Positions 1 through 64,000 of a stretch of DNA of 64,000 bases are shown piece by piece; positions within the stretch are counted from its first letter, which is position 1; each line of letters starts with the position of its first letter. The notes below the pieces were generated by a model, which was given only the letters and a program-made list of their open reading frames with translations, was not told the DNA's origin and searched no databases. The position numbers were made by a program, and so were the translations under genes. The DNA is taken from assembly GCF_030540835.1 (NCBI RefSeq), contig NZ_JAUOEK010000184.1, positions 310,001 to 374,000 on the forward strand, in the 5' to 3' direction. Origin of the DNA: Flavivirga aquimarina. GTDB taxonomy: Bacteria > Bacteroidota > Bacteroidia > Flavobacteriales > Flavobacteriaceae.

Positions 1-291
1 TCCCGGTCCTGAAGTTGCCATAGCAACGCCCACTCTACCAGAAATCCTTGCAAATCCTTGAGCGGCATGTGCTGCTCCTTGTTCGTGGCGTGTTAATACA
101 TGATGTATCTGATCTCTGTATTTATATAACTCATCATAAACCGGCATAATAGCTCCTCCTGGATATCCATAAAGAATATCTACACCTTCAGCTATTAAAC
201 ATCTTATGATGGCTTCACTACCACATATACGCTCTGTTTTCTGAGTTATTCCTTGTTCTTTTTTTATTGTTTCTGTATTATTCATACTCAT
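1..291 (-). CDS. ilvB: acetolactate synthase large subunit, N-terminal 97 residues (cut by window edge)
   Basis: Catalyses the first common step of branched-chain amino acid synthesis, with ThDP as cofactor. The visible N-terminus runs from ATG at 289-291 and stays open to base 1. It shows the ThDP-enzyme Pyr-domain pattern: G24-[23 protein letters not shown] (41-55) and [15 protein letters not shown] (68-82), where Glu70 is the expected cofactor-activating glutamate. A second in-frame ATG lies two codons later (283-285). It follows ilvD on the same strand with a 56-base gap holding a hairpin, so it is the second gene of the ilv operon. The catalytic and FAD regions lie outside the window. 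Confidence 0.95.
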
Positions 292-300
292 TATATTGAG

Positions 301-333
301 ATTTCTGTATGGTCACAACGGCCATGCAGAAAT
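301..333. other. intercistronic hairpin between ilvD and ilvB
   Basis: Twelve-base arms 301-312 and 322-333 are complementary apart from one position (G-U on the plus strand, C-A on the minus strand) around a 9-base loop. No U-run follows, so it is not a convincing terminator. It sits just upstream of the ilvB start and could stabilise the ilvD message, mark a processing site or affect ilvB translation. Role inferred only. Confidence 0.5.
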
Positions 334-347
334 GAAAATTGTTTATC

Positions 348-2036
348 TTAAAATGCATCCGTAACACATCCTTTTGATGCTGACGCTACCGATTTCGCAT
401 ATTTATATAATATCCCTTTCTTATGCTTTAATTCTGGTTGCACCCATTCTGATTTTCTTTTAGCAAGCTCTTCATCAGAAAGCAATACATTAATAGAATT
501 ATCTTCTGCACTAATTCTAATTTTATCACCAGTTTTTATTAATCCTATCGTTCCTCCTGTTTGTGCTTCTGGCGTAATATGACCTACAACAAATCCATGT
601 GTTCCTCCAGAAAAACGACCATCGGTAATTAATGCTACTGATTTACCTAAACCAGCTCCCATAATTAAAGACGTAGGCTTTAACATTTCTGGCATTCCAG
701 GACCACCTTTTGGTCCTACATAACGAATGACGACGACATCTCCTCTTTCTACTTCGCCATTAGAAATTCCTGTATTAGCTGCTTGTTCTCCATCATAAAC
801 CACTGCTTTTCCTTCAAACAACAAACCTTCTTTTCCAGATATTTTTGCTACGGCACCTTCAGACGCTAAATTCCCATAAAGGATTTGTAAATTTCCAGAC
901 GTTTTTAGTGCTTTATCTTTAGGGTAAATAACATCTTGACTGCCTTCTTCAAATTCAAGTGGCTCTACATCTTTTAAATTTTCTGCCAACGTTTTTCCCG
1001 TAACGGTTAAACAATCGCCATGTAAATAACCATTATCTAACAAATATTTCATTACTGAAGGTGTTCCTCCAATACTGTGAACATCCTCCATTAGGTATTT
1101 TCCACTTGGTTTTAAATCTGCTATTAATGGTGTTTTATCACTAACACGCTGAAAATCCTCTAAAGTAAAATCAATATCTGCTGCATGAGCAATCGCTAAA
1201 AAGTGTAATACCGCATTTGTAGAACCTCCTAATGCATTTACTAACGCAATAGCATTTTCAATAGATTTTTTAGTAATGATATCTAATGGTTTTAAATCTA
1301 ATTCTAGCAAGTTTTTTATCGCTCTGGCATGTCTTTCAGATTCCGATAACTTATTTGGATTTTCTGCAGGGATTGAAGAGTTATAAGGCAAAGCAAAGCC
1401 CATACATTCTATTGCAGAAGCCATCGTATTTGCTGTATACATCCCGCCACAAGCTCCGGCTCCGGGAATAGCTCTTTTTATAATTTCTCTATATTCTTCT
1501 TCTCCTATTTCACCAGCAACTTTTTGACCTAAAGCTTCAAATGCTGAAACAATATTTAGCTTTCTTCCTTTATAATTACCCGATGCTATTGTTCCACCAT
1601 ACATCATAATTGAAGGACGGTTTAAACGTAGCATTGCTATCACAGCTCCTGGCATATTTTTATCGCAACCTACAACAGAAATTAGTCCGTCATAACTTTG
1701 GGCATTCATTACTGTTTCTATAGAATCAGCAATAATATCTCTAGAGGCTAAAGAATAATTCATCCCGGAAGTTCCCATTGAAATCCCATCAGAAACACCA
1801 ATAGTATTAAATCCTAAACCAACTAATCCAGCTATCTTACACTCAATCTTTACCTCGCCGGCCAAATTGTTTAAATGCATGTTACATGGGTTTCCATCGT
1901 ACCCTGTACTAGCAATACCAATTTGAGCTTTATTCATATCTTCATCAGTCAAACCAGCTGCATATAACATGGCCTGTGATGCTGGTTGAGATTCATCCTG
2001 CGTCAACCTTCTACTATATTTATTGAGTTCTTTCAT
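348..2036 (-). CDS. ilvD: dihydroxy-acid dehydratase
   Basis: Dehydrates dihydroxy-isovalerate and dihydroxy-methylvalerate in the valine, leucine and isoleucine pathway, using an Fe-S cluster. The 562-residue length is normal. Family signatures are clear: [11 protein letters not shown] (49-59) with a cluster cysteine, [10 protein letters not shown] (123-132) with the second, [14 protein letters not shown] (193-206) with the third, and the C-terminal [15 protein letters not shown] motif. The ATG at 2034-2036 gives the expected N-terminus. It is the first full gene of the ilv operon and is controlled by the leader peptide and terminator at 2286-2406, about 250 bases upstream of its start. Confidence 0.97.
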
Positions 2037-2285
2037 TTTTATTACAGATAGCTTTGTGCTTTTTTCTTTTTTAATTTAATATTTTAACGATTTAAGAATT
2101 CTTTTAAAAATTCTATAATATTCCTAATATAAAATTCGAAATTAATTTATTAGGTTTTTATTCTATGTTATTCTTTAGTTTTTATGGTTAAATTCACAAT
2201 CGCTCAAAACAATGCAATCAATTGCATACCAATGGTTTAAGTCATTATTTTTATGATGTTCAAAAAATTAAAAAATATGTAATAA
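2037..2285 (-). other. long untranslated stretch between the ilv attenuator and ilvD
   Basis: About 250 very AT-rich bases lie between the attenuator terminator and the ilvD start. The clearest structure is an inverted repeat with 7-base arms 2212-2218 and 2221-2227 (atgcaat / attgcat). On the minus strand the same bases open a tiny frame, MQLIALF then stop (2204-2227). The repeat could be an operator; the mini-frame is probably chance. Nothing else was recognised. Confidence 0.35.
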
Positions 2286-2313
2286 AAAAGCCTTCCCGTT
2301 AAGGAAGGCTTTT
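2286..2313 (-). terminator. ilv operon attenuator terminator
   Basis: A perfect 11-bp stem (2286-2296 with 2303-2313) has a 6-base loop and, read on the minus strand, is followed by six U residues (2289-2284). It lies 30 bases beyond the stop of an Ile/Val-rich leader peptide and before ilvD. A competing pairing is visible: bases 2340-2347, at the leader stop codon, can pair with 2302-2307 in the terminator 5-prime arm, or instead with 2375-2381 inside the leader frame (7 bp, one G-U). This is the classical 1:2 / 3:4 versus 2:3 arrangement. Confidence 0.85.
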
Positions 2314-2343
2314 AAATTTTATATTATTTATATATATCGCTTC

Positions 2344-2406
2344 CTATCGTTGTGAAATAATCACAATGACAATAATAGAAACGGTATTTAATATTTGTTT
2401 TTTCAT
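2344..2406 (-). CDS. ilv operon leader peptide (attenuator), 20 aa
   Basis: ATG at 2404-2406 opens a 20-codon frame, MKKQILNTVSIIVIVIISQR, ending in TAG at 2344-2346. Six Ile, three Val and one Leu make up half the peptide, clustered at residues 9-17 just before the stop. The frame is followed by a strong terminator and then ilvD/ilvB, whose products make exactly these amino acids. Ribosome stalling at scarce Ile/Val codons would cover 2375-2381, free 2340-2347 to pair with the terminator arm, and allow read-through. The mechanism is known from enterobacterial ilv operons; its use here is inferred from sequence. Confidence 0.85.
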   Translation of the reverse strand: MKKQILNTVSIIVIVIISQR

Positions 2407-2417
2407 TTATACTTATA

Positions 2418-2449
2418 CAAAGATTTATAAATAAAATGTAATGAGCAAT
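2418..2449 (-). promoter_or_regulatory. probable promoter of the ilv leader transcript
   Basis: On the minus strand AATCTTTG (2418-2425) is one mismatch from the Bacteroidota -7 box TAnnTTTG, and ATTG (2446-2449) sits 20 bases upstream as a -33 element. Transcription would begin within about 10 bases of the leader-peptide ATG at 2406, giving a very short 5-prime end, as an attenuator requires. Confidence 0.5.
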
Positions 2450-2497
2450 TTATTTATGAAAAAAATAAAAATAAACCCTCATTTCTTTTTATTTTTT

Positions 2498-2505
2498 TAC
2501 ATTTG
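2498..2505 (+). promoter_or_regulatory. metK promoter -7 box
   Basis: TACATTTG matches TAnnTTTG exactly and ends 13 bases before the first stem of the riboswitch, so the aptamer would start near the RNA 5-prime end. No clear TTTG -33 element was found. Confidence 0.55.
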
Positions 2506-2518
2506 CCAACACAAATAA

Positions 2519-2658
2519 TAGAGGAAAGATTTGACTGATTGCAACCTCTTTATGCTGAACTTGTTTCAGTATCTTTTTATGAGATACTGATTTAAAATCA
2601 GCATAAATAAAAATGCTAAAGGCAGTGTAAACTTCCTTCGACGCTATCGTCAAATCTT
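2519..2658 (+). promoter_or_regulatory. SAM-II riboswitch (long-loop type) upstream of metK
   Basis: P1 is AGAGG/CCTCT (2520-2524, 2545-2549). Its 20-base loop (2525-2544) ends GATTTGACTGATTGCAA, close to the SAM-II loop as I remember it (GATTTAACCGTATTGCAA). A long insertion follows, with a 10-bp stem (2549-2558 with 2598-2607) enclosing a 9-bp hairpin (2566-2574 with 2582-2590). Next comes the conserved-looking AAATGCTAAAGG (2611-2622), then CAGT (2623-2626), which can form a pseudoknot with ACTG (2534-2537). The layout fits Rfam SAM-II long loops (RF01826, from memory). Bases 2649-2658 are the exact complement of 2526-2535 in the aptamer loop and probably serve as expression platform. The downstream gene makes SAM, so the ligand fits. 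Confidence 0.8.
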
Positions 2659-2679
2659 AAAAATAAAATATACTAACTT

Positions 2680-3933
2680 ATGGCTTATTTATTTACTTCG
2701 GAAAGTGTTTCTGAAGGACATCCAGACAAAGTAGCAGATCAAATTAGTGATGCACTTATTGATAACTTTTTAGCTTTTGATACAGATTCGAAAGTGGCTT
2801 GTGAAACTCTGGTAACAACAGGACAGGTTGTTCTTGCAGGCGAAGTAAAATCTAACACGTATCTAGATGTGCAAAAAATTGCCAGAGACACCATAAATAA
2901 GATTGGCTATACCAAAGGTGAATATATGTTTGATGGTAATTCTTGTGGTGTACTTTCTGCAATTCATGAACAATCTGATGATATTAATAGAGGTGTCGAC
3001 AGAGCCAGTAAAGAACAACAAGGTGCCGGAGACCAAGGTATGATGTTTGGTTATGCAACTAACGAAACTGAAAACTTTATGCCTTTGGCTTTAGATCTAT
3101 CTCATAGAATCCTCATAGAACTTGCTGAATTAAGAAGGGAAAATAAAGACATTACTTATTTACGTCCCGATTCTAAAAGTCAGGTTACTATTGAATACAG
3201 TGATGATAATATTCCGCAACGTATTGATGCTATCGTAGTATCTACGCAACACGACGATTTTGGAGATGACGAGACGATGTTGGCTAAAATTAGAAAAGAT
3301 ATTGTTGAGATTTTAATTCCACGTGTTGTTGCTAAACTACCTGAGCAAATTCAGGTGCTATTTAACAACGACATTAAATACCATATAAACCCAACAGGAA
3401 AATTTGTTATTGGAGGACCTCATGGAGATACAGGCCTAACAGGGCGTAAAATTATTGTTGATACTTACGGTGGAAAAGGTGCTCATGGTGGTGGTGCATT
3501 TTCGGGCAAAGACCCTAGTAAAGTAGATAGAAGTGCTGCCTATGCGACACGTCATATTGCAAAAAATTTGGTTGCCGCTGGTGTTGCCGATGAAGTTTTA
3601 GTACAGGTAAGTTATGCTATTGGTGTTGTAGAACCTATGGGTATTTTTATCGATACTTATGGGACTTGTTCTTTTAATATGACTGATGGCGAGATTGCCG
3701 AAAAAGTTTCTGAAATTTTTGATATGCGTCCATTTGCTATTGAAGAACGTTTAAAACTTCGTTCTCCTATGTATAGCGAAACTGCTGCTTACGGACATAT
3801 GGGCCGTAAAAACGAAACGGTTTCGAAAACATTTAAACAACCTAACGGGGAAATAGCTAAGTTAGATGTGGAATTATTTACTTGGGAAAAACTGGATTAC
3901 GTTGATAAAGTGAAAGAAGCTTTTGGGTTGTAA
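2680..3933 (+). CDS. metK: S-adenosylmethionine synthetase
   Basis: Makes SAM from methionine and ATP. The 417-residue protein has the family landmarks: [16 protein letters not shown] (14-29) with the ATP-binding histidine, [12 protein letters not shown] near 115-126, and [19 protein letters not shown] (about 267-285), the phosphate-binding glycine-rich loop. The start at 2680 gives the usual [17 protein letters not shown]. It stands alone between the SAM-II riboswitch and a terminator, so SAM feedback on its own synthesis is likely. The C-terminus is about 30 residues longer than the E. coli enzyme, with a Bacteroidota-like insertion around 150-200. Confidence 0.97.
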
Positions 3934-3960
3934 ATCAAAAGTTTTATAAATATAAATTAA

Positions 3961-3990
3961 AGACTGCCTAACAGGGCGGTCTTTTTTTTT
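3961..3990 (+). terminator. metK terminator
   Basis: An 8-bp stem (3961-3968 with 3975-3982, one G-U) is followed by nine T residues, 27 bases after the metK stop. Confidence 0.85.
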
Positions 3991-4036
3991 GGTAAACAGA
4001 TCCTCTTTACTTTAAATGATAATTTTATTTAAAGAT

Positions 4037-5464
4037 TTAAGGCAAACAATCAACACGAATATCATCCAACTCATAAACACCATCAAAGATTTCCTGTCCG
4101 CTTCCCGTATATTTAAAAGCAATATGAATTTTGCCTGTAATACAGGATAAGTCTATATTACCGGAATTAAACCAAGGGACAAAAGAATCGGTGTCTTTTA
4201 CAATATAAGCTGCAGATAATAAGCTCCATGTTGCAGAAGTAATATGTGCTTCGGTACCATCCCAATCTAAAGAATACAACACTTCTAAATAACTACTGTC
4301 TGCTAAACTATTGGAAGTTTTAAAACCTAAGGTCTCTCCTTCTTGATTATCTAAATTAATGGCTGGTGTTATTAACCATCCAATATTACTATCGTCACCA
4401 GAACTAGCAGATTTAAATCTGGCAGACCTTCCTAAAGAAGCATTTGTCGATGTTGAAGAATACGCTTCCCAACCTTCACTACCGGCTTCTATAAAGTTAG
4501 TCCAACCATTTCCTGATATTAATTTATTGTTTTTTTGCGATTCGAAATCTTCATAAAACAAATTCATGGTTCCAAACGTAGATGCTAATCCACAATCCAG
4601 TTCTAAGGGATCGCAACGTTCAATAGAATCAAAAATAATATCGGACGAACTATTGACTATAAGCACATTAAACTGACCTCTATAATCTCTGCTGAAGATA
4701 CCCCGAATGCTTCCTTTATGCTGTAGTACTTGCAACGATTTAAAATTTGAAAAAGTACTTGTTTGTAATAAAATTGAGGCTCCCGACTCACAGCTTTCTA
4801 AAATTCGTAATCCATCGAATTCATCGGTAGATTCACCTGCATAGGTTAGTGCCAAATCAAACTTGTTAAATTGCATGTTATTCAATTGAATGAATGTATT
4901 TTCATCGGCTTTAGTTAAATTGATTAATGAACTAACTTTAGGTATTATTGAAGTTACTTCCGGAGTTCTTAAAACAATATTTCGATATTCAAAACCCTGA
5001 ATTTGTTCTATTTTGGAATCTTCGCCTCTACCAATAGCTAAAACACCATTGGATTCACCAATGGTTAACCCTTTAAGTTTTACATATATTTTTCGCCCAA
5101 ACTCATAGGTGTCAGACAAATTCCCAACATTAATTTCCAATTTAATACCAAGCCTTGGATCGTTATCCGGATTGCTATCGTCTACTTTATTTTGAATGAT
5201 AAGCTCTTCAAAGAAATTTCCAGCCAAATCGCTTGATACAACATAGCCTTCTATATATAAATCTTCATCTATAACGGCTATAAGATTTCCATTGTTTACT
5301 GCTTGTTCATACCTTTCATAAATGGCTTTAAATGTTGTTAATTGGTTTGTTGGAATTATTGCTGTATGTTCTGCATTATTTGGATTTGGAATACTATAAT
5401 CTTCATCATTTACACAAGAAAAAAATACCATAACAAAAATTAAAAGTCTGTATATATATTTCAT
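4037..5464 (-). CDS. DUF5689 surface lipoprotein with C-terminal lectin-like (choice-of-anchor J type) domain
   Basis: The N-terminus MKYIYRLLIFVMVFFSC is a lipoprotein signal with the lipidated Cys at 17. Residues about 40-275 match the flavobacterial DUF5689 pattern (DLYIEGYVVSSDLAGNFFEELIIQ, YEFGRKIYVKLKGLTIG), an OB-fold-like module often found next to secreted nucleases. Residues about 300-475 form a second domain (NLFYEDFES, GWLITPAINLDNQEGETLGFKTSN, YELDDIRVDCLP) typical of secreted jelly-roll adhesion domains. It lies 9 bases downstream of the TonB receptor gene on the same strand, so it is probably its surface partner, comparable to SusD although not homologous. Substrate unknown. 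Confidence 0.75.
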   Translation of the reverse strand: MKYIYRLLIFVMVFFSCVNDEDYSIPNPNNAEHTAIIPTNQLTTFKAIYERYEQAVNNGNLIAVIDEDLYIEGYVVSSDLAGNFFEELIIQNKVDDSNPDNDPRLGIKLEINVGNLSDTYEFGRKIYVKLKGLTIGESNGVLAIGRGEDSKIEQIQGFEYRNIVLRTPEVTSIIPKVSSLINLTKADENTFIQLNNMQFNKFDLALTYAGESTDEFDGLRILESCESGASILLQTSTFSNFKSLQVLQHKGSIRGIFSRDYRGQFNVLIVNSSSDIIFDSIERCDPLELDCGLASTFGTMNLFYEDFESQKNNKLISGNGWTNFIEAGSEGWEAYSSTSTNASLGRSARFKSASSGDDSNIGWLITPAINLDNQEGETLGFKTSNSLADSSYLEVLYSLDWDGTEAHITSATWSLLSAAYIVKDTDSFVPWFNSGNIDLSCITGKIHIAFKYTGSGQEIFDGVYELDDIRVDCLP

Positions 5465-5473
5465 AACACCTTT

Positions 5474-8287
5474 TTAAAGTTTAACAGATACATTTAGAAA
5501 ATAGGTAGCACCTCTTCCGTACCAATATTTAGATCCGAAAACAGGTTTATTTAAAGCTTGATCGTCTCTTAATTGTCTGTAGTTAGCATTTCTCCCTTGC
5601 TCAAAACCTCCAGTTTTATAAACTGCATCTAAGACATTATTTATACTTGCAAAAAAACCAATATAATACTGGTTAACACGCCACGATTTACCCCCTACAA
5701 GGTTTACAACCATATAATCATCAAAGACCTCCTGTTTTAATAATGCCTTAGCAATATCCTCATCATAATCAACAAATGGCAAACCATCGACATCTGTAAA
5801 AAAATTATCGGTTCTGGTTAATGGACTACTATCTACATAGATTTTATCAAAAAAATTAGCCGTGACACCAAACCACCAATACTCCGGATCGCGATACTCA
5901 AACCCTATAGAATAAGCACGATGCGGCCCTACTGCTAATTTGTAACCTTTAAGTTTAGAGGTTCCTAAATAAACATTTTCAAACCTATCTGAAGACAGAT
6001 ATAAATCTGGATTATTAGCATAAGTAAACTGCCCTACAGAAGTTGCTCCTTTTAATTTAATGGTTGGTGTTATTTGAGCTTCTATTCCTAATTCTACGCC
6101 TAAATGGTTCTTATTTATGCCTTGTAAAATTTCTTGAATAAATTCGTTGTCATCGTAACCAGATTGCTGTGTTCCAGATTCTGCAATAACATGTCCTATA
6201 CCATCTGCAAAGAAAAATGAGATCTCATTAGCATCTTCAAGTTTTGTATAAAACCCAGTAAGTTTTGCTTTTACTTTAGATGATCTGAAAATATAGCTCG
6301 CATCTAAAGACATTATTTTCTCTTCGGATATATTAGGAACGATATTGTGATTTGCTCTGGAATTAGAATAACTATTGCGAATGGAAGGTGCTCTTATAAT
6401 CCAACCTGTATTTACATCTATTAAATGTTTGCCTGTAATTTTATAGATACCTCCTGCTTTAACCCCCAATCCTGTAAAGGGTAATGTCTCTCCTTTTCCA
6501 AAGGAATTATCCTGAAACGTTTCGTGCTGAAATAAACCTTCTCTTTGATATTGTGTACTGGTTACACTACCAGAAATAAAAAAATCTACCGTATTATATT
6601 TAAATTGGGCTTGCGCATATGCAGAAATAATATTGGCAAACATATTATAATGGTACCCGTAAACATCTCCAACGCCAACAATTGTATTTGGATTTTTTAA
6701 ATCGAACTGAACTCCATCAAAACTGTCTACATTTAAAAAGCCGGAACCGCCAAGAAGATCTAGAACTTGAGCATAATTTTTAGATTCCAGCTTTTTATAA
6801 TTTATTGAAGCGTTGAATGTTACATTCTCTTTTAGTTCTGCATTAAACGTTGTATTTATTGCAAATACCTTATCATCCACTCTATCTTCGTATAGCATAT
6901 ACGTTGCAACTTTCCTTAGGGATGTATTAATTAAATTCGCATCGTACATTTGTTGCCAATTTATTTGTCCGTTATTTAAAAACTCTTGCTGTGCACCATA
7001 GGCAAACTCTAAATCATTAGGAAAATTCCTTTCAAAATAACTAGGCAATTTTTGGTAATAGGTTGGGCTTGGGTTTAGCCCTCCACTCTCAAAAACCACA
7101 GTACCATCTGTGTTCACAATGCTATTAGTACCACCATAAGCCAAACGGCTGTTTCCTAACTTTCCGAATTGATACCCTATATTGGTATTCAATTTTGTTT
7201 TACTGTTTATATCCCAGTAATGATTTAGCATAATTACTGGTTCTTCAACTTCTTTAATACGTGAATTACGCTTTTTACTTTCTTGCCAACCCCAATATTC
7301 GTTGTACTTTATCCCTTTTAAATTATAAACTTCCTGAGTATTTGGCGACGACTTTCCTCTTCTATTTGGAGCATAAATTCCTGTAAAATTCAGACTATGT
7401 TTATTATTAATTATTTTTTCTACAGATGCAAAAAAGGCATTAGAGCTATATAAGGTTGCATCTTGATACCCTTCATTACCCCAACGTCTCCCTATAGATA
7501 AAGCATAAGCCCATCCTTTTTTTACAACTCCCGACGCATAAGTTGCCATAAACCTGTTAGAGTAGCTTCTGTTAGAAGATGAATACGTTACCTGCCTTCC
7601 AGAACGTATTTGAGAAGCTCTTGTATTAATATTTACAGTTCCTAAAACACCTCCAAAATTATAGTTTGATGGTGTTAACCCTGATGTTAATTCTTTATTT
7701 TTAACGACATCATTTAACCCTCCCCAGTTACTCCATTGTGGACGCCCATTATAAATTTTGTTCATTTCGACACCATTAATTAGAACAGAACCATGATCGG
7801 AATCTAAACCTCTTAATCTGAAAAACGAAGCGCTAAATTCGAATGCTGCGGTGCGTTGAAAAATATCTAAAGACGACGATAATAATCCAGAGATATTATC
7901 AGAACCAATGGTGTCGTCATCTAACTCATCGTCGGAAAGAACAATAGTAAATAAATCTTTAAACTCAGATACGTCAAATTCCAAAGTTATATCGGTAATA
8001 TTTACTGTTTCATTTTCATTAACTATTATGGGATATCTCTTTGTGATGTAACCTGTTTTAGAAACTCTTAACATCTGCTCTCCCAACGGAATATTTGAAG
8101 TGAATATAAATTCACCCAAAATATTTGTATAGGTGGTTTGGTTGGTTTCTTCAATAGTAATAGCGACTTCTTGAATGGGATTGAATGTATGTTCTTCTTT
8201 TACACTTCCTTTTATTAAAATTTGTTGTGCTCCTATAGAAAAACAGCAAAATTCTCCTAATAAAAAAGTAAGTAACAGTAGTCTCAT
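5474..8287 (-). CDS. TonB-dependent outer-membrane receptor with carboxypeptidase-regulatory-like N-terminal domain
   Basis: Active uptake receptor of 937 residues. After a signal peptide (1-20, ending SIGAQ) comes a CarboxypepD_reg-like beta-sandwich (about 22-105: ILIKGSVKEEHTFNPIQEVAITIEE). A plug domain follows (FRLRGLDSDHGSVLINGVEMNKIYNGRPQW; FGGVLGTVNINTRAS), then a barrel rich in alternating aromatic strands ending ATYFLNVSVKL. It is the first gene of the pair with the DUF5689 lipoprotein and is transcribed away from the secreted EEP-family gene at 8419. A perfect TATATTTG box (8370-8377) lies 83 bases upstream. The association with a nuclease/phosphatase suggests uptake of nucleic-acid or phosphate-containing products; this is inference. 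Confidence 0.85.
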   Translation of the reverse strand: MRLLLLTFLLGEFCCFSIGAQQILIKGSVKEEHTFNPIQEVAITIEETNQTTYTNILGEFIFTSNIPLGEQMLRVSKTGYITKRYPIIVNENETVNITDITLEFDVSEFKDLFTIVLSDDELDDDTIGSDNISGLLSSSLDIFQRTAAFEFSASFFRLRGLDSDHGSVLINGVEMNKIYNGRPQWSNWGGLNDVVKNKELTSGLTPSNYNFGGVLGTVNINTRASQIRSGRQVTYSSSNRSYSNRFMATYASGVVKKGWAYALSIGRRWGNEGYQDATLYSSNAFFASVEKIINNKHSLNFTGIYAPNRRGKSSPNTQEVYNLKGIKYNEYWGWQESKKRNSRIKEVEEPVIMLNHYWDINSKTKLNTNIGYQFGKLGNSRLAYGGTNSIVNTDGTVVFESGGLNPSPTYYQKLPSYFERNFPNDLEFAYGAQQEFLNNGQINWQQMYDANLINTSLRKVATYMLYEDRVDDKVFAINTTFNAELKENVTFNASINYKKLESKNYAQVLDLLGGSGFLNVDSFDGVQFDLKNPNTIVGVGDVYGYHYNMFANIISAYAQAQFKYNTVDFFISGSVTSTQYQREGLFQHETFQDNSFGKGETLPFTGLGVKAGGIYKITGKHLIDVNTGWIIRAPSIRNSYSNSRANHNIVPNISEEKIMSLDASYIFRSSKVKAKLTGFYTKLEDANEISFFFADGIGHVIAESGTQQSGYDDNEFIQEILQGINKNHLGVELGIEAQITPTIKLKGATSVGQFTYANNPDLYLSSDRFENVYLGTSKLKGYKLAVGPHRAYSIGFEYRDPEYWWFGVTANFFDKIYVDSSPLTRTDNFFTDVDGLPFVDYDEDIAKALLKQEVFDDYMVVNLVGGKSWRVNQYYIGFFASINNVLDAVYKTGGFEQGRNANYRQLRDDQALNKPVFGSKYWYGRGATYFLNVSVKL

Positions 8288-8369
8288 TTATTATATTGAA
8301 ATATTTTACGTATTATTTTACTTACTTTTAATATTATTTTTAAAGATATTTCCTACTCATTATTAATCA

Positions 8370-8385
8370 CAAATATATACTTTTG
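8370..8385. promoter_or_regulatory. back-to-back divergent -7 boxes for the TonB receptor and the EEP gene
   Basis: Minus-strand TATATTTG (8370-8377) and plus-strand TACTTTTG (8378-8385) both match TAnnTTTG exactly and touch each other. The minus-strand box has ATTG (8398-8401) about 20 bases upstream as a -33 element. The two transcripts would start from the same 16 bases, implying co-regulation or competition. Confidence 0.6.
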
Positions 8386-8418
8386 GACATTACATTACAA
8401 TACTTTATTAGATATTAC

Positions 8419-9468
8419 ATGAAAAAACTCACTTTTTTACTCTTTCTTTTTATGTCTGTTTTGATATTTAATTTGAATGCACAGAAAAGAAAATTCAAAA
8501 TCCACACCATTGCTTTTTATAACTTAGAAAACCTTTTTGATACGATTAATGATCCTGATAAGTTTGATGAGTTTAGCCCTATTATGGAATTAAAAACAAA
8601 CCGTGCAGAAATCTATAAAAAGAAGATTCAAAATATGGCTCGGGTAATTGCTAACATTGGATATAAAGTTACCCATAATACACCTGCCATTATTGGAGTA
8701 TCTGAAATTGAAAATCGAGAGGTATTGGAAGACCTCGTTAACGATTCTTTGCTAAGAGATAAAAATTATGGCATTGTTCATTTTGATTCTCCAGATGCAC
8801 GAGGTATCGATGTTGGTTTATTATATCAGAAAAAGGTCTTTGCCCCAATATATACTAGTAAACACGAACTTAAAATTTATGATGATGCCAACAGAAAACG
8901 TATTTACACCAGAGACCAATTATTGGTAAGTGGTCATTTGGAAGGGGAAATGATTCATATTATTGTTAACCATTGGCCATCTCGACGTGGTGGTGAAGCT
9001 AGAAGTAGGTCTAAGCGCGTAGCTGCTGCTAAATTGAATAAGTATTTAATCGATTCACTTCAAGTTATAAATCCCTATGCCAAAATTTTTAGTATGGGCG
9101 ATTTAAATGACGATCCTACCAATGCAAGTATCAAAACTACTTTAAAAGCTGAAAAAGACAAGAAAAAAGTGGGTTTAAAAGGTCTTTATAATCCTTTTGA
9201 ATATTTTTATAAAAATGGATTAGGCACTACAGCCTACCGAGATGCCTGGAGTCTCTTCGACCAAATTATAATGACTAAACCTTTACTTGAAAAAAATTAT
9301 ACTTCCTTTAGGTTTTATAAAGCTGGTATCTTTAATGAAAACTATTTAATAAATAAAACAGGCACATATAAAGGATACCCTTTTAGAAGTTTTTCCAACG
9401 GACATTTTACAAACGGTTTTAGCGATCACTTTCCTGTTTACCTCTATGTTATAAAAGAAACGAAGTAG
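8419..9468 (+). CDS. secreted endonuclease/exonuclease/phosphatase (EEP) family protein
   Basis: The start at ATG 8419 gives a clean signal peptide, MKKLTFLLFLFMSVLIFNLNAQ. An in-frame TTG at 8383 lies inside the -7 box and can be excluded. The mature 327 residues show the EEP fold: FYNLENLFDT (metal Asn and Glu), IIGVSEIENREVLEDLV (metal Glu), NHWPSRRGGEARSRSKR (catalytic His-Trp-Pro-Ser), MGDLNDDPTN (DxN) and a terminal SDHFPVYLY (DH). All catalytic residues are present. It probably cleaves extracellular DNA, RNA or phosphate diesters in the periplasm or outside the cell, feeding the divergent TonB receptor system. Exact substrate unknown. Confidence 0.88.
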   Translation: MKKLTFLLFLFMSVLIFNLNAQKRKFKIHTIAFYNLENLFDTINDPDKFDEFSPIMELKTNRAEIYKKKIQNMARVIANIGYKVTHNTPAIIGVSEIENREVLEDLVNDSLLRDKNYGIVHFDSPDARGIDVGLLYQKKVFAPIYTSKHELKIYDDANRKRIYTRDQLLVSGHLEGEMIHIIVNHWPSRRGGEARSRSKRVAAAKLNKYLIDSLQVINPYAKIFSMGDLNDDPTNASIKTTLKAEKDKKKVGLKGLYNPFEYFYKNGLGTTAYRDAWSLFDQIIMTKPLLEKNYTSFRFYKAGIFNENYLINKTGTYKGYPFRSFSNGHFTNGFSDHFPVYLYVIKETK

Positions 9469-9490
9469 TTTGATAGTAATCTAAATAAAA

Positions 9491-9533
9491 AGCATCTATA
9501 GTCTTATATGAGATGCTGAAACAAGTTCAGCAT
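9491..9533. repeat. dispersed palindromic repeat between EEP gene and glyS
   Basis: Two overlapping hairpins are possible: 9491-9497 with 9511-9517, and 9513-9520 with 9526-9533. The minus strand matches the insertion in the metK riboswitch loop (2552-2573) at 22 of 23 bases, and shares an exact 15-base core (9516-9530) with 2555-2569 and 23097-23111. It lies between two convergent genes and may also terminate transcription, although there is no strong U-run. Confidence 0.7.
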
Positions 9534-9553
9534 AGTAATTCACTTTAAGCGAA

Positions 9554-11095
9554 TTACATCTTCATTAACCAAGAACGCACATCAACTTCTTGTTTAATGA
9601 TCTCTCTTAAATCTTCAATTTTAACACGTTGTTGTTCCATGGTATCTCTATGACGAATGGTAACCATGTTGTCTTCTAAAGTATCGTGATCTACGGTGAT
9701 ACAGAATGGTGTTCCATTGGCATCCTGCCTTCTATAACGTCTTCCAACGGCATCTTTTTCATCATAAATTACATTGAAATCCCATTTTAAATCCTCTACA
9801 ATCTTACGAGCAACATCTGGTAAACCGTCTTTTTTAACCAATGGTAAAATAGCTGCTTTTACTGGTGCTAATACACTTGGCAATTTTAAAACTGTACGTG
9901 TTGTTCCATTTTCTAAGGCTTCTTCTTGCAATGAATTAGAAAACACAGCTAAAAACATACGGTCTAAACCTATAGATGTTTCTAAAACATATGGTGTATA
10001 ACTTGCGTTATCTTCGTGATCAAAATATTGTAATTTCTTTCCTGAATATTCTTCATGAGCCTTTAAATCGAAGTCGGTACGTGAATGAATACCTTCTAAT
10101 TCTTTAAAACCGAATGGGAATTTAAATTCAATATCGGCAGCAGCATCTGCATAATGTGCTAATTTCTCATGGTCGTGAAAACGGTAGTTCTCTTCTCCCA
10201 TGCCTAATGACAAGTGCCATTTTAATCGGGTTTCCTTCCAGTGCTCATACCATTTTTGTTGTGTACCTGGTTTTATAAAGAACTGCATTTCCATTTGTTC
10301 AAACTCACGCATTCTAAAAATAAACTGTCTTGCTACAATCTCATTTCTAAAAGCTTTTCCTGTTTGTGCAATTCCAAACGGAATCTTCATACGTCCTGTT
10401 TTTTGAACATTCAGAAAGTTTACAAAAATCCCTTGTGCTGTTTCTGGACGCAAATATAAATCCATCGCAGAGTCTGCAGAGGCACCTAGTTTGGTACCAA
10501 ACATCAGGTTAAACTGTTTAACATCTGTCCAGTTTTTACTTCCAGTTAGCGGATCTGCAATTTCAAGTTCTTCGATAAGGGCTTTTACATCGGCCAAATC
10601 TTCATTTTCCAAAGATTTTGCCATTCGAGAAAGCGTCGTGTTTATTTTTTCCTGATAGCCTAAAACACGTCCGTTTGTAGACAAAAATTCTTCTTTGTTA
10701 AAAGCATCTCCAAAACGTTTGGCCGCCTTGGCTACTTCTTTATCAATTTTAGTTTCAATTTTAGCACAATAGTCCTCGATTAAAACATCGGCACGGTATC
10801 TTTTTTTAGAATCTTTATTATCAATTAACGGATCATTGAATGCATCCACATGGCCAGACGCTTTCCATGTGGTTGGGTGCATAAAAATAGCAGCATCTAT
10901 GCCTACAATATTTTCATGCATTTGCACCATCGCTTTCCACCAGTAATCACGTATGTTTTTCTTTAACTCAGCGCCATTTTGCGCGTAGTCGTAAACTGCA
11001 CTTAATCCATCATAAATTTCACTGCTTTGAAATACATATCCATACTCCTTCGCATGCGAAATAACCTTCTTAAATTGATCGTCTTGATTTGCCAT
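9554..11095 (-). CDS. glyS: glycine--tRNA ligase, alpha2 type
   Basis: Charges tRNA-Gly. At 513 residues it is the homodimeric class II enzyme. Motif 2 is seen as RNEIVARQFIFRMREFEQMEMQFF, preceded by LRPETAQGIFVNF (glycine enzyme signature); motif 3 is YTPYVLETSIGLDRMFLAVF. The C-terminal anticodon-binding domain (APVKAAILPLVKKDGLPDVA) is present. Some bacteria use the unrelated alpha2-beta2 form; this genome has the short type. A perfect -7 box (11101-11108) ends only five bases before the ATG, so the mRNA may be leaderless. Confidence 0.96.
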   Translation of the reverse strand: MANQDDQFKKVISHAKEYGYVFQSSEIYDGLSAVYDYAQNGAELKKNIRDYWWKAMVQMHENIVGIDAAIFMHPTTWKASGHVDAFNDPLIDNKDSKKRYRADVLIEDYCAKIETKIDKEVAKAAKRFGDAFNKEEFLSTNGRVLGYQEKINTTLSRMAKSLENEDLADVKALIEELEIADPLTGSKNWTDVKQFNLMFGTKLGASADSAMDLYLRPETAQGIFVNFLNVQKTGRMKIPFGIAQTGKAFRNEIVARQFIFRMREFEQMEMQFFIKPGTQQKWYEHWKETRLKWHLSLGMGEENYRFHDHEKLAHYADAAADIEFKFPFGFKELEGIHSRTDFDLKAHEEYSGKKLQYFDHEDNASYTPYVLETSIGLDRMFLAVFSNSLQEEALENGTTRTVLKLPSVLAPVKAAILPLVKKDGLPDVARKIVEDLKWDFNVIYDEKDAVGRRYRRQDANGTPFCITVDHDTLEDNMVTIRHRDTMEQQRVKIEDLREIIKQEVDVRSWLMKM

Positions 11096-11100
11096 AGGTG

Positions 11101-11108
11101 CAAAAATA
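11101..11108 (-). promoter_or_regulatory. glyS -7 box five bases before the start codon
   Basis: On the minus strand TATTTTTG then CACCT then ATG. The exact TAnnTTTG match this close to ATG implies a leaderless transcript. No TTTG was found 19 bases upstream, so the call is tentative. Confidence 0.45.
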
Positions 11109-11247
11109 AAAAAGTGCTTGAAACTGAGGAGGGTGTTTACTAAAAAAATAATATTTAAACGCTTTTTTAGCTATTGATAGTGATATCAATTTAAAATTAG
11201 ATATCAATAAGTTTGTGGTCTAGTAGAGATCTTAAATTAATTTTTAT

Positions 11248-13068
11248 TTAATTCAGAAATTTAGATTCGTCATAAAAACAATTAATTGTTCCTAATTTAT
11301 ATTTGATAATAGGGCAATCTTCACGATAGGTAATTTTTTTATAAGGGCATGGTTCAACTTTTAATTCCGAAACTGTATAATATTCCAATCTATCTTCAAT
11401 ATAATCAACATTTAAATTATTATCTAACTTGGAGTCAGAATTTAATATAGAATTATTCAAAGAATTTTTACTACCTGTATAAAATAAAGAAATAACAATA
11501 ATTGATTTTACATTATTAAAAAAATCTTTTTCTCTAAAATTGATTAGTTCCCGTATAGTTCTTCCATCATGAACTACATCTGTAATAATTAATACAGAAT
11601 TATAGTTATCAGTTTTTGGTAGATTTAATTTTTTTTCATAGTAATTATGTTCATTATACCTATAGGAATATGGTAAAAATGTATAAGGTTTTTTATATTT
11701 GACTGAAGCGCGGGTAGAAATAATATTTCCTTCAAGTCCTAAACCAATAATAACATCTATTCTATTATTTAACTTTTTTTTGTCAATAATGTCGGTTATA
11801 GATTCCTTGCAAAGCAATAGATCTTCTTTATCTCCTAGTAGTTTTGAAATATCAATCCAATTATGGGCTCTAGATGTTTCACTCCAATGAAAATGACCTG
11901 AATGATAAAGATTTTTATTCTGTACAATTTTTATAAGTGACTTACTATAAAAGGATTCTGTTTTATTAACGAAACTAGTGTTTATTTCTTCTACTGAGGA
12001 TTCAATATCTTCTGTACTTGTAACGCCTTTTGGAACTAATTCTTGATCAATAATGTCTTCTGTTTGAATTTTAAATATGGGAAATATCTCTTCTTCTCTT
12101 TCGTAGATTTTAGGATTAACAGGAGCCCAAACTCCTCCTTTAGTTTGATTGATACTATTATTGTCTAAATTTTCAAAGATGGTATTTTTAAAGTATAATT
12201 GTTCTTTTTTTTCTACGATTTCATAAGCTTTAAATGTTCCTTTAGGCTTTTTAGAAGTTAATGATCCAGCTTCTGAATAATATGTATTTAGACTATTACC
12301 TGAACACCTAGTATGTTCATTTCCAAAAAGTAATAGCTTAAAATTATATTCTGCAAAAAGGTTTATTAAGTCTATTCTATTTTCTTTATTATCCCATTGA
12401 CCAATTTCTTTATCTTCATATTCAGAAAATAGATTATGATGAAATGCTGCTATCTTTGAATAATCTTTATATTTATTATTAAGAGTCTTAATTTCTTTTT
12501 CTAATGGAACTATAGGAATAAAACCTTTGCCTCCCTTGGCTCCAATTCTTGAATTTGAATTAATTGCTATAATTACTAATTTTTGTTTGTCAAATGCCAG
12601 AATATCGGTAATTAATTTTTTAGGATTAAAAGCCCTCCCAAAAAAAGAATTATAAAATTTTTTATAAAATTTATACTTTTCATTCAATTCAAATGATTTT
12701 TTCTTATTCTCTCTCTCTCTTTTAGCTGCTAGATTAGCATGTATTCTATTTATATCATGGTCTCCAACAACATAGATGGCATTTTCAATTGGAATTTTTA
12801 ATGAATCCATCAATCCTTTTAAAAAATTTTCTGCTATAGTATATTCCAATTCATCTGATTCGTTTACTAAATCCCCAGTAATAATCAAATAAAATTCATG
12901 GTTTGGATATTCATTATTAATTGCTGAATTAATTTTTTTGATATAAGAGGAAATGAAATCATCATTGGAATTAGTTGAAATCCAAAACTGTAAATCACTT
13001 TTCTCACCATCAATATTTTCGTAAAGAAAAATATGCAAATCAGATATATGGATTATTACTTTATTCAT
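11248..13068 (-). CDS. metallophosphoesterase fused to an orotate-PRTase-like domain
   Basis: Two-domain protein of 606 residues. Residues 1-260 follow calcineurin-like phosphoesterase motifs in order: SDLH (D10, H12), TGDL (D66), GDHD (102-105, where GNHD is usual), FHH (209-211) and GNEHT (249-253, where GHxH is usual). Residues about 385-530 resemble an orotate phosphoribosyltransferase: GHFHWSETSRAHNWID (391-406), IGLGLEGN (441-448) and the PRPP loop IITDVVHDGRTI (494-505), in which the first acid is Thr. A linker (300-385) and a C-terminal tail of about 75 residues with a CPYK...CP cysteine pair are unassigned. The start overlaps the end of the upstream PRTase gene by 8 bases. Third gene of an AT-rich operon; function unknown. 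Confidence 0.75.
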   Translation of the reverse strand: MNKVIIHISDLHIFLYENIDGEKSDLQFWISTNSNDDFISSYIKKINSAINNEYPNHEFYLIITGDLVNESDELEYTIAENFLKGLMDSLKIPIENAIYVVGDHDINRIHANLAAKRERENKKKSFELNEKYKFYKKFYNSFFGRAFNPKKLITDILAFDKQKLVIIAINSNSRIGAKGGKGFIPIVPLEKEIKTLNNKYKDYSKIAAFHHNLFSEYEDKEIGQWDNKENRIDLINLFAEYNFKLLLFGNEHTRCSGNSLNTYYSEAGSLTSKKPKGTFKAYEIVEKKEQLYFKNTIFENLDNNSINQTKGGVWAPVNPKIYEREEEIFPIFKIQTEDIIDQELVPKGVTSTEDIESSVEEINTSFVNKTESFYSKSLIKIVQNKNLYHSGHFHWSETSRAHNWIDISKLLGDKEDLLLCKESITDIIDKKKLNNRIDVIIGLGLEGNIISTRASVKYKKPYTFLPYSYRYNEHNYYEKKLNLPKTDNYNSVLIITDVVHDGRTIRELINFREKDFFNNVKSIIVISLFYTGSKNSLNNSILNSDSKLDNNLNVDYIEDRLEYYTVSELKVEPCPYKKITYREDCPIIKYKLGTINCFYDESKFLN

Positions 13069-14086
13069 TGTTTTTTTCGTTTAAAAATTTGTCATCTAAA
13101 CTCGTAATAATTTGATAGTTTATTGGATTATCTTCTTTTGTTATTTCAAACACTGATTCAACGTCATCATAAACTTTAGAGGTAGGATGTGCAGTCTGTA
13201 TTCTAACTACAGAAATATTTCCTATATAATTGCCTCCTAAATAGTTAATGAGGTTTTTGGTAATTTTTATCTCGGTACCTAAACAAACAACATCAGAAAC
13301 TACTAGATAATTTTGTCCTTCTTCAATTTTATTATCTAGATTGCTATATAGCTCATTTATTGGTCCAATCTTGTCTAAAATCAAAATATCAAATCCCAAA
13401 TAGCTTGACATTATCGATGTAATATATGCACTATTTAAATTTTGGCATACCAATATGGGTCTGTTAGGACTATTTATTAAATTCTTCCAATGTTTTTTTG
13501 TTTTAAGAGCTAAATGATATAAAGCAAGAAGAAAAAACTCTTTTTTGTTAGTAATCATTGACTTGACATCAATATATTTATTTAGATAAATAGAAGAGGA
13601 ATGATGAAAAATTAAACTATTTTCTTTCGTTGAATTCTTAGAGTTCAGTTTTAAATACTCAATAAATTCATTCTTGAAAATATCTGAAATTATCTCATAT
13701 TCAATTTTGTTTTCTTCTGAGACAAAGAAAGATGTATAGATTCTATCAATTCTAGTATTATTTGTGTTATTGAATATCGAGAGATTCAATTTTTTAATGG
13801 TACTTACATTAACATTCAATAAAGTCAATGATTTTGAATTATTTTTGATTTCTTTAATTAACTCGTATAAATTATTTTGACAAATTAAAATATTGTCAAA
13901 ATCTAAGATGGTATCAAAATCTTTATTTAAATCCCCTTCGCTTAATATCCTTTCTAATGTATCTTTGAACAATGTCTCTTCAAATACTCCTGTTCCAGGC
14001 TCATTGATTAGGGCCCAAGAAACAGATTGTTCAGCATGAATAGTAAAGTAAATTTGATTGTTAAATAAAATTCTAGATATCAACAT
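13061..14086 (-). CDS. PRTase-like protein, second gene of the ATPase-PRTase-phosphoesterase operon
   Basis: The protein has 341 residues. The C-terminal half looks like a type I phosphoribosyltransferase of the orotate-PRTase kind: HHSSSIYLNKYIDVKSM (161-177), RPILVCQNLNSAYITSIM (209-226) and LVVSDVVCLGTEIK (261-274) as the PRPP-loop equivalent, with Ser replacing the first acid and Leu-Gly in place of Thr-Gly. The N-terminal 110 residues (FDTILDFDNILICQ, SLTLLNVN) could be a STAS-like alpha/beta domain, a weak inference. It lies 4 bases after the ATPase gene and overlaps the next gene by 8 bases, so translation of all three is probably coupled. Probably catalytically altered or a nucleotide sensor; no known name. 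Confidence 0.65.
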   Translation of the reverse strand: MLISRILFNNQIYFTIHAEQSVSWALINEPGTGVFEETLFKDTLERILSEGDLNKDFDTILDFDNILICQNNLYELIKEIKNNSKSLTLLNVNVSTIKKLNLSIFNNTNNTRIDRIYTSFFVSEENKIEYEIISDIFKNEFIEYLKLNSKNSTKENSLIFHHSSSIYLNKYIDVKSMITNKKEFFLLALYHLALKTKKHWKNLINSPNRPILVCQNLNSAYITSIMSSYLGFDILILDKIGPINELYSNLDNKIEEGQNYLVVSDVVCLGTEIKITKNLINYLGGNYIGNISVVRIQTAHPTSKVYDDVESVFEITKEDNPINYQIITSLDDKFLNEKNNE

Positions 14087-14090
14087 AAAA

Positions 14091-15332
14091 TTAACTGTTT
14101 GGGATTTCTAGTTCAATATGCACTCCTTTAAAAGTGACTTTATAGAATCTTACAGAAGAAAACTTAATATCATGCGAATATTGATAAAGTAATTTTTCTC
14201 CAAACTTTATAAATTCTAACTTACACTTATCTCTTAATTTAACTAAATCTAATTTATTTGATTTATCATCTTCTAAATCATAAAGGTCTTCACTATATTT
14301 ATTAATTATTTCCGCACGAAGTATATATAATTTTTCTAATTGGTTTATAAATCTATGAGAAATTATTACTTGAGAATTCATATTATGTATTCTGACAACA
14401 CCATTAGATTCAATAATTACATTTAAAATCAAATCAAAAAGTCCATATCTTTCTTTTAACAATGAAAAATATAATGCCTCAAAAATAGCTAATAATGATT
14501 CTTTTAGTTTATCTGAGATATTGAAATTAAAATTGAAGCTGTCTTTTAATGCATTTATTATTTCAAACTTATTATATAAAAAAGAATTTTCTTTTTCAGC
14601 TAAAGAGTTATAAAAACCAATTCCGCAATCAGCAATAGAAAATTTAGTAGAATAAATATTTGAGAACATTAGTGCATATAGATTTGATTTAGAATGTAAA
14701 ACCCCATTAGTAATTAATTCAGCAAGAATCTCAATATATAAAATTGACTTGTTTCCTATATTTTTGGTTGTCTCAAGAAGTTCATGAAAATGATCCTTGG
14801 CTTGATATGCAAAATGTTGGACTAGGTAATCACGTTTTTCTTCATCGGTAAGTATAAGTTCTAACTTTTCTGAAAGATTATGAGTCAAAGAATACTTTCT
14901 GATTTTATGTTCTGGGCGGATGGGTTTTTTTTTATAACCCCCAAAATACCTTTTATCAAATATAAAAATACCTTCTCCATTTGGATTCAGATATGATTTC
15001 TCATTAATTAAATTTATGAAATCAGAACGTTCAAGAAATGCAAGAACGTCTAAGTTACTCGGTGAATTAATAAAATTAAATTTTACTAATGAATTATAAT
15101 ATTTTTTTAATTGCTCACCGAGGCATGCAATCAAAGGTAATGTCAAGGAGTCTATATAATTTCTTTGTAATATTAAATCATTTCCTGCATCATGAGAAAT
15201 TATCAGCTCAATTTTTGTATTAGCACCTCTATTTTCCTTTAAAAATATGGCTATTCTTAATAAAAAATTGTTATAAAAATAATAGGAACTGAACTTTCTA
15301 TTATCTTTTAATAATGGGGTGATATTATTCAT
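14091..15332 (-). CDS. GHKL-type ATPase with probable N-terminal STAS-like domain, first gene of the operon
   Basis: The ATG at 15330-15332 gives 413 residues; an in-frame TTG six codons upstream (15350) is less likely. The ATP-binding fold is complete: N-box IEILAELITNGVLHSKS (200-216, with E205 and N209), G1 box IADCGIGF (233-240), YGLFDLILNVIIESNGVVRIHN (296-317) for the G2 region, and a closing FKGVHIELEIP. No phosphoacceptor-His dimerisation motif or membrane segment is visible, so it is not an ordinary sensor kinase and is closer to anti-sigma or MutL/Hsp90-like cytosolic ATPases. Residues about 40-110 (IDSLTLPLIACLGEQLKKYY, LDVLAFLERSDFI) resemble the STAS-like module fused to such ATPases. 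Insertions at 250-290 and 320-395 are AT-rich and unassigned. Confidence 0.65.
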   Translation of the reverse strand: MNNITPLLKDNRKFSSYYFYNNFLLRIAIFLKENRGANTKIELIISHDAGNDLILQRNYIDSLTLPLIACLGEQLKKYYNSLVKFNFINSPSNLDVLAFLERSDFINLINEKSYLNPNGEGIFIFDKRYFGGYKKKPIRPEHKIRKYSLTHNLSEKLELILTDEEKRDYLVQHFAYQAKDHFHELLETTKNIGNKSILYIEILAELITNGVLHSKSNLYALMFSNIYSTKFSIADCGIGFYNSLAEKENSFLYNKFEIINALKDSFNFNFNISDKLKESLLAIFEALYFSLLKERYGLFDLILNVIIESNGVVRIHNMNSQVIISHRFINQLEKLYILRAEIINKYSEDLYDLEDDKSNKLDLVKLRDKCKLEFIKFGEKLLYQYSHDIKFSSVRFYKVTFKGVHIELEIPNS

Positions 15333-15350
15333 AATTGAATCATAAAGCAA

Positions 15351-15604
15351 GTTTAGATACTAAAATTTCGATTCAAATCGATTAATACTTAAACTTTATA
15401 AACTCCCCTAATATAAATGTAATTATTTTATTACAGAAATTATTATGATTTAAATCTATATTAAATTGGGATATATTATTAGTTAACGCTATTCAAGTAA
15501 CCAGTATATTTAAGATTACTGGCGCGGTAAGATATCCGTCCAGACCAAAGATTTTTAGTTGTTATTTTTTTTATTAAGTTTACAGAACATGTTCTTTTTA
15601 ATAA
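15351..15604. other. intergenic region between the ATPase operon and comF
   Basis: Divergent gap of 254 bases. Next to the operon, TCGATT/AATCGA arms (15368-15373 and 15376-15381) form an inverted repeat. CCAGTA/TACTGG arms (15501-15506, 15517-15522) make a second. Around 15520-15545 the sequence becomes GC-richer than the island, a possible join. A perfect 12-base palindrome, agaacatgttct (15584-15595), precedes comF. No exact TAnnTTTG box was found for the operon. Confidence 0.4.
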
Positions 15605-16282
15605 ATGTTCAAACCACTAATAAACTTATTCTTCCCAAAAGTATGCCACGTATGCCAAAACATATTGAGCGATAACGAAGAAACTATCTGCACCGATTGC
15701 CGACATAATCTACCCGTTACTAACTTCCATTTTAATAACGACGACACAGTTCCTAAAGTGCTTTACGGGCGTGCCAAAGTTAAAAATGGTACGGCTCTTT
15801 TTCGGTTTGAAAAAAAGGGAATTGTTCAACAACTTATTCACGGATTAAAATATAAAGGTTATGAAAACATTGGTATTTTTCTCGGAAATTGGTTAGGAGG
15901 CGAACTAAAAAATATAGATTCCTATAAAACCATTGATGTGGTGATTCCCGTACCGCTGCATAAAAAGAAACTAAAAAAGAGAGGGTATAATCAAGTAGCG
16001 AAATTTGGTCAGCAAATTGCAAAAGCTTTAAAAGTAGCTTATAAAGACAATACTCTTTTAAAAGTAACTTCTTCTAAATCGCAAGTTGATAAAAAACGAT
16101 TGGCTCGTTGGAATAACAGCAATGAATTATTTACGCTTGTTAATTCTGAATCTATAGAAAACAAACACATTTTGTTAGTAGACGATATTATTACGACTGG
16201 CGCTACTTTAGAGGCTTGTATAACAACATTGAATCGGGCAAAAAATATAAAAATAAGTATCGCTACCATGGCAATAGCTTAA
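15605..16282 (+). CDS. comF: ComF family phosphoribosyltransferase-like protein
   Basis: ComF-like protein of 225 residues, linked to DNA uptake and recombination in competent bacteria, probably coupling to PriA and other DNA factors. The N-terminal zinc ribbon is visible (CHVCQ at 14-18 and CTDC at 29-32). The PRTase part has VIPVPLHKKKLKKRGYNQV and the PRPP loop ILLVDDIITTGATLEAC, with both acids intact, unlike the PRTase domains of the neighbouring operon. Transcribed away from that operon. The start at 15605 gives the usual hydrophobic MFKPLINLFFPKVCHVC. Confidence 0.9.
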   Translation: MFKPLINLFFPKVCHVCQNILSDNEETICTDCRHNLPVTNFHFNNDDTVPKVLYGRAKVKNGTALFRFEKKGIVQQLIHGLKYKGYENIGIFLGNWLGGELKNIDSYKTIDVVIPVPLHKKKLKKRGYNQVAKFGQQIAKALKVAYKDNTLLKVTSSKSQVDKKRLARWNNSNELFTLVNSESIENKHILLVDDIITTGATLEACITTLNRAKNIKISIATMAIA

Positions 16283-16312
16283 TCTATTAACCGTTATATC
16301 TCTAAAATTATG

Positions 16313-16320
16313 TAGGTTTG
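16313..16320 (+). promoter_or_regulatory. candidate -7 box for the Ig-like lipoprotein gene
   Basis: TAGGTTTG matches TAnnTTTG exactly, 109 bases before the next start codon. No good -33 element was seen. Confidence 0.3.
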
Positions 16321-16429
16321 TGCAAAATTTTAAATTGGTAATGAAACATCCAACTCTAAACCTTTAAATATATAAAATGAGTATAAATATGTTACATGTG
16401 ACAATTAAAAAACAATAAAAGACCATCAC

Positions 16430-18037
16430 ATGAATAAAACCCTTTCAAATTTTATTTTAATTGTCTTCCTGAGCGCCCTTTTTATTAATTGTGCTAACAG
16501 AGGTAGGCCAGAAGGAGGTCCAAAGGATGAAGATCCTCCGGTTATTATTAAATCTATTCCGGAGAATTATTCAACTAATTTCAGCGGCGACGAAATAAAA
16601 GTCTATTTTGACGAATATGTTAAAATAAAAGACTTACAAAAGCAGCTTATTATTTCGCCTCCTATGAAAACACAACCGGATGTTACACCATTAGGTGGTG
16701 CGAGCAAGTATATTACTATTAAAATTTACGATACTTTACAACCTAATACCACTTATGCCTTTAACTTCGGGAATAGTATTACCGATAATAATGAAGGAAA
16801 TCCATATCCGTACTACAGGTATGTATTTTCTACCGGCGATTATATAGATTCTCTTAAAGTAAAAGGTAATATTGTAGATGCTTTAAAAACGCAACCGGAA
16901 ACGTTTATTTCGGTAGCTTTATTCGAAGTCGATTCTACTTTTAACGACTCCATTGTTTATAAAGAAACGCCTAGATATATTACCAACACGCTAGATAGTC
17001 TTACTACATTTTCTATTGAAAACATTAAAGCCGGGAAGTATATGCTTATGGCTTTAAAAGATAATAATGGCGACAATAAGTTTCAACAAAAAACAGATCA
17101 GATCGCATTTTATAAAGACTTTATTGAAGTGCCTACAGATTCGCTTTTCACTTTAAAATTATTTTCTGAAGTACTAGATTTTAATGCCACCAGACCGCGA
17201 CTAATATCTGGCGAAAAAATCGCTTTTGGATATGAAGGTGATTACAAAGATATGGTTATTGATATCCTTTCTGAAACACCTCCTGAGTTTGAATACCGCA
17301 TAACTAAAGATAAAACCACAGACAGTCTTAACTATTGGTATAAACCACGTCTTGAGATAGACTCACTTCTTTTTAAAGTAACGCATCCTACTTTAGAAAA
17401 AGACTTTACAGTAAGAATTAGTGAGCAAAAAAGAGACTCCTTAAGGATTGATGTATCTCCATCTGGAAATATTCGTTATGATGAGCCCGTTAAAATTATA
17501 GGTAATACACCTTTTGTAAACATAGATACTTCTAAAATCACATTGATGGACAAAGATTCTACTCAAATAGATTTTACTACAGAATTTGATACCATTACCA
17601 ATACGTATGCCTTTAATTTTAAAAAGAAAGAAGATGATGCTTATAAAATGCAAATACTTCCAGAAGCTTTTATAGATTTTTTCGATAATACTAACGATAC
17701 TTTAAATTATTCTTTTAGTACAAAAAAAGCATCTGATTATGGTGATGTTCGTTTCACATGCGTAAATGTTGAATATCCTATTATTATTCAATTAACCGAC
17801 AAAAAAGGCGATGTACAATTTGAACAATTTGTTGAAGATTCCGAGCCTGTAGATTTTTTTAATTTAAACCCCAGCACCTATTACATTCGCGTTATACACG
17901 ACACTAATGGTAACGGAAAATATGACCCTGGAAGTTATCTTAAAAAAAGACAACCGGAACGTGTTAGCCATTTTAAGGAAATAGAAATTAGAGCAGGTTG
18001 GAGTGAGTTTGAGAGGCTTCAATTTACTTCAAAGTAA
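16430..18037 (+). CDS. lipoprotein with SbsA-type Ig-like domain
   Basis: The signal MNKTLSNFILIVFLSALFINC has a lipidation Cys at 21, followed by NRGRPEGGPKDEDPPVIIKSIPENYSTNF, the hallmark of a conserved Bacteroidota Ig-like lipoprotein family of about 530 residues (this one has 535). Residues about 35-125 form the SbsA Ig-like domain (DEIKVYFDEYVKIKDLQKQLIISPP, LQPNTTYAFNFGNSITDNNEG). Later segments repeat beta-sandwich features, including a DDNGDNKF-type loop and DTNGNGKYDPG near the C-terminus, which may bind calcium. Probably anchored in the outer membrane. Its 3-prime end overlaps the convergent amidase gene by 14 bases. Molecular role unknown. Confidence 0.8.
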   Translation: MNKTLSNFILIVFLSALFINCANRGRPEGGPKDEDPPVIIKSIPENYSTNFSGDEIKVYFDEYVKIKDLQKQLIISPPMKTQPDVTPLGGASKYITIKIYDTLQPNTTYAFNFGNSITDNNEGNPYPYYRYVFSTGDYIDSLKVKGNIVDALKTQPETFISVALFEVDSTFNDSIVYKETPRYITNTLDSLTTFSIENIKAGKYMLMALKDNNGDNKFQQKTDQIAFYKDFIEVPTDSLFTLKLFSEVLDFNATRPRLISGEKIAFGYEGDYKDMVIDILSETPPEFEYRITKDKTTDSLNYWYKPRLEIDSLLFKVTHPTLEKDFTVRISEQKRDSLRIDVSPSGNIRYDEPVKIIGNTPFVNIDTSKITLMDKDSTQIDFTTEFDTITNTYAFNFKKKEDDAYKMQILPEAFIDFFDNTNDTLNYSFSTKKASDYGDVRFTCVNVEYPIIIQLTDKKGDVQFEQFVEDSEPVDFFNLNPSTYYIRVIHDTNGNGKYDPGSYLKKRQPERVSHFKEIEIRAGWSEFERLQFTSK

Positions 18038-18803
18038 ATATATCTCTATCGTCTAAAAACTTTAGCTTATTTCTATAAGCCTGAATATGTCTTTTTTCTA
18101 AAGTGACTATTTGGGTTTGCTCTTTACCTGGTTCAATAGAAGTGATGCTATTTCCCAAAACATCATATGCTGCCGAATGTCCAGAGTATTCACTGTTAAC
18201 GCCATCAATCCCTACACGATTTACACCAATACAATAACTCATATTTTCAATGGCACGCGCTTTTAATAAGGCATCCCAGGCAGACACTCTTGGCTTAGGC
18301 CAGTTGGCAACATATAGTAAAACATCGTAATCTTCTGTATTTCGTGCCCAAACCGGAAAACGCAAATCGTAGCAGATTAACGGATAAATTTTCCAGCCTT
18401 TATAATCAACCAGTAACTTTTTGGCACCTGCTGTATAAACTTTATCTTCTCCTACTAAGGTAAATGTATGTCGCTTATCGTAATATTGAATAGCTCCCGA
18501 TGGTTCTACGAAAAGCAATCGGTTGTAATAGTTGTTTTCTTCTAAAATAACAAGACTTCCAACCATAGCGGCATTTTTACTTGAAGCCATTAATTGCATC
18601 CATGCTACCGTATTACCTTCCATGGTTTCTGCAACGTCTTTTGCGTGCATGGTAAAACCGGTTGTAAACATTTCTGGAAGTATAATCAAGTCTACTGCTT
18701 CTGAAATGTTTTCTATTTTTTTAGAAAAATTCTCAAGGTTCTGTTTGGGGTTTTCCCAAACCAAATCAGATTGAATTAATGCTATTTTAAGATCGTCTTT
18801 CAT
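18024..18803 (-). CDS. nitrilase-superfamily omega-amidase (YafV-like)
   Basis: Carbon-nitrogen hydrolase of 259 residues. The catalytic triad is visible: Glu in LIILPEMFTTGF, Lys in YDKRHTF and Cys in YPLICYDLRFPVW. The MFTTGF and RFPVWARN contexts are those of omega-amidases that hydrolyse alpha-ketoglutaramate and the keto acid formed when methionine is transaminated. It lies 3 bases downstream of an aminotransferase gene. That pairing is known as the glutamine transaminase/omega-amidase route, which salvages methionine from its keto acid. Cytosolic, no signal peptide. Confidence 0.85.
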   Translation of the reverse strand: MKDDLKIALIQSDLVWENPKQNLENFSKKIENISEAVDLIILPEMFTTGFTMHAKDVAETMEGNTVAWMQLMASSKNAAMVGSLVILEENNYYNRLLFVEPSGAIQYYDKRHTFTLVGEDKVYTAGAKKLLVDYKGWKIYPLICYDLRFPVWARNTEDYDVLLYVANWPKPRVSAWDALLKARAIENMSYCIGVNRVGIDGVNSEYSGHSAAYDVLGNSITSIEPGKEQTQIVTLEKRHIQAYRNKLKFLDDRDIFTLK

Positions 18804-18806
18804 CGT

Positions 18807-19949
18807 TTAAATACTATTTAATATCTCTGCTGCTTTTCTTAACGTATCATCGGTCTTTGCAAAACAAAACCGGAGTACGTTATTATCTAAATTATCACTA
18901 TTAAAAACGGATAGTGGTATGGAAGCAATACCAGAATCTATTGTTAATCGTTTTGCAAAATCGACATCGTATTCTTGAGTGATTTCTGAATAATCCAACA
19001 CTTGAAAATACGTTCCTTTTGATGGTGTAAATTTAAACCTGGAATCTTTTATAAGATCTAAAAACAAGTCTCTTTTCTGTTGATAAAAAGCAGGTAAGCC
19101 TAAATAATTAGCGGGTTCTTGCATATAGTCTGCAATGCCCTTTTGTGTTGGATGATGAATACAAAAAACATGAAATTGGTGCACTTTCATAAAGGCTTCC
19201 ATGAGTTCTTTTGGTGCACAACAGTAACCTATTCGCCAGCCTGTATTATGGAATGTTTTACAAAAGGAAGCGACTACAAAACTTCGCGATTTTAAATCTG
19301 GAAACAAACATGCGCTCTGGTGTTTTTCTTCATCAAAAATCATATGTTCGTAAACCTCATCACTCAATACAATAATGTTGGTATTTCTTGTAATTTCTTC
19401 TAATTGCAACATATCTTCTTTTGAAAATACGGTTCCAGAAGGGTTATGAGGTGTGTTAACAATAATCATTTTAGTTCGGCTATTTACCTTCGACTTAACT
19501 TCGCTCCAATCGACATTAAAATTAGGAGCTTCCAATTGAATTGAAATCGTTTTTCCGCCATTAAGCGTTATGGCTGGTTCGTAACTATCGTAAGCCGGCC
19601 GGAAAATAATGACCTCATCATTTGGATTTATAAATGTCGTAATAATTGTAAAAATAGCCTGAGTAGCACCAGCTGTTATTGTTATTTCATTATCTACATG
19701 GTAGCTCGTATTATACATTAACGCTATTTTTTTAGCAATAGCTTCTCGTAATTCCAAATTCCCTGCCATTGGTGCGTATTGATTATACCCGGAGTTCATG
19801 GCTTTACTTACTAAATCAATTAGTTTTTGATCACCATCAAAATCTGGAAACCCCTGTGATAAGTTAATGGCATGATGCTCGTTAGCCAACTTACTCATAA
19901 TTGAGAAGATAGTCGTTCCTATATTTGGCAATTTAGATGGGTGTTGCAT
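18807..19949 (-). CDS. class I/II PLP aminotransferase, methionine/glutamine type (YbdL-like)
   Basis: PLP enzyme of fold type I, 380 residues. Seen: NLSQGFPDFDGD (substrate-binding region), NQYAPMAGNLELREAIA, ITAGATQAIF, NTPHNPSGTVFSKED (PLP Asn), LSDEVYEHMIF (Asp/Tyr) and SFCKTFHNTGWRIGYC, where Lys is the Schiff-base residue, then FCFAKTDDTL with the carboxylate-binding Arg just before it. These fit the methionine/kynurenine aminotransferase subgroup. With the downstream amidase, 3 bases away, it would transaminate keto-methylthiobutyrate with glutamine and make the reaction irreversible. The metK gene elsewhere in the window uses the methionine that such a route saves. Confidence 0.88.
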   Translation of the reverse strand: MQHPSKLPNIGTTIFSIMSKLANEHHAINLSQGFPDFDGDQKLIDLVSKAMNSGYNQYAPMAGNLELREAIAKKIALMYNTSYHVDNEITITAGATQAIFTIITTFINPNDEVIIFRPAYDSYEPAITLNGGKTISIQLEAPNFNVDWSEVKSKVNSRTKMIIVNTPHNPSGTVFSKEDMLQLEEITRNTNIIVLSDEVYEHMIFDEEKHQSACLFPDLKSRSFVVASFCKTFHNTGWRIGYCCAPKELMEAFMKVHQFHVFCIHHPTQKGIADYMQEPANYLGLPAFYQQKRDLFLDLIKDSRFKFTPSKGTYFQVLDYSEITQEYDVDFAKRLTIDSGIASIPLSVFNSDNLDNNVLRFCFAKTDDTLRKAAEILNSI

Positions 19950-19958
19950 TAAACTATT

Positions 19959-20528
19959 CTATTTTAATAACCCTAATGTTTCTTTAACAAATTCTGTTTT
20001 TCCAAGAACATAGGCTCCTCTATCGTTTTTGTATTTAGATGCTAACTCGAGTTTAAGTTTTTCATATTCTTTAGCTCTTTTTTCGTTCGCATTTAAATAA
20101 TCTCGAAAACCTATCTGTTCCCACATGACATTTTCCTTTGGACACATATGGATATGAAAAATCTGTTCTTTTTTACCGTCAAGATTATATCCTTTTCCAA
20201 AAGAGGAATAAGCTTCAATATTTTCTCTGGCTGGAACTACGAAATGTGAGTATCCTAAATCCTCAAATTCTGAAATCAAATTCTCGTCAAAAAGTAATTC
20301 GTTAGGAATTTCTATCATCATATCAATATACGGCTTCGATTTGATAGACGGAATTGAAGAACTTCCAAAATGTTCCATTCTTAAAATGGATTTGGAATCA
20401 ACTTTTTTTAGTATCTGTTCTTTTTCTTTTTCGTAAATCCTTTTCCATTCGGGATTATGATCAACCAACTTAACTGGGAATAATGTATTCCAGTCATCTT
20501 TTGTAAGGTCGTTTAACGTTTTTTTCAT
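19959..20528 (-). CDS. GrpB family protein (nucleotidyltransferase fold, UPF0157)
   Basis: GrpB/UPF0157-type protein of 189 residues. The central EHFGSSSIPSIKSKPYIDMMIEI contains the GS...D.D-like pattern of nucleotidyltransferase-superfamily proteins; H123 (HIHMCPK) and RDYLNANEKRAKEYEKLKLELA near the end are also family features. The N-terminal VKLVDHNPEWKRIYEKEKEQI is typical. Molecular function is not established for the family; some members are fused to CoaE. It lies 9 bases upstream of the aminotransferase gene, so possibly the same transcript. Confidence 0.8.
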   Translation of the reverse strand: MKKTLNDLTKDDWNTLFPVKLVDHNPEWKRIYEKEKEQILKKVDSKSILRMEHFGSSSIPSIKSKPYIDMMIEIPNELLFDENLISEFEDLGYSHFVVPARENIEAYSSFGKGYNLDGKKEQIFHIHMCPKENVMWEQIGFRDYLNANEKRAKEYEKLKLELASKYKNDRGAYVLGKTEFVKETLGLLK

Positions 20529-20639
20529 GTAGATTTAATTAGGTTTTCAATTTGCATACAACTCAATGTAAATATAGTATAACTTACTAATTTATATTGG
20601 TAAAAAGTACTAGAATCGTTTGAAATGGGGTATTACATT

Positions 20640-21335
20640 TTATACCCCCAAAACTTTTAATAATTCCTGTTTATACGTTCTGCCTATAGGGATTTTATTG
20701 GCTTTTACAAAAATGGTATTCCCAGAAATTTTATTTACAAATTTACTGTTTATAATATACGATTTATGAACTTGGACAAATTGAGTTTCGGGAAGTTTTT
20801 CGATCCAGTTTTTTAAAGAATCTATATAGGATAATTTTTGAGTGTCGGTTACTATTGTTATGTAATTTCTATCTGATTCTATATACAAAATAGAACTCAA
20901 AACAAGTCTGTGCAACGTTTTATCTACATTTAAAAAAATAGCATCTTCATTGTTTTCTTCTAAAGTATTTTCAGGTGTTTCTATCCTTTCTCTTGCCTTA
21001 TTAATAGCTTTTAAAAAACGATCGAAAGAAAAAGGCTTTACCAGATAGTCTACAATAGTATCCAACTCAAAGCTACTTACGGCATATTCCGGATATGCTG
21101 TGGTTATTATAATTGCCGGTGGATTTTTAATGGTCTTTATAAAATCTAATCCGGACATATCTGGTAAATTAATATCCAGAAAAACAACGTCAGCAGTGTT
21201 ATTAATTAAAAACGCATTGGCTTCAATAGCGGCCTTAAAGGTTTCGACCAAATTAAGACTTGGTATTTTGCTTATAAAACTCTTTAAGATTTTTTGAGCT
21301 GGAATTTCGTCTTCTATAATAATACAATTTATCAT
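20640..21335 (-). CDS. LytTR-family response regulator
   Basis: DNA-binding response regulator of 231 residues. Receiver domain 1-120: acidic pocket IIIEDE, phosphoacceptor Asp in DVVFLDINLPD, Lys in VDYLVKPFSF. LytTR DNA-binding domain about 135-231: ILYIESDRNYITIVT, FVQVHKSYIINSKFVNKISGN and IPIGRTYKQEL. Its sensor kinase lies upstream on the same strand, 100 bases away, so the pair is presumably co-transcribed. Targets unknown. Confidence 0.92.
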   Translation of the reverse strand: MINCIIIEDEIPAQKILKSFISKIPSLNLVETFKAAIEANAFLINNTADVVFLDINLPDMSGLDFIKTIKNPPAIIITTAYPEYAVSSFELDTIVDYLVKPFSFDRFLKAINKARERIETPENTLEENNEDAIFLNVDKTLHRLVLSSILYIESDRNYITIVTDTQKLSYIDSLKNWIEKLPETQFVQVHKSYIINSKFVNKISGNTIFVKANKIPIGRTYKQELLKVLGV

Positions 21336-21435
21336 TTATACATCAATTTGTCTGGTTGAGTACTTTTGCTATGCTTAGTATTAACTAAAATTGAGACTTT
21401 CATAATTAGTTAGCACTCAAGGAAATATTATTCTA

Positions 21436-22404
21436 TCAGAAATTAAGTTTTAAATGCACTTTAAAGGTGTCTCCTTTATCAATTTTAAGCTCATAAGTGT
21501 TTTTATAAATAAGCCCTAGTCTCTTCTCAAGATTTTGCAAGCCAATTCTAAAATCGGTTGTGCTTACTTTTTCTTTATCGTAATCATTTTCACAAACACA
21601 CTCTAAAATACTATTTTTAACTTTAATTAAAATAGAAACATCGCTATTCAATACACTGTGCTTAAATGCATTTTCTATAATGGTTATTAAAAGCAATGGT
21701 GCTATTTGGTGGCTATACGAATCTATGTTTTTTACATAATCTACATGCTTGGTTCCTTCTGTTCTTAGCATTTGAAATTTCATATAATTGTCTATAAACC
21801 GGATCTCTTTTTCTAAAGAAATTGTTTTAGAATTGCTTTCGTATAGTACATGTTTTAGGTTATCGGACAACATTAAAATCATTTCCGGAACCTCGTTTGG
21901 TTTTTCCAATGAATACGAATAAATCGTATTTAAATTATTAAATAATACATGTGGGTTTATTTGCGACTTTAAAAACTTTAATTCCATGTCTGCATGTTGT
22001 TTTTTAATGGCTTCAACTTGATTTTCTTTATCTATAAAGCGATATAATATCCATATAAAAGAAAAGAAAATTAAAGGCACTAACGATTGCCATAAATAAT
22101 CACTTAAGCATTTAAAAATCGAACATCCGCAATTGGCAAATGCATAACAATACAACTGTGTTGCTAAAAAAGAAATAGCCGCAAACACAAACGTGTAAAG
22201 GATGTACATTCTCTTTCTAACAAAAAAAGGTAGTAGTAATATATTGTTTCCATATACTATAACAACTAATAATGTAAGGTATTGAAGAAAGGGATTTTCT
22301 TTCCAATAAAAGTCTGAAAACAAAAACAAGGACACAAATATAAATAACATCCAAAACAGGATATGTACCAAAATTTGTGAGCTGTGTTTTTTTACAAAAG
22401 TCAT
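21436..22404 (-). CDS. LytS-like membrane histidine kinase
   Basis: The ATG at 22402-22404 (MTFVKKHSSQILVHILFW) is preferred over an in-frame start 13 codons upstream. Four hydrophobic segments lie between residues about 12 and 125, followed by a short coiled coil. The His_kinase motif is LKSQINPHVLFNNLNTIYSYSL, and a reduced GHKL domain follows (LLLITIIENAFKHSVLNSDVS; FRIGLQNLEKRLGLIY). The invariant PHxLFNxLN His is the phosphorylation site. Forms a two-component system with the LytTR regulator at 20640. The extracytoplasmic loops are short, suggesting that it senses a membrane-borne signal. Confidence 0.9.
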   Translation of the reverse strand: MTFVKKHSSQILVHILFWMLFIFVSLFLFSDFYWKENPFLQYLTLLVVIVYGNNILLLPFFVRKRMYILYTFVFAAISFLATQLYCYAFANCGCSIFKCLSDYLWQSLVPLIFFSFIWILYRFIDKENQVEAIKKQHADMELKFLKSQINPHVLFNNLNTIYSYSLEKPNEVPEMILMLSDNLKHVLYESNSKTISLEKEIRFIDNYMKFQMLRTEGTKHVDYVKNIDSYSHQIAPLLLITIIENAFKHSVLNSDVSILIKVKNSILECVCENDYDKEKVSTTDFRIGLQNLEKRLGLIYKNTYELKIDKGDTFKVHLKLNF

Positions 22405-22569
22405 ATTGTAATGAAAAGTAAACAGAAAAGTGACAACTATCAAAAATTATGTACAAAAACCGGTTTTGTAGTTACCAACGCCTAAAATGTAGTTTATAAA
22501 TATACTGGGGCATTTGCATTATTTTTGGTATAAATTAATTAAAATCGTGAAACGAATAGGTTAAAATGA

Positions 22570-22622
22570 CTTCTCGATACAATTTTATTTCGCTCGCTCC
22601 ATAAAATCACTCGAAGTGACAG
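22570..22622 (+). repeat. 53-bp repeat, first copy (partial element)
   Basis: Matches 22998-23050 at 52 of 53 bases in the same orientation. Only the left half of the element is present here; the right terminal inverted repeat is missing. Together the two copies flank the GIY-YIG gene. Confidence 0.9.
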
Positions 22623-22686
22623 TAGAACTCTAAATCTTAATGTTAACTATAATGTCAGGTCTAATACCACGCCAAAGGCGTGATCC

Positions 22687-22983
22687 TTATTTGGAACTAA
22701 AATTCTTCTTTGAAAGATTAGGTAACTTTTCAAATTCATTATTAATCAAAGCTTCTTTCTTTGCTTTAGACCATTTTTTTATTTGCTTTTCAGTCTTTAT
22801 AGCAATAGTAGGATCTGTAAATTCTGCATGGAAAACCAACTCCAATGGTCTTCTTGAATAAGTATAACTATCTTTATGCTTTCCTGTTTGATGTTCTAAA
22901 AATCGTTTTTCAAGATTTGAAGTAAACCCTGTATAATAAGTACCATCCGAACATTTTAAAATGTAAACATAATATGTTTTCAT
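22687..22983 (-). CDS. GIY-YIG nuclease-domain small protein (UPF0213 type)
   Basis: Single-domain GIY-YIG protein of 98 residues. The signature is YYVYILKCSDGTYYTGFTSNLEKRFLEHQTGKH: YVY for GIY, YTG for YIG, R27 as catalytic Arg, with Glu near EKQIKKW. The length equals the stand-alone bacterial UPF0213/YhbQ group, which are not homing endonucleases. Role probably in DNA repair or nucleic-acid processing, unproven. It lies between two direct copies of a 53-bp repeat, which hints that it spreads or was copied with the repeat. Confidence 0.88.
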   Translation of the reverse strand: MKTYYVYILKCSDGTYYTGFTSNLEKRFLEHQTGKHKDSYTYSRRPLELVFHAEFTDPTIAIKTEKQIKKWSKAKKEALINNEFEKLPNLSKKNFSSK

Positions 22984-22998
22984 AATCTAAAAATTAAC

Positions 22999-23124
22999 TT
23001 CTCGATACAATTTTATTCCGCTCGCTCCATAAAATCACTCGAAGTGACAGGCGTGTTCAGAAGCAAAATGCTTACTATATTGTCAGTTCGAGTGTCCTGA
23101 ACTTGTTTCAGGATGTATCGAGAA
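22999..23124. repeat. 126-bp dispersed element with 11-bp terminal inverted repeats
   Basis: Perfect terminal inverted repeats, ttctcgataca (22999-23009) and tgtatcgagaa (23114-23124), bound a non-coding stretch. The left half is copied at 22570-22622. Near the right end an internal palindrome, tcctgaacttgtttcagga, carries the exact 15-base core also present at 2555-2569 and 9516-9530. It looks like a REP or MITE-like element of flavobacterial type. Confidence 0.75.
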
Positions 23125-23134
23125 CCAATCATAA

Positions 23135-24904
23135 TTAAACAATATTCATCTTCTTTAAAAGAAAAGAAGCATTCATATTTTGGCAAATACCTTCTTTTAA
23201 TTTATAATCAAAGTGAAGTTCGTCATTAATAATTTCGGCATCAAAATAGTAGTTTTTTACATCCTCTAACTCTTGCTCTATTTCGCATAAACTTAAATCG
23301 TGCGTAGCAATAATCCCTGTCGCATTTGATGCTACCAGTTTTTCAACAAATTTTCTGGAACCTATAGCCTTGTCGGTACTATTTGTCCCTTTTAAAATTT
23401 CATCTAAAACAATAAAATAAGGTTCATGTTGAATCGCATCAACAATATATTTTAAGCGGGTTAATTCTGAAAAGAAATACGAACTATCATCTGTTAAAGA
23501 ATCTGTTGTTCGCATGCTGGTAATTAATTTAACTGGTGAATATTTACTTGTTTTAGCACAGATAGGAAGTCCGACATTAGCCATAACGATGTGTAAAGAG
23601 ACCGTACGTAAAAATGTACTTTTCCCTGCCATATTTGCTCCGGTTACAATAAAAAACTGTTCGGTTTCTATAGTTAAATCGCTATCTACACGTTTATTTT
23701 TATCTAATAAGGGATGCCCTAAACTTTCCGAATTAATAACCGCTCCTTTTTCCTGTATTTCTGGAAATAGAAAATCTGGGTGATTAAACGCAAAATTTCC
23801 CAATGAATTATAGGCATCAAAAAACGATACAACTTCAAACCAATCGGCAACTTTATTATTATACTGCTCAATCCATTTTTCAATGTAAAAACTGTTTTTT
23901 ATATCTGTTAAAAACAACCCGTTACCAAAAATGGCTCCTATAATATTGTTTCTGTTGTCTAAGGCATCTAAAGACCTTGAAAGCTTTTTAAAAATATGTG
24001 ATGCTTTCTCTGTATCTAATTGAATTTGCTGTTGCTTTTGCTGTAATAATTGAGACGTAAATGTTTCATTTTCTATTAAATCTAGCAACTGTGCATATTG
24101 ACGAAAGGTATCTTTAACTCTATCTGTATTTGAAGATAAAACATTTATTTTTTTAACATACATACCGGTAATGCCAAGTCCTAAAAACAACCAATAGCCA
24201 ATAAGTTCCGGATTTATAATATTTAAAACTGCTAAACTAAATAATACAATTGAAGATATGGCAAAGGTTATTGGCAGCCATCGCATCATTTTTGGCAAAA
24301 AGGTTTGGTAACTTTGTAACCAACTTATAATACTTTTAGCAGGTGTTTCAACTTCAACCAGACTAGATGTTGCCGAATAATACTGCCTCCATTGTGGCTT
24401 AGAGTTTAATTCTTTTATGGCTTCTTGACGCCTTTTTATAGCATCAATATTATTTGCTTTTAAAGCATCTACCAACTTTTGAGTACCTTCTTTTATAGTG
24501 GTTCTATTTATATATTGGAAAAAAGAACCGCGTCCGAATAAATCAATATCTAAACTATAAAAATGATTGGGGTCTTGAAACTGTAATCCTTCATCTCTCT
24601 CATGAAAATCGCCAGAAGCTATTTTAATTTCTACTTCATTTATTTCGGCTAACGCTTTATTGAAATTTCTTTTCGATTTTACATCGGTGTATTTTGACAA
24701 TAAATAAACAAACACAACTATACCAACAATGGCAATGGTAAGAGCTATTTGCCAATATTGAAACGTAAGATAAATTCCAAACCCAGTTATTAAAAACACC
24801 GACAGTCTTAACATACTCAAAGCTGTCATTTTTTTATATAATTTTTGAGCTTCAGATTTATATGTTTCTAAATATTGCTTGTAATATGATGTAGGGTTGT
24901 TCAT
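23135..24904 (-). CDS. membrane-anchored MutS-like ATPase
   Basis: Protein of 589 residues with the MutS core and ATPase but no mismatch-recognition domain. Two pairs of hydrophobic segments (about 31-70 and 210-250) suggest membrane anchoring, unlike true MutS. The ATPase is complete: Walker A TGANMAGKSTFLRT, the SSYFFSELTR region, Walker B YFIVLDEILKGTNSTDKAIG and ATHDLSLC. The region 280-400 is the helical lever/core. It resembles the MutS-III-like family common in Bacteroidota, not MutS or MutS2 (no Smr domain). The function is not known; it should not be called mismatch repair. Confidence 0.8.
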   Translation of the reverse strand: MNNPTSYYKQYLETYKSEAQKLYKKMTALSMLRLSVFLITGFGIYLTFQYWQIALTIAIVGIVVFVYLLSKYTDVKSKRNFNKALAEINEVEIKIASGDFHERDEGLQFQDPNHFYSLDIDLFGRGSFFQYINRTTIKEGTQKLVDALKANNIDAIKRRQEAIKELNSKPQWRQYYSATSSLVEVETPAKSIISWLQSYQTFLPKMMRWLPITFAISSIVLFSLAVLNIINPELIGYWLFLGLGITGMYVKKINVLSSNTDRVKDTFRQYAQLLDLIENETFTSQLLQQKQQQIQLDTEKASHIFKKLSRSLDALDNRNNIIGAIFGNGLFLTDIKNSFYIEKWIEQYNNKVADWFEVVSFFDAYNSLGNFAFNHPDFLFPEIQEKGAVINSESLGHPLLDKNKRVDSDLTIETEQFFIVTGANMAGKSTFLRTVSLHIVMANVGLPICAKTSKYSPVKLITSMRTTDSLTDDSSYFFSELTRLKYIVDAIQHEPYFIVLDEILKGTNSTDKAIGSRKFVEKLVASNATGIIATHDLSLCEIEQELEDVKNYYFDAEIINDELHFDYKLKEGICQNMNASFLLKKMNIV

Positions 24905-24934
24905 TTTTAATTTTTATAGGCATAAAGAAACAAA

Positions 24935-24958
24935 AGGCTCTGAAACATTTCAGAGCCT
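24935..24958 (-). terminator. terminator after the zinc metallopeptidase gene
   Basis: Perfect 11-bp arms (24935-24945 and 24948-24958) with a 2-base loop. On the minus strand TTTTGTTT follows. It separates the protease gene from the MutS-like gene. Confidence 0.75.
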
Positions 24959-24981
24959 ATGTGTTTATAATTTTTATTTTA

Positions 24982-25677
24982 TCAATCTCGTCCTCCAAAT
25001 ACTTGAAGTGCCCAATATAGTAATGTTGCCAAGGCTCCAATAGCTGCTACTAGATAAGTTCTGGCAGCCCATTTAAGCGCATCTTCAGAACCAGCATATT
25101 CTTCTTGAGATACCATGTTTTTATTTTTCAACCAAGCTAAAGCCCTGTTACTAGCATCGTATTCTACGGGTAAGGTTATGAAACTAAATAATGTTGCAAA
25201 CCCCATAAGTACTACTCCTGCAGCGGCTGCCCACCAACCTAAACCAACACCTGCGGCACCACCAAGTACTAAGCCTCCTATAATTAACCATTGAGACATC
25301 CCGGAAGACACACTCACTACTGGTACTAAAGTAGAACGCATTTGTAACCAACTGTAAGCTTGCGCATGCTGTACTGCATGACCACATTCATGTGCAGCAA
25401 CGGCAGCAGCAGCGGCATTACGTTGGTTATACACTGCTTCGCTTAAATTAACTGTTTTATTTTTCGGATTGTAATGATCGGTTAAGCGTCCCGGAGTTGA
25501 GATAACCTCAACATCCCTAATACCATGATCTGCCAACATTTTTTCGGCAATCTCGGCACCACTCATACCATTACGTAACTGTACTTTCGAGTATTTTTCA
25601 AACTTTCTTTTTAAGGTACTGCTCACTAACCAACTCACCAAGGCAATACCTCCTATTAATATATAATATCCTAACAT
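24982..25677 (-). CDS. membrane zinc metallopeptidase (YugP-like)
   Basis: Zinc protease of 231 residues. An N-terminal membrane segment (1-17) precedes a metzincin-like site, VAAHECGHAVQHAQAYSW (His-Glu-x-x-His at 92-96), and two to three hydrophobic segments follow (about 120-165 and 205-231). It matches the neutral zinc metallopeptidase family of YugP. The proposed role is membrane protein quality control; the substrate is not known. An excellent promoter lies just upstream (25710-25740), and its own terminator follows, so it is monocistronic. Confidence 0.85.
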   Translation of the reverse strand: MLGYYILIGGIALVSWLVSSTLKRKFEKYSKVQLRNGMSGAEIAEKMLADHGIRDVEVISTPGRLTDHYNPKNKTVNLSEAVYNQRNAAAAAVAAHECGHAVQHAQAYSWLQMRSTLVPVVSVSSGMSQWLIIGGLVLGGAAGVGLGWWAAAAGVVLMGFATLFSFITLPVEYDASNRALAWLKNKNMVSQEEYAGSEDALKWAARTYLVAAIGALATLLYWALQVFGGRD

Positions 25678-25709
25678 TGTTTTCCTTTTTAAATTCTAAA
25701 TAAATATAG

Positions 25710-25740
25710 CAAAAATAACGCCAATATTTTGATATGCAAT
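25710..25740 (-). promoter_or_regulatory. promoter of the zinc metallopeptidase gene
   Basis: On the minus strand ATTG (25737-25740), 19 bases, then TATTTTTG (25710-25717): exact -7 box, canonical Bacteroidota spacing. The start codon lies 32 bases downstream of the box. Confidence 0.7.
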
Positions 25741-25750
25741 AATGTCAGTT

Positions 25751-26851
25751 TCAAACCATTTCAGTTTCCCAATTAAAAGCTTCTGCAATTTCTTTATAAA
25801 CGATTTTACCTTTAACAATATTTAACCCTTTTGATAACGGTATATTATTTTCACAAGCTTTTTCCCAGCCTTCATTAACCAATTTAAGAACATAAGGCAA
25901 TGTTACATTGGTTAACGCAACTGTAGAAGTATAAGGCACTGCCCCCGGCATATTAGCTACACAATAGTGTACCACATCGTCTATGATATAAGTTGGATTT
26001 TCATGCGTGGTTGCTTTTGTGGTTTCAAAACACCCACCTTGGTCTACTGCGACATCTACAATAACAGTTCCTGGGCGCATGATTTTTAGCATATCTTTAG
26101 TGATTAGCTTCGGAGCTTTTGCTCCTTTTATTAAAACACCTCCAATAATTAAATCAGATTCTTTAATACGTTTTCTAATATTATATTCGCTTGAAAATTC
26201 GGTTACCACATGATTTGGCATTACATCATTTACATAACGTAATTGCTTCATATTAATATCCATAATAGTAACATGAGCTCCTAGTCCAGCAGCCATTTTA
26301 GCAGCTTGAATGCCAACAACACCTGCGCCTAAAACTAAAACTTTACCTGGCGGTACACCAGGAACACCACCTAGTAATACACCTCTCCCTTTTATAGGTT
26401 TCTCTAAGTATTTGGCCCCTTGTTGAATAGACATTCTACCTGCTACTTCAGACATAGGAATTAACAATGGTAAAGACCCATCTTCCTCTTCTACTGTTTC
26501 ATAGGCAATACAAATAGCGTTGCTTTTTATCATGGCGTTAGTAAGCGCTTCGCTAGATGCGAAATGAAAATAAGTAAACACCACTTGATCGGGCTTAATA
26601 AGTTTATATTCTTGCTCAATAGGTTCTTTAACTTTTACTATCATATCACTTGAAGCATACACCTCTTCAATGGTGTTTAGAATAGTGGCTCCAGCAGCTA
26701 CATAATCTTTATCAAAAAAACCACTTCCAAAACCAGCATTGGTTTGAACAAAAACTATGTGATTGTTTTTAGTAAGCTCAAAAACACCTGCTGGTGTCAT
26801 ACCTACTCTACTTTCATTACTCTTAATTTCTTTAGGAATACCTATTTTCAT
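25751..26851 (-). CDS. ald: alanine dehydrogenase
   Basis: Reversible NAD-dependent deamination of L-alanine to pyruvate and ammonia. Typical N-terminus MKIGIPKEIKSNESRVGMTPAGV (R15 binds substrate), K73-region VKVKEPIEQEY, H95 in FTYFHFASSEAL, the nucleotide-binding VLVLGAGVVGIQAAKMAAGLGAHVTIMDIN, and the C-terminal signature DVAVDQGGCFETTKATTHENPTY, NMPGAVPYTSTVALTN. The length of 366 residues is normal. Single gene, not in an obvious operon. Likely supplies pyruvate or balances nitrogen. Confidence 0.95.
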   Translation of the reverse strand: MKIGIPKEIKSNESRVGMTPAGVFELTKNNHIVFVQTNAGFGSGFFDKDYVAAGATILNTIEEVYASSDMIVKVKEPIEQEYKLIKPDQVVFTYFHFASSEALTNAMIKSNAICIAYETVEEEDGSLPLLIPMSEVAGRMSIQQGAKYLEKPIKGRGVLLGGVPGVPPGKVLVLGAGVVGIQAAKMAAGLGAHVTIMDINMKQLRYVNDVMPNHVVTEFSSEYNIRKRIKESDLIIGGVLIKGAKAPKLITKDMLKIMRPGTVIVDVAVDQGGCFETTKATTHENPTYIIDDVVHYCVANMPGAVPYTSTVALTNVTLPYVLKLVNEGWEKACENNIPLSKGLNIVKGKIVYKEIAEAFNWETEMV

Positions 26852-27054
26852 AATAATAATTTTTGACTGAATTTGACTTCCTTAAAATTACAATGAAAAA
26901 GACACATTATCACACTAAAAAATTCAATACGGTGCATTTTTAGCGATTTACTAAAATGAAAAGTTTAATATGGAGATTAGAAAAATTCGACCTTATTTAT
27001 AATCGTCAAATTATCAATTTAATAAAAAGTAAACCCCTTATAATTTATATGATT

Positions 27055-27315
27055 TTACTTTTTATGATGTTTTATTTTAAGAACAATCACCGTAAAAATC
27101 AATATGGCCGAAATAGTATTTGCTACTAACATTGGTAAACTATTAATAAATAAACCGTAAACAAGCCATAAAATAACACCAGTAAACATGGTTATAAACA
27201 TAGTGAGTGATACGCCACTAACATCTTTCGTTTGCCATGTCTTATAAACCTGAGGTAAAAAGGCTGCTGTCGTTAAAACTGCTGCTACAAAACCAATAAC
27301 TTCTATATAATCCAT
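27055..27315 (-). CDS. SemiSWEET family small transporter
   Basis: Three transmembrane helices in 86 residues with the PQ motif FLPQVYKTWQTKDVSGVS, typical of SemiSWEET/PQ-loop transporters, which dimerise to form a sugar pore. The last helix ends in a basic tail, KIKHHKK. It lies 27 bases downstream of the folK-dNK gene on the same strand and could share its transcript. The substrate is probably a small sugar, but the sequence does not tell. Confidence 0.88.
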   Translation of the reverse strand: MDYIEVIGFVAAVLTTAAFLPQVYKTWQTKDVSGVSLTMFITMFTGVILWLVYGLFINSLPMLVANTISAILIFTVIVLKIKHHKK

Positions 27316-27342
27316 CCTCTCAATCTACTATTTAGGATCCTT

Positions 27343-28476
27343 TTATTTACAAATCTCGTCCAGAATCCACAAATAGTCCAACCTGTTTTCAATAAAATCC
27401 TTATTAGATATGTCAACAATTTTTACATTAAAATCGGATTGTGATTTTAAAAAGTCTATATATCCTGTGTTTATTTTTTCTAAATAATCGTTTTTAATAT
27501 TCTGCTCGTAATCGCGACCACGTTTTTTAATATTTTCTTGTAATCGTTCTATATTTTGATATAAATACACATACAAATCGGGTTTTGCAATCTCTTTATA
27601 CATTAGATAAAATAACTTTCTATATAACTTAAACTCATCTTCCTGCAATGTAATTTTCGAAAAAATAAGTGATTTAAATACATCATAATCACTCACAATA
27701 AAATCTTTAAATAAATCGAATTGTGCTAAATCATCAGAGATTTGTTGATAACGATCTGCTAAAAAAGACATTTCTAAAGGAAAAGCATAACGAGATGCAT
27801 CTGCATAAAACTTTGGTAAAAACGGATTATCGGCAAAACGCTCTAAAATAAGTTTCGCATTAAAATCGTATGCCATTTTATTTGCCAAACTGGTTTTTCC
27901 TGCACCAATATTTCCCTCAACAGCAATATAATTATACTTTGAAAAATTAAAAGCTTTTCTCGGGTTTTTCAGCCAAATATTAATGGGTTCTAAAACACTA
28001 TCGTCTCCACATTCTGCTAATAAAACGAAAACTTCTTTATTAAACTTGGGGTGCTTTATTTTAGATGCTATATCGTTAAGTGGTTGCAATACAAACTTAC
28101 GTTGCTCCATTTCTGGATGTGGCACCTGTAATGTTTTAGTTTCAATAATACGATCTTCAACAAAAACAACATCTAAATCTATAGTTCGTGCTTCATAAGT
28201 TTTTGAGGTAGTCCTAATGCGGCCCAAGTCTGTTTCAATTGTTAATAAAACCTGAAGTAGTTTTTGTGGATCTAGATAACTTTCTAAAACCAAACAGGCA
28301 TTAAAAAAATCTTCACTTTCAAAACCTAAAGCAGGCGATTTATAAACTTTAGAAATCAGTCTTATATTACCGGCTCTAACATGTATTAAATCAATAGCAT
28401 TTTGAAGATTTTTGAGTTTATCCCCTTTATTACTTCCTAGGGCTATATAAAATGTTGTTGGTTGCATTTGCATCAT
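27343..28476 (-). CDS. folK: fusion of HPPK (folate synthesis) and deoxynucleoside kinase
   Basis: Two enzymes in 377 residues. Residues 5-160 are the pyrophosphokinase that activates hydroxymethyl-dihydropterin: FYIALGSNKGDKLKNLQNAI, PALGFESEDFFNACLVLE, then RTIDLDVVFVEDRII with the metal-binding DxD. Residues about 175-377 are a deoxynucleoside kinase: P-loop VEGNIGAGKTSLANKM, the ERFADNPFLPKFY substrate segment with catalytic Glu, and KKRGRDYEQNI as the lid. The fusion is known in Bacteroidota. It joins folate synthesis to dNTP salvage, both serving thymidylate supply. The first Met of MMQM is uncertain by two codons. Confidence 0.92.
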   Translation of the reverse strand: MMQMQPTTFYIALGSNKGDKLKNLQNAIDLIHVRAGNIRLISKVYKSPALGFESEDFFNACLVLESYLDPQKLLQVLLTIETDLGRIRTTSKTYEARTIDLDVVFVEDRIIETKTLQVPHPEMEQRKFVLQPLNDIASKIKHPKFNKEVFVLLAECGDDSVLEPINIWLKNPRKAFNFSKYNYIAVEGNIGAGKTSLANKMAYDFNAKLILERFADNPFLPKFYADASRYAFPLEMSFLADRYQQISDDLAQFDLFKDFIVSDYDVFKSLIFSKITLQEDEFKLYRKLFYLMYKEIAKPDLYVYLYQNIERLQENIKKRGRDYEQNIKNDYLEKINTGYIDFLKSQSDFNVKIVDISNKDFIENRLDYLWILDEICK

Positions 28477-28549
28477 TGGAAAAGCAAAATAATAAAAACT
28501 AAATGGTTTCCTTTATATTTACGAAACGTATTTATTCACAATTATACAT

Positions 28550-29263
28550 ATGACATTAAAAGACAAACTTGCAGCCCAACGTATTTATATACTTCTTGGT
28601 GCTTTATTTATAACATCATTAGTGGTGTCTAACCTCATTTTTCAGAAGTTTTTTTATTGGTACCCGTTTGATGTAGAAGTTTTTGGAAGTAAACTTTTTG
28701 AAATCTCTGTTGGTATATTACCTTATCCTATTACCTTTTTAATTACTGATCTTATTAGTGAAATTTATGGTAAAAAACGTGCTAACGATGTTGTTGTTAC
28801 CGGTATTTTCGCTTCGCTTTTTTCGCTTTTAATAATTTTGGTTGCAGATAATGTTCCAGCAACAAGTTGGTCTTATGTTAAAGACAATATGTTTAATACA
28901 GTTTTTGGTAATTCTATTATTGCTGTATTTGCAAGTATGCTTACATATTTATTTGCACAGTTTGTAGATATTCAGATTTATCATTTCTGGAAACGACTCA
29001 CTAAAGGCAAACACCTTTGGTTACGAAATAACTTTTCTACCTGGTTTTCGCAATTTGTAGATACTTTTACAATTGTAACCTTATTGTGTTCGTTTGGTAT
29101 TATTGATTGGTCTAATTTTAAAGGCTTATTAATTAGCGGATTTTTATTTAAAGTTTTTGTTGCTATTTTAGATACACCTTTTTTATATTTGGGCGTTTAT
29201 TTATTTAGAAGACGTTTCAACCTAAAAGTAAATGAAGAAATTGATTTGCTTTTTAAAGATTAA
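28550..29263 (+). CDS. queuosine precursor transporter (YhhQ family)
   Basis: Integral membrane protein of 237 residues with six or more hydrophobic segments. The VSNLIFQKFF segment, PYPITFLITDLISEIYGKKRANDVVVTGIF, and DTFTIVTLLCSFG are the conserved family regions (Vut_1/YhhQ). It imports preQ0/preQ1-type precursors for the queuosine modification of tRNA. Divergent from folK-dNK, whose folate pathway shares GTP-derived pterin chemistry with preQ0, though no functional link is needed. Confidence 0.88.
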   Translation: MTLKDKLAAQRIYILLGALFITSLVVSNLIFQKFFYWYPFDVEVFGSKLFEISVGILPYPITFLITDLISEIYGKKRANDVVVTGIFASLFSLLIILVADNVPATSWSYVKDNMFNTVFGNSIIAVFASMLTYLFAQFVDIQIYHFWKRLTKGKHLWLRNNFSTWFSQFVDTFTIVTLLCSFGIIDWSNFKGLLISGFLFKVFVAILDTPFLYLGVYLFRRRFNLKVNEEIDLLFKD

Positions 29264-29370
29264 CAGTTAAATAAACACTTGCCTCATCTATTTAATACCT
29301 TTTTACGTATATTTATAAGCACCCTATAAACCCATCTATCCCTAACTAATAAGTTAAAAAACCTATTATT

Positions 29371-32034
29371 ATGAAAAAAACCCTAAAAATATTGGGCATT
29401 ATTTTGCTCATTATACTAACGCTCTTAATTGCTCTTCCTTTTGCTTTTAAATCTCAAATTAAAGATATGGTAAAAGGATTTATAAACGAAAACCTAAATG
29501 CGCAAGTAGAATTTAGTGATGTAAGTCTAAGTTTTATTAAAAGCTTCCCTAAAGCTCACGTTTCTGTAAGTGATCTGGTTATAACTAATTTTGAACCTTT
29601 TAAAGGCGAAACATTAGTAACCTCTAAAAACATTGCGCTTACTATGTCTGTTAAAGAACTATTTAAAACATCGGGCGACGACCCTATTATTGTAAATTCT
29701 ATTACAGTTGATGAAACGTTACTAACTCTTAAAACAGATAAGTTTGGTAATGCGAATTATGATATTGCCAAAGACGAAGAAAATGCTCCAACCGAAACGG
29801 AAACGGAGACAGGTGGTTTTGCTTTTGATATTGAAAATTACAGTATCAACAATAGCGCTTTAGCATATATTGATGATGCATCGAAAATGTCTCTTTATGT
29901 ATCGGAACTCAATCATGAAGGGAAAGGCATTTTTTCTACAGAAACGTCCGAACTAGACACAAAAAGTGAAGCCAATATAAGTTTCACTATAGATAGTAGT
30001 GAATATTTAAGTAATAATCATATCAAACTGGATGCTTTAATAGGCTTAGATTTAGCAAACAGTAAATATACTTTTAAAGATAATAAAGGTTTTATAAACA
30101 AGTTACCTTTAGAGTTTAATGGTTATGTACAGCAACTAGAAAATGGCCAGGAAATAGACATTACTTTTGAAAACCCAGAAACATCTTTTAAAAATTTCCT
30201 AGCGTTAATTCCAGAAGCGTATTCAAAAAATATTGAAGACGTTCAAACTACCGGAGACTTTAAGGTTAAAGGTATTATTAAGGGTATAAGTTCAGAGGAA
30301 ACCATTCCTAATTTAGACATTAGCATCACCTCAAACAATGCCTCTTTTAAATATCCCGATTTGCCTAAACGTGTTAAAAACATCACTATAAATACAGCTA
30401 TAAAAAATACTACGGGACATGCTGACGATACTTATATTGATATAAATACTCTTGATTTTACAATTGATAACGATGCATTTAGATCGTCTGCTTCTTTAAA
30501 AAACATCACTCAAAACATGCTGGTAAATGCCAGTATTAATGGTGTTTTAGATTTATCTAACATTACAAAAGTATATCCTATAGAATTAGAAAACACGTTA
30601 ACAGGTTTTTTAAAAGGAAATATTGATACGTCTTTCGATATGAAGGCTATTGAAACTAATGCTTACGAACGTATAAAAAATAGAGGTTCTGCTAGTATTA
30701 GTGATTTTGTGTTTTCTTCGGAAGATATTGTGAATCCAATTCATATTTCAGAAGCCAATATGCTTTTTACTCCTGAAACCATAACACTTAGTAGTTTTAA
30801 AGCCCGAACAGGCAATAGTGATTTAAATGCTACTGGAACTATAAAAAATTTATTAGGTTTTCTTTTAAGCGATAATACGCTTCAGGGTTATTTTAATGTG
30901 AATTCTACTTTTTTTAAAGTCAGTGATTTTATGACTGAAGATGATACGCCTTCTGCTGACAAGGACATAACTCATGATACTGAATCTTTGAAAATTCCGA
31001 AGTTTTTAGATTGTACTATTAATGCCAATGCAAAAACGGTTCTTTATGATGATCTAAATTTAAAAGACCTAAAAGGAACCCTCATCATTAAAGACCAACA
31101 GGCTATACTTAAAGATATGACCTCTAATTTATTTGATGGTACTTTGGCTATTTCCGGTAATGTTTCTACAAAAAACGAAACGCCTACTTTTAGTTTAAAT
31201 TTAGGTGCAGATGGCTTTGATATCTCCCAGTCGTTTAAAGAGTTAGAACTTTTAAGAAATCTAGCGCCTGTCGCTAAAATTTTTCAGGGGAAATTAAATA
31301 CTAATATGACTTTGGCAGGTAATTTGGATAACGAATTCTCTCCTAATTTAAGCAGTGTTTCGGGTAATGCACTTGCCGAATTACTGACTACAAAAATTAA
31401 TGCCAACGAAGGTGAGATATTTAACAAATTAGAAGGTTCTTTAAGTTTTATAGATTTTGACAAATTAGATTTGAAAGATCTTAAAACATCATTAGAGTTT
31501 GCTAACGGAAAAGTTAGTGTAAAACCATTTCAAGTAACCTATGAGGATGTTACTATTGATATTTCTGGTTCCCATGGTTTTGATAAAAATCTAGAATATA
31601 GCGCTATTTTTAATGTACCGGCCAAGTATTTAGGAAGCGATGTTAATCAATTAATAGGTAAAATTAATAGTGAAGAAGCAAAAAACATAAACATCCCTGT
31701 TACAGCAAAAATTGGTGGAACTTATATAAACCCTTCGGTAGAAACCGACTTAACAAGTGGTGTTACAAACCTAACCAATCAACTTATTGAAATTGAAAAA
31801 CAAAAATTACTCAACCAAGGCAAAGGCAAAGTAGAAGATTTAATTAGCGGTGTTATTGGTGGAAATAAAACCAAAACCGACTCTATTAAAAAAGAACAAA
31901 GTAATTCGGTTAAAGATGTTTTAGGAGGTATTATTGGAAGCAATAAAAGCGAAACCGACACCACTAAAACAAACGTAACAAAAGATGCTGTAAAAAATGT
32001 GCTTGGTGGTTTGTTAGGAGGTAAGAAGAAATAA
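29371..32034 (+). CDS. AsmA family protein
   Basis: Protein of 887 residues with one N-terminal membrane helix (about 5-26: LKILGIILLIILTLLIALPF) followed by the AsmA domain (FINENLNAQVEFSDVSLSFIKSFPKAHVSVSDLVI). A very long periplasmic stretch of repeated beta segments ends in a low-complexity tail with KTDSIKKEQSN, GGIIGSNKSETDTTK and LGGLLGGKKK. AsmA-like proteins are thought to bridge the periplasm and carry lipids between the membranes. A strong terminator follows at 32072, so it is a single gene. Confidence 0.82.
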   Translation: MKKTLKILGIILLIILTLLIALPFAFKSQIKDMVKGFINENLNAQVEFSDVSLSFIKSFPKAHVSVSDLVITNFEPFKGETLVTSKNIALTMSVKELFKTSGDDPIIVNSITVDETLLTLKTDKFGNANYDIAKDEENAPTETETETGGFAFDIENYSINNSALAYIDDASKMSLYVSELNHEGKGIFSTETSELDTKSEANISFTIDSSEYLSNNHIKLDALIGLDLANSKYTFKDNKGFINKLPLEFNGYVQQLENGQEIDITFENPETSFKNFLALIPEAYSKNIEDVQTTGDFKVKGIIKGISSEETIPNLDISITSNNASFKYPDLPKRVKNITINTAIKNTTGHADDTYIDINTLDFTIDNDAFRSSASLKNITQNMLVNASINGVLDLSNITKVYPIELENTLTGFLKGNIDTSFDMKAIETNAYERIKNRGSASISDFVFSSEDIVNPIHISEANMLFTPETITLSSFKARTGNSDLNATGTIKNLLGFLLSDNTLQGYFNVNSTFFKVSDFMTEDDTPSADKDITHDTESLKIPKFLDCTINANAKTVLYDDLNLKDLKGTLIIKDQQAILKDMTSNLFDGTLAISGNVSTKNETPTFSLNLGADGFDISQSFKELELLRNLAPVAKIFQGKLNTNMTLAGNLDNEFSPNLSSVSGNALAELLTTKINANEGEIFNKLEGSLSFIDFDKLDLKDLKTSLEFANGKVSVKPFQVTYEDVTIDISGSHGFDKNLEYSAIFNVPAKYLGSDVNQLIGKINSEEAKNINIPVTAKIGGTYINPSVETDLTSGVTNLTNQLIEIEKQKLLNQGKGKVEDLISGVIGGNKTKTDSIKKEQSNSVKDVLGGIIGSNKSETDTTKTNVTKDAVKNVLGGLLGGKKK

Positions 32035-32071
32035 TCTATACATATAGATAAAATTCATCTTTTTATATAGG

Positions 32072-32111
32072 AAGCTGCATTTGTTTTACATTAAGAGAAC
32101 AAATGCAGCTT
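32072..32111 (+). terminator. terminator after the AsmA-like gene
   Basis: Perfect 14-bp arms (32072-32085 and 32098-32111), 12-base loop, then T residues. Confidence 0.85.
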
Positions 32112-32392
32112 TTTTTATGCTTTAAACAATGAAATTCTATCGAACTTAGTTAACGTGTATTTGATTTAACAACAAGAGTATTTATTTGAAAATAAATATA
32201 ATAATCCTGAATGTCAGGTTAAGACTTTTGGCTTGCTCAAGACAGGCTAAAGTCGAAATCTATTTAAACTTGTGAATTTTAATAACCTTTCGACTTTAGT
32301 TTATGCTGAGCATAGCCGAAGTACTCAAGGCGACAAGTAACAATATTATTGAGTTTATCCTTAAAATGAACTTGTCTTAAATCGAACTAACA
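32112..32392. repeat. non-coding region with dispersed repeat of the tcgactttag type
   Basis: The gap between AsmA and DUF2797 holds a perfect 12-base inverted repeat, ctaaagtcgaaa (32247-32258) and tttcgactttag (32288-32299), followed by tatgctgagcatagccgaag, related in style to the other repeats in the window. No reading frame or RNA gene was recognised. Confidence 0.5.
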
Positions 32393-33187
32393 TTAGTTAA
32401 TAGAAATACGAACAACTAAGCCTTCATTTGCACGAATATTAAAAACGGTATCATCTTCAAAAATAAGATATTGCCCTTTTACGCCAACTAGTTTACCCGA
32501 GTACTCATGTTGTTTAACTATATTTAAACTTTTAGGTTTTACAGGATATTTATATACCGGGAATTCTAAATTAGTTTCTGTATTGGTCTCGATAAAATAT
32601 TCCTTCACTTCATCAGGTATGTATTGCTTTAAACGTTCGCGCCACGTTGTTAAATCTTCTTCCTCAACTTCATTTTTAAGCATTTTTCGCCAATTTGTTT
32701 TATCGGCCACATGATCTTTTAAAGCTACTTCTGTAATCCCAGCTAAATAACGATTAGGTACTTCAACAATTTCAATAGCCTCATGAGCGCCTTGGTCTAT
32801 CCAACGAGTAGGCACCTGATTTTTTCTTGTAACGCCCACTTTTACATTACTGGAGTTAGCTAAATACACAATATGCGGTTGTAATTGCGCTCGTTTTTCA
32901 AATTCTAAATCTCGATCTTCTTTCCCTAAATGTGCTGTACTTAATTCAGGACGCATAATCCAATCGGCAGCTTGTGGCACTTCATAAAAACATTGCTTAT
33001 CGAATCCCTGTCTATAAATGGGTTTATCTAATCCGCAGTTTAAACATTGATACTTAACAAATTGAATCGTTATACTTTTATTCAACAGCTGATTTATGTT
33101 TAAAAAATCGTTTTCAAATACCAAATAATATTGAATAGGACTGGCAAACTCCGTTTCCATTTTTGTTAAAACACCTTGGTAAGTCAT
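32393..33187 (-). CDS. DUF2797 domain-containing protein
   Basis: Protein of 264 residues in which a CLNCG...F.QCFYE pair suggests a zinc site (YQCLNCGLDKPIYRQGFDKQCFYE, about 46-69). The core LSTAHLGKEDRDLEFEKRAQLQPHIVYLANSSNVKVGVTRKNQVPTRWIDQGA is the family signature and resembles a GIY-YIG-like fold as I recall. The final 30 residues form a beta hairpin (VGVKGQYLIFEDDTVFNIRANEGLVVRISI). Function unknown. Divergent from the GH3 gene with a 42-base gap. Confidence 0.8.
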   Translation of the reverse strand: MTYQGVLTKMETEFASPIQYYLVFENDFLNINQLLNKSITIQFVKYQCLNCGLDKPIYRQGFDKQCFYEVPQAADWIMRPELSTAHLGKEDRDLEFEKRAQLQPHIVYLANSSNVKVGVTRKNQVPTRWIDQGAHEAIEIVEVPNRYLAGITEVALKDHVADKTNWRKMLKNEVEEEDLTTWRERLKQYIPDEVKEYFIETNTETNLEFPVYKYPVKPKSLNIVKQHEYSGKLVGVKGQYLIFEDDTVFNIRANEGLVVRISIN

Positions 33188-33229
33188 AAAAAAAAGTCTT
33201 ATTTTTAAAATCTTAAAGATAAAAGAAAT

Positions 33230-34750
33230 ATGCCAATACCTATAGTAAATTCGATTGCTTCTTGGTTTTTAAAAAAACGATTTCATCAAATAGAATTGTT
33301 TTTAAAATATCCTAACGAAGTACAAAATGAATTACTATTAAGTCTTGTAGATATTGCTAAAGACACCGAAATTGGTAAAAAATATGATTTTGCTTCTGTA
33401 AAAAACTACAGAACATTTTCAGAACGTGTTCCTATTAAAAATTATGATGATTGGCAAGATGCTATTGAGCGTTCCCGAAGAGGTGAAACCAATATTTTTT
33501 GGCCCAGCCCTATAAAATGGTTTGCAAAATCCAGTGGTACTACCAGAGCAAAAAGTAAATTTATTCCAGTAAGCTCAGAATCGCTCGAGGATTGTCATTA
33601 TGCAGCTGGTAAAGATTTATTATGCATGTATCTTAATAATAATGAAGATTCTCAATTGTTTACAGGCAAAAGCTTACGTCTGGGAGGGAGTAAAGAATTA
33701 TACAAAGAAAACGGCACCGTATTTGGCGATTTATCGGCTATTCTAATTGACAATATGCCTTTTTGGGCAGAATTTAGTAGCACACCAAGCAATAAGGTTT
33801 CTTTAATGAGCGATTGGGAGCATAAAATGCAAGCCATTGTAGATGAAACCATACAAGAAAATGTAACCAGCCTTGCAGGTGTCCCTTCATGGATGCTTGT
33901 GTTACTAAATAATGTTTTAGAATCAACAGGAAAACAAAGTCTTCATGACATCTGGCCAAATTTAGAGGTTTACTTTCATGGAGGTGTTAGCTTTGCACCT
34001 TATAAAGATCAATACAAAAAAATTCTTCCTAAAACTGATTTTAAATATTATGAGATTTATAATGCTTCGGAAGGGTTTTTCGCCATTCAAGACCAAAACG
34101 ACTCTAACGAATTATTATTAATGCTCGATTATGGGATTTTCTACGAATTTATTCCTATGGATGTTTATGCTACTTCTAAAGAAAGAGCAATTCCTTTAAG
34201 TGACGTTAAGCTACATCAAAATTACGCTGTAATAATTACTACAAATGCCGGGCTGTGGCGCTATAAAATTGGTGATACCGTTCGATTTACATCATTAAAC
34301 CCATATAGAATAAAAGTTTCTGGCAGAACCAGACACCATATTAATGTTTTTGGTGAAGAACTTATTATTGAAAATGCCGAAAAAGCTTTAAAAAAAGTGT
34401 GTAAACGTACTAAAGCCGAAATTGTAGATTTTACTGCTGCTCCTATATTTATGAATGACAAAGAAAAAGGGGCTCACGAATGGCTTATCGAATTTAAAAC
34501 GCCGCCAAAAGATATTGATTATTTTAATGAGCTATTTGATAATGCTTTAAAAGCATTAAATTCTGACTATGAGGCAAAACGCTATAATAACATTACACTT
34601 AATAAGCCCAAAATTAATATAGCCAGACAGCATTTGTTTTATGATTGGTTAAAACAAAATAATAAATTGGGCGGACAGCATAAAATACCTAGACTTTCTA
34701 ACACCAGAATCTTTATTGACGAACTTCTAAGATTGAATATACAGACATAG
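33230..34750 (+). CDS. GH3-family acyl-adenylating enzyme
   Basis: GH3-type protein of 506 residues. Key regions: IKWFAKSSGTTRAKSKFIPVS (adenylation P-loop-like TSG-T region), YFHGGVSFAPYKDQY, FKYYEIYNASEGFFAIQD (A5-like motif) and LWRYKIGDTVRFTSLNPYRIKVSGRTRHHINVFGEELI, with the hinge and Gly-rich strand. Plant GH3 enzymes conjugate amino acids to hormones; the bacterial substrate is unknown and may be a fatty or aromatic acid. Common in Bacteroidota as a single gene. Confidence 0.88.
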   Translation: MPIPIVNSIASWFLKKRFHQIELFLKYPNEVQNELLLSLVDIAKDTEIGKKYDFASVKNYRTFSERVPIKNYDDWQDAIERSRRGETNIFWPSPIKWFAKSSGTTRAKSKFIPVSSESLEDCHYAAGKDLLCMYLNNNEDSQLFTGKSLRLGGSKELYKENGTVFGDLSAILIDNMPFWAEFSSTPSNKVSLMSDWEHKMQAIVDETIQENVTSLAGVPSWMLVLLNNVLESTGKQSLHDIWPNLEVYFHGGVSFAPYKDQYKKILPKTDFKYYEIYNASEGFFAIQDQNDSNELLLMLDYGIFYEFIPMDVYATSKERAIPLSDVKLHQNYAVIITTNAGLWRYKIGDTVRFTSLNPYRIKVSGRTRHHINVFGEELIIENAEKALKKVCKRTKAEIVDFTAAPIFMNDKEKGAHEWLIEFKTPPKDIDYFNELFDNALKALNSDYEAKRYNNITLNKPKINIARQHLFYDWLKQNNKLGGQHKIPRLSNTRIFIDELLRLNIQT

Positions 34751-34873
34751 GCTGTAGGCTTTTTTTTTCAAATAAAAACGCTTGAACGATTAATATTGTG
34801 TTTTATTTTTAAAACATATATTTTTAAAAAGCTATAAGCAAGTTTTATAGTATAACTTAACCTATGCCCTAAC

Positions 34874-36427
34874 ATGAAAGTTTATTTTATAATTATTCTA
34901 TGGCTTCAATCTGCCTTATTATTTAGCCAATCTACTATTGGATCTAATGGTTTCCAATTTAAAACTTTTAACACAGATATCAATACTGAATTCTCAGAGA
35001 TTGGAACTGGTTTTTTTAAAGGTAAATTAATCATAGTATCTTCTAAAAAAATTGGTGACTTAGCCAAAATCGACCCTAAGACCAACGAAGCATACAAAGA
35101 ACTCTATTGTTTAGACACTTTAGGTAATGGTGCTCTTGGTGAGCCCATGTTATTTTCAAGAATTTTGAATACAAATAACAGTGAAGATCAAGTTTCTTTC
35201 TCGCCAGATCAAAATACGATATATTACTCCAGAAGTAATAAGGAAAATTCTTTAGAGTTTAAACTTTATAGAGCTACTCTAGAAAAAGATTCTCATGGTA
35301 ATTGGATTAACGAAACGTTATTACATTTTAACAGCGAAAATGTATCAATAGAAAACCCCTTTGTTAACTCTAAAGGAAATAAGTTATATTTTTCTGCTAA
35401 CATGCCTGATGCTATTGGTGGTTATGACATATATGTTTCTGATATTAATCCTGATGGAACATTAAGTAACCCTAAAAATTTAGGGGGGAAAATAAATACA
35501 GCTTTTGATGATAAGTACCCGTATATTTATACAGATGAGGATGAAGTGTCTTTGTTCTTTGCTTCAAAAGGTCATGAGAGTTTAGGAGGATTCGATCTTT
35601 TTTCTAGTAAAATTTCCAACAACACCTACCATACCCCTAAAAACCTTGGGAATACTATTAATACAGAATACGATGAGATTGCTTATTTTAATGCTAATAA
35701 AAAAACAGGATATTTTTCATCGAATAGAAAAGGAGGAAACAGCTTTGATATTTATTACTTTACTTCTAATAATATCAGGCAAACTATTGAAGGTAAGATT
35801 TTAGATTTTAACACCAAAGCTATACTGCCAGGTACCACTGTTACCTTAAAAGATAAAAACCAAAAAGAGATAGATCAATTAATAAGTGATAAAGATGGTG
35901 CTTATAAGTTTGATGTTGCACCATTAGAATCTTACACAATTACAACTAAAAAAAGTGGCTTCAATGATGGTACATTTTATTTTACAGCGAATAAAAACGA
36001 AGAAACAACCTATAATAAAGATTTAGAAATAACCACTATAGACCCTGTAATCGCAGAAGTAAATAATGAGCTTAGAATTGTCGTTGAAAATATATTCTTT
36101 GATTTTGCAAAACATAATATAAAAGAAGCATCGCATACTACCTTAAATGAAATAATAACAGTACTTAACAAACATCCTGAAATAAAATTAGCAATCAATG
36201 CTCATACCGATAATATAGGGACTGATGCTTTTAACTTATACCTATCTGAAAAACGTGCTGAATCAACTTTAAATTATTTAATTAAGAATGGCATTGCAAA
36301 AAACAGACTCGTACCTAAAGGTTATGGAGAAGGAAAGCCTTTAATTGATTGTAAAAATCTTTGTTCAAAAAAAGATATGCAAACTAATAGGCGTGTTGAA
36401 TTTGTAATTATAAATAATACTCCATAA
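34874..36427 (+). CDS. OmpA-family protein with PD40 repeats, first of a tandem pair
   Basis: Protein of 517 residues with a signal peptide ending LLFSQ (about residue 19). Residues 30-300 contain PD40/WD40-like beta-propeller segments (EDQVSFSPDQNTIYYSRSNKEN, GGYDIYVSDINPDGTLSNPKNLG). Residues about 305-390 are a carboxypeptidase-regulatory-like domain. Residues about 395-517 are the OmpA peptidoglycan-binding domain (IVVENIFFDFAKHNIKEAS, NAHTDNIGTDAFNLYLSEKRAESTLNYL, NRRVEFVII). It probably anchors the outer membrane to peptidoglycan. Closely similar throughout to the next gene, so a tandem duplication. Confidence 0.88.
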   Translation: MKVYFIIILWLQSALLFSQSTIGSNGFQFKTFNTDINTEFSEIGTGFFKGKLIIVSSKKIGDLAKIDPKTNEAYKELYCLDTLGNGALGEPMLFSRILNTNNSEDQVSFSPDQNTIYYSRSNKENSLEFKLYRATLEKDSHGNWINETLLHFNSENVSIENPFVNSKGNKLYFSANMPDAIGGYDIYVSDINPDGTLSNPKNLGGKINTAFDDKYPYIYTDEDEVSLFFASKGHESLGGFDLFSSKISNNTYHTPKNLGNTINTEYDEIAYFNANKKTGYFSSNRKGGNSFDIYYFTSNNIRQTIEGKILDFNTKAILPGTTVTLKDKNQKEIDQLISDKDGAYKFDVAPLESYTITTKKSGFNDGTFYFTANKNEETTYNKDLEITTIDPVIAEVNNELRIVVENIFFDFAKHNIKEASHTTLNEIITVLNKHPEIKLAINAHTDNIGTDAFNLYLSEKRAESTLNYLIKNGIAKNRLVPKGYGEGKPLIDCKNLCSKKDMQTNRRVEFVIINNTP

Positions 36428-36744
36428 AACAACTTAATTAGAATAATAAATAACGAACTCCTTTAGATTAGCTTTTTAAAAAAAAAGGTTGAATTTCATC
36501 ATTTTCTAAAAGGATACTCATAAGAATATCAACTCTAAAATTTATAGCGTATTAATTCCTAATATTTTAATTTAACACACAATAAATTCAATTACAATCT
36601 AAAAACATTTTTTTACCAAAACTTTCAATAAAGTAATTAGTTAACGAATTTAATAGCGATTTATCTAAGAAATTTTTTCAAAGCTTAGGTTCTGGTTTAT
36701 ATTTATCTTCTAATTAATTTTAATCTCCCAAAACCCTCAAAAAG
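36428..36744. other. intergenic region between the OmpA paralogues
   Basis: 317 AT-rich bases with no frame, RNA or strong hairpin recognised. TATATTTA (36698-36705) is one base from the TAnnTTTG box and may be the promoter of the second paralogue. Confidence 0.3.
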
Positions 36745-38349
36745 ATGAAAGCTAAACTGTGTTTTTTCATTTTCCTTATTTCTAATATTGTACTTAGTCA
36801 AGGACCATCTAATTTAATAGCATCAAATAATTTTTCATTAAAAAACAATTCAAAAACATCATCAAGTTCCATTGATGCTAACGGATTTGAATTTGATCTT
36901 TTAGATGCTGGTGTTAATTCTAAATATTCTGAAATTGGTTCAGGTTTTTTTAGAAATAAGCTTATTATGGTTTCCTCAAAAAAAATTGGTGGTTTAGCAA
37001 AAATAGATCCAAATACGAATGAGGCATATAAAGAATTATTCTGTTTAGATATTAGTAAAAATGGTTCGTTAAGCTCACCGTTATTATTTTCCAGAATACT
37101 AAATACAAACGATAGCGAAGACCAATTAACGTTCTCTCCAGACCAAAAAACAATATATTATACCAGAAGTAGCAGAGAGAATTCTCTGGAATATAAATTG
37201 TACAAAGCTATTTTAGAAGAAGACTCACATGGTAATTGGATTAACGAAGAGCTTTTAAGCATTAACAAAGAACATGTTTCAATTGAAAACCCTTTTATGA
37301 GTCCGAAAGGCGATAAACTTTACTTTTCATCAAACATGCCAGAATCTATTGGTGGTTACGACATTTATGTTTCAAATGTACTTGCTGATGGATCTTTAAG
37401 CACTCCTGAAAACTTAGGAAGCTCTATCAATACAGCTTCAGATGAAAAATATCCATCACTTTCTATGGATGCTAAATATTTATATTTTTCTTCAAAAGGA
37501 CATAATAACATAGGTGGTTTTGATCTTTTTACAAGTAAAATTTTAAGTAGCGGTTATAAAGCTCCAAGAAATATGGGAAATACCATTAATACACCTTACG
37601 ATGAAGTTGCTTATTTCTTAGCTGCTAAAAATAAAGGGTATGTATCTTCAAACAGACCTAACGGAAAAGGTGGTTTCGATATTTATACTGCAACTAACGA
37701 TGAAATTATTCAAACAATAAAAGGCAAGGTACTAGATTTAGAAACCAAAATTAAGTTACCTAATACTTTAGTGATTTTAAAAGACGAGGAAGGCAACGAA
37801 ATTTCAAGACAACTAACTAAAGAGGATGCCACTTATAACTTTAATGTTATTCCTTTTGAGTCGTACAGTATTACAACTCAAAAAGATGGATTTAAAGAAG
37901 GTGATTTTAAATTTATAGCTACCAGAGGTTACCACACCTCTTATAATAAAGATTTAGATTTACTTACCACCAAACCTGTTATTGCAAAAGTTGATGACGA
38001 GTTAAGAATAGTTTTGGAAAATATTTATTTTGACTTTAACAAATGGCGCGTAAAAGAAGAATCTTTTATTTCTTTAAACAAAATTATTAAAGTACTAAAG
38101 GAACACCCGGAAATGAATTTAGTTATAAATGCTCATACAGATAATAAAGGTAGAGATTCTTATAATTTAAACTTATCTAAAAAACGTGCAGCGTCTGCCG
38201 TAACTTATTTAATAAATAATGGTATTAGTAAAAACAGATTACAATCTAAAGGCTACGGTGAAACGAAGCCAAAAATTGACTGTAACAATACTTGTACCGA
38301 TGAAGATTTACAGGCTAACAGACGTGTGGAATTTGTAATTTTAGAATAG
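36745..38349 (+). CDS. OmpA-family protein with PD40 repeats, second of a tandem pair
   Basis: Protein of 534 residues with a signal peptide ending IVLSQ, then the same architecture as the preceding gene: PD40 segments (EDQLTFSPDQKTIYYTRSS, GGYDIYVSNVLADGSLSTPENLG, GGFDLFTSKI), a CarboxypepD_reg-like domain (IIQTIKGKVLDLETKIKLPNT), and OmpA (LENIYFDFNKWRVKEES, NAHTDNKGRDSYNLNLSKKRAASAVTYL). It carries about 20 extra residues after the signal peptide (serine- and asparagine-rich). OmpA/PD40 proteins of this kind are often near T9SS PorE homologues, but no T9SS neighbour is visible directly here. Confidence 0.88.
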   Translation: MKAKLCFFIFLISNIVLSQGPSNLIASNNFSLKNNSKTSSSSIDANGFEFDLLDAGVNSKYSEIGSGFFRNKLIMVSSKKIGGLAKIDPNTNEAYKELFCLDISKNGSLSSPLLFSRILNTNDSEDQLTFSPDQKTIYYTRSSRENSLEYKLYKAILEEDSHGNWINEELLSINKEHVSIENPFMSPKGDKLYFSSNMPESIGGYDIYVSNVLADGSLSTPENLGSSINTASDEKYPSLSMDAKYLYFSSKGHNNIGGFDLFTSKILSSGYKAPRNMGNTINTPYDEVAYFLAAKNKGYVSSNRPNGKGGFDIYTATNDEIIQTIKGKVLDLETKIKLPNTLVILKDEEGNEISRQLTKEDATYNFNVIPFESYSITTQKDGFKEGDFKFIATRGYHTSYNKDLDLLTTKPVIAKVDDELRIVLENIYFDFNKWRVKEESFISLNKIIKVLKEHPEMNLVINAHTDNKGRDSYNLNLSKKRAASAVTYLINNGISKNRLQSKGYGETKPKIDCNNTCTDEDLQANRRVEFVILE

Positions 38350-38536
38350 AGAAGATGTCTTTAATTCCGATTAAATACAACAGTAAAAGTTTTTAAACGA
38401 GTATTTTGTCTCATCGTCTAAAAGGTTTAAAAAACCTTTGTGAGCTCTTTAATTAAGTATACTTTTAACGAAGTTTTTAAAAGCACTATGAAAATTTATC
38501 CATAATGTCATTTATTAATTATCATCCATAAAAATA

Positions 38537-38566
38537 AAAAACCACGCTAATTAAAGCGTGGTTTTT
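38537..38566. terminator. bidirectional terminator between ompA-like gene and clpX
   Basis: A stem of at least 8 bp with A/T extensions (core 38541-38548 with 38555-38562), A-run on the left and T-run on the right, serving both converging genes. Confidence 0.8.
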
Positions 38567-38591
38567 TTATATACTCTTTTTACTTTATTTT

Positions 38592-39824
38592 TTATGAAAC
38601 TGCTTTTAGTTTCTTCAAAGTAGTTTTCGTTAATTTATCCTCGGCATACACTTTGGTTACATTTAACTTCTTCTCGTTACTACTAGGTAACTCAAACATG
38701 GCATCTGTTAATATTTCTTCACAAAGTGAACGTAAACCTCTTGCTCCTAATTTATACTCTATAGCCTTATTTACAATAAAATCTAAAGCTCCATCTGTTA
38801 TGCTGAAATCAATGTCATCCATAGCAAATAACTTCTTGTATTGCTTAATAATGGCATTCTTAGGCTCGGTTAAAATGGCTCTTAAAGTATCTGCATCTAA
38901 AGGATCCATATAAGTAAGCACAGGTAAACGACCAATAATTTCTGGAATTAATCCGAAGTCTTTTAAATCTTTCGGAATGATATATTGTAATAAATGGTCT
39001 TGGTCTACAACCTCATCAGACATAGAAGCGCTATAGCCTACTGCCTGCATATTTAAACGTTTAGAGATAACACGGTCAATACCATCAAAGGCACCACCAG
39101 CGATAAACAAAATGTTTTCTGTATTAACTTCAATAAATTTTTGATCTGGGTGCTTACGTCCTCCTTTGGGTGGTACATTAACAACAGTACCTTCTAAAAG
39201 TTTTAATAATGCTTGTTGCACGCCTTCTCCAGAAACATCTCTAGTAATGGATGGGTTATCACTTTTACGAGCTATTTTATCAATCTCGTCAATAAAAACA
39301 ATACCTTTTTCTGCTTTTTCTAAATTATAATCAGCTGCTTGTAATAAACGTGTTAAAATACTTTCTACATCTTCACCAACATAACCTGCTTCCGTTAAAA
39401 CTGTGGCGTCGACAATAGCCAATGGCACATTTAACATTCTGGCAATAGTTTTTGCCATTAAGGTTTTCCCTGTACCTGTTTGCCCTACCATAATGATATT
39501 ACTTTTTTGAATATCTATATCATCTTTAGAAGGAGGTTGTAATAAACGCTTATAATGATTATAAACAGCCACAGACATCACCTTTTTAGTCATGCCTTGC
39601 CCAATAATATATTCATCAAGAAATTCCTTAATCTGCTGAGGCTTTCGAAGTTTTAACTCGGCAGATAAATCGCTGCTATCATTTTGCTTAGATTCTTCAA
39701 TTACAATACCATGCGCTTGCTCTATACATCTGTCACATATATGAGCATCTAGTCCTGCTATTAACAAATTCGTTTCTGGCTTTTTTCTTCCACAAAACGA
39801 ACATTCTAATTCTTCTTTTGCCAT
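38592..39824 (-). CDS. clpX: ATP-dependent Clp protease ATP-binding subunit ClpX
   Basis: AAA+ unfoldase of 410 residues that feeds ClpP. Zinc-binding domain [10 protein letters not shown]...CDRC (9-33), Walker [14 protein letters not shown], pore loop GYVGED, Walker [18 protein letters not shown] for the RKH loop, sensor 2 in [11 protein letters not shown]. The ClpP-contacting IGF-loop position reads QAVGYSAS, which is Bacteroidota-like, not the enterobacterial IGFGA. Downstream of clpP with a 76-base gap, same strand. Confidence 0.97.
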
Positions 39825-39900
39825 TAATCTATCTTTCTTTTAGGATGTTAATTATTGTAACATCTCCTTTATACATTAATTAAAATTACAAATTTTTTAT

Positions 39901-40575
39901 TTAATTACGAGATAAAATCTCATCAATCATACCATATTCCTTAGCTTTATCTGCTTTCATCCAATAATCTCGATCACTGTCTTGATATACTTTGTCGTAT
40001 TCTTGTCCTGAATGCTTACTTATAATGTTATAAAGTTCTTCTTTTAAAATCAATATCTCTCTGGCAGTAATTTCAATATCACTTGCCTGTCCTTGTGCAC
40101 CTCCTAATGGTTGATGTATCATAACCCGCGAATGTGTTAAACCACTACGCTTTCCTTTTTCACCAGCACATAATAAAACGGCTCCCATAGAGGCTGCCAT
40201 ACCAGTACAAATAGTTGCAACATCTGGCTTTATAAACTGCATCGTATCATAAATTCCTAAGCCAGCATAAACGCTTCCTCCAGGAGAATTAATATAAATT
40301 TGAATATCCTTTGAAGCATCTACACTTTCTAAAAACAGTAGTTGTGCTTGTATAATATTCGCAACCTGATCATTAATAGCCGTACCCATAAAAATAATAC
40401 GGTCCATCATTAAACGAGAAAACACATCCATTGCAACAGCATTCATTTGACGTTCTTCTATAATGTTTGGAGTTAACCCTGTTGGATACATACTACTAAC
40501 AATTTTATTGTAATATGTACTACTAACACCTTGATCTTTTACAGCGAATTTTTCAAATTCTTTTGCGTAATCCAT
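39901..40575 (-). CDS. clpP: ATP-dependent Clp protease proteolytic subunit
   Basis: Serine protease of 224 residues. Catalytic Ser in CTGMAASMGAVLLCAGEKGKR, His in HSRVMIHQPLGGAQGQASDIEI, Asp near YQDSDRDYWMKADKA. The N-terminus has about 20 extra residues before the mature start, compatible with propeptide processing. Lies between tig and clpX in the conserved tig-clpP-clpX order. Confidence 0.97.
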   Translation of the reverse strand: MDYAKEFEKFAVKDQGVSSTYYNKIVSSMYPTGLTPNIIEERQMNAVAMDVFSRLMMDRIIFMGTAINDQVANIIQAQLLFLESVDASKDIQIYINSPGGSVYAGLGIYDTMQFIKPDVATICTGMAASMGAVLLCAGEKGKRSGLTHSRVMIHQPLGGAQGQASDIEITAREILILKEELYNIISKHSGQEYDKVYQDSDRDYWMKADKAKEYGMIDEILSRN

Positions 40576-40667
40576 AGTCTTTTTTAATATTTAATTTTGA
40601 TTATTTGCCTGATTTATATTTACATGACAAAAAATCTATTTAAAAATTCTTTCTTTTTAAGAAAAAA

Positions 40668-40694
40668 CGCTTAAACCTTTTTTAGATTTAAGCG
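40668..40694 (-). terminator. terminator after tig
   Basis: Eight-bp arms (40668-40675 and 40687-40694); on the minus strand six U residues follow (40667-40662). It separates tig from clpP transcription. Confidence 0.75.
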
Positions 40695-40720
40695 CTTAAA
40701 TATAAGGAATTATTATTTAC

Positions 40721-42049
40721 TTATTTATCTCCGTAAACTTCTTTAACAAACTTTTCGTAACTTAATTCTTTAACCTTGATATTTGCTTTTTCTTTGTAAA
40801 CAGTTAATAATTTTTGGCTAATTAACTGCTCTGAAATTCTACGAGCCTCATCTTGATTTGATAATACTCGTGCAGCAATATCGTCTAACTCTTTATCTGA
40901 AGGATTCATTTGACCAAATTGAGCCATTTGCCCTTTAATCATTTCTCTTGCATGGTCTTTTATATCGTCCATCGTTACCTGAACATCATGATCGGTAATA
41001 AGTTTTCCTTCAATTAACTGATAACGTAAGCTTTTTTCTGATTTTTCGTACTCTTCTCTAGCTTGTGCCTCGTCCATTTCTTTTTCACCAGCAGTCTGCA
41101 TCCACTTTGTTAAAAATTCGGCAGGTAAATCAAACTTTGTGTTTTCAACTAAATATTCAGTAACATCGTTTAAAAGCTTCTGGTCTGCTTGTTGTACAAA
41201 TTGTTTTTCGGCATCTTCTTTTATCTTAGCTTTTAATTCTGTAACCGTAGTAACAGTATCTTTTCCAAAAAGTTTATCGAATAACTCCTGATCTAAATCT
41301 GCTAACTCACGTTCATTTATTTCTGTGATGGTGAAATTTACTTCAATATCTAAACCATGAACCTCATCATGTCCTAATTTTAAGGCATGCATTAATTCAT
41401 GTTCATCATCATAAAGCCCTTTAGTTTTTAAAGTGATTACATCTCCTGCCTTAGCACCTATAAATAATTTTTCGGTTGATTTCCCTTTAAATTTATCTAA
41501 CGTTAAAGTGACTGTATTATCAATTTCTTTTTCTTCGTTTTTATAAACTCCGGTAATTTCACTGTCTTTTACAACAGCATCTTGAGAAACTAACTTCCCG
41601 TATTGTTTTTGAATACGCTCAATCTGTTCATCAATCATTTTATCATCAGCAATAATATTATATTGTGTGATTGCTTTTTTACCTTTTAAGTTTACTTCAA
41701 ATTCTGGTGCCAAACCTAATTCGAATTCAAAAGAAAATCCATCGGCATCCCAGTTTATTTCATCTTGCGGTCTTGGCAAAGGTTGCCCTAATACGTCTAG
41801 TTTTTCTTCAGTAAGGTATTTGTTTAAAGCATCTTGTAATAACTTATTAACCTCATCTACCAAAACAGCTTTTCCGTATTGCTTTTTAACCATTCCCATT
41901 GGCACATGTCCCTTTCTAAATCCAGGGATATTTGCTGTTTTACGATAGTCTGCTAAGATTTTTTCAACTTTATCACTATAGTCTTCTTTAGCGATATCTA
42001 CTTTTACAACAGCATTTAATGCATCAACGTTTTCTCTTGTAATATTCAT
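40721..42049 (-). CDS. tig: trigger factor
   Basis: Ribosome-associated chaperone of 442 residues. The N-terminal ribosome-binding signature is present as GFRKGHVPMGMVKKQYG (44-60). The PPIase-like middle domain is reduced and divergent, as usual in Bacteroidota, and the C-terminal helical arms (about 265-420) are rich in Glu and Lys. Heads the tig-clpP-clpX chain. Has a model promoter at 42135-42165. Confidence 0.93.
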   Translation of the reverse strand: MNITRENVDALNAVVKVDIAKEDYSDKVEKILADYRKTANIPGFRKGHVPMGMVKKQYGKAVLVDEVNKLLQDALNKYLTEEKLDVLGQPLPRPQDEINWDADGFSFEFELGLAPEFEVNLKGKKAITQYNIIADDKMIDEQIERIQKQYGKLVSQDAVVKDSEITGVYKNEEKEIDNTVTLTLDKFKGKSTEKLFIGAKAGDVITLKTKGLYDDEHELMHALKLGHDEVHGLDIEVNFTITEINERELADLDQELFDKLFGKDTVTTVTELKAKIKEDAEKQFVQQADQKLLNDVTEYLVENTKFDLPAEFLTKWMQTAGEKEMDEAQAREEYEKSEKSLRYQLIEGKLITDHDVQVTMDDIKDHAREMIKGQMAQFGQMNPSDKELDDIAARVLSNQDEARRISEQLISQKLLTVYKEKANIKVKELSYEKFVKEVYGDK

Positions 42050-42134
42050 TTTAAACTATATAAAGCCTTTTATGAGGCATTTAACAATAAAGTCTTTAAA
42101 AAAACTAAAAACTTACGTAACCAAAATTGGGATG

Positions 42135-42165
42135 CAAAAATATAATATTTTTACATCCTAGCAAA
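42135..42165 (-). promoter_or_regulatory. tig promoter, perfect Bacteroidota consensus
   Basis: On the minus strand TTTG (42162-42165), exactly 19 bases, then TATTTTTG (42135-42142). Both boxes are exact. The start codon is about 85 bases downstream. Confidence 0.8.
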
Positions 42166-42279
42166 GTTTTTAACAGCTTGATTTTATGTGATCTTATTTA
42201 TTGATTTTCAAAGGTTACATGTAATCCGCTATTAAAATATTTAGTTAAAAAAACTAACGATATAGGAGTTCTTTTAAAA

Positions 42280-42627
42280 CTATTTTTTATCGTCTTTTAA
42301 GAGAGCGTGTAGTACGGATTGTGAAACCGAAAGTAAGATACTAAACAACACTGCAATCCAAATACTGCTCACTGAAAAACCATCAATTAAGTTATCGGCC
42401 AATAGAATAATTAAAGCATTAATTATTAATAAAAACAGGCCTAAAGTAACTATGGTTATTGGTAACGTTAGAATGATTAAAACGGGTTTTACAAATAGGT
42501 TTAGTACAGACAGCACAATAGCTACAATTAAAGCTGTTATGTAACTATCTACATGAATGCCATTTAAAAAGTATGCTATTACAAATACCGCTATAGCATT
42601 TAATAAAAGTTTGGTTATGAGTTTCAT
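42280..42627 (-). CDS. small membrane protein of the phage-holin-4 (YvlD) family
   Basis: Four hydrophobic helices fill 115 residues (about 5-24, 28-50, 54-78 and 85-108), ending in a charged tail, LLKDDKK. The FLNGIHVDSYITALIVAIVLSVLNLFVKPVLIILTLPITIVTLGLF pattern is that of the YvlD/holin-4-superfamily, widespread in bacteria and not phage-borne here. Function unknown. Confidence 0.85.
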   Translation of the reverse strand: MKLITKLLLNAIAVFVIAYFLNGIHVDSYITALIVAIVLSVLNLFVKPVLIILTLPITIVTLGLFLLIINALIILLADNLIDGFSVSSIWIAVLFSILLSVSQSVLHALLKDDKK

Positions 42628-42749
42628 TCTGTTATGTTTATTTGCTTTTACCTATTAGACTTAATTGGTATAGAAATGTTTCAATAGCAGTCGAAATTTT
42701 TTATTACACGTATTTCGTTCCCTTTAGGTTTAGTTAAATTTACAAAAAT

Positions 42750-43514
42750 TCATCCAACAAACTGTGTAACAGCTTCAAAAAAGTCTTTAGGGTTTTCGGC
42801 ATGCAACCAATGCCCCGAATTGGAAATAGTAACAATTTCAGCTTTTGGAAAATGATTAGAAATTATTCTTTCATCTTCTACTCCAATATATTCCGATCTA
42901 TCACCTCTTAAAAACAAAGTCTCTTTTTCGAACTTGGCATAGGTTGGCAACGCTTCCCCTATTTCACCAACTTCTTCTTTTAAAACTTTTAAATTTATAC
43001 GTAGTGCTAATTTACCTTTTTCAATCCAGTACAGATTTTTTAGTAGAAATTGACGTGTTCCAAAATCTGACACATAATTACTCAATAATTTATCTGCTTC
43101 ACCTCTACTTTTAATAAGATTAAAATCTAATGCATCTAAACCTTCTAAAATAGCATCATGATGAATTGGATAAAAGCGCGGTGAAATATCTGCTACAATT
43201 AATTTGGAAACTATTTCTGGGTACAGGGTTGCAAATAACATGGCTGTTTTTCCTCCCATAGAATGTCCCAACAATACAATATTGGTAAGATTATGTGTAT
43301 CGCAATAGTGCTTTAAATCTTCTGCAAGTACTTCATAACTAAAATGGTCGTCCCAAAAACTACGTCCATGATTACGTTGATCTACCAGATGAACCTGAAA
43401 ATCTTGCTCACTAAATTGGCGCCCCAATGTTTTCCAATTATCACTCATGCCTAAAAAGCCATGAAGAATAACAAATGGTTGGCCTTCTCCTATTATATTT
43501 GAATGTAATCCCAT
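42750..43514 (-). CDS. alpha/beta hydrolase (YbfF-like esterase)
   Basis: Alpha/beta-fold hydrolase of 254 residues. Nucleophile elbow GHSMGGKTAM (Ser about 86), oxyanion HGFLGMSDNW (17-26), acid in FLRGDRSEYI, His in NSGHWLHAENP. The DQRNHGRSFW motif is typical of YbfF-like esterases. No signal peptide, so cytosolic. Lies just downstream of pdxJ, with 131 bases between. Substrate unknown. Confidence 0.88.
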   Translation of the reverse strand: MGLHSNIIGEGQPFVILHGFLGMSDNWKTLGRQFSEQDFQVHLVDQRNHGRSFWDDHFSYEVLAEDLKHYCDTHNLTNIVLLGHSMGGKTAMLFATLYPEIVSKLIVADISPRFYPIHHDAILEGLDALDFNLIKSRGEADKLLSNYVSDFGTRQFLLKNLYWIEKGKLALRINLKVLKEEVGEIGEALPTYAKFEKETLFLRGDRSEYIGVEDERIISNHFPKAEIVTISNSGHWLHAENPKDFFEAVTQFVG

Positions 43515-43645
43515 AAGCCTCCCTTAATCCCTCCAAATGAGGGAAATTATTGCGTGATCACTCACCTATTTTTAAATATTATTTTAAAATCTATCTGTTT
43601 AATTCTGTAATGTTTTCGGCAGAGTTTCTTTCCCTTTGGGAAAGA

Positions 43646-44368
43646 TTAAGATTGGGCTCTCAACTTGCGTAAATACATTTGTATAACATTCTCGACTCCT
43701 AAATACAAACTTTCTGCTATTAAAGCATGCCCGATGGAAACTTCTAGTAATCCCGGAATATTCTTCTTAAAAAACGCAATATTATCTAGAGACAAATCGT
43801 GCCCTGCATTAATACCTAGTCCTAAATTATTAGCTAATTCGGCGCTTTCTACATATGGTGTTACAGCATCTTTGTTACTCAAACCATATTGGTGAGCAAA
43901 AGCTTCTGTATAAAGTTCAATCCTATCTGTTCCAGTAGCTTTAGCTCCTTCTATTTGTTCTAAAACAGGGTCTACAAAAATAGACGTCCTAATCCCGTTT
44001 TGCTGAAATTCCTTAATAACATCAACTAAAAAATCTTTATGTTTTATAGTATCCCAACCGGCATTACTTGTAATAGCATCAACAGCATCTGGCACTAACG
44101 TAACCTGTGTTGGTTTTACATTTAAAACCAGTTCTACAAAAGAATCTATAGGATTTCCTTCAATATTATATTCGGTATATACTTCCGGTTTTAAATCTCG
44201 CGCATCCTGATAACGTATATGGCGTTCATCTGGCCTTGGGTGAATTGTGACTCCCTCTGCACCAAACCGTTGCACATCTTTTGCAAACTGAACCACATTA
44301 GGCACATCGCCGCCTCTTGAATTCCTTAAAGTTGCTATCTTATTAATATTTACACTTAACTTTGTCAT
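43646..44368 (-). CDS. pdxJ: pyridoxine 5-phosphate synthase
   Basis: Condenses 1-deoxyxylulose 5-phosphate with aminoacetone phosphate, the last ring-forming step of DXP-dependent vitamin B6 synthesis. TIM barrel of 240 residues: LSVNINKIATLRNSRGGD, GAEGVTIHPRPDERHIRYQDA (with catalytic His and Arg), VTLVPDAVDAITSNAGWD, INAGHDLSLDNIAFF and VSIGHALIAESLYLG. The family residues are all visible. PLP made here is used by the aminotransferase at 18807, among others. Confidence 0.96.
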   Translation of the reverse strand: MTKLSVNINKIATLRNSRGGDVPNVVQFAKDVQRFGAEGVTIHPRPDERHIRYQDARDLKPEVYTEYNIEGNPIDSFVELVLNVKPTQVTLVPDAVDAITSNAGWDTIKHKDFLVDVIKEFQQNGIRTSIFVDPVLEQIEGAKATGTDRIELYTEAFAHQYGLSNKDAVTPYVESAELANNLGLGINAGHDLSLDNIAFFKKNIPGLLEVSIGHALIAESLYLGVENVIQMYLRKLRAQS

Positions 44369-44562
44369 GTGTTTATTTTAAAAATAAAACTTTTTCTTAC
44401 TTCGTAACCAAACTATGAAGTTCAAAAAAGTCTTTGTCTAAATTCAAAACTCTTAATTTTCGCTTCAAAGCAAAAAGTTTAAATGAGTTCTGCAAAAATA
44501 CAAAGTAGAAAAAGCTTAAATACTATTTTTTTAATTAATTTGCATACTTATAAAGCAGGGCC

Positions 44563-45222
44563 ATGAAACTTTCAGAATATATTATAAATGATATAAAACC
44601 ATTGAATATAGATAGCAAGGTAAATGATTTACAATTGTTATTTAATCAATTAACCTATTCTCATATCCCTATAAAAGATGAGAATGGCACTTTTTTAGGC
44701 ACTTTTTTTGAGACTGATGCACATTGTTTTGAAAGTGACAAACCTATTCGCGAACACCTGTATTCTATTGAAAAATTTTTTGTTAGAAATAATACGCTCT
44801 GGCTAGATGTATTGGAGGCTTTTGCACAAAATTCGGCTAACATTATGCCCGTTCTAGATGAAAAAAACAATTATTTAGGATATTATGAATTAAATGATAT
44901 TATTAGTCTTTTTAATGAATCGCCTTTCTTTTTTGAAGCCGGCGGTGTTTTGGTCATTGAAAAAGGTATTAATGATTACTCATTTAGTGAGATAAGTCAA
45001 ATAGTAGAATCTAATAACGGTAAGCTTTTAGGTGCTTTTGTTTCGAAAATTAAAAATGATGTTGTACAGGTTACTCTTAAAATAGGCAACACTGGACTTA
45101 ATGAAATTATTCAAACCTTTCGAAGATATAGTTACAATATTATATCTGGGCATGAAGAAGATAGCTATATTGAAAGCCTTAAAGATCGATCGGATTACCT
45201 GAACAAGTACTTAAATATGTAA
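44563..45222 (+). CDS. CBS-domain protein
   Basis: Protein of 219 residues with two CBS motifs (about 1-60: PLNIDSKVNDLQLLFNQLTYSHIPIKDENGTFLG; about 65-115: FVRNNTLWLDVLEAFAQNSANIMPVLDEKNNYLGYYELNDI). The C-terminal part (about 125-205) resembles an ACT-like regulatory domain (VLVIEKGINDYSFSEISQIVESNNGKLLGAFVSK). CBS modules bind adenosine nucleotides, so it may sense nucleotide levels. It precedes nadK, a placing conserved in flavobacteria. Target unknown. Confidence 0.82.
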   Translation: MKLSEYIINDIKPLNIDSKVNDLQLLFNQLTYSHIPIKDENGTFLGTFFETDAHCFESDKPIREHLYSIEKFFVRNNTLWLDVLEAFAQNSANIMPVLDEKNNYLGYYELNDIISLFNESPFFFEAGGVLVIEKGINDYSFSEISQIVESNNGKLLGAFVSKIKNDVVQVTLKIGNTGLNEIIQTFRRYSYNIISGHEEDSYIESLKDRSDYLNKYLNM

Positions 45223-45353
45223 ATAATCCATAACTAAAAGTTAGTTTCATAAAGAAAACAACTATATGGACGCTAAAGTTTGCACTAAGCGACTTGTACT
45301 GAACGGAGAAGAAACAAGCCGAAGTGTCTCTAAAAAACAATAAAAACAAACAC
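45223..45353. repeat. repeat-like sequence between the CBS gene and nadK
   Basis: The gap holds gacttgtactgaacggag and acaagccgaagtgtct, related in style to other dispersed flavobacterial repeats. It runs up to 25 bases before the nadK ATG. No hairpin as strong as elsewhere was found. Confidence 0.35.
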
Positions 45354-46238
45354 ATGAAAGTCGCTATTTTTGGACGATTCTATAATAAAACAACAACAAC
45401 TTCGGTAGAAACGTTGTTTAATTACCTAGTTAAAAAAGGTATTGATCCCTATATAGAAACAGAGTTTTTCAACATTATCCTCAAAGAGTCTCCTAATATA
45501 AAAGACTTTGCTTCATTTAAAACATTTGATACATTAGACACGTCTTTTGATTTTCTTGTGAGTGTTGGTGGCGATGGTACCATTTTAAGGGCTATTACTT
45601 TTGTAAAAGATATTGACATTCCTATAATTGGCATCAATACAGGACGTTTAGGTTTTTTAGCCACCATACAGGTAAATGCCATTGAACATGCTATTCAAAA
45701 CATTATCGACGGACATTATAAAATATCGGAGCGCAGCTTACTTTCAATTGAAACCACTCCTGAAAATAAAGATATAACATCGTTAAATTTTGCCTTAAAT
45801 GAAATAGCAGTAAGTAGAAAAAACACAACTTCTATGATTACTGTTGAAACGCATTTAGACGGTGAATACCTCACGTCTTACTGGAGTGATGGTTTAATAA
45901 TTTCTACTCCAACAGGTTCAACAGGTTACTCATTAAGTTGTGGTGGACCTGTAATTACACCAAGTACAGATAGTTTTGTTATAACACCCATTGCTCCACA
46001 TAATTTAAGTGCCCGACCGCTAATAATTCCAGATTCAACAGAAATACAACTAAAAGTTGATGGACGAGAAGAAAACCATTTAGTGTCTTTAGACTCCAGA
46101 ATTGCAACACTGGATAATGGCACCATAATCAAAATTAAAAAGGCAGATTTCAAAATAAAAATGATTGATCTTTTAAACGAAAGCTTTTTAGATACGCTCA
46201 GAAAAAAACTTCTTTGGGGAGAAGACAAGCGCAATTAA
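45354..46238 (+). CDS. nadK: NAD kinase
   Basis: Phosphorylates NAD to NADP. 294 residues from ATG 45354 (MKVAIFGRFYN); an upstream in-frame GTG (45324) lies in the repeat and is rejected. Signature SVGGDGTILRAI (GGDGT), NTGRLGFLA, and TPTGSTGYSLSCGGPVITPS (conserved region II) are intact. Cytosolic. Placed between the CBS gene and the envelope operon. Confidence 0.95.
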   Translation: MKVAIFGRFYNKTTTTSVETLFNYLVKKGIDPYIETEFFNIILKESPNIKDFASFKTFDTLDTSFDFLVSVGGDGTILRAITFVKDIDIPIIGINTGRLGFLATIQVNAIEHAIQNIIDGHYKISERSLLSIETTPENKDITSLNFALNEIAVSRKNTTSMITVETHLDGEYLTSYWSDGLIISTPTGSTGYSLSCGGPVITPSTDSFVITPIAPHNLSARPLIIPDSTEIQLKVDGREENHLVSLDSRIATLDNGTIIKIKKADFKIKMIDLLNESFLDTLRKKLLWGEDKRN

Positions 46239-46496
46239 ACAATAATTCATAAGAAATACTGTTTTACACTAATACAATTTAGATCAAAAAAATATGATAC
46301 TAATTGGATTTTAAAACAGCACATAAATAATTTGAATTACACAAAACTAAATTCAGTACAGATTTTTCACCTAGATCATGAATAAAATACAAGCACTGCA
46401 TAGTTGCTTTTATATTATTTCAAGGAAATAAGTGAAAAAGAATGAATTATATGTGGGGTTTTAGCATTTAATTGGTATTCAGCTAATCTTATTTAT

Positions 46497-46504
46497 TATA
46501 TTTG
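46497..46504 (+). promoter_or_regulatory. promoter of the envelope operon (porG-like, uppS, bamA)
   Basis: TATATTTG matches the -7 box exactly; TTG at 46472-46474 is about 22 bases upstream. The start codon follows after 17 bases. Confidence 0.6.
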
Positions 46505-46521
46505 CAAACTTTTGAATATTT

Positions 46522-47211
46522 ATGAGGCATTTAATCATATTAACATTAAGCATTTTTAGCACTCATTTTAGCTTCTCTCAAATTAATGAAGTAGGAATTT
46601 TTGTAGGAGGAAGTAATTTTATTGGAGATGTTGGTGCAACCGATTATATTTCACCAAATCAATTTGCTATTGGAGGTATTTATAAGTGGAACAGAAGTAA
46701 AAGGCACTCTTATAGAGCTTCAATAATTTTTACTGAATTAGAAGGCATCGATACTAAGTCCGATGACCTAAGACGTATTCAAAGAGGGTATGAATTTTCA
46801 AATAGAATCATAGAAGCTTCATTAGGATTAGAGCTTACATTTATCGATTTCGATTTACATTCCGGAAGAAAAATAGCTACACCGTACCTATATACAGGTA
46901 TAAGTACGACCAAACATGACAATTATTATTTTTTAAATGGCGCACAAACACCTGAAAACACCTCTAGTTGGGCGTTCGGAATCCCTATGGTATTAGGTTT
47001 TAAGGCTTCTTTTATAGACAATATTATTGTAGGTTTAGAAGTTGGTGCTCGTTATACATTTTCCGACAAACTTGACGGAAGTCTTCCTGATTCCCAAAAT
47101 AGGCAACAATATAGATTTGGCAATATAAATAATAATGATTGGTATATGTTTTCAGGTATAACCTTAACGTATACCTTTGGTGAAAACCCTTGCTACTGTC
47201 CAGACAATTAA
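46522..47211 (+). CDS. DUF6089 outer-membrane protein (PorG-like)
   Basis: Beta-barrel protein of 229 residues with a signal peptide ending FSFSQ (about residue 19). The start of the mature part, INEVGIFVGGSNFIGDVGATDYISPNQFAIGGIYKWNRSKRHSYRA, matches the DUF6089 family. Homologues include T9SS component PorG of Porphyromonas. It lies 1 base before uppS, in the conserved flavobacterial order DUF6089-uppS-bamA-ompH-ompH-murI. The barrel ends in a Cys-containing tail, NPCYCPDN. Role in gliding/T9SS is inferred from homology. Confidence 0.85.
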   Translation: MRHLIILTLSIFSTHFSFSQINEVGIFVGGSNFIGDVGATDYISPNQFAIGGIYKWNRSKRHSYRASIIFTELEGIDTKSDDLRRIQRGYEFSNRIIEASLGLELTFIDFDLHSGRKIATPYLYTGISTTKHDNYYFLNGAQTPENTSSWAFGIPMVLGFKASFIDNIIVGLEVGARYTFSDKLDGSLPDSQNRQQYRFGNINNNDWYMFSGITLTYTFGENPCYCPDN

Positions 47212-47212
47212 A

Positions 47213-47953
47213 ATGAACTTAAAAGAAAGCATAGAAAACAAAACATTACCAAAACACATTGCCATTATAATGGATGGTAACGGACGTTGGGCAAAACAAC
47301 AAGGCATGATGCGTGCCTTTGGCCATGAAAATGGCACAAAATCTGTGAGACGAACTGTAGAAGCCTGTGCAGAGCTTGGTATTGAAAACTTGACTCTTTA
47401 TGCCTTTTCCACTGAAAACTGGAACAGACCAAAATTAGAAGTACAAACTTTAATGAAACTTTTAGTGTATTCTTTAAAAAAAGAAATAAAAACACTACAG
47501 GATAACAACATAAAACTTTCTGCTATAGGAAACCTAAGTACACTTCCTAAAAAAGTTTATACCGAACTTCTCGATGTTATAGAAAACACAAAGCATAATG
47601 AAAGAATGACTCTAACTCTTGCATTAAGCTATGGCTCTAGAGAGGAAATACTAAACACTGTTAAAGAAATCAGTATTAAAGTTAAAAATAATATAATTTC
47701 GCTCGAAAATATTGATGAATCGATTATAAATGAGCATCTTTACACGCGAAATTTGCCAGATGTAGATTTATTAATTAGAACAAGCGGAGAGCAACGCATA
47801 AGCAATTTTTTACTTTGGCAAATAGCATATGCAGAATTATATTTTACAAATATATTGTGGCCAGATTTCACAAAACAGCATTTGTATGAAGCTATTATTG
47901 AATATCAAAAAAGAGAACGAAGATTTGGGAAAACAAGTGAACAACTTAGCTAA
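47213..47953 (+). CDS. uppS: isoprenyl transferase / undecaprenyl diphosphate synthase
   Basis: Makes the C55 lipid carrier for peptidoglycan and other envelope glycans. ATG 47213, one base after the porG-like stop, gives 246 residues. An upstream in-frame start overlapping the previous gene is rejected. IAIIMDGNGRWAKQQG (catalytic Asp and Arg), GHENGTKSVRRTVEACAELGIENLTLYAFSTENWNRP, and C-terminal LLIRTSGEQRISNFLLWQIAYAELYFT are the cis-prenyltransferase motifs. Its end overlaps the start of bamA. Confidence 0.95.
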   Translation: MNLKESIENKTLPKHIAIIMDGNGRWAKQQGMMRAFGHENGTKSVRRTVEACAELGIENLTLYAFSTENWNRPKLEVQTLMKLLVYSLKKEIKTLQDNNIKLSAIGNLSTLPKKVYTELLDVIENTKHNERMTLTLALSYGSREEILNTVKEISIKVKNNIISLENIDESIINEHLYTRNLPDVDLLIRTSGEQRISNFLLWQIAYAELYFTNILWPDFTKQHLYEAIIEYQKRERRFGKTSEQLS

Positions 47954-50510
47954 TATTTCATTTTTAGCAACATATATAAAGCACTTTACAGTAATATTAC
48001 TTCTTACAAGTAGCTTTAATATTCAAGGACAAGAATTACAATATAACCAAGGTGGCAAATATACTTTAGGCGGCATTACTGTTTCTGGAAATACTGCGTT
48101 TAGTGAACAAACCATAGTTTCTTATTCTGGCTTAAGAAAAGGAAATGAAATAACCATTCCAGGAGAAGATATTAGTAAAGCTATTAAAAAACTTTGGAAC
48201 TCAAATTTATTTAGCGATATAGAAATTTATATTACTAAAATAGAAGATGATAGTGCTTTTTTAGAAATAAGATTATCTGATTTACCTCAGCTTAATGAAT
48301 TAAAGATAAATGGAGTAAGAAAATCTAAAAAAGAAAGCATAATTGAAGAAAATAAATTAGTAAAAGGCACTAAAGTAACAGAAAACCTTAGAACTACAAC
48401 TATAAACTATTTAACTAATAAATATAAAAAGGACGGTTATTTAAACTCTAAAGTGCATATTAACACCATTGATGTAGTAGATTCTATTAAAACAGCACGT
48501 GTTAATATGGTTCTTAATATTGACAAGGGCGAAAAAGTTAAAATTAAAGACATTATTTTTAGTGGCAACAGTGTTTTAAAAGATAAGAAGCTTAGAAAAA
48601 GCATGAAAAGCACTAAAAAAATAAATCGCTTAAGAATTTTAAAACGTTCTAAATTTATTGATTCTGCTTATCAGGCAGATTTATCGAGTGTTATAGATAA
48701 ATATAAAGAGAATGGTTATAGAGATGCTCGTATTTTATCTGATAGTTTAATTATCAATAACGACAAAACCATCTCTCTTAAAATAGATATAAATGAAGGT
48801 GAATTATATACTTTTGGAGATATAACCTTTATTGGTAACTCCGTTTACAGTAATGAATATTTAAGTAGAATACTTCGTATTAAGAAGGGTGACACCTATA
48901 ACGGCGTTTTATTGCAGGAACGTATTGCAGACAATTCTAAACCTGATGCTTTCGATATAACGAATGAATACCAAAATAGTGGCTACTTATTTTCCACTAT
49001 CAATCCGGTTGAAGTAAGCGCAGACAATAACGTTATTGATATGGAAATAAGAATATCTGAAGGAAAACCAGCTTATTTCAATAACGTATCTATATCGGGT
49101 AACGACAAAACAAATGACCATGTTGTATATCGTGAAATTAGAACGCGTCCAGGACAATTATACAGTAAAGCCAATGTAGTTCGTACTATTAGAGAACTTG
49201 GTCAATTAGGCTTTTTTGATGCTCAGGAATTAACTCCGGATATTAAAAACCCAAATCCAAACGAAGGTACAGTAGATATTGATTATGTTGTTAAAGAAAC
49301 AGGATCAAGTCAAATCGAACTACAAGGTGGTTACGGTGGTGGTGGCTTTATAGGAACACTTGGATTATCTTTTAATAACTTTTCAATAAAAGACATCTTT
49401 AAAAAAGACGCCTATAAACCAATCCCAATGGGTGATGGACAAAAACTAGCATTACGTTTACAAGCCAGTCGTTTTTATCAAACGTATAGTTTTTCATTTT
49501 CAGAACCATGGCTAGGAGGTAAAAGACCTGTTCAATTTTCATCATCATTATCGCATACCAAACAATTTTTATTTGATTCATCAACTGGACGCCCCAATAA
49601 ACAGAGAAGCTTTAACATCACTGGAATTACATTTGGCTTAGCAAAACGTTTATCTGTTCCAGATGATTATTTCTCCTTGTCTCAAGCCATTAGTTATCAA
49701 CGTTATGATTTAAATAATTATAACACAGGCCTATTCACTTTTGGTGACGGTTTTTCAAACAATTTATCTTATTCTATTGGTCTAAGTAGAAATAATACTG
49801 GCGTAGACCCTATTTATCCAACAGTAGGTTCTAACTTTAGTGCTACTGCTAAATTCTCTTTCCCATATTCTTTGGTTAATGGGGTAGATTATTCTTCATT
49901 AAAAACAGAATATGACGCATTAGACCTTACAGACGAAGATGATTTTGCTAGAGCATCTGAAATAGATCAGGAACGTTATAACTGGTTAGAGTTTTATAAA
50001 GTATCTTTTAAAGGTGATTGGTATACCCAAATTGTAAAAGACTTAGTATTAAAACCTAGTGTAGAATTTGGTTTTTTAGGAGCTTACAATAATGACAGAG
50101 GCGTTATTCCTTTTGAGCGTTTCTTTGTTGGTGGTGACGGGTTAGGTAACTACAGTTTAGATGGTAGAGAATCTATTCAATTACGTGGTTATCCAAATCA
50201 ATCATTATCTAGCCCAGATGGAGGTACTATTTATAATAAATTCTCATTAGAACTAAGATACCCTATAACATTAGCAGCTTCTGCAAAAATATATGCTTTA
50301 GGCTTTTTTGAAGGTGGTGCATCATATGATAATTTTAGAGACTATAATCCGTTTAACATAAAACGATCTGCGGGTCTAGGTGTTCGTATTTTTATGCCTG
50401 CATTTGGATTATTAGGAATTGATTTTGGTCATCGTTTCGATGATATTCCAGGAACTCCAGGATCCAGCAATACTTGGGAAACTCACTTCATTATTGGACA
50501 GCAGTTTTAA
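47937..50510 (+). CDS. bamA: outer-membrane protein assembly factor BamA
   Basis: Central barrel of the BAM machine. Five POTRA-like repeats occupy about residues 35-415 (YTLGGITVSGNTAFSEQTI, VKIKDIIFSGNSVLKDKKL, YTFGDITFIGNSVYS, AYFNNVSISGNDKTND) and the Omp85 barrel follows (FRxx near VSFKGDWYTQ, LRGYPNQSLSSPDGG for the VRGF/Y motif, GLGVRIFMPAFGLLGIDFG), ending WETHFIIGQQF with terminal Phe. The start is uncertain: GTG at 47937, with a good signal peptide after it and a 17-base overlap with uppS, is preferred over ATG at 47886, which is deeper inside uppS. Confidence 0.93.
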   Translation: MNNLANISFLATYIKHFTVILLLTSSFNIQGQELQYNQGGKYTLGGITVSGNTAFSEQTIVSYSGLRKGNEITIPGEDISKAIKKLWNSNLFSDIEIYITKIEDDSAFLEIRLSDLPQLNELKINGVRKSKKESIIEENKLVKGTKVTENLRTTTINYLTNKYKKDGYLNSKVHINTIDVVDSIKTARVNMVLNIDKGEKVKIKDIIFSGNSVLKDKKLRKSMKSTKKINRLRILKRSKFIDSAYQADLSSVIDKYKENGYRDARILSDSLIINNDKTISLKIDINEGELYTFGDITFIGNSVYSNEYLSRILRIKKGDTYNGVLLQERIADNSKPDAFDITNEYQNSGYLFSTINPVEVSADNNVIDMEIRISEGKPAYFNNVSISGNDKTNDHVVYREIRTRPGQLYSKANVVRTIRELGQLGFFDAQELTPDIKNPNPNEGTVDIDYVVKETGSSQIELQGGYGGGGFIGTLGLSFNNFSIKDIFKKDAYKPIPMGDGQKLALRLQASRFYQTYSFSFSEPWLGGKRPVQFSSSLSHTKQFLFDSSTGRPNKQRSFNITGITFGLAKRLSVPDDYFSLSQAISYQRYDLNNYNTGLFTFGDGFSNNLSYSIGLSRNNTGVDPIYPTVGSNFSATAKFSFPYSLVNGVDYSSLKTEYDALDLTDEDDFARASEIDQERYNWLEFYKVSFKGDWYTQIVKDLVLKPSVEFGFLGAYNNDRGVIPFERFFVGGDGLGNYSLDGRESIQLRGYPNQSLSSPDGGTIYNKFSLELRYPITLAASAKIYALGFFEGGASYDNFRDYNPFNIKRSAGLGVRIFMPAFGLLGIDFGHRFDDIPGTPGSSNTWETHFIIGQQF

Positions 50511-50595
50511 GTATAAAATTTATTTTGGCACGATATTTTCTAATAACACTATAATGATTTCCATAAGAATTAAAATTTTTAAGATTAAAATTCGT

Positions 50596-50603
50596 TAATT
50601 TTG
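50596..50603 (+). promoter_or_regulatory. internal promoter before the first ompH gene
   Basis: TAATTTTG matches the -7 box exactly, 85 bases before the start at 50689 in the 178-base gap after bamA. Confidence 0.4.
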
Positions 50604-50688
50604 AAGATATAATTCGAAAAAGGCAGAAATAAAAAAATCATTTGTCGTTTTTAGAATTTATAAGTCAATAAATTTATAATATATACAG

Positions 50689-51693
50689 ATGAAAAATAAA
50701 GTTCTTTTTTTACTGACATTGGTTTTTATAACAAGCTTATCAATACACGCACAGCGTGGTGTAAGAATTGGTTATATAGATACTGAATATATTTTAGAGA
50801 ACGTTCCAGAATATCAGGAAGCTACTGCGCAATTAAATCAAAAAGCAGACAAGTGGAAAAATGAAATTAGCTCTAAATTAAGTCTTATCGAACAAAAGCG
50901 AAAGGATTTAAGTAACGAAAAAGTGCTTTTAACTAAAGAACTTATTGATGAAAGAGAAGAAGATATTTCTTTTGAAGAAAAAGAAATTCTTGATTATCAG
51001 CAAAAACGTTTTGGTCCTAATGGCGATTTGTTTATTCAAAAAAAGCAATTAATGCAGCCTATTCAAGATCAAATTTTTGCATCAGTTCAGGATTTGGCAG
51101 CAAGTAGAAAATACGATTTTATACTTGATAAATCATCTGATGCTACGATGTTGTTTTCTGCTAAACAATTTGATTTAAGTGACCAAATAATAAGAAGTAT
51201 TACAAGATCATCGAAACGTAAACAAGCTCAATCTAAAGCAGAACGAAAAGCGGCCGAAAAAGAAGAATTAGTACCAGAAATTAATTATGAGTTGGAAGCA
51301 CGTGAAAAGGCATTAGAAGAGAAAAAAGCAGAACGAGAAAGTGCTATCGAAAAACGTAGACAAGAAATTTTAGCAGCACGTGAAGCAAAGAAAAAAGAAG
51401 CAGAAGCCAGACGTCAAAAAATATTAGAAGAACGCGAAAAAGCTAAACAAGCTAAGATAGACACCAGAAATAAAACAACAGAAACAGATGCTAAAGAGGA
51501 AACATCAAAATCTGGCACAGAAGAAGATAAGGACAAAACAGTTGAAGGAAAAGAAGAAACAAAAACTAAAGCACAGCTAGTTGAAGAAAACAGACAGAGA
51601 AAATTAAAAGAAAGAGAAGCTAGAAAAAAAGACTTAGAAGAGAAAAAGAAACAAATTTTAGAAGAACGTCAAAAAGCAAAAGACAGCATTTAA
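50689..51693 (+). CDS. OmpH/Skp-like periplasmic chaperone with long charged C-terminal tail
   Basis: Protein of 334 residues. Signal peptide ending IHAQ (about 21), then the Skp domain (VRIGYIDTEYILENVPEYQEATAQLNQKADKWKNEI ... QDLAASRKYDFILDKSSDATML), about 25-165. Residues 170-334 are an unusual coiled coil of Lys, Glu, Arg and Gln (repeats such as EARRQKILEEREKAKQAK), longer than in classical Skp. It would escort outer-membrane proteins to BamA. The tail could lengthen the trimer tentacles or bind peptidoglycan; inference only. Confidence 0.88.
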   Translation: MKNKVLFLLTLVFITSLSIHAQRGVRIGYIDTEYILENVPEYQEATAQLNQKADKWKNEISSKLSLIEQKRKDLSNEKVLLTKELIDEREEDISFEEKEILDYQQKRFGPNGDLFIQKKQLMQPIQDQIFASVQDLAASRKYDFILDKSSDATMLFSAKQFDLSDQIIRSITRSSKRKQAQSKAERKAAEKEELVPEINYELEAREKALEEKKAERESAIEKRRQEILAAREAKKKEAEARRQKILEEREKAKQAKIDTRNKTTETDAKEETSKSGTEEDKDKTVEGKEETKTKAQLVEENRQRKLKEREARKKDLEEKKKQILEERQKAKDSI

Positions 51694-51733
51694 ACAAAAA
51701 AATAATTTATAACACACACTAATACTATTTAAA

Positions 51734-52234
51734 ATGAAACAATTAAAAACTCTATTATTAGCAACTTTATTATGCATTGGAACTGTAAGTTTTACCCAAG
51801 CCCAAAGCAAAGTTGCGCATATAAATGTTCAAGAATTGATAGCGTTGATGCCTGAAGCTAAAGCTGCACAAGCAGAACTTGAAACTTTAAGTAAAACATA
51901 TCAAACCGATATGCAAGCTATGGCTACAGAGTACCAAAATACGGCTAAGCAATACGAAGCTGAAGTTAGCACAAAAACAGATGAAGAAAACCAAAAAAGA
52001 GGCTTAGAGTTACAAGAAAGTCAACAACGTATTCAACAATTTCAAGCTGATGCTCGACAAAATTTAGCAAAAAAGCAAGATGAATTATTTAAACCTATTC
52101 AGGAAAAAGCATTTGCAGCGATAAACAAAGTTTCTAAAGCTTTAGGTTACGAATATGTTCTAGATAGAACAACCTTAATTGTAGCTGAAGGTAAGGATAT
52201 TTTAGCTGAGGTTAAAAAAGAGCTGGGTATTTAA
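51734..52234 (+). CDS. OmpH/Skp-like periplasmic chaperone
   Basis: Classical-length OmpH (166 residues). Signal peptide ending TQAQ (about 23), VAHINVQELIALMPEAKAAQAELETLSKTY, a helical tentacle of Gln/Glu/Lys, and a closing KVSKALGYEYVLDRTTLIVAEGKDILAEVKKELGI. It is a shorter paralogue of the preceding gene, 40 bases away. Two Skp genes behind bamA is the usual flavobacterial arrangement. Confidence 0.9.
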   Translation: MKQLKTLLLATLLCIGTVSFTQAQSKVAHINVQELIALMPEAKAAQAELETLSKTYQTDMQAMATEYQNTAKQYEAEVSTKTDEENQKRGLELQESQQRIQQFQADARQNLAKKQDELFKPIQEKAFAAINKVSKALGYEYVLDRTTLIVAEGKDILAEVKKELGI

Positions 52235-52258
52235 TATAGTCCATATAAATAATTTACT

Positions 52259-52287
52259 AAAAGCTGTCTATTCTAGACAGCTTTTTT
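52259..52287 (+). terminator. terminator after the second ompH gene
   Basis: A 10-bp perfect stem (52261-52270 with 52274-52283), a 3-base loop, A/T flanks and a T-run. The T-run merges into the murI -7 box. Confidence 0.85.
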
Positions 52288-52294
52288 ATTTTTG
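52287..52294 (+). promoter_or_regulatory. murI -7 box six bases before the start codon
   Basis: TATTTTTG matches TAnnTTTG exactly and begins in the T-run of the upstream terminator. Six bases then the ATG at 52301, so murI mRNA may be nearly leaderless. The chance of a T-rich coincidence is real. Confidence 0.4.
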
Positions 52295-52300
52295 TTAATT

Positions 52301-53080
52301 ATGAGCAAACAGCCTATTGGCATTTTTGATTCTGGTGTTGGAGGTACTTCTATATGGAAAGCCGTTCATGCACTATTACCTAATGAAGATACTATATATT
52401 TAGCAGATAGTGCTAATGCACCCTATGGACAGAAAGGTAAAGAAGCTATTATTAATTTAAGCATTAAAAATACCGAATACTTAATTAATAAAGGTTGTAA
52501 ACTTATTGTTATAGCTTGTAATACTGCAACCACGAATGCTATAGACCATTTAAGAAATACTTATAATGTCCCATTTATTGGTATAGAACCAGCCATAAAA
52601 CCTGCAGCCTTACAAACCCAAACCAATGCTGTCGGTATTTTAGCAACAAAAGGAACTTTAAGTAGCGCATTGTTTTCCAAAACATCTGGAATATTTGCCA
52701 GTAATACAAATGTTATAGAGCAAGTTGGCGAAGGTATTGTAGAACTTATAGAAAATGGCAAGTTACTATCTGGTGAGATGAAAACCCTTTTAAAGACTTA
52801 CCTTAAACCAATGATTGATGCCAATATAGATTATCTTGTTCTGGGCTGTACACATTACCCCTATCTAATCCCTTTATTAGTTGAATTACTCCCTAGCCAT
52901 GTTAAAATTATTGATTCTGGTGAAGCCGTTGCAAAGCAAACAAAAGCGATTTTGGAAAAAAATAATTTGTTAAATATGGAAAACTTAAATAGCGAAAACC
53001 TGTTTTACAGCAATGGAAACCCAAAAACGATGCAGTCCCTTTTAAATTCTAAATATATTGTTGAGTATCTGGACTTTTAA
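52301..53080 (+). CDS. murI: glutamate racemase
   Basis: Makes D-glutamate for peptidoglycan. 259 residues from ATG 52301. IGIFDSGVGGTSIWKAV, YLADSANAPYGQKG, VIACNTATTNAID (first catalytic Cys) and VLGCTHYPYLIPLL (second catalytic Cys) are all intact. It ends the envelope gene run. The convergent neighbour follows 11 bases later, with no separate terminator seen. Confidence 0.95.
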   Translation: MSKQPIGIFDSGVGGTSIWKAVHALLPNEDTIYLADSANAPYGQKGKEAIINLSIKNTEYLINKGCKLIVIACNTATTNAIDHLRNTYNVPFIGIEPAIKPAALQTQTNAVGILATKGTLSSALFSKTSGIFASNTNVIEQVGEGIVELIENGKLLSGEMKTLLKTYLKPMIDANIDYLVLGCTHYPYLIPLLVELLPSHVKIIDSGEAVAKQTKAILEKNNLLNMENLNSENLFYSNGNPKTMQSLLNSKYIVEYLDF

Positions 53081-53091
53081 CCCGTCGAATA

Positions 53092-53607
53092 TTACTCTTT
53101 AAACCAACTTGAATATTCAATATAATTATTAGCAATTCTATCTATTTCGCCAGAAATAAGTGCTTCACTAACATCTTTCACTTTTTTAGCAGGTACTCCG
53201 GCATAAATGCTACCGACTTCTACCCGAGTATCTTTTGTAACAACTGCTCCGGCTGCAATAATACAATTACTTTCTATAACACAACCATCCATTATAATGG
53301 CTCCCATACCAACTAAAACATTGTCATGAATGGTGCAACCATGTACCAGAGCATTATGCCCAATAGATACGTTATTACCAATTGTGGTGGCAGCAGTTTT
53401 ATAAGTACCATGTATTACAGCACCATCTTGCACATTTACTTTATTGCCTATTTTAATATAATTTACATCTCCTCTAACCACAGCACTAAACCAAACACTA
53501 CATTGATTACCCATGGTAACTTCGCCAACAATAGTGGCATTTTCTGCAATAAAGCAATCGTCTGGTATTTGAGGTGATTTTCCTTTTACTGGTTTTATAA
53601 TTGGCAT
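53092..53607 (-). CDS. gamma-carbonic-anhydrase-like hexapeptide-repeat protein (YrdA/PaaY family)
   Basis: Left-handed beta-helix of 171 residues. The three zinc His positions are seen in VIHGTYKTAATTIGNNVSIGHNALVHGCTIHDNVLVGMGAIIMDGCVI. WFSAVVRGDVNYIKIGNKVNVQDGAVIHG is the conserved N-half with RGD. Members either bind carbon dioxide/bicarbonate or transfer acyl groups; the exact reaction is undecided. Confidence 0.88.
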   Translation of the reverse strand: MPIIKPVKGKSPQIPDDCFIAENATIVGEVTMGNQCSVWFSAVVRGDVNYIKIGNKVNVQDGAVIHGTYKTAATTIGNNVSIGHNALVHGCTIHDNVLVGMGAIIMDGCVIESNCIIAAGAVVTKDTRVEVGSIYAGVPAKKVKDVSEALISGEIDRIANNYIEYSSWFKE

Positions 53608-53628
53608 GATTTCTTAACTATTTTTCTA

Positions 53629-54288
53629 TTAATTATTTGTTATAATATTGCTGTAAATCAACCCTTTCCAAAATATTACTTTGTCCTTATCCAGAGTATT
53701 TAAAAATGTAAGATCAAACTCAGCTTTTATTATTCCTTTTTTAAAGTATTGTTTATCGATTTTAATTTCTCCTTTTTTAATTGGAAATTTATGTCTCCCA
53801 AGATTCGTAATACTATGAAAATCAATCCATGCAGTGATTGAATCATCCTCAATTATAATATTTAAACTACTGTGAGTTGAAATATGGCACTCAGACTTTC
53901 CTATTATTGAATTATCTACATGCTTTTTAAAGTTGATAAAATTTGACCCAAACCATTCATAAACAGAAGTTGTTGATTTAAGTGTATGATATATATGTGT
54001 GGTATCTACTATTTTGTAAAATGCTTCTAATGAATCTTTTAATATTTTTCCATCACCTCTCTTCATACCTTCAATTCCAAGACAAATACCGCTATCACAA
54101 CTTAATTGTCCGAACTCATTCTTAAATATACCCTCTGGATAACTCCACTTATCCTTAAAAGAAAAGTCTTTATTAAGATCATTAACCCATTTTATAGGGA
54201 CTTTGGTGATATTTTTTTCAACTTTATATTTAATAAACGAAAAACAAATCAGACAAATTATTAATAATAAAATAGTTCGTTTTCTCAT
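53629..54288 (-). CDS. hypothetical protein with N-terminal membrane segment
   Basis: The ATG at 54288 gives 219 residues (a TTG start four codons earlier, 54300, is less likely). MRKRTILLLIICLICFSFIKY is a hydrophobic segment, possibly a signal or anchor. The rest, exported by inference, is rich in beta-prone segments (HISTHSSLNIIIEDDSITAWIDFHSI, KGEIKIDKQYFKKGIIKAEFDLTF) and has two Cys in LSCDSGICLG. No family recognised. It lies downstream of the LytTR regulator gene with a 25-base gap and may be part of that transcript. Confidence 0.6.
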   Translation of the reverse strand: MRKRTILLLIICLICFSFIKYKVEKNITKVPIKWVNDLNKDFSFKDKWSYPEGIFKNEFGQLSCDSGICLGIEGMKRGDGKILKDSLEAFYKIVDTTHIYHTLKSTTSVYEWFGSNFINFKKHVDNSIIGKSECHISTHSSLNIIIEDDSITAWIDFHSITNLGRHKFPIKKGEIKIDKQYFKKGIIKAEFDLTFLNTLDKDKVIFWKGLIYSNIITNN

Positions 54289-54313
54289 TATTACCAACAA
54301 CTTTTAATGCTTC

Positions 54314-55048
54314 TTATTTAAAATACGACAACAAATCCGATTTTTTTGAAGCCGACACCATAACTTCCTTTCCATTGCTAAGTACCACACGTCCTCCTTT
54401 GCCTTTCACATATTTTACAACTTCGTTTACATTGACTAAATACGATTTGTGCACACGAGCAAAACTAGCATTGTTTAGGGCTTCTTCAAAATACTTGAGT
54501 GTTTTACTTACTAACTTCTTTTTATTTGTGTTTAAATAAATTTCTGTATAATTATCGTCTGCTTTACAATATAAAATATCAGACATGTTTATTACCTCAA
54601 AACCGTCTAATTGCGGGATAGTTATTTTACCGTCAACACCACTTGTTTTTGGCATAAGCACCTGATCTTGAAGCGCCTCTTCTTTGGTTCTAATTTCAGT
54701 AACGTAATCGACTGCTTTTATCAGTTCATCTATAGAAATAGGTTTCATTAAATAATAAGATGCGTGTGCATTTAATGCATCCATAGCATAATGATTATAG
54801 GCGGTTACAAATACCGTTTCGAAGTTTATATCGCCTACCTTATCTAACAGATCAAACGCATTACCATAAGGCATTTCTACATCTAAAAACACAATATCTA
54901 AATCGTTATTACGAATAAGCACCAAAGCTTCTTCTACATTAGCTGCTTCACCTAAAACCGCTACATTAGGACAGTACTTTTTGAGATAATTTTTTAAAAT
55001 ATCTCTACTGGTTTCTTCGTCTTCGACTATAATTGAGGCTAACTTCAT
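54314..55048 (-). CDS. LytTR-family response regulator
   Basis: Protein of 244 residues: receiver with IIVEDEE, phospho-Asp in LDIVFLDVEMPYG and Lys in YYLMKPISI; LytTR domain about 145-244 (ILYCKADDNYTEIYLNTNKK, FARVHKSYLVNVNEVVKYVKGKGGRVVLSNGKEVMVSASKKSDLL). Directly abuts the DUF4349 gene with no gap, and the histidine kinase precedes that, so kinase, DUF4349 and regulator form one unit. Confidence 0.92.
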   Translation of the reverse strand: MKLASIIVEDEETSRDILKNYLKKYCPNVAVLGEAANVEEALVLIRNNDLDIVFLDVEMPYGNAFDLLDKVGDINFETVFVTAYNHYAMDALNAHASYYLMKPISIDELIKAVDYVTEIRTKEEALQDQVLMPKTSGVDGKITIPQLDGFEVINMSDILYCKADDNYTEIYLNTNKKKLVSKTLKYFEEALNNASFARVHKSYLVNVNEVVKYVKGKGGRVVLSNGKEVMVSASKKSDLLSYFK

Positions 55049-55927
55049 TTAATTATCTAAGTTTTTAATAATACCATTGAATAAATTTAATTTATCAATA
55101 ATCAACAAAATCAAATAAACAAAACCTGCTATAAAAAACAAGATTAGCATTAATTGTAGATAAGTTGAAACTGTCCAATCTAGGGCAACTTTTATACGAT
55201 GCATTAAACTTATTTTGTTTTCTGTGCCTTCTATTAATGAGAACTTAATAGTACAAAATTCATTCTCCTCGTCATAATTTCCCAATTGTACACCTAAACC
55301 CTGTAACTCTTCTTCAATGCTTAATATCCTGTTCTCTAAATTTATGTATTCTTCTATTTTACCTCCTTTGTCCTTTAATTCAATCAAGGACGTTCTAATC
55401 TTTAAGAGCGATTCCTTTTTGGCATTAAGTTGTTTGTATTCGTTCGTTTTATCTTTTTTGGTAATCTCTTTAGACTGGACTTTCCCAATTTTTGAAAGCC
55501 TGTTATATAAAGAATCGAATCTCTCGGGTTGTACACCAATTAACAACTGAAGTTTCCTATAACCTTTGTTACCACTATTTTGCTCAAATTGAATAATGGC
55601 ATCTTGCTTCTTAATTTCCTTATTCAATACTTTTTTTTCTCTTTCAAATTCAGAAGATTTAGTATTTACCGTAGCAATTTTTTCATACTTCTGATCTACA
55701 TCAACAACTGCTGGAGAGTTGTTTGAACCCGTATTGATCTTATACTTTTTTGAGGCGTAATTAACCCTACTGCTTGTAATTTCTTGAAAAAACAAATCAC
55801 TTTCTTGAATATTACTATTGGAATATTCTGAATAGCCATATAGTATTCTAAACACAAATAGTATTATGAACAGTAGTACTAAATAGAATACACCTTTTTT
55901 AAATTTCTTTTTGAATGTTTGTTTCAT
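55049..55927 (-). CDS. DUF4349-like membrane protein with coiled coil
   Basis: Protein of 292 residues. Helix at 12-31, periplasmic stretch rich in Lys/Glu with a coiled coil (about 90-215: ELKDKGGKIEEYINLENRILSIEEELQGLGVQL), and a C-terminal membrane segment (about 255-280: YLQLMLILFFIAGFVYLILLII). The pattern fits the DUF4349 family of unknown function. It lies between kinase and response regulator genes, 2 bases after one and 0 before the other, so it probably takes part in signal sensing or is the output. Inference from context. Confidence 0.7.
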   Translation of the reverse strand: MKQTFKKKFKKGVFYLVLLFIILFVFRILYGYSEYSNSNIQESDLFFQEITSSRVNYASKKYKINTGSNNSPAVVDVDQKYEKIATVNTKSSEFEREKKVLNKEIKKQDAIIQFEQNSGNKGYRKLQLLIGVQPERFDSLYNRLSKIGKVQSKEITKKDKTNEYKQLNAKKESLLKIRTSLIELKDKGGKIEEYINLENRILSIEEELQGLGVQLGNYDEENEFCTIKFSLIEGTENKISLMHRIKVALDWTVSTYLQLMLILFFIAGFVYLILLIIDKLNLFNGIIKNLDN

Positions 55928-55929
55928 TA

Positions 55930-58104
55930 CTAATCTTTTTTAAGTGTTACCACAACTTTCGTTCCCACATCTTCATCATCTTGAAAATCGTCAACAAAGA
56001 CATCTACTTTATCTTTATACATCTCATTTAAAATGGAAACACGTTTTTTAATATTTCCCATACCTTTTGATTTTTGTTTCTTCTGGTTCATCGTTTTTAA
56101 AACTTTCGATTTTTCCCGCCCAATCCCATCATCGGTAATCATAATTTCTATTTCGTCTGATGCCGTTTGAGTAACCTCAATCTCTAAACGACCTTTAGTT
56201 TTTTTATAACGCAACCCATGCCATACCGCATTCTCTATATAGGGCTGTAGCAGCATGGGAGGTATAATAAAATCCTGAACATTAATGTTTTCATCAATAG
56301 TAATACTATAATCAAATTTATCCTGAAACCTGAAATGTTCTAATTTTGTGTATAATTCTAATAGTTCAATTTCTTTTTCCAGTGAAATAAAATCTTCTTC
56401 ACTATTCTCTAAAACAGCACGCATTAATAATGAAAAATCGGTGAGGTATTTATTAGCTGTACGCTCGTCATTTGATGCAATAAAACTATTTACAGAGTTT
56501 AACGCATTAAATATAAAATGCGGATTCATTTGACTACGCAAACTTTTTAACGCTAATAAATTATTAGCCAATCGCTGTTGCTTAATATATTTAAACATTA
56601 AAAAAGCAGTAATCAACAACAATAGAACACCTCCTATAAGCGAATAAATAATTAATTTTTGCCGTTTAGCTTCTTCTGTGGTTAATTGAAATTTACTCTC
56701 GGTTAAAGCTCTATCACTTTCCAGACTTAGGATTCTATTTTGTGTACTAACAATATTTTTACTAAACCTTGCAGCCTGTGATAATTCTTGCTCTTTTTTA
56801 ATATAGAGTTTGTCCATCAGGCCAACATAACTTTGATATGCAATAAGTGCTTTATCAAATTGCCCTGCATCTCTATAGATTTCGGATAATTTTCTGGTTG
56901 CATCTTTCTGTACAATAAGATCTTCCTTACTATCTGCTTCTTCAATACTCTTTTTAAGATACGGAATTGCATTTTCATAATCATTTTGAAGCGCAAATGC
57001 GTTCCCTATCTTATAATTTTGTTTTTGGGATGTTAAGGGACTTTCGTTATCTAAAATAGAATCATTTTCTATATCGCTTATATCCTCTAATGCTTCTTGT
57101 CTTAATGCTATTTCATTTGAGTAATTATTGTTGGCACTTTGAAAATCTGCAACTTTTACTTTTTCTTCAATAGCTCGTTTTTTATTTTGGGTACTAGCAA
57201 GTTTCATCGATCTATTAAAATATCCTTCTGCTTTTTGAGATTCTCCTTTTACATTATAAACTTGTGCTATTTTCGAATTTAGATCTGTGATCTTAGGTGT
57301 TATTAAATGCTTTTGAGCAACGGTTAATCCTTTTTGATAATTATCAATTGAAAGTTGATAGTTTTGAGTTAAAAGATACACATCACCAATGCCTTCGTAT
57401 AACTGAACCAATTGCCAATTGGATAGTTCCTTTTTATTAATTTCATTATACGTTTCTATACTTTCCTGATAGTTATTATTTTGTTTATATGCAGTAGCTA
57501 ACTTTAGTTTAACAGTATTTGTTTTAATATTTTGATCACTAATCCTATAATTAGAAACAGCTAAATCGTATTGTTTCCAAAACATATAAATATCTCCCAA
57601 AACCTCGTAAGTATTGGCATTTTCTTTTACAGAACTACTTTCAATAAAAGCTAATTCAATAAATTCAATACTACGTTTTGCATCTTTTTTTAAATATGTT
57701 TCAGCAGAATCTATTAGGGATTTAAACTGATTTGGGTTTCGCCTCGAAAACTTTTTCTGTTTATATTCAGTTTCTTCTTCATTAGATTCTACCTTAACAG
57801 TAATGCGTTCATTATTTAGAATCGTATAATAGACCGTTTCAAAATCTTTATGCCTTATAACAAGTTCGTCTCCTTTTTTTACTTCAATTCTAAAATCACC
57901 TGTAAAATCGGTTGTTGTGTAAGCACCTCCGTTAACTTCAATATTTACATGTGGAATAGGGTCGCGCGTATCACTCTCAATCACAGAACCTCTTACCGTA
58001 AATCTCGGTTCGGTATCATCAGACTCATTATATACTTGAGCAAACATACAAGTGGTGCCAAGTACAATCCATAAAAAACATATATGTTTAATAATTATTC
58101 GCAT
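55930..58104 (-). CDS. TPR-containing LytS-like histidine kinase
   Basis: From ATG 58104 (MRIIIKHICFLWIVLG, signal-like) the protein has 724 residues; a longer frame from 58233 begins inside a -7 box and is rejected. After the signal come a CarboxypepD_reg-like fold (about 35-105: VRGSVIESDTRDPIPHVNIEVNGG), TPR repeats (about 130-435), a coiled coil, one membrane helix (LIIYSLIGGVLLLLITAFLMF) and the kinase core, LRSQMNPHFIFNALNSVNSFI (phospho-His) and the ATP-binding IENAVWHGLRYK, DDGIGREKS. TPRs in the periplasm sense a protein partner. Starts a three-gene signalling operon. Confidence 0.9.
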   Translation of the reverse strand: MRIIIKHICFLWIVLGTTCMFAQVYNESDDTEPRFTVRGSVIESDTRDPIPHVNIEVNGGAYTTTDFTGDFRIEVKKGDELVIRHKDFETVYYTILNNERITVKVESNEEETEYKQKKFSRRNPNQFKSLIDSAETYLKKDAKRSIEFIELAFIESSSVKENANTYEVLGDIYMFWKQYDLAVSNYRISDQNIKTNTVKLKLATAYKQNNNYQESIETYNEINKKELSNWQLVQLYEGIGDVYLLTQNYQLSIDNYQKGLTVAQKHLITPKITDLNSKIAQVYNVKGESQKAEGYFNRSMKLASTQNKKRAIEEKVKVADFQSANNNYSNEIALRQEALEDISDIENDSILDNESPLTSQKQNYKIGNAFALQNDYENAIPYLKKSIEEADSKEDLIVQKDATRKLSEIYRDAGQFDKALIAYQSYVGLMDKLYIKKEQELSQAARFSKNIVSTQNRILSLESDRALTESKFQLTTEEAKRQKLIIYSLIGGVLLLLITAFLMFKYIKQQRLANNLLALKSLRSQMNPHFIFNALNSVNSFIASNDERTANKYLTDFSLLMRAVLENSEEDFISLEKEIELLELYTKLEHFRFQDKFDYSITIDENINVQDFIIPPMLLQPYIENAVWHGLRYKKTKGRLEIEVTQTASDEIEIMITDDGIGREKSKVLKTMNQKKQKSKGMGNIKKRVSILNEMYKDKVDVFVDDFQDDEDVGTKVVVTLKKD

Positions 58105-58230
58105 GCGCTGTTTAATAATAGATAAACTTACGCACTTTCGTTGGTATAATAAAATGGTGTTTTTATAAATCTGTGTTTTTTCCTTACTAAAAAGATGCTC
58201 TGACGTATTCAAAAGTTCCTTTAACTCAAT

Positions 58231-58238
58231 CAAACCTA
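58231..58238 (-). promoter_or_regulatory. -7 box upstream of the TPR histidine kinase operon
   Basis: On the minus strand TAGGTTTG matches TAnnTTTG exactly. It overlaps the first codon of the longest possible reading frame (58233), which argues that the true start is further downstream. No -33 element found. Confidence 0.45.
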
Positions 58239-58314
58239 CACTTCACTCATTCTGCTTTTTTTAGGAAATATGTTGACCATACATTTACAGCGTTAACTAG
58301 AAAACAATAAGCTC

Positions 58315-58863
58315 ATGAAAACTATATTTTCCATATTTATCCTTTCCGTCCTAGTATTTCCAGGCAATGAAAATAATGCCGTTAAATACCCCAAAGCAAA
58401 AGTTAGCTATTCTGCATTTGAAGATTTAGTAAAACAAGTAAAAAAACATAGGCAGAAAAGACTCATTGATTTAAATCAATTTTTAAGCAAAAGTAAATCA
58501 GAAGATGTCGTGATATTAGACACACGCTCCAAAGAAATGTTTACCAGAAAGCATATTAAAGGTGCTGTTCATTTAAATTTTTCAGATTTTACTCAAGAAA
58601 ATCTTAACAAATTAATTCCCAATGCAGACACAACCATCCTTATTTACTGTAACAATAATTTTGAAGGGGACGAAATTAATTTTGCAAGTAAAATAGTGCT
58701 TCCCAAAGTAGTTAAGAAAGATATAAAGCCAATTACGTTAGCCCTAAATATACCTACATATATAAACCTTTATGGATACGGTTACAGAAATGTATACGAA
58801 TTATCGGAACTGATTACTCTTTTTGATGAAAGAGTTGAATACGAAGGAACAACAATAAATTAA
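58315..58863 (+). CDS. rhodanese-like domain protein, secreted
   Basis: Protein of 182 residues with an N-terminal signal-like segment (MKTIFSIFILSVLVFPG). Rhodanese motifs: VVILDTRSKEMFTRKHIKGAVHLNFSDF, then the active-site Cys in ILIYCNNNFEGDEINFASK. The active-site loop is CNNNFEGD, longer than the CxxGxR of thiosulfate transferases. It lies 11 bases before the VWA gene; the pair may be a small surface or periplasmic complex. Substrate unknown. Confidence 0.8.
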   Translation: MKTIFSIFILSVLVFPGNENNAVKYPKAKVSYSAFEDLVKQVKKHRQKRLIDLNQFLSKSKSEDVVILDTRSKEMFTRKHIKGAVHLNFSDFTQENLNKLIPNADTTILIYCNNNFEGDEINFASKIVLPKVVKKDIKPITLALNIPTYINLYGYGYRNVYELSELITLFDERVEYEGTTIN

Positions 58864-58874
58864 AAACCCTTACC

Positions 58875-60032
58875 ATGAAAACACAATTTAAAACATTATT
58901 ATCCTGTATAGCATTAATAGCTTTTATGGCTTGCAATGCAAACAATAAAAATCAAAACGTAGCATATACATCTATAGAAAAAAAACATCACGATCCTAAC
59001 AAGCAATTCATTAAAGTGGCTCTTTTATTAGACACCAGCAATAGTATGGATGGGCTTATAGACCAGGCGAAAGCACAACTGTGGGATATAGTAAACGAAT
59101 TATCTTATGCTAAATGCGGAACCAATAAACCCAATTTACAAATCGCTCTATATGAATACGGCAACGACGGATTAAACGGAAAAGAAGGTTTTATTAGGCA
59201 AGTCTTGGCTTTTAGTAATGATTTAGATGATATCTCTAAAGAGTTATTCTCGCTAACAACCAATGGTGGTAGTGAATATTGCGGACAAGTTATACAGACC
59301 TCCTTAAATCAATTAGATTGGGGTAAAAACCCCGACGATTTAAAACTTATCTTCATTGCCGGTAATGAGCCATTTACTCAAGGAAAAGTAAATTATAAAG
59401 ATGCATCTGTAAATGCAAAAGAAAAAGATATAACCATAAATACTATTTTTTGTGGTGATTATAATCAAGGCATTTCTTCTTTCTGGAAAGATGGTGCCCA
59501 ATTAACAAATGGTGATTATATGGCTATAAACCAAAACAAAAAAACAATACACATTGCTTCTCCTTATGATGATGCCATTTTAATACTAAACCAAAAACTA
59601 AACAGAACCTATGTTACTTACGGTCAAATAGGGAGACAAAAAAAGGAACTTCAAGCCGAACAAGATTCTAAAGCGGGGACTTATAGCAAAGCAAATGCCG
59701 TAAGCAGAACGATAAGCAAGAGTTCTCATTTATATAAAAATAAATCGTGGGATTTAGTAGATGCCGTAGAAGACGAAGAAGTCGTTATTGAAGATCTTAA
59801 AGACGACGCGTTACCTCAAGAACTAAAAGGAAAAAGCAAAGCTGAAATTAAAACCTACGTAGCTGAGAAAAGTAAAGAACGTACCGCCATCCAAAAACAG
59901 ATTCAAGAGCTTAACGCTAAGCGTAAATCGTACATTGCAGATAAGAAAAAAGAAGCCGATAACGGCTTAGAAAATGCCATGACTAAAGCCATAAAAGAAC
60001 AAGCAAAAAGAAAGAAGTATAGTTGGAACTAA
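58875..60032 (+). CDS. von Willebrand factor A domain lipoprotein
   Basis: Protein of 385 residues with lipoprotein signal MKTQFKTLLSCIALIAFMAC (Cys 20). VWA fold at about 45-235 with the MIDAS pattern LLLDTSNSMDGLIDQAKAQ (DxSxS), TTNGGSEYCGQV and KLIFIAGNEPF. The rest is a charged coiled coil (about 270-385) ending KRKKYSWN. Downstream of the rhodanese gene. Likely a surface or periplasmic scaffold; partner unknown. Confidence 0.85.
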   Translation: MKTQFKTLLSCIALIAFMACNANNKNQNVAYTSIEKKHHDPNKQFIKVALLLDTSNSMDGLIDQAKAQLWDIVNELSYAKCGTNKPNLQIALYEYGNDGLNGKEGFIRQVLAFSNDLDDISKELFSLTTNGGSEYCGQVIQTSLNQLDWGKNPDDLKLIFIAGNEPFTQGKVNYKDASVNAKEKDITINTIFCGDYNQGISSFWKDGAQLTNGDYMAINQNKKTIHIASPYDDAILILNQKLNRTYVTYGQIGRQKKELQAEQDSKAGTYSKANAVSRTISKSSHLYKNKSWDLVDAVEDEEVVIEDLKDDALPQELKGKSKAEIKTYVAEKSKERTAIQKQIQELNAKRKSYIADKKKEADNGLENAMTKAIKEQAKRKKYSWN

Positions 60033-60034
60033 AA

Positions 60035-60167
60035 AAGAAGTGGCTATCTGAAAACATTTAAAAATTAGAGTTTGTCTCATCAAGCGTAGTCGAAATGTTA
60101 ATTAAAAAGTTCTCGGCTGCGCTCGAACAGATAACCAAACGTTTTTAAGAAAATAGCCTCTTTTTTT
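60035..60167. terminator. interrupted bidirectional terminator carrying a dispersed repeat in its loop
   Basis: Stem parts: ggctat (60042-60047) with atagcc (60153-60158), and aaaacattt (60051-60059) with aaacgtttt (60137-60145, one mismatch), then a T-run from 60161. The loop of about 75 bases contains gtctcatcaagcgtagtcgaaatg and gttctcggctgcgctcgaac, a known style of flavobacterial repeat. It serves the convergent VWA and PorP genes. Confidence 0.55.
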
Positions 60168-61170
60168 AATTAACCGCAGGACAGTTACACTCAAAACGTT
60201 TTCGTCTACAACTAAAGTTATATCCTAATGTAAACTGATGGAAACCACCATTTGTAAATACTACTGAGTTTGTTTGATATGTATAGGTATATGCAAACAT
60301 AAACTGATTATAATTAACACCTAAAATAGGTGTTAATTGTTCTAACCTTTGACTGCTTACGCTTCCAGAACTTGTTAAGAATTCAGCCCCATCCAAGCTC
60401 GTTCTATATGATACCCCTCCCCATAATTTACCAAAATTCATTTGCTTATAAACTTTTGCATTTATATCAATTGAAGACTCTTTTGTCCCATCTTTATATT
60501 GAAACAGTACTGAAGGCTCATAACTCCATTCACTTCCAAATTTGCTATAAACATACCCAGCAGAAAGCAAATAACGTCTCAGGTTACTAGTAATCTCAAT
60601 ATCATTATTTACACCCGAATTTTTCAATATATTCTTCACTGTACCGTGTGCATAAAAATCCAGATAATGATAAGAAAATCCGAAATCTATATTAAAATTA
60701 GATTCATTTTGTACAATCCCATCAATAATAGGATCTGGGCCATCAAACAAAAAAGTGGTTTCATCTAGTTTATATTGAATAAACCCAGCACTCAACCCAA
60801 AAGAAAGCATGTTTAAATCTATTTCATTTCTGGAGAACATTAAATGGTGAGCATAAGTTACATAAGCACCAGTTTGTGAGTGATAGCCATTTTTATCGGT
60901 ATATAATATCCCTCCAATTGCAGATTGCGAATCTCCCAATCTTCCATTTAAACTTAATGTTAAAAGTTTTGGAGCATCATCTTGTCCAAACCATTGTTGT
61001 CTTCCTGTCAATCTAATTTTAGCACAATTAGCTACACCAGCCATAGACGGGTGAATTAAATAGTAATTATCTGTAAGGTAATCGGTATATATTGGCAAGC
61101 CCTCTTGTGAAGTTGCTATATGGGTAAATAACATCCCTATAGTTACCATTAAAATATTTTTCAATTTCAT
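60166..61170 (-). CDS. PorP/SprF family type IX secretion membrane protein
   Basis: Protein of 334 residues with signal peptide ending IATSQ (about 22). The family opening EGLPIYTDYLTDNYYLIHPSMAGVANCAKIRLTGRQQWFGQDDAPKLLTLSLNG is clear, followed by outer-membrane beta strands and a final HQFTLGYNF barrel strand; a Cys pair lies at the C-terminus (CRRKRFECNCPAVN). PorP/SprF proteins partner a large secreted SprB-like adhesin, but none is in this window. Promoter boxes lie 100 bases upstream. Confidence 0.9.
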   Translation of the reverse strand: MKLKNILMVTIGMLFTHIATSQEGLPIYTDYLTDNYYLIHPSMAGVANCAKIRLTGRQQWFGQDDAPKLLTLSLNGRLGDSQSAIGGILYTDKNGYHSQTGAYVTYAHHLMFSRNEIDLNMLSFGLSAGFIQYKLDETTFLFDGPDPIIDGIVQNESNFNIDFGFSYHYLDFYAHGTVKNILKNSGVNNDIEITSNLRRYLLSAGYVYSKFGSEWSYEPSVLFQYKDGTKESSIDINAKVYKQMNFGKLWGGVSYRTSLDGAEFLTSSGSVSSQRLEQLTPILGVNYNQFMFAYTYTYQTNSVVFTNGGFHQFTLGYNFSCRRKRFECNCPAVN

Positions 61171-61270
61171 CCCAAGTAGGTTTGATTTAGTATTAATGTT
61201 TTAATTATTACTAGCTTAAAGATAAAGCTAAAAACTTTACCTTTTATCTTAAACTATAAGGCACAGAACT

Positions 61271-61309
61271 CAAATATATAGATAACTACGTTTTCTTTTA
61301 GTATTTTTG
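61271..61309. promoter_or_regulatory. divergent -7 boxes for PorP/SprF and NifU-like genes
   Basis: Minus-strand TATATTTG (61271-61278) for the PorP gene and plus-strand TATTTTTG (61302-61309) for the NifU gene both match TAnnTTTG exactly. No good -33 elements. Confidence 0.5.
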
Positions 61310-61326
61310 TAAAAAAATTAGCTAAA

Positions 61327-62229
61327 ATGAGCAATTTCAAGGTTTCTGTGCAAGAAACATCCAACAATACCATCGTTAAATTTGAATTAAATCAATTTAT
61401 AACAAAGCATCAAAGTTTTGAATTTAATAATATAGATGAGGCTAAAGCGTCCCCCTTAGCGCAACAATTATTTTATTTACCATTTGTAAAAAAGGTTTAT
61501 ATTTCTGGGAATTTTGTTGCTGTAGAACGCTATGATATTGTTAAATGGGACGATGTCCAAGATGAAGTTGCCCAGCAAATTGAAGCTTATTTAAATGATG
61601 GTGGTTTAGCAATAGAAGATACCGCAGTTACAAAAAAAATACCCGTAACGGTTTATGCTGAAAGTACACCAAACCCAGCAGCCATGAAGTTTGTTACTAA
61701 TAAAAAAATAGTAACATCTCTTTTCGAATTTACATCCATTGATGAGGCAAAGTTATCACCGTTAGCGACAGAATTATTTCATTTTCCTTTTGTAAAAAGT
61801 GTCTTTATAGATGAAAATTATGTGTCGATTACTAAATACGACATTGCTGAATGGCAAGATATTACGATACAGATTCGTGAGTTTATAAAAAACTATATAG
61901 AAAATGGTAAAGAGGTCGTATTACCGAATGCTGCTGAAACCTTACAAAAAACCACAACGCAAATAGATGATCACTTTGAATCGTTGGACGATACATCAAA
62001 AGAAATAATAAATATTCTTGAAGAGTATGTAAAACCTGCTGTAGCAAGCGATGGAGGTAATATTCAATTTATATCCTACGATAAAAACACCAAAAACGTA
62101 AGTGTCATGCTCCAAGGGGCATGTAGTGGTTGCCCGTCTTCTACTTATACTTTAAAAAGTGGAATAGAAAATATGCTAAAAGAAATGCTTCCCGGTAAAA
62201 TTGAAATGGTTGAGGCTATAAATGGTTAA
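61327..62229 (+). CDS. NifU-like Fe-S scaffold protein with duplicated N-terminal domain
   Basis: Protein of 300 residues. Two Nfu-N-type repeats are visible (about 1-95 and 105-200), both with IDEAK.SPLA..LF..PFVK.V.I..N.V. The second keeps the TPNPAAMKF motif; the first has TSNNTIVKFEL. The C-terminal NifU domain (about 215-300) has the CxxC cluster ligands in MLQGACSGCPSSTYTLKSGIENML. It delivers Fe-S clusters, for instance to IlvD-like enzymes. Single gene with its own promoter. Confidence 0.93.
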   Translation: MSNFKVSVQETSNNTIVKFELNQFITKHQSFEFNNIDEAKASPLAQQLFYLPFVKKVYISGNFVAVERYDIVKWDDVQDEVAQQIEAYLNDGGLAIEDTAVTKKIPVTVYAESTPNPAAMKFVTNKKIVTSLFEFTSIDEAKLSPLATELFHFPFVKSVFIDENYVSITKYDIAEWQDITIQIREFIKNYIENGKEVVLPNAAETLQKTTTQIDDHFESLDDTSKEIINILEEYVKPAVASDGGNIQFISYDKNTKNVSVMLQGACSGCPSSTYTLKSGIENMLKEMLPGKIEMVEAING

Positions 62230-62309
62230 TAATATACAAGTGACTTTTTATAATTTATGTGTCTTAAACTATGTAAACAAAAGTATAGTTATTCGTAAAT
62301 TTTAAAAAT

Positions 62310-62317
62310 TAAATTTG
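62310..62317 (+). promoter_or_regulatory. dodecin -7 box four bases before the start codon
   Basis: TAAATTTG then four bases then ATG at 62322. Exact TAnnTTTG; a leaderless transcript is implied. Confidence 0.45.
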
Positions 62318-62321
62318 TATT

Positions 62322-62522
62322 ATGGCAATATTAAAAGTAATCGAGGTTCTTTCTAATTCAGAAAAAAGTTGGGAAGACGCCACTAAAAAAGCAGTAAAAC
62401 ACGCTTCAAAAAGCGTTAAAAACATACGTTCTGTATACGTTCAAGACCAAAGTGCTAGCGTCACCGATGGTGAGGTTACAGAATTTAGAGTAAATCTTAA
62501 AATCACATTTGAAGTAAACTAG
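62322..62522 (+). CDS. dodecin family flavin-binding protein
   Basis: Tiny 66-residue beta-alpha-beta protein. KVIEVLSNSEKSWEDATKKAVKHASKSVKNIRSVYVQDQSASVTDGEVTEFRVNLKITFEV matches the dodecin fold, which assembles into a 12-mer that stores or buffers flavins. Trp17 region (KSWEDA) is the flavin stacking site. Its own terminator follows. Confidence 0.93.
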   Translation: MAILKVIEVLSNSEKSWEDATKKAVKHASKSVKNIRSVYVQDQSASVTDGEVTEFRVNLKITFEVN

Positions 62523-62544
62523 ATTTATATTTGTTTTAAAACAT

Positions 62545-62571
62545 AAGCGTTCTCAAATGAACGCTTTTTTT
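62545..62571 (+). terminator. terminator after dodecin
   Basis: Eight-bp arms (62545-62552 and 62559-62566) and six or more T residues. Confidence 0.85.
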
Positions 62572-62586
62572 GTGCGTAAATTTCGC

Positions 62587-62594
62587 TAACTTTG
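62587..62594 (+). promoter_or_regulatory. -7 box of the DUF255 lipoprotein gene four bases before ATG
   Basis: TAACTTTG then ATAC then ATG at 62599. Exact TAnnTTTG; leaderless start implied. Confidence 0.45.
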
Positions 62595-62598
62595 ATAC

Positions 62599-64000
62599 AT
62601 GAAGCATTTACGACCACTCCTATTCATTTTTATTATTTTAATAATAAGCTGTAAAGGTCAGAACACGAAACCTATGGAACATAAATATACCAACGACCTC
62701 ATACATGAAACAAGCCCATACTTATTACAACATGCTCATAATCCTGTAAATTGGTACGCCTGGAATAAAAATACGTTGGCTAAAGCTAAAGCTGAAAACA
62801 AACTATTATTAATTAGTGTAGGGTATTCTGCTTGCCACTGGTGCCATGTTATGGAGCATGAAAGTTTTGAGGATAGTTTGGTAGCTCAGGTAATGAATAA
62901 AAATTTTATTAATATAAAAGTTGATAGAGAAGAACGCCCAGATGTCGATCAGGTATATATGAATGCAGTTCAGCTTATGACAGGAAGAGGCGGTTGGCCT
63001 TTAAATGCTATTGCATTACCAGATGGAAGACCTATTTGGGGAGAAACTTATGTTCCTAAAAAACAATGGATAAGTGCTTTAGAGCAGCTCTCGAAATTAT
63101 ATATTGAAAAACCTGAAAAACTTTATGAATATGCAGATAAATTAGAGCAAGGTTTAAAGACTTTAGACATTGTAACTTTAAACACAGACGCTCCTGTTTT
63201 TGAAACCGATTATATAAATAATGCTATTAAAACATGGTCTGCTCAATTTGATAATAACCTGGGTGGCATGAACAGGGCTCCAAAATTTATGATGCCTAAT
63301 AACTATCATTTTTTATTAAGATATGCCTATCAAACAAATGATAACAAACTACAGGATTATGTAAATTTAACACTCAAAAAAATGGCTTATGGTGGTGTTT
63401 TTGATCAAATTGGTGGTGGTTTTTCAAGATATTCGGTAGACACAAAGTGGCATGTCCCTCACTTTGAAAAAATGCTTTATGACAACGGACAACTGGTAAG
63501 TCTGTATTCTGATGCTTATCTCATTACTAAAAATGACTTGTATAAAGATATTGTAACCGAAACTCTTGAGTATATAAAACGTGAAATGACCACTAAAAAT
63601 GGCGCATTTTATTCATCACTTGATGCAGATAGTAATACCCCTGAAGGCGAGTTAGAAGAAGGGGCTTTTTATGTTTGGCAAAAAGACGCCTTAAAGACGA
63701 TTTTACAAAATGATTACGAGTTGTTTTCCGACTATTATAATATTAATAGTTATGGTTTTTGGGAACATGATAATTATGTTTTAATTAGGAAAGATGACGA
63801 TGAAAAAATAATCAAAAAACATAATATAACCGAAACTCTTTTAGCCGAAAAGAAAAAGCAATGGAAACAAGCTTTAATGACCATCCGCGATAAACGTTCG
63901 AAACCACGTTTAGATGATAAAACACTCACCTCTTGGAATGCAATTATGCTTAAAGGTTATATTGATGCCTATAGAGTTTTTGATGATCCTTCTTATTTAG
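62599..64000 (+). CDS. thioredoxin-domain (DUF255, YyaL-like) lipoprotein, N-terminal 467 residues
   Basis: Runs off the window still open. ATG 62599 gives a lipoprotein signal ([18 protein letters not shown], Cys 18), unlike the cytosolic relatives of this family. The DUF255 thioredoxin-like domain follows: [25 protein letters not shown], active-site [20 protein letters not shown] (CHWCH) and [28 protein letters not shown]. Then a (alpha/alpha)6-like barrel: [48 protein letters not shown] and [24 protein letters not shown]. The family (spermatogenesis-associated protein 20 / YyaL) has no settled function. Confidence 0.93.

Follow-up and report, generated by a model that had tools for sequence, protein, structure and literature searches.

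Locus and operon context

The stretch of Flavivirga aquimarina DNA analysed here (the window, 64,000 nucleotides) carries a strong intrinsic terminator with a U-rich tail upstream of ilvD (stem 2313-2303 paired with 2296-2286, minus strand). As the upstream neighbour metK (2680-3933, + strand) is divergent, the hairpin at 2313-2286 is not a metK 3′ terminator and serves no upstream gene. metK is preceded by a SAM-II riboswitch (2515-2568, + strand; 48.3 bits, above the gathering score), which is divergent from the ilv leader and is the sole Rfam family at gathering score in the window. Downstream, the following genes were assigned:

348..2036, minus strand: ilvD, dihydroxy-acid dehydratase (TIGR00110, 721.8 bits)
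1..291, minus strand: 5′ part of ilvB; the rest lies beyond the window and is followed by ilvN, ilvC and ilvA

The resulting order, ilvD-B-N-C-A, is that of a cognate biosynthetic operon, as expected downstream of an attenuator.

A predicted branched-chain leader peptide precedes the terminator

A short open reading frame with its own promoter-like elements lies upstream of the terminator:

2446..2448, minus strand: −33 element TTG of promoter P1, 20 nt before the −7 box, a spacing that recurs in many related leaders
2418..2425, minus strand: −7 element of P1, AATCTTTG, 11 nt before the leader ATG
2344..2406, minus strand: leader peptide ORF MKKQILNTVSIIVIVIISQR, 20 codons (ATG 2406-2404, stop TAG 2346-2344)

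The original prediction had placed here a 20-codon leader with 10 branched-chain residues, a promoter directly before its ATG and a strong terminator behind it, and all three parts agree with our findings. The peptide (M K K Q I L N T V S I I V I V I I S Q R) holds 10 Ile, Leu or Val residues among its 20 (I5, L6, V9, I11, I12, V13, I14, V15, I16 and I17). The terminator stem starts about 30–31 nt past the leader stop codon, with ilvD a further 250 nt on. Flavobacterial promoters have a −7 consensus of TAnnTTTG, and we take AATCTTTG at 2425-2418 to be a −7 box of this type. Boxes matching [TA]AnnTTTG occur at most 26 nt before the ATG in 27 of 35 related leaders, compared with 1.9 expected from shuffles. 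A generic sigma-70 scan did not include P1 among its sites, the number of which was at chance level. No Shine-Dalgarno sequence was seen at the leader; Bacteroidota initiate translation mostly without Shine-Dalgarno pairing.

Predicted competing RNA structures and a proposed mechanism

The region from the leader codons to the terminator can be divided into the following segments:

2377..2386, minus strand: segment 1, which forms the 5′ side of the outer stem in the leader hairpin
2350..2366, minus strand: stem-loop forming the inner part of the leader hairpin (2366-2361 paired with 2355-2350), which covaries
2335..2345, minus strand: segment 2, which serves the leader hairpin as 3′ strand and the antiterminator as 5′ strand, overlapping the leader stop codon
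2303..2313, minus strand: segment 3, the terminator's 5′ arm, alternatively pairing with segment 2
2286..2296, minus strand: segment 4, the terminator's 3′ arm, with a T-run behind it

Alternative 1:2, 2:3 and 3:4 pairings had been part of the original prediction; the terminator arms stood as given, while segments 1 (2386-2377) and 2 (2345-2335) had to be shifted slightly. The fold of 2412-2280 reaches −34.6 kcal/mol (z = −6.3), a value equalled by none of 200 shuffles. In the window, the leader hairpin is strong (−16.4 kcal/mol, z = −4.5) and the 2:3 antiterminator, a helix of 6–7 bp interrupted by one bulge, is weak at −4.9 kcal/mol (z = −0.9; the median of 97 leaders is −7.4). Given a terminator of −16 kcal/mol against an antiterminator of −4.9 kcal/mol, the latter must form kinetically. 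The leader stop codon adjoins segment 2, and control codons 9–17 overlap both segment 1 and the inner stem, which is the layout expected for a ribosome that blocks or frees segment 2.

The ilvDBNCA operon is very probably controlled by a trp/ilv-type, ribosome-mediated transcription attenuator. Judging from the position of the box, transcription from P1 would begin only a few bases ahead of the leader ATG. With ample Ile- and Val-tRNA, the ribosome would get to the stop codon, next to segment 2, so that the 3:4 terminator would form and transcription would stop. When Ile or Val is scarce, the ribosome would stall at codons 9–17 and so cover the inner stem as well as segment 1, leaving segment 2 free for the 2:3 pairing, with read-through into ilvD. 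Without any translation, both the 1:2 hairpin and the terminator would be expected to form. Since Ile is the commonest residue in 97 leaders (30%), followed by Val (14%) and Leu (7%), the signal is probably the charging of Ile and Val tRNAs, more than that of Leu.

The strength of the structure in the absence of translation would also suit a terminator governed independently of the leader, by a riboswitch or a protein-bound attenuator (T-box-like or TRAP-like). When the leader region was compared with Rfam leader families, Phe_leader scored 34.3 of 55 bits and Thr_leader 24 of 55, both below the gathering cut-off. The lack of any family at gathering score in the leader, the conserved coding frame, arm sequences that vary while their logic stays, and a best sub-threshold match to Phe_leader, itself a leader-peptide family, make this mode of control extremely unlikely. 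The leader could instead be a regulatory uORF acting mainly on downstream translation, or encode a trans-acting peptide, without affecting termination. Trans-acting attenuator peptides do exist, as described for peTrpL in the available part of PMC7298713, but the ilvD start lies ~300 nt beyond the leader stop, with a terminator and a competing pairing in between, and we consider such a role very unlikely.

Leader and terminator recur upstream of ilvD in related genomes

To follow the predicted ribosome-mediated attenuator across relatives, for which the original prediction had called for an alignment of ilvD upstream regions, we scanned 700 nt upstream of ilvD for an ATG-initiated ORF in which six or more of 10 residues are Ile/Leu/Val, with a terminator within 110 nt. 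The set of 130 same-family regions comes from a search of 199 genomes, 154 of which had an ilvD match among the matches listed; 20 regions of a 120-region list were left out of it, and a further 80 named-genome loci partly overlap with it. Among these named loci, the closest relatives belong to the Flavobacteriaceae (for example Flaviramulus, Algibacter and Polaribacter). Leader and terminator together were found before ilvD in 66 of the 130 family regions. The reverse strand gave 4 such pairs and block-shuffled sequence none, which bears out the expectation of a conserved leader. With a tighter geometry, the pair was detected in 64 of 130 family regions and 24 of 80 named loci. The detectors ran without hand curation, and some of the 97 detected leaders (e.g., L050, L112 and L171) are probably due to chance.

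About half of the family regions have no attenuator module, and leader and terminator are mostly missing together: 49 of 64 regions without a hit also have no terminator-like site. Among the 15 that do have one, L132, L136, L157, L158 and L202 contain leader-like ORFs under looser rules, and in L097 and L138 a tRNA gene lies directly before the terminator. A terminator kept without its leader frame, which the original prediction had named as evidence against itself, was seen in one clear case, L108, where the frame is broken and which we read as a decaying copy.

These counts also bear on the idea that the short ORF is a chance product and the hairpin just terminates constitutively or acts as a spacer. 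AT-rich DNA readily yields Ile-rich frames, as the 4 reverse-strand matches illustrate. Against it stand the excess in the forward orientation (66 versus 4 and 0 of 130), the conserved peptide, the position of the promoter and the covarying hairpin, and the divergent metK leaves no upstream transcript to end; we therefore regard this idea as highly improbable.

Conservation of peptide and pairing

Alignment of 35 similar leaders, whose peptides are alike, showed an Ile/Leu/Val share of 51% in the leader frame versus 28% and 8% in the other two frames, and one relative (L098) carries an in-frame 3-nt deletion within the leader. The inner stem covaries, with 91% of cells paired and 8 cells altered on both sides; four measures (percentage, cells, types and covariation) were matched by none of 500 shuffles, and the fifth, the pair count, by 16. 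For the outer 1:2 stem, fixed-column covariation showed no excess (305 of 500 shuffles matched the percentage paired), in a column test that is blurred by indels.

We therefore also used a register-free swap test, in which the segments of each locus are scored against segments exchanged among loci, with phylogeny uncontrolled. Across 97 leaders, own segments scored 16.8 versus 15.2 for swapped ones in the 1:2 pairing (0 of 1000 permutations; phylogeny uncontrolled) and 14.8 versus 12.1 in the 2:3 pairing (0 of 1000, with the same limit). A second arm family, CTGTATCA-like and present in 21 of 97 leaders, follows the same pairing logic with another sequence. Within the CCTTCC-type class (n = 55), 14 of 1000 permutations matched the 1:2 score and none the 2:3 score; the corresponding numbers for the CTGTATCA-type class (n = 21) were 0 and 8. 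The fold of the leader region beats shuffles (z < −1) in 85 of 97 leaders, and in 89 of 97 a helix of 5 bp or more can form between segment 2 and arm 3.

Predicted tandem attenuators in relatives

Nine loci, 6 among the 130 family regions and 3 among the 80 named loci, have two leader-terminator units in series before ilvD, with both leaders rich in branched-chain residues and placed end to end. These loci are L021, L028 and, with CTGTATCA-type arms in the second unit (7 of 9), L008, L101, L134, L155, L160, L185 and L198. In all nine, the second ATG lies 10–26 nt past the first terminator stem, which leaves no space for a promoter of its own, so that both units should act on one transcript. 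If this is true, the two read-through probabilities of serial attenuators would be multiplied, which would sharpen the response. According to the available part of PMC3641672, tandem attenuators are known in Salmonella mgtCBR, likewise with two short ORFs per leader as in the nine relatives, in a different operon and with a different signal.

A conserved element and a putative second promoter

Between the terminator and ilvD we found a second conserved feature, accompanied by a promoter-like box:

2178..2273, minus strand: conserved DNA element with fixed internal spacing (model match), the probable operator of a second promoter
2137..2144, minus strand: promoter-like box TAATTTCG (putative P2), at a fixed distance from the element

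The element spans ~98 bp and consists of TTGAACATCATA, a palindromic core and GTGAATTTAACC, the last beginning 66 nt on. It was found in 91 of 210 loci under a loose rule, persists in loci without an attenuator (e.g., L092, L109 and L110), and its only strong match in the genome is the site upstream of ilvD. We also considered it as an RNA element; RNAalifold gave no pairs and no consensus structure, so this was dropped in favour of a DNA element. In 51 of 64 loci a TAnnTT[TC]G box lies at +117 to +119, and such a box occurs once elsewhere. In the simplest reading, element and box together probably form a regulator-dependent, unattenuated second promoter, and the predicted P2, being downstream of the terminator, would probably bypass the attenuator.

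The palindrome pattern has three sites in the genome, one of them (G000 C107:249944-249968, L259) just upstream of a leuA-like gene, while the reversed pattern, used as a control, has one match; the presence of the palindromic core upstream of this gene is a lead only. Tentatively, we can picture ilv in flavobacteria as possibly run by two stacked devices, namely a near-leaderless P1 with one or two serial attenuators and, in the gap from the last terminator to ilvD, a P2 behind a ~98-bp array of regularly spaced sites for a putative regulator, the palindromic core of this array being present upstream of leuA as well.

Other leaders in the genome and relation to known attenuators

In the same genome, hisG is preceded by a His-rich leader, MTFIQLHHHFHICSQAN, and a terminator (L221, reverse complement 1757-1869), and trpE by a Trp-rich leader, MNTILNNTWWWSFKNLRS, and a terminator (L222, reverse complement 2556-2679). 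From these leaders, peptide attenuation seems to be a general device in Flavivirga aquimarina. By the rule used, no terminator was found in the stretches around two homoserine-dehydrogenase genes, a leu cluster, a leuA-like gene and a pabB-like gene. Because peptide attenuation requires a ribosome close behind the polymerase, conserved ilv, his and trp attenuators in one Bacteroidota genome would be natural evidence for tight transcription-translation coupling. They would also offer annotated targets for the study of amino-acid regulation, of which little is known in this phylum.

The enterobacterial ilvGMEDA, ilvB, trp and his operons are controlled by leader-peptide attenuators, which share with the present locus a leader of cognate codons, protector and terminator pairings with a putative (here weak) antiterminator, and a biosynthetic operon downstream. 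Unlike these, the leader described here is unrelated in sequence, has no visible Shine-Dalgarno sequence and, with its box 11 nt before the ATG, would have a very short 5′ leader. The attenuator of Corynebacterium ilvBNC likewise combines a branched-chain operon with a short uORF or leader hairpins and differs in phylum and sequence (available parts of PMC11857589 and PMC10272879). Within the flavobacteria, a 2021 transcriptome study of Flavobacterium psychrophilum reported strong clues to leader-peptide attenuation before amino-acid operons (PMC9723704, available part), sharing with our case a leader peptide and a structured 5′ region; the term ‘ilv’ is absent from its main text. An earlier report (PMC2965389, 2010; available part) knew of no cases outside Proteobacteria and Actinobacteria before its own in Firmicutes. 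Our search for ilv or amino-acid attenuation in Bacteroidetes, with subscription journals mostly outside its scope, returned no paper matching all terms. That such leaders are little described in Bacteroidota, as originally stated, is thus fair, though in view of PMC9723704 they are not undescribed. The type of switch is already known, and the predicted ilv leader is a well-supported further case in a little-described phylum.

The coding part of ilvD shows a separate pattern. The IlvD of the window shares 86–94% identity with the IlvD of about 30 other genera and just 71% with that of a genome of the same genus (G019, L122), the upstream region of which is closely similar. This suggests that the coding part of ilvD was replaced in place.

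Follow-up and report, generated by a model that had tools for sequence, protein, structure and literature searches.

Of the immune systems described so far, VapKSC is nearest in layout to the locus analysed here. This three-gene anti-phage operon codes for the GHKL kinase VapK, which single-stranded DNA activates, the STAS antitoxin VapS and the PIN toxin VapC, and a similar kinase, CapK, works together with the STAS-wHTH repressor CapS to control immune operons (PMC13373217). The metallophosphatases of DS-8 and DS-9 are needed for phage defence, as has been validated experimentally; DS-9 comprises a metallophosphatase and a HAD phosphatase, while DS-8 is a metallophosphatase-NACHT protein (PMC13092281). 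In ShosTA and type III retrons, in turn, PRTase effectors serve phage defence (PMC9122126, PMC12548924). A cassette within a 64,000-nucleotide stretch of the Flavivirga aquimarina genome ("the window") unites three themes that so far have been seen apart, namely immune partner switching by GHKL and STAS proteins (VapKSC, CapKS), metallophosphatases as effectors (DS-8, DS-9) and defence PRTases (ShosTA, type III retrons).

The cassette comprises three open reading frames on the minus strand, gene 1 (14091..15332, 413 aa), gene 2 (13061..14086, 341 aa) and gene 3 (11248..13068, 606 aa), with 4 bases between genes 1 and 2 and an 8-base overlap of genes 2 and 3. The interval has a GC content of 25-26%, compared to about 30-37% across most of the window, and is flanked by glyS (9554-11095, minus strand) and comF (15605-16282, plus strand). 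The original prediction of three tightly spaced genes, which form an AT-rich island between glyS and comF and belong to no named system, is thus borne out: the three-gene set corresponds to no model of PADLOC, Pfam or NCBIfam, PADLOC yielded no match at E values up to 10, and no description was found in the literature searched. We consider it about an even bet (a probability of roughly 50%) that the cassette is a horizontally mobile defence module, where a kinase acts on a switch and the switch on an effector, as in VapKSC. Both are three-gene operons that open with an anti-sigma-type GHKL protein, continue with a STAS or possibly STAS-like protein and end in a catalytic effector, and VapKSC is likewise often found near other defence genes. 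In contrast to VapKSC, the third gene of the cassette encodes a metallophosphoesterase-OPRT fusion rather than a PIN nuclease, and gene 2 harbours a whole PRTase fold.

Gene 1 is predicted to consist of an N-terminal alpha/beta domain, possibly STAS-like, and, from about residue 139 to 413, a C-terminal SpoIIAB/RsbW-type GHKL domain. Taken on its own, the window protein has no Pfam match, yet HATPase_c is matched in 13 of the 16 family members, and the E-x-x-x-N and D-x-G-x-G motifs (N-box E205/N209 and G1 box D235/G237/G239 in the window) are invariant. In structural comparisons with VIA-align, the AF2 model (pLDDT 88.7) resembles SpoIIAB (Z 9.3, rmsd 3.1, 126 residues aligned), RsbW (Z 8.1) and UsfX (Z 7.5), and the seven top matches all belong to the SpoIIAB/RsbW/UsfX group. 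The proposed GHKL assignment therefore holds, but judging from the model, the label of SpoIIAB/RsbW-type kinase-fold protein suits gene 1 better than that of the generic ATPase originally envisaged. Folds of this type are classical stress switches, and the modelled fold points to partner switching. The likeness to SpoIIAB/SpoIIAA and RsbW/RsbV comprises the fold of the ATP-binding domain and a possible STAS-like partner; yet no sigma factor is linked to the cassette, the partner adopts a PRTase fold, and gene 1 has sizeable additional helices plus an N-terminal domain of its own. By fold and invariant motifs, the GHKL kinase domain also appears CapK-like, and like CapK and CapS, gene 1 combines a SpoIIAB-like GHKL domain having an N-terminal domain with a possibly STAS-like partner; unlike in that pair, no HTH was recognised in gene 1, and gene 2 has a PRTase fold in place of the winged helix. 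The kinship to VapK is one of fold and layout only. A classical two-component kinase was dropped as a description of gene 1, since there is no DHp region.

Gene 2 encodes a putative N-terminal STAS-like domain (about residues 1-128) followed by a type I PRTase fold (about residues 133-331). The N-terminal part is weakly STAS-like, as its secondary structure elements follow the STAS order and matches to PF01740 are weak (E 0.015 in locus L015, from Aquimarina latercula); when genes 1 and 2 were compared by profile (hhalign) with three STAS proteins from this genome, neither gave a match. At the start of STAS helix 2 the alignment reads QNN, QSN, QAN, QPN, SNN, GKN or HNV, and DDH in locus L029; the Ser/Thr that kinases of the VapK/CapK type phosphorylate, absolutely conserved in VapS, is accordingly not conserved here, which counts against the VapKSC-like reading. 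The assignment of gene 2 as PRTase-like is borne out by structure, since its AF2 model (pLDDT 78.5) matches APRT (Z 16, rmsd 2.9, 157 residues aligned) and OPRT (Z 15.6). The PRPP loop is a variant, SDVVCLGTE (D265, G270, E272), in which the motif's first acid has been substituted, as it has in gene 3; the PRTase domains of the two proteins do not align by profile comparison. Because the PRTase fold replaces the winged helix of CapS, gene 2 is unlikely to be a DNA-binding repressor, and this role was dropped, as there is no HTH.

Gene 3 combines a metallophosphoesterase domain (residues 1 to about 290) with an OPRT-like domain (about residues 385-560). The fusion of a phosphoesterase to an orotate-PRTase-like domain, noted initially, is recovered in matches to NF053862 (DS9_1; E 3.7e-19), to the pyrE model TIGR00336 (E 2.9e-6) and to 2xmo (E 2.3e-15). 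Homologues of gene 3 score best with NF053862 and NF053861, making the DS-8/DS-9 metallophosphatases the closest relatives of the domain and DS-9A the nearest in NCBIfam. However, this domain forms the N-terminal part of a fusion whose OPRT-like C-terminal half has no NACHT P-loop, and its 68.9 bits lie far below the family cut-off of 420; it thus appears to be related to DS-9 rather than a member of the same family. The window operon has no neighbouring gene for a HAD phosphatase, the partner in DS-9, nor do the additional downstream genes scanned at L009 (CinA-like) and L022 (ThyX) supply one, and Pfam and NCBIfam reveal no PIN domain in gene 3. Metal-site residues are conserved (D10, H12, D66, H104, H210, H252), but two positions are altered in the window's clade (GNHD to GDHD and GHxH to GNEH). 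These changes weigh against the proposed mechanism and leave gene 3 of that clade as a candidate enzyme. Its PRPP loop, ITDVVHDGRT, retains one acid where it aligns with VVEDLISTGKS of the genome's own PyrE, and in Bacteroidales (IIKDITFDAE) G-x-T is lost as well; the PyrE hallmark of two acids plus T-x-G-x-S/T is missing from gene 3. One solo gene 3 (L028) adjoins a phage repressor in a Mu-like phage. Gene 3 can therefore stand apart from genes 1 and 2, a hint that the action resides in this protein.

These features bear on a rather unlikely alternative, in which the cassette still serves defence, but with gene 2's PRTase as an enzyme or toxin that makes or depletes a nucleotide, with gene 3 destroying the signal or performing the second half of the chemistry, and with gene 1 as a simple sensor ATPase. 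The PRPP-type loop of gene 2 and the full PRTase fold are kept, and ShosTA and type III retrons use PRTases, which are presumed toxins there (PMC9122126, PMC12548924). Moreover, in some clades the cassette is followed by an extra gene for a nucleotide enzyme: five Flavobacterium loci have a CinA/PncC-like one (scanned at L009, from Flavobacterium hydrophilum) and three Bacteroidales loci have ThyX (scanned at L022), versions that hint at pools of NMN or thymidylate. Against an enzymatic gene 2 argue the replaced first acid in both PRTase domains, the further loss of loop residues in gene 3 of Bacteroidales, the SpoIIAB-type fold with its hint at partner switching, and the phage-borne solo gene 3. 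Unlike ShosTA and type III retrons, the conserved operon includes neither DprA nor a reverse transcriptase, and it matches no PADLOC model.

The genes occur in the order 1-2-3 at 16 loci beyond the window, down to about 26% identity, and once more at a very divergent locus in another class (about 20% identity). Since the same order recurs so often, a chance arrangement is excluded. All homologous loci with enough flanking sequence are complete, which answers the co-occurrence check suggested at the outset, and the genes share their history (Mantel r 0.89-0.95 for the Flavobacteriia loci, with at most 1 in 5000 permutations as high); hence, they are one heritable unit. This unit is accessory, horizontally spread and patchy across Bacteroidota. 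In two genera it is 93.8% identical over 4105 bp, which cover the cassette and nothing beyond: DNA similarity extends from 34 bases before gene 1 to the gene 3 stop codon, and the flanks are dissimilar. Cassettes of one genus can be closer to those of other families than to those of congeners, and the Chryseobacterium candidae cassette shares 67% identity with that of Flaviramulus, as opposed to at most 48% with other Chryseobacterium. In the window's genus, the gap between glyS and comF is an insertion hotspot, measuring 108-236 bp in three species and housing unrelated genes, some of them metabolic, in others. With scattered loci and empty sites in congeners, the homologues are not confined to metabolic genes in fixed positions, an outcome that would have spoken against the original prediction. 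The cassette is rare (5/296 in the order, two of the five being unrelated Hpt-type matches; 3/395 in the phylum; 1/395 in the class), and stop codons in gene 1 of L018 and gene 3 of L019 indicate decay. The order-search matches in genomes G167 (L004, an Hpt-Adk-like fusion) and G102 (the matching hit L005) are not relatives. Searches of plasmids, phages and viral contigs revealed no further cassette, the solo gene 3 of L028 being the sole viral match; a phosphoesterase encoded on a Novosphingobium plasmid aligns with gene 3 over 118 residues, with no PRTase or kinase neighbour annotated.

Defence genes, including type I and II restriction, type I-B CRISPR and PADLOC candidates, adjoin about 8 of 18 loci: PDC-M01 (L006), DUF262/QatA-like (L009), TIR and DS-8-like (L012), type I REase (L017), PDC-S73 and PDC-M29 (L022), PDC-S49 (L023), type II MTase (L024), and Cas8b/Cas6 together with ThiF-DUF6791/DUF6527 (L029). 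At the same cut-off, none of 45 window proteins scored (0/45). DpdF matches near L018 are probably ordinary DEAD-box helicases and were left out of the count. Location in defence islands, a check suggested at the outset, applies to some loci and not to others, since about half, the window's included, lack a recognisable defence neighbour. Of the stress or defence role put forward initially, defence gains from these neighbours, the patchy horizontal spread and a phosphoesterase closest to DS-8/DS-9; it is well supported by context, and as a function we infer it.

It is unlikely that the cassette is instead an accessory stress or metabolic module, spread horizontally, in which partner switching controls a cyclic-nucleotide phosphodiesterase or another phosphodiesterase with no anti-phage role. 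The classical role of SpoIIAB/RsbW folds as stress switches, the loci devoid of defence neighbours and the metabolic genes in the hotspot would fit such a module, but the contrast between about 8 of 18 loci with defence neighbours and 0/45 window proteins, the carriage of gene 3 by a phage, and a highly scattered occurrence, with two decayed copies, argue against it. Ordinary nucleotide-metabolism genes, i.e., a pyrE-like enzyme plus helpers adjacent by accident, are highly improbable despite weak pyrE and apt model matches, since the genome's own pyrE lies elsewhere, the cassette is missing from congeners at the same site, the residues for PRPP catalysis have changed, gene 3 carries a fused phosphoesterase of the defence type, and empty sites and fixed co-inheritance contradict this idea.

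PRTase folds are dimerising domains in ordinary PRTases. Computation establishes the unit, its spread, its folds and the conservation of active-site residues. We infer that the cassette is an undescribed immune module, and a defence mechanism with the following direction of control, contact and substrate can be proposed. Gene 1 would sense an infection cue and use ATP to alter gene 2, either phosphorylating it or binding it in an ATP-driven manner. Gene 2 would hold gene 3 through contact between the two PRTase folds, and once freed, the gene 3 metallophosphoesterase would cleave a nucleotide or other phosphodiester and halt phage growth at the cell's expense. PRPP or a nucleotide is the probable ligand of both PRTase folds, which would tie activation to the nucleotide pool; the nucleotide sensing or modification proposed originally is plausible. 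The original notion of an ATPase switch and a fusion effector remains the best reading, with the kinase fold in place of the generic ATPase. A more specific version, put forward tentatively, is an undescribed kind of immunity, where an anti-sigma-type kinase would free a metallophosphoesterase held by a PRTase-fold pair sensing PRPP or a nucleotide, the trigger being phage takeover of nucleotide metabolism. As a clean-bordered 4.1-kb unit in culturable flavobacteria, the cassette renders metallophosphatase substrates and the role of PRTases in immunity directly testable.

At the borders of the cassette, no target-site duplication was found, and the border repeats are short and chance-like in AT-rich DNA. 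The short spacer between gene 3 and glyS (11096..11247) represents one insertion boundary, as judged from relatives in which glyS and comF are only 108-236 bp apart. Based on the empty-site comparison, the AT-rich region between the cassette and comF (15351..15604) presumably contains the other boundary and the cassette promoter; promoter and terminator scans of the cassette yielded matches no more frequent than chance. Gene 1 also has an alternative in-frame TTG start at 15350, 18 nt upstream.

The cassette comprises three genes on the minus strand between glyS and comF, which code for a GHKL-type protein (gene 1, 14091-15332), a probably STAS-like domain joined to a PRTase fold (gene 2, 13061-14086) and a metallophosphoesterase-OPRT-like fusion (gene 3, 11248-13068). 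Genes 1 and 2 are separated by 4 bases, genes 2 and 3 overlap by 8 bases, and the GC content of the cassette is 25-26% compared to 30-37% for most of the window. The tightly coupled reading frames and the AT-rich island of the original prediction are thus borne out.

A gene 3 profile run against 84,980 species genomes retrieved 17 loci, all in Bacteroidota. The proposed co-occurrence holds: wherever enough sequence is available, the genes share a strand and the order 1-2-3, mostly with overlaps or gaps of a few bases. A divergent cassette of the same order is present in another class of Bacteroidota (genome G310, locus L029), where profile comparison supports the homology of all three proteins (probability 91-97%). 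The pairwise identities of genes 1, 2 and 3 are strongly correlated (Mantel r 0.89-0.95). Aquimarina latercula and an uncultured Flavobacteriaceae bacterium have 4105 bp in common at 93.8% identity, a stretch that opens 34 bp ahead of gene 1 and closes with the stop codon of gene 3, with no shared DNA in the other 17 kb compared, and five more locus pairs show nearly identical similarity borders. Since these borders match the cassette, the three genes are the whole inherited unit in this clade.

Ordinary metabolic genes in a fixed position, the alternative to the original prediction, do not fit the distribution of this cassette, which is rare in the genomes surveyed. Its identities conflict with taxonomy: that of Chryseobacterium candidae has 67% identity with the Flaviramulus cassette, but no more than 48% with those of other Chryseobacterium. 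Three species of the window's genus have glyS and comF separated by 108, 212 and 236 bp. In other congeners the gap is filled with as much as 9.8 kb of unrelated DNA that codes, as read from the proteins, for a glycoside hydrolase, a PLD-like protein, a SusCD operon, an ASCH-domain protein or sensor kinases (window 11096-15604; glyS-comF loci L066-L073 and L048-L050). Because gap length and gene content vary within the genus, the interval is an insertion hotspot. Two homologous cassettes carry in-frame stop codons, in gene 1 (L018:7766-8983) or gene 3 (L019:10001-11824), and are decaying. Tyrosine recombinases lie close to the cassette in L006 and L019, and one gene 3 that stands alone, its active-site motifs intact (canonical GNHD and GHEH), is found on a Mu-like phage contig (L028:8001-9773), next to the S24-type repressor at that end of the contig, which also harbours rve/MuA-like and AAA/MuB-like genes.

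Gene 1 of the window has no convincing Pfam match by itself; among 16 family members, 13 give a weak HATPase_c match (best E 0.0068). Both the N box (E205, N209) and the G1 box (D235, G237, G239) are invariant. The AF2 model (pLDDT 88.7) fits SpoIIAB (Z 9.3), RsbW (8.1) and UsfX (7.5) better than it does CheA, histidine kinases and Hsp90. SpoIIAB, RsbW and UsfX are serine-kinase-type anti-sigma factors, and therefore "kinase" appears as likely a description as "ATPase". The original view of a GHKL ATPase lacking a kinase histidine motif is upheld as to the boxes and the absent phospho-acceptor histidine domain, while its "ATPase" now shares its place with an equally likely kinase.

The AF2 model of gene 2 (pLDDT 78.5) confirms the PRTase-like assignment, with a type I PRTase fold at residues 133-331 (Z 16 to human APRT, 15.6 to OPRT). 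In the first 128 residues, strands and helices succeed each other as in STAS proteins, and a STAS domain is likely here; matches to PF01740 are weak (E 0.015, residues 39-103 of the L015 copy), and no similarity to three STAS proteins of the same genome was detected.

Gene 3 is the predicted fusion. The first half is a metallophosphoesterase, which among NCBIfam models scores best with NF053862, "anti-phage phosphoesterase DS9_1" (E 3.7e-19); its 68.9 bits fall far short of the 420 required for that family. Searching with a profile built from 17 homologues brings up Lmo2642 (2xmo; E 2.3e-15) and, weakly, acid-sphingomyelinase-like phosphodiesterase 3b. D10, H12, D66, H104, H210 and H252 are invariant in all 17 aligned members, and with the L028 and L029 copies added they remain so except at H210 or its neighbour H211. 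The main Flavobacteriia clade, which includes the window, shows a paired shift of two metal-site residues, N to D in GNHD (GDHD) and H to N in GHxH (GNEH); the Bacteroidales (L022-L024) and phage copies keep the canonical forms, and L029 combines GNHD with GDCH. The second half matches the pyrE model significantly (E 2.9e-6), and in a single-template alignment with the genome's own PyrE, by itself not significant, the hood GHFHWSETSRAHNWID pairs with PFTWASGWKSPIYCD and the PRPP loop IITDVVHDGRT, devoid of the first acidic residue, with VVVEDLISTGKS.

Within 4.5 kb of the cassettes, 109 neighbour proteins match 66 PADLOC families (E up to 1e-20), and defence neighbours occur at about 8 of 18 loci: PDC-M01 (L006), a DUF262/QatA-like protein (L009), a ThsB-like TIR with a DS-8-like part (L012, ~5 kb away), a complete type I REase (L017), PDC-S73 and PDC-M29 (L022), PDC-S49 (L023) and a type II MTase (L024). 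The expected defence islands are thus found at part of the loci, and none of the other 45 window proteins matched PADLOC at the same threshold. The context is good yet short of statistical proof, since these 45 proteins of one genome are a small control. The highly divergent L029 copy, included in the count of about 8 loci, resides in a defence island (L029:2289-13554) with type I-B cas8b and cas6, ThiF-DUF6791 and DUF6527.

In keeping with the original prediction, the three-gene set has no name in the family libraries or the literature searched. It is not a DS-9, DS-8, ShosTA or type III retron system. VapKSC consists of a GHKL kinase, a STAS protein restraining a toxin, and the toxin (PMC13373217). 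The cassette shares this layout, with a kinase-type protein, a probably STAS-like protein as proposed switch and a proposed effector; it lacks two defining features of VapKSC and is not a member, and its working would be similar at the layout level only. By analogy, gene 1 would sense, gene 2 switch and gene 3 act as effector, as is established for VapKSC. The main difference is that gene 2 has nothing equivalent to the serine of VapS; switching might involve another residue or ATP-driven binding. PRTase folds dimerise in ordinary PRTases, and those of genes 2 and 3 may form a lock between the proteins, possibly tuned by PRPP, a nucleotide or a similar ligand. The chemistry proposed for the effector is modelled on DS-8 and DS-9, in which defence depends on the metallophosphatase residues (PMC13092281). 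Taken as such, we would call the cassette a putative partner-switched, toxin-like defence system with an unusual effector and switch.

Some cassettes include a fourth gene. In five Flavobacterium loci, a short CinA/PncC-like (nicotinamide-nucleotide amidase) gene, its family called on the L009 copy, follows gene 3 after 5-40 nt (L009:11862-12419, L010:11895-12428, L014:11832-12332, L020:2294-2809, L021:1133-1633). L017, also Flavobacterium, has a cassette from another branch and no such gene. The tested carriers (L009, L010, L014, L020) possess an additional full-length CinA elsewhere in the genome, and the tested non-carriers the full-length CinA only. Each of the three Bacteroidales loci has a thyX-like (flavin-dependent thymidylate synthase) gene ~11 nt after gene 3 (L022:11685-12311, L023:11709-12344, L024:11685-12311), and two of the three genomes also have thyA. 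As both are nucleotide-metabolism enzymes, they hint at the effector substrate or at damage repair.

The protein at L012:98-2665 couples its ThsB-like TIR to the C-terminal portion of DS-8, an anti-phage protein, and seems to have exchanged the DS-8 metallophosphatase effector for a TIR.
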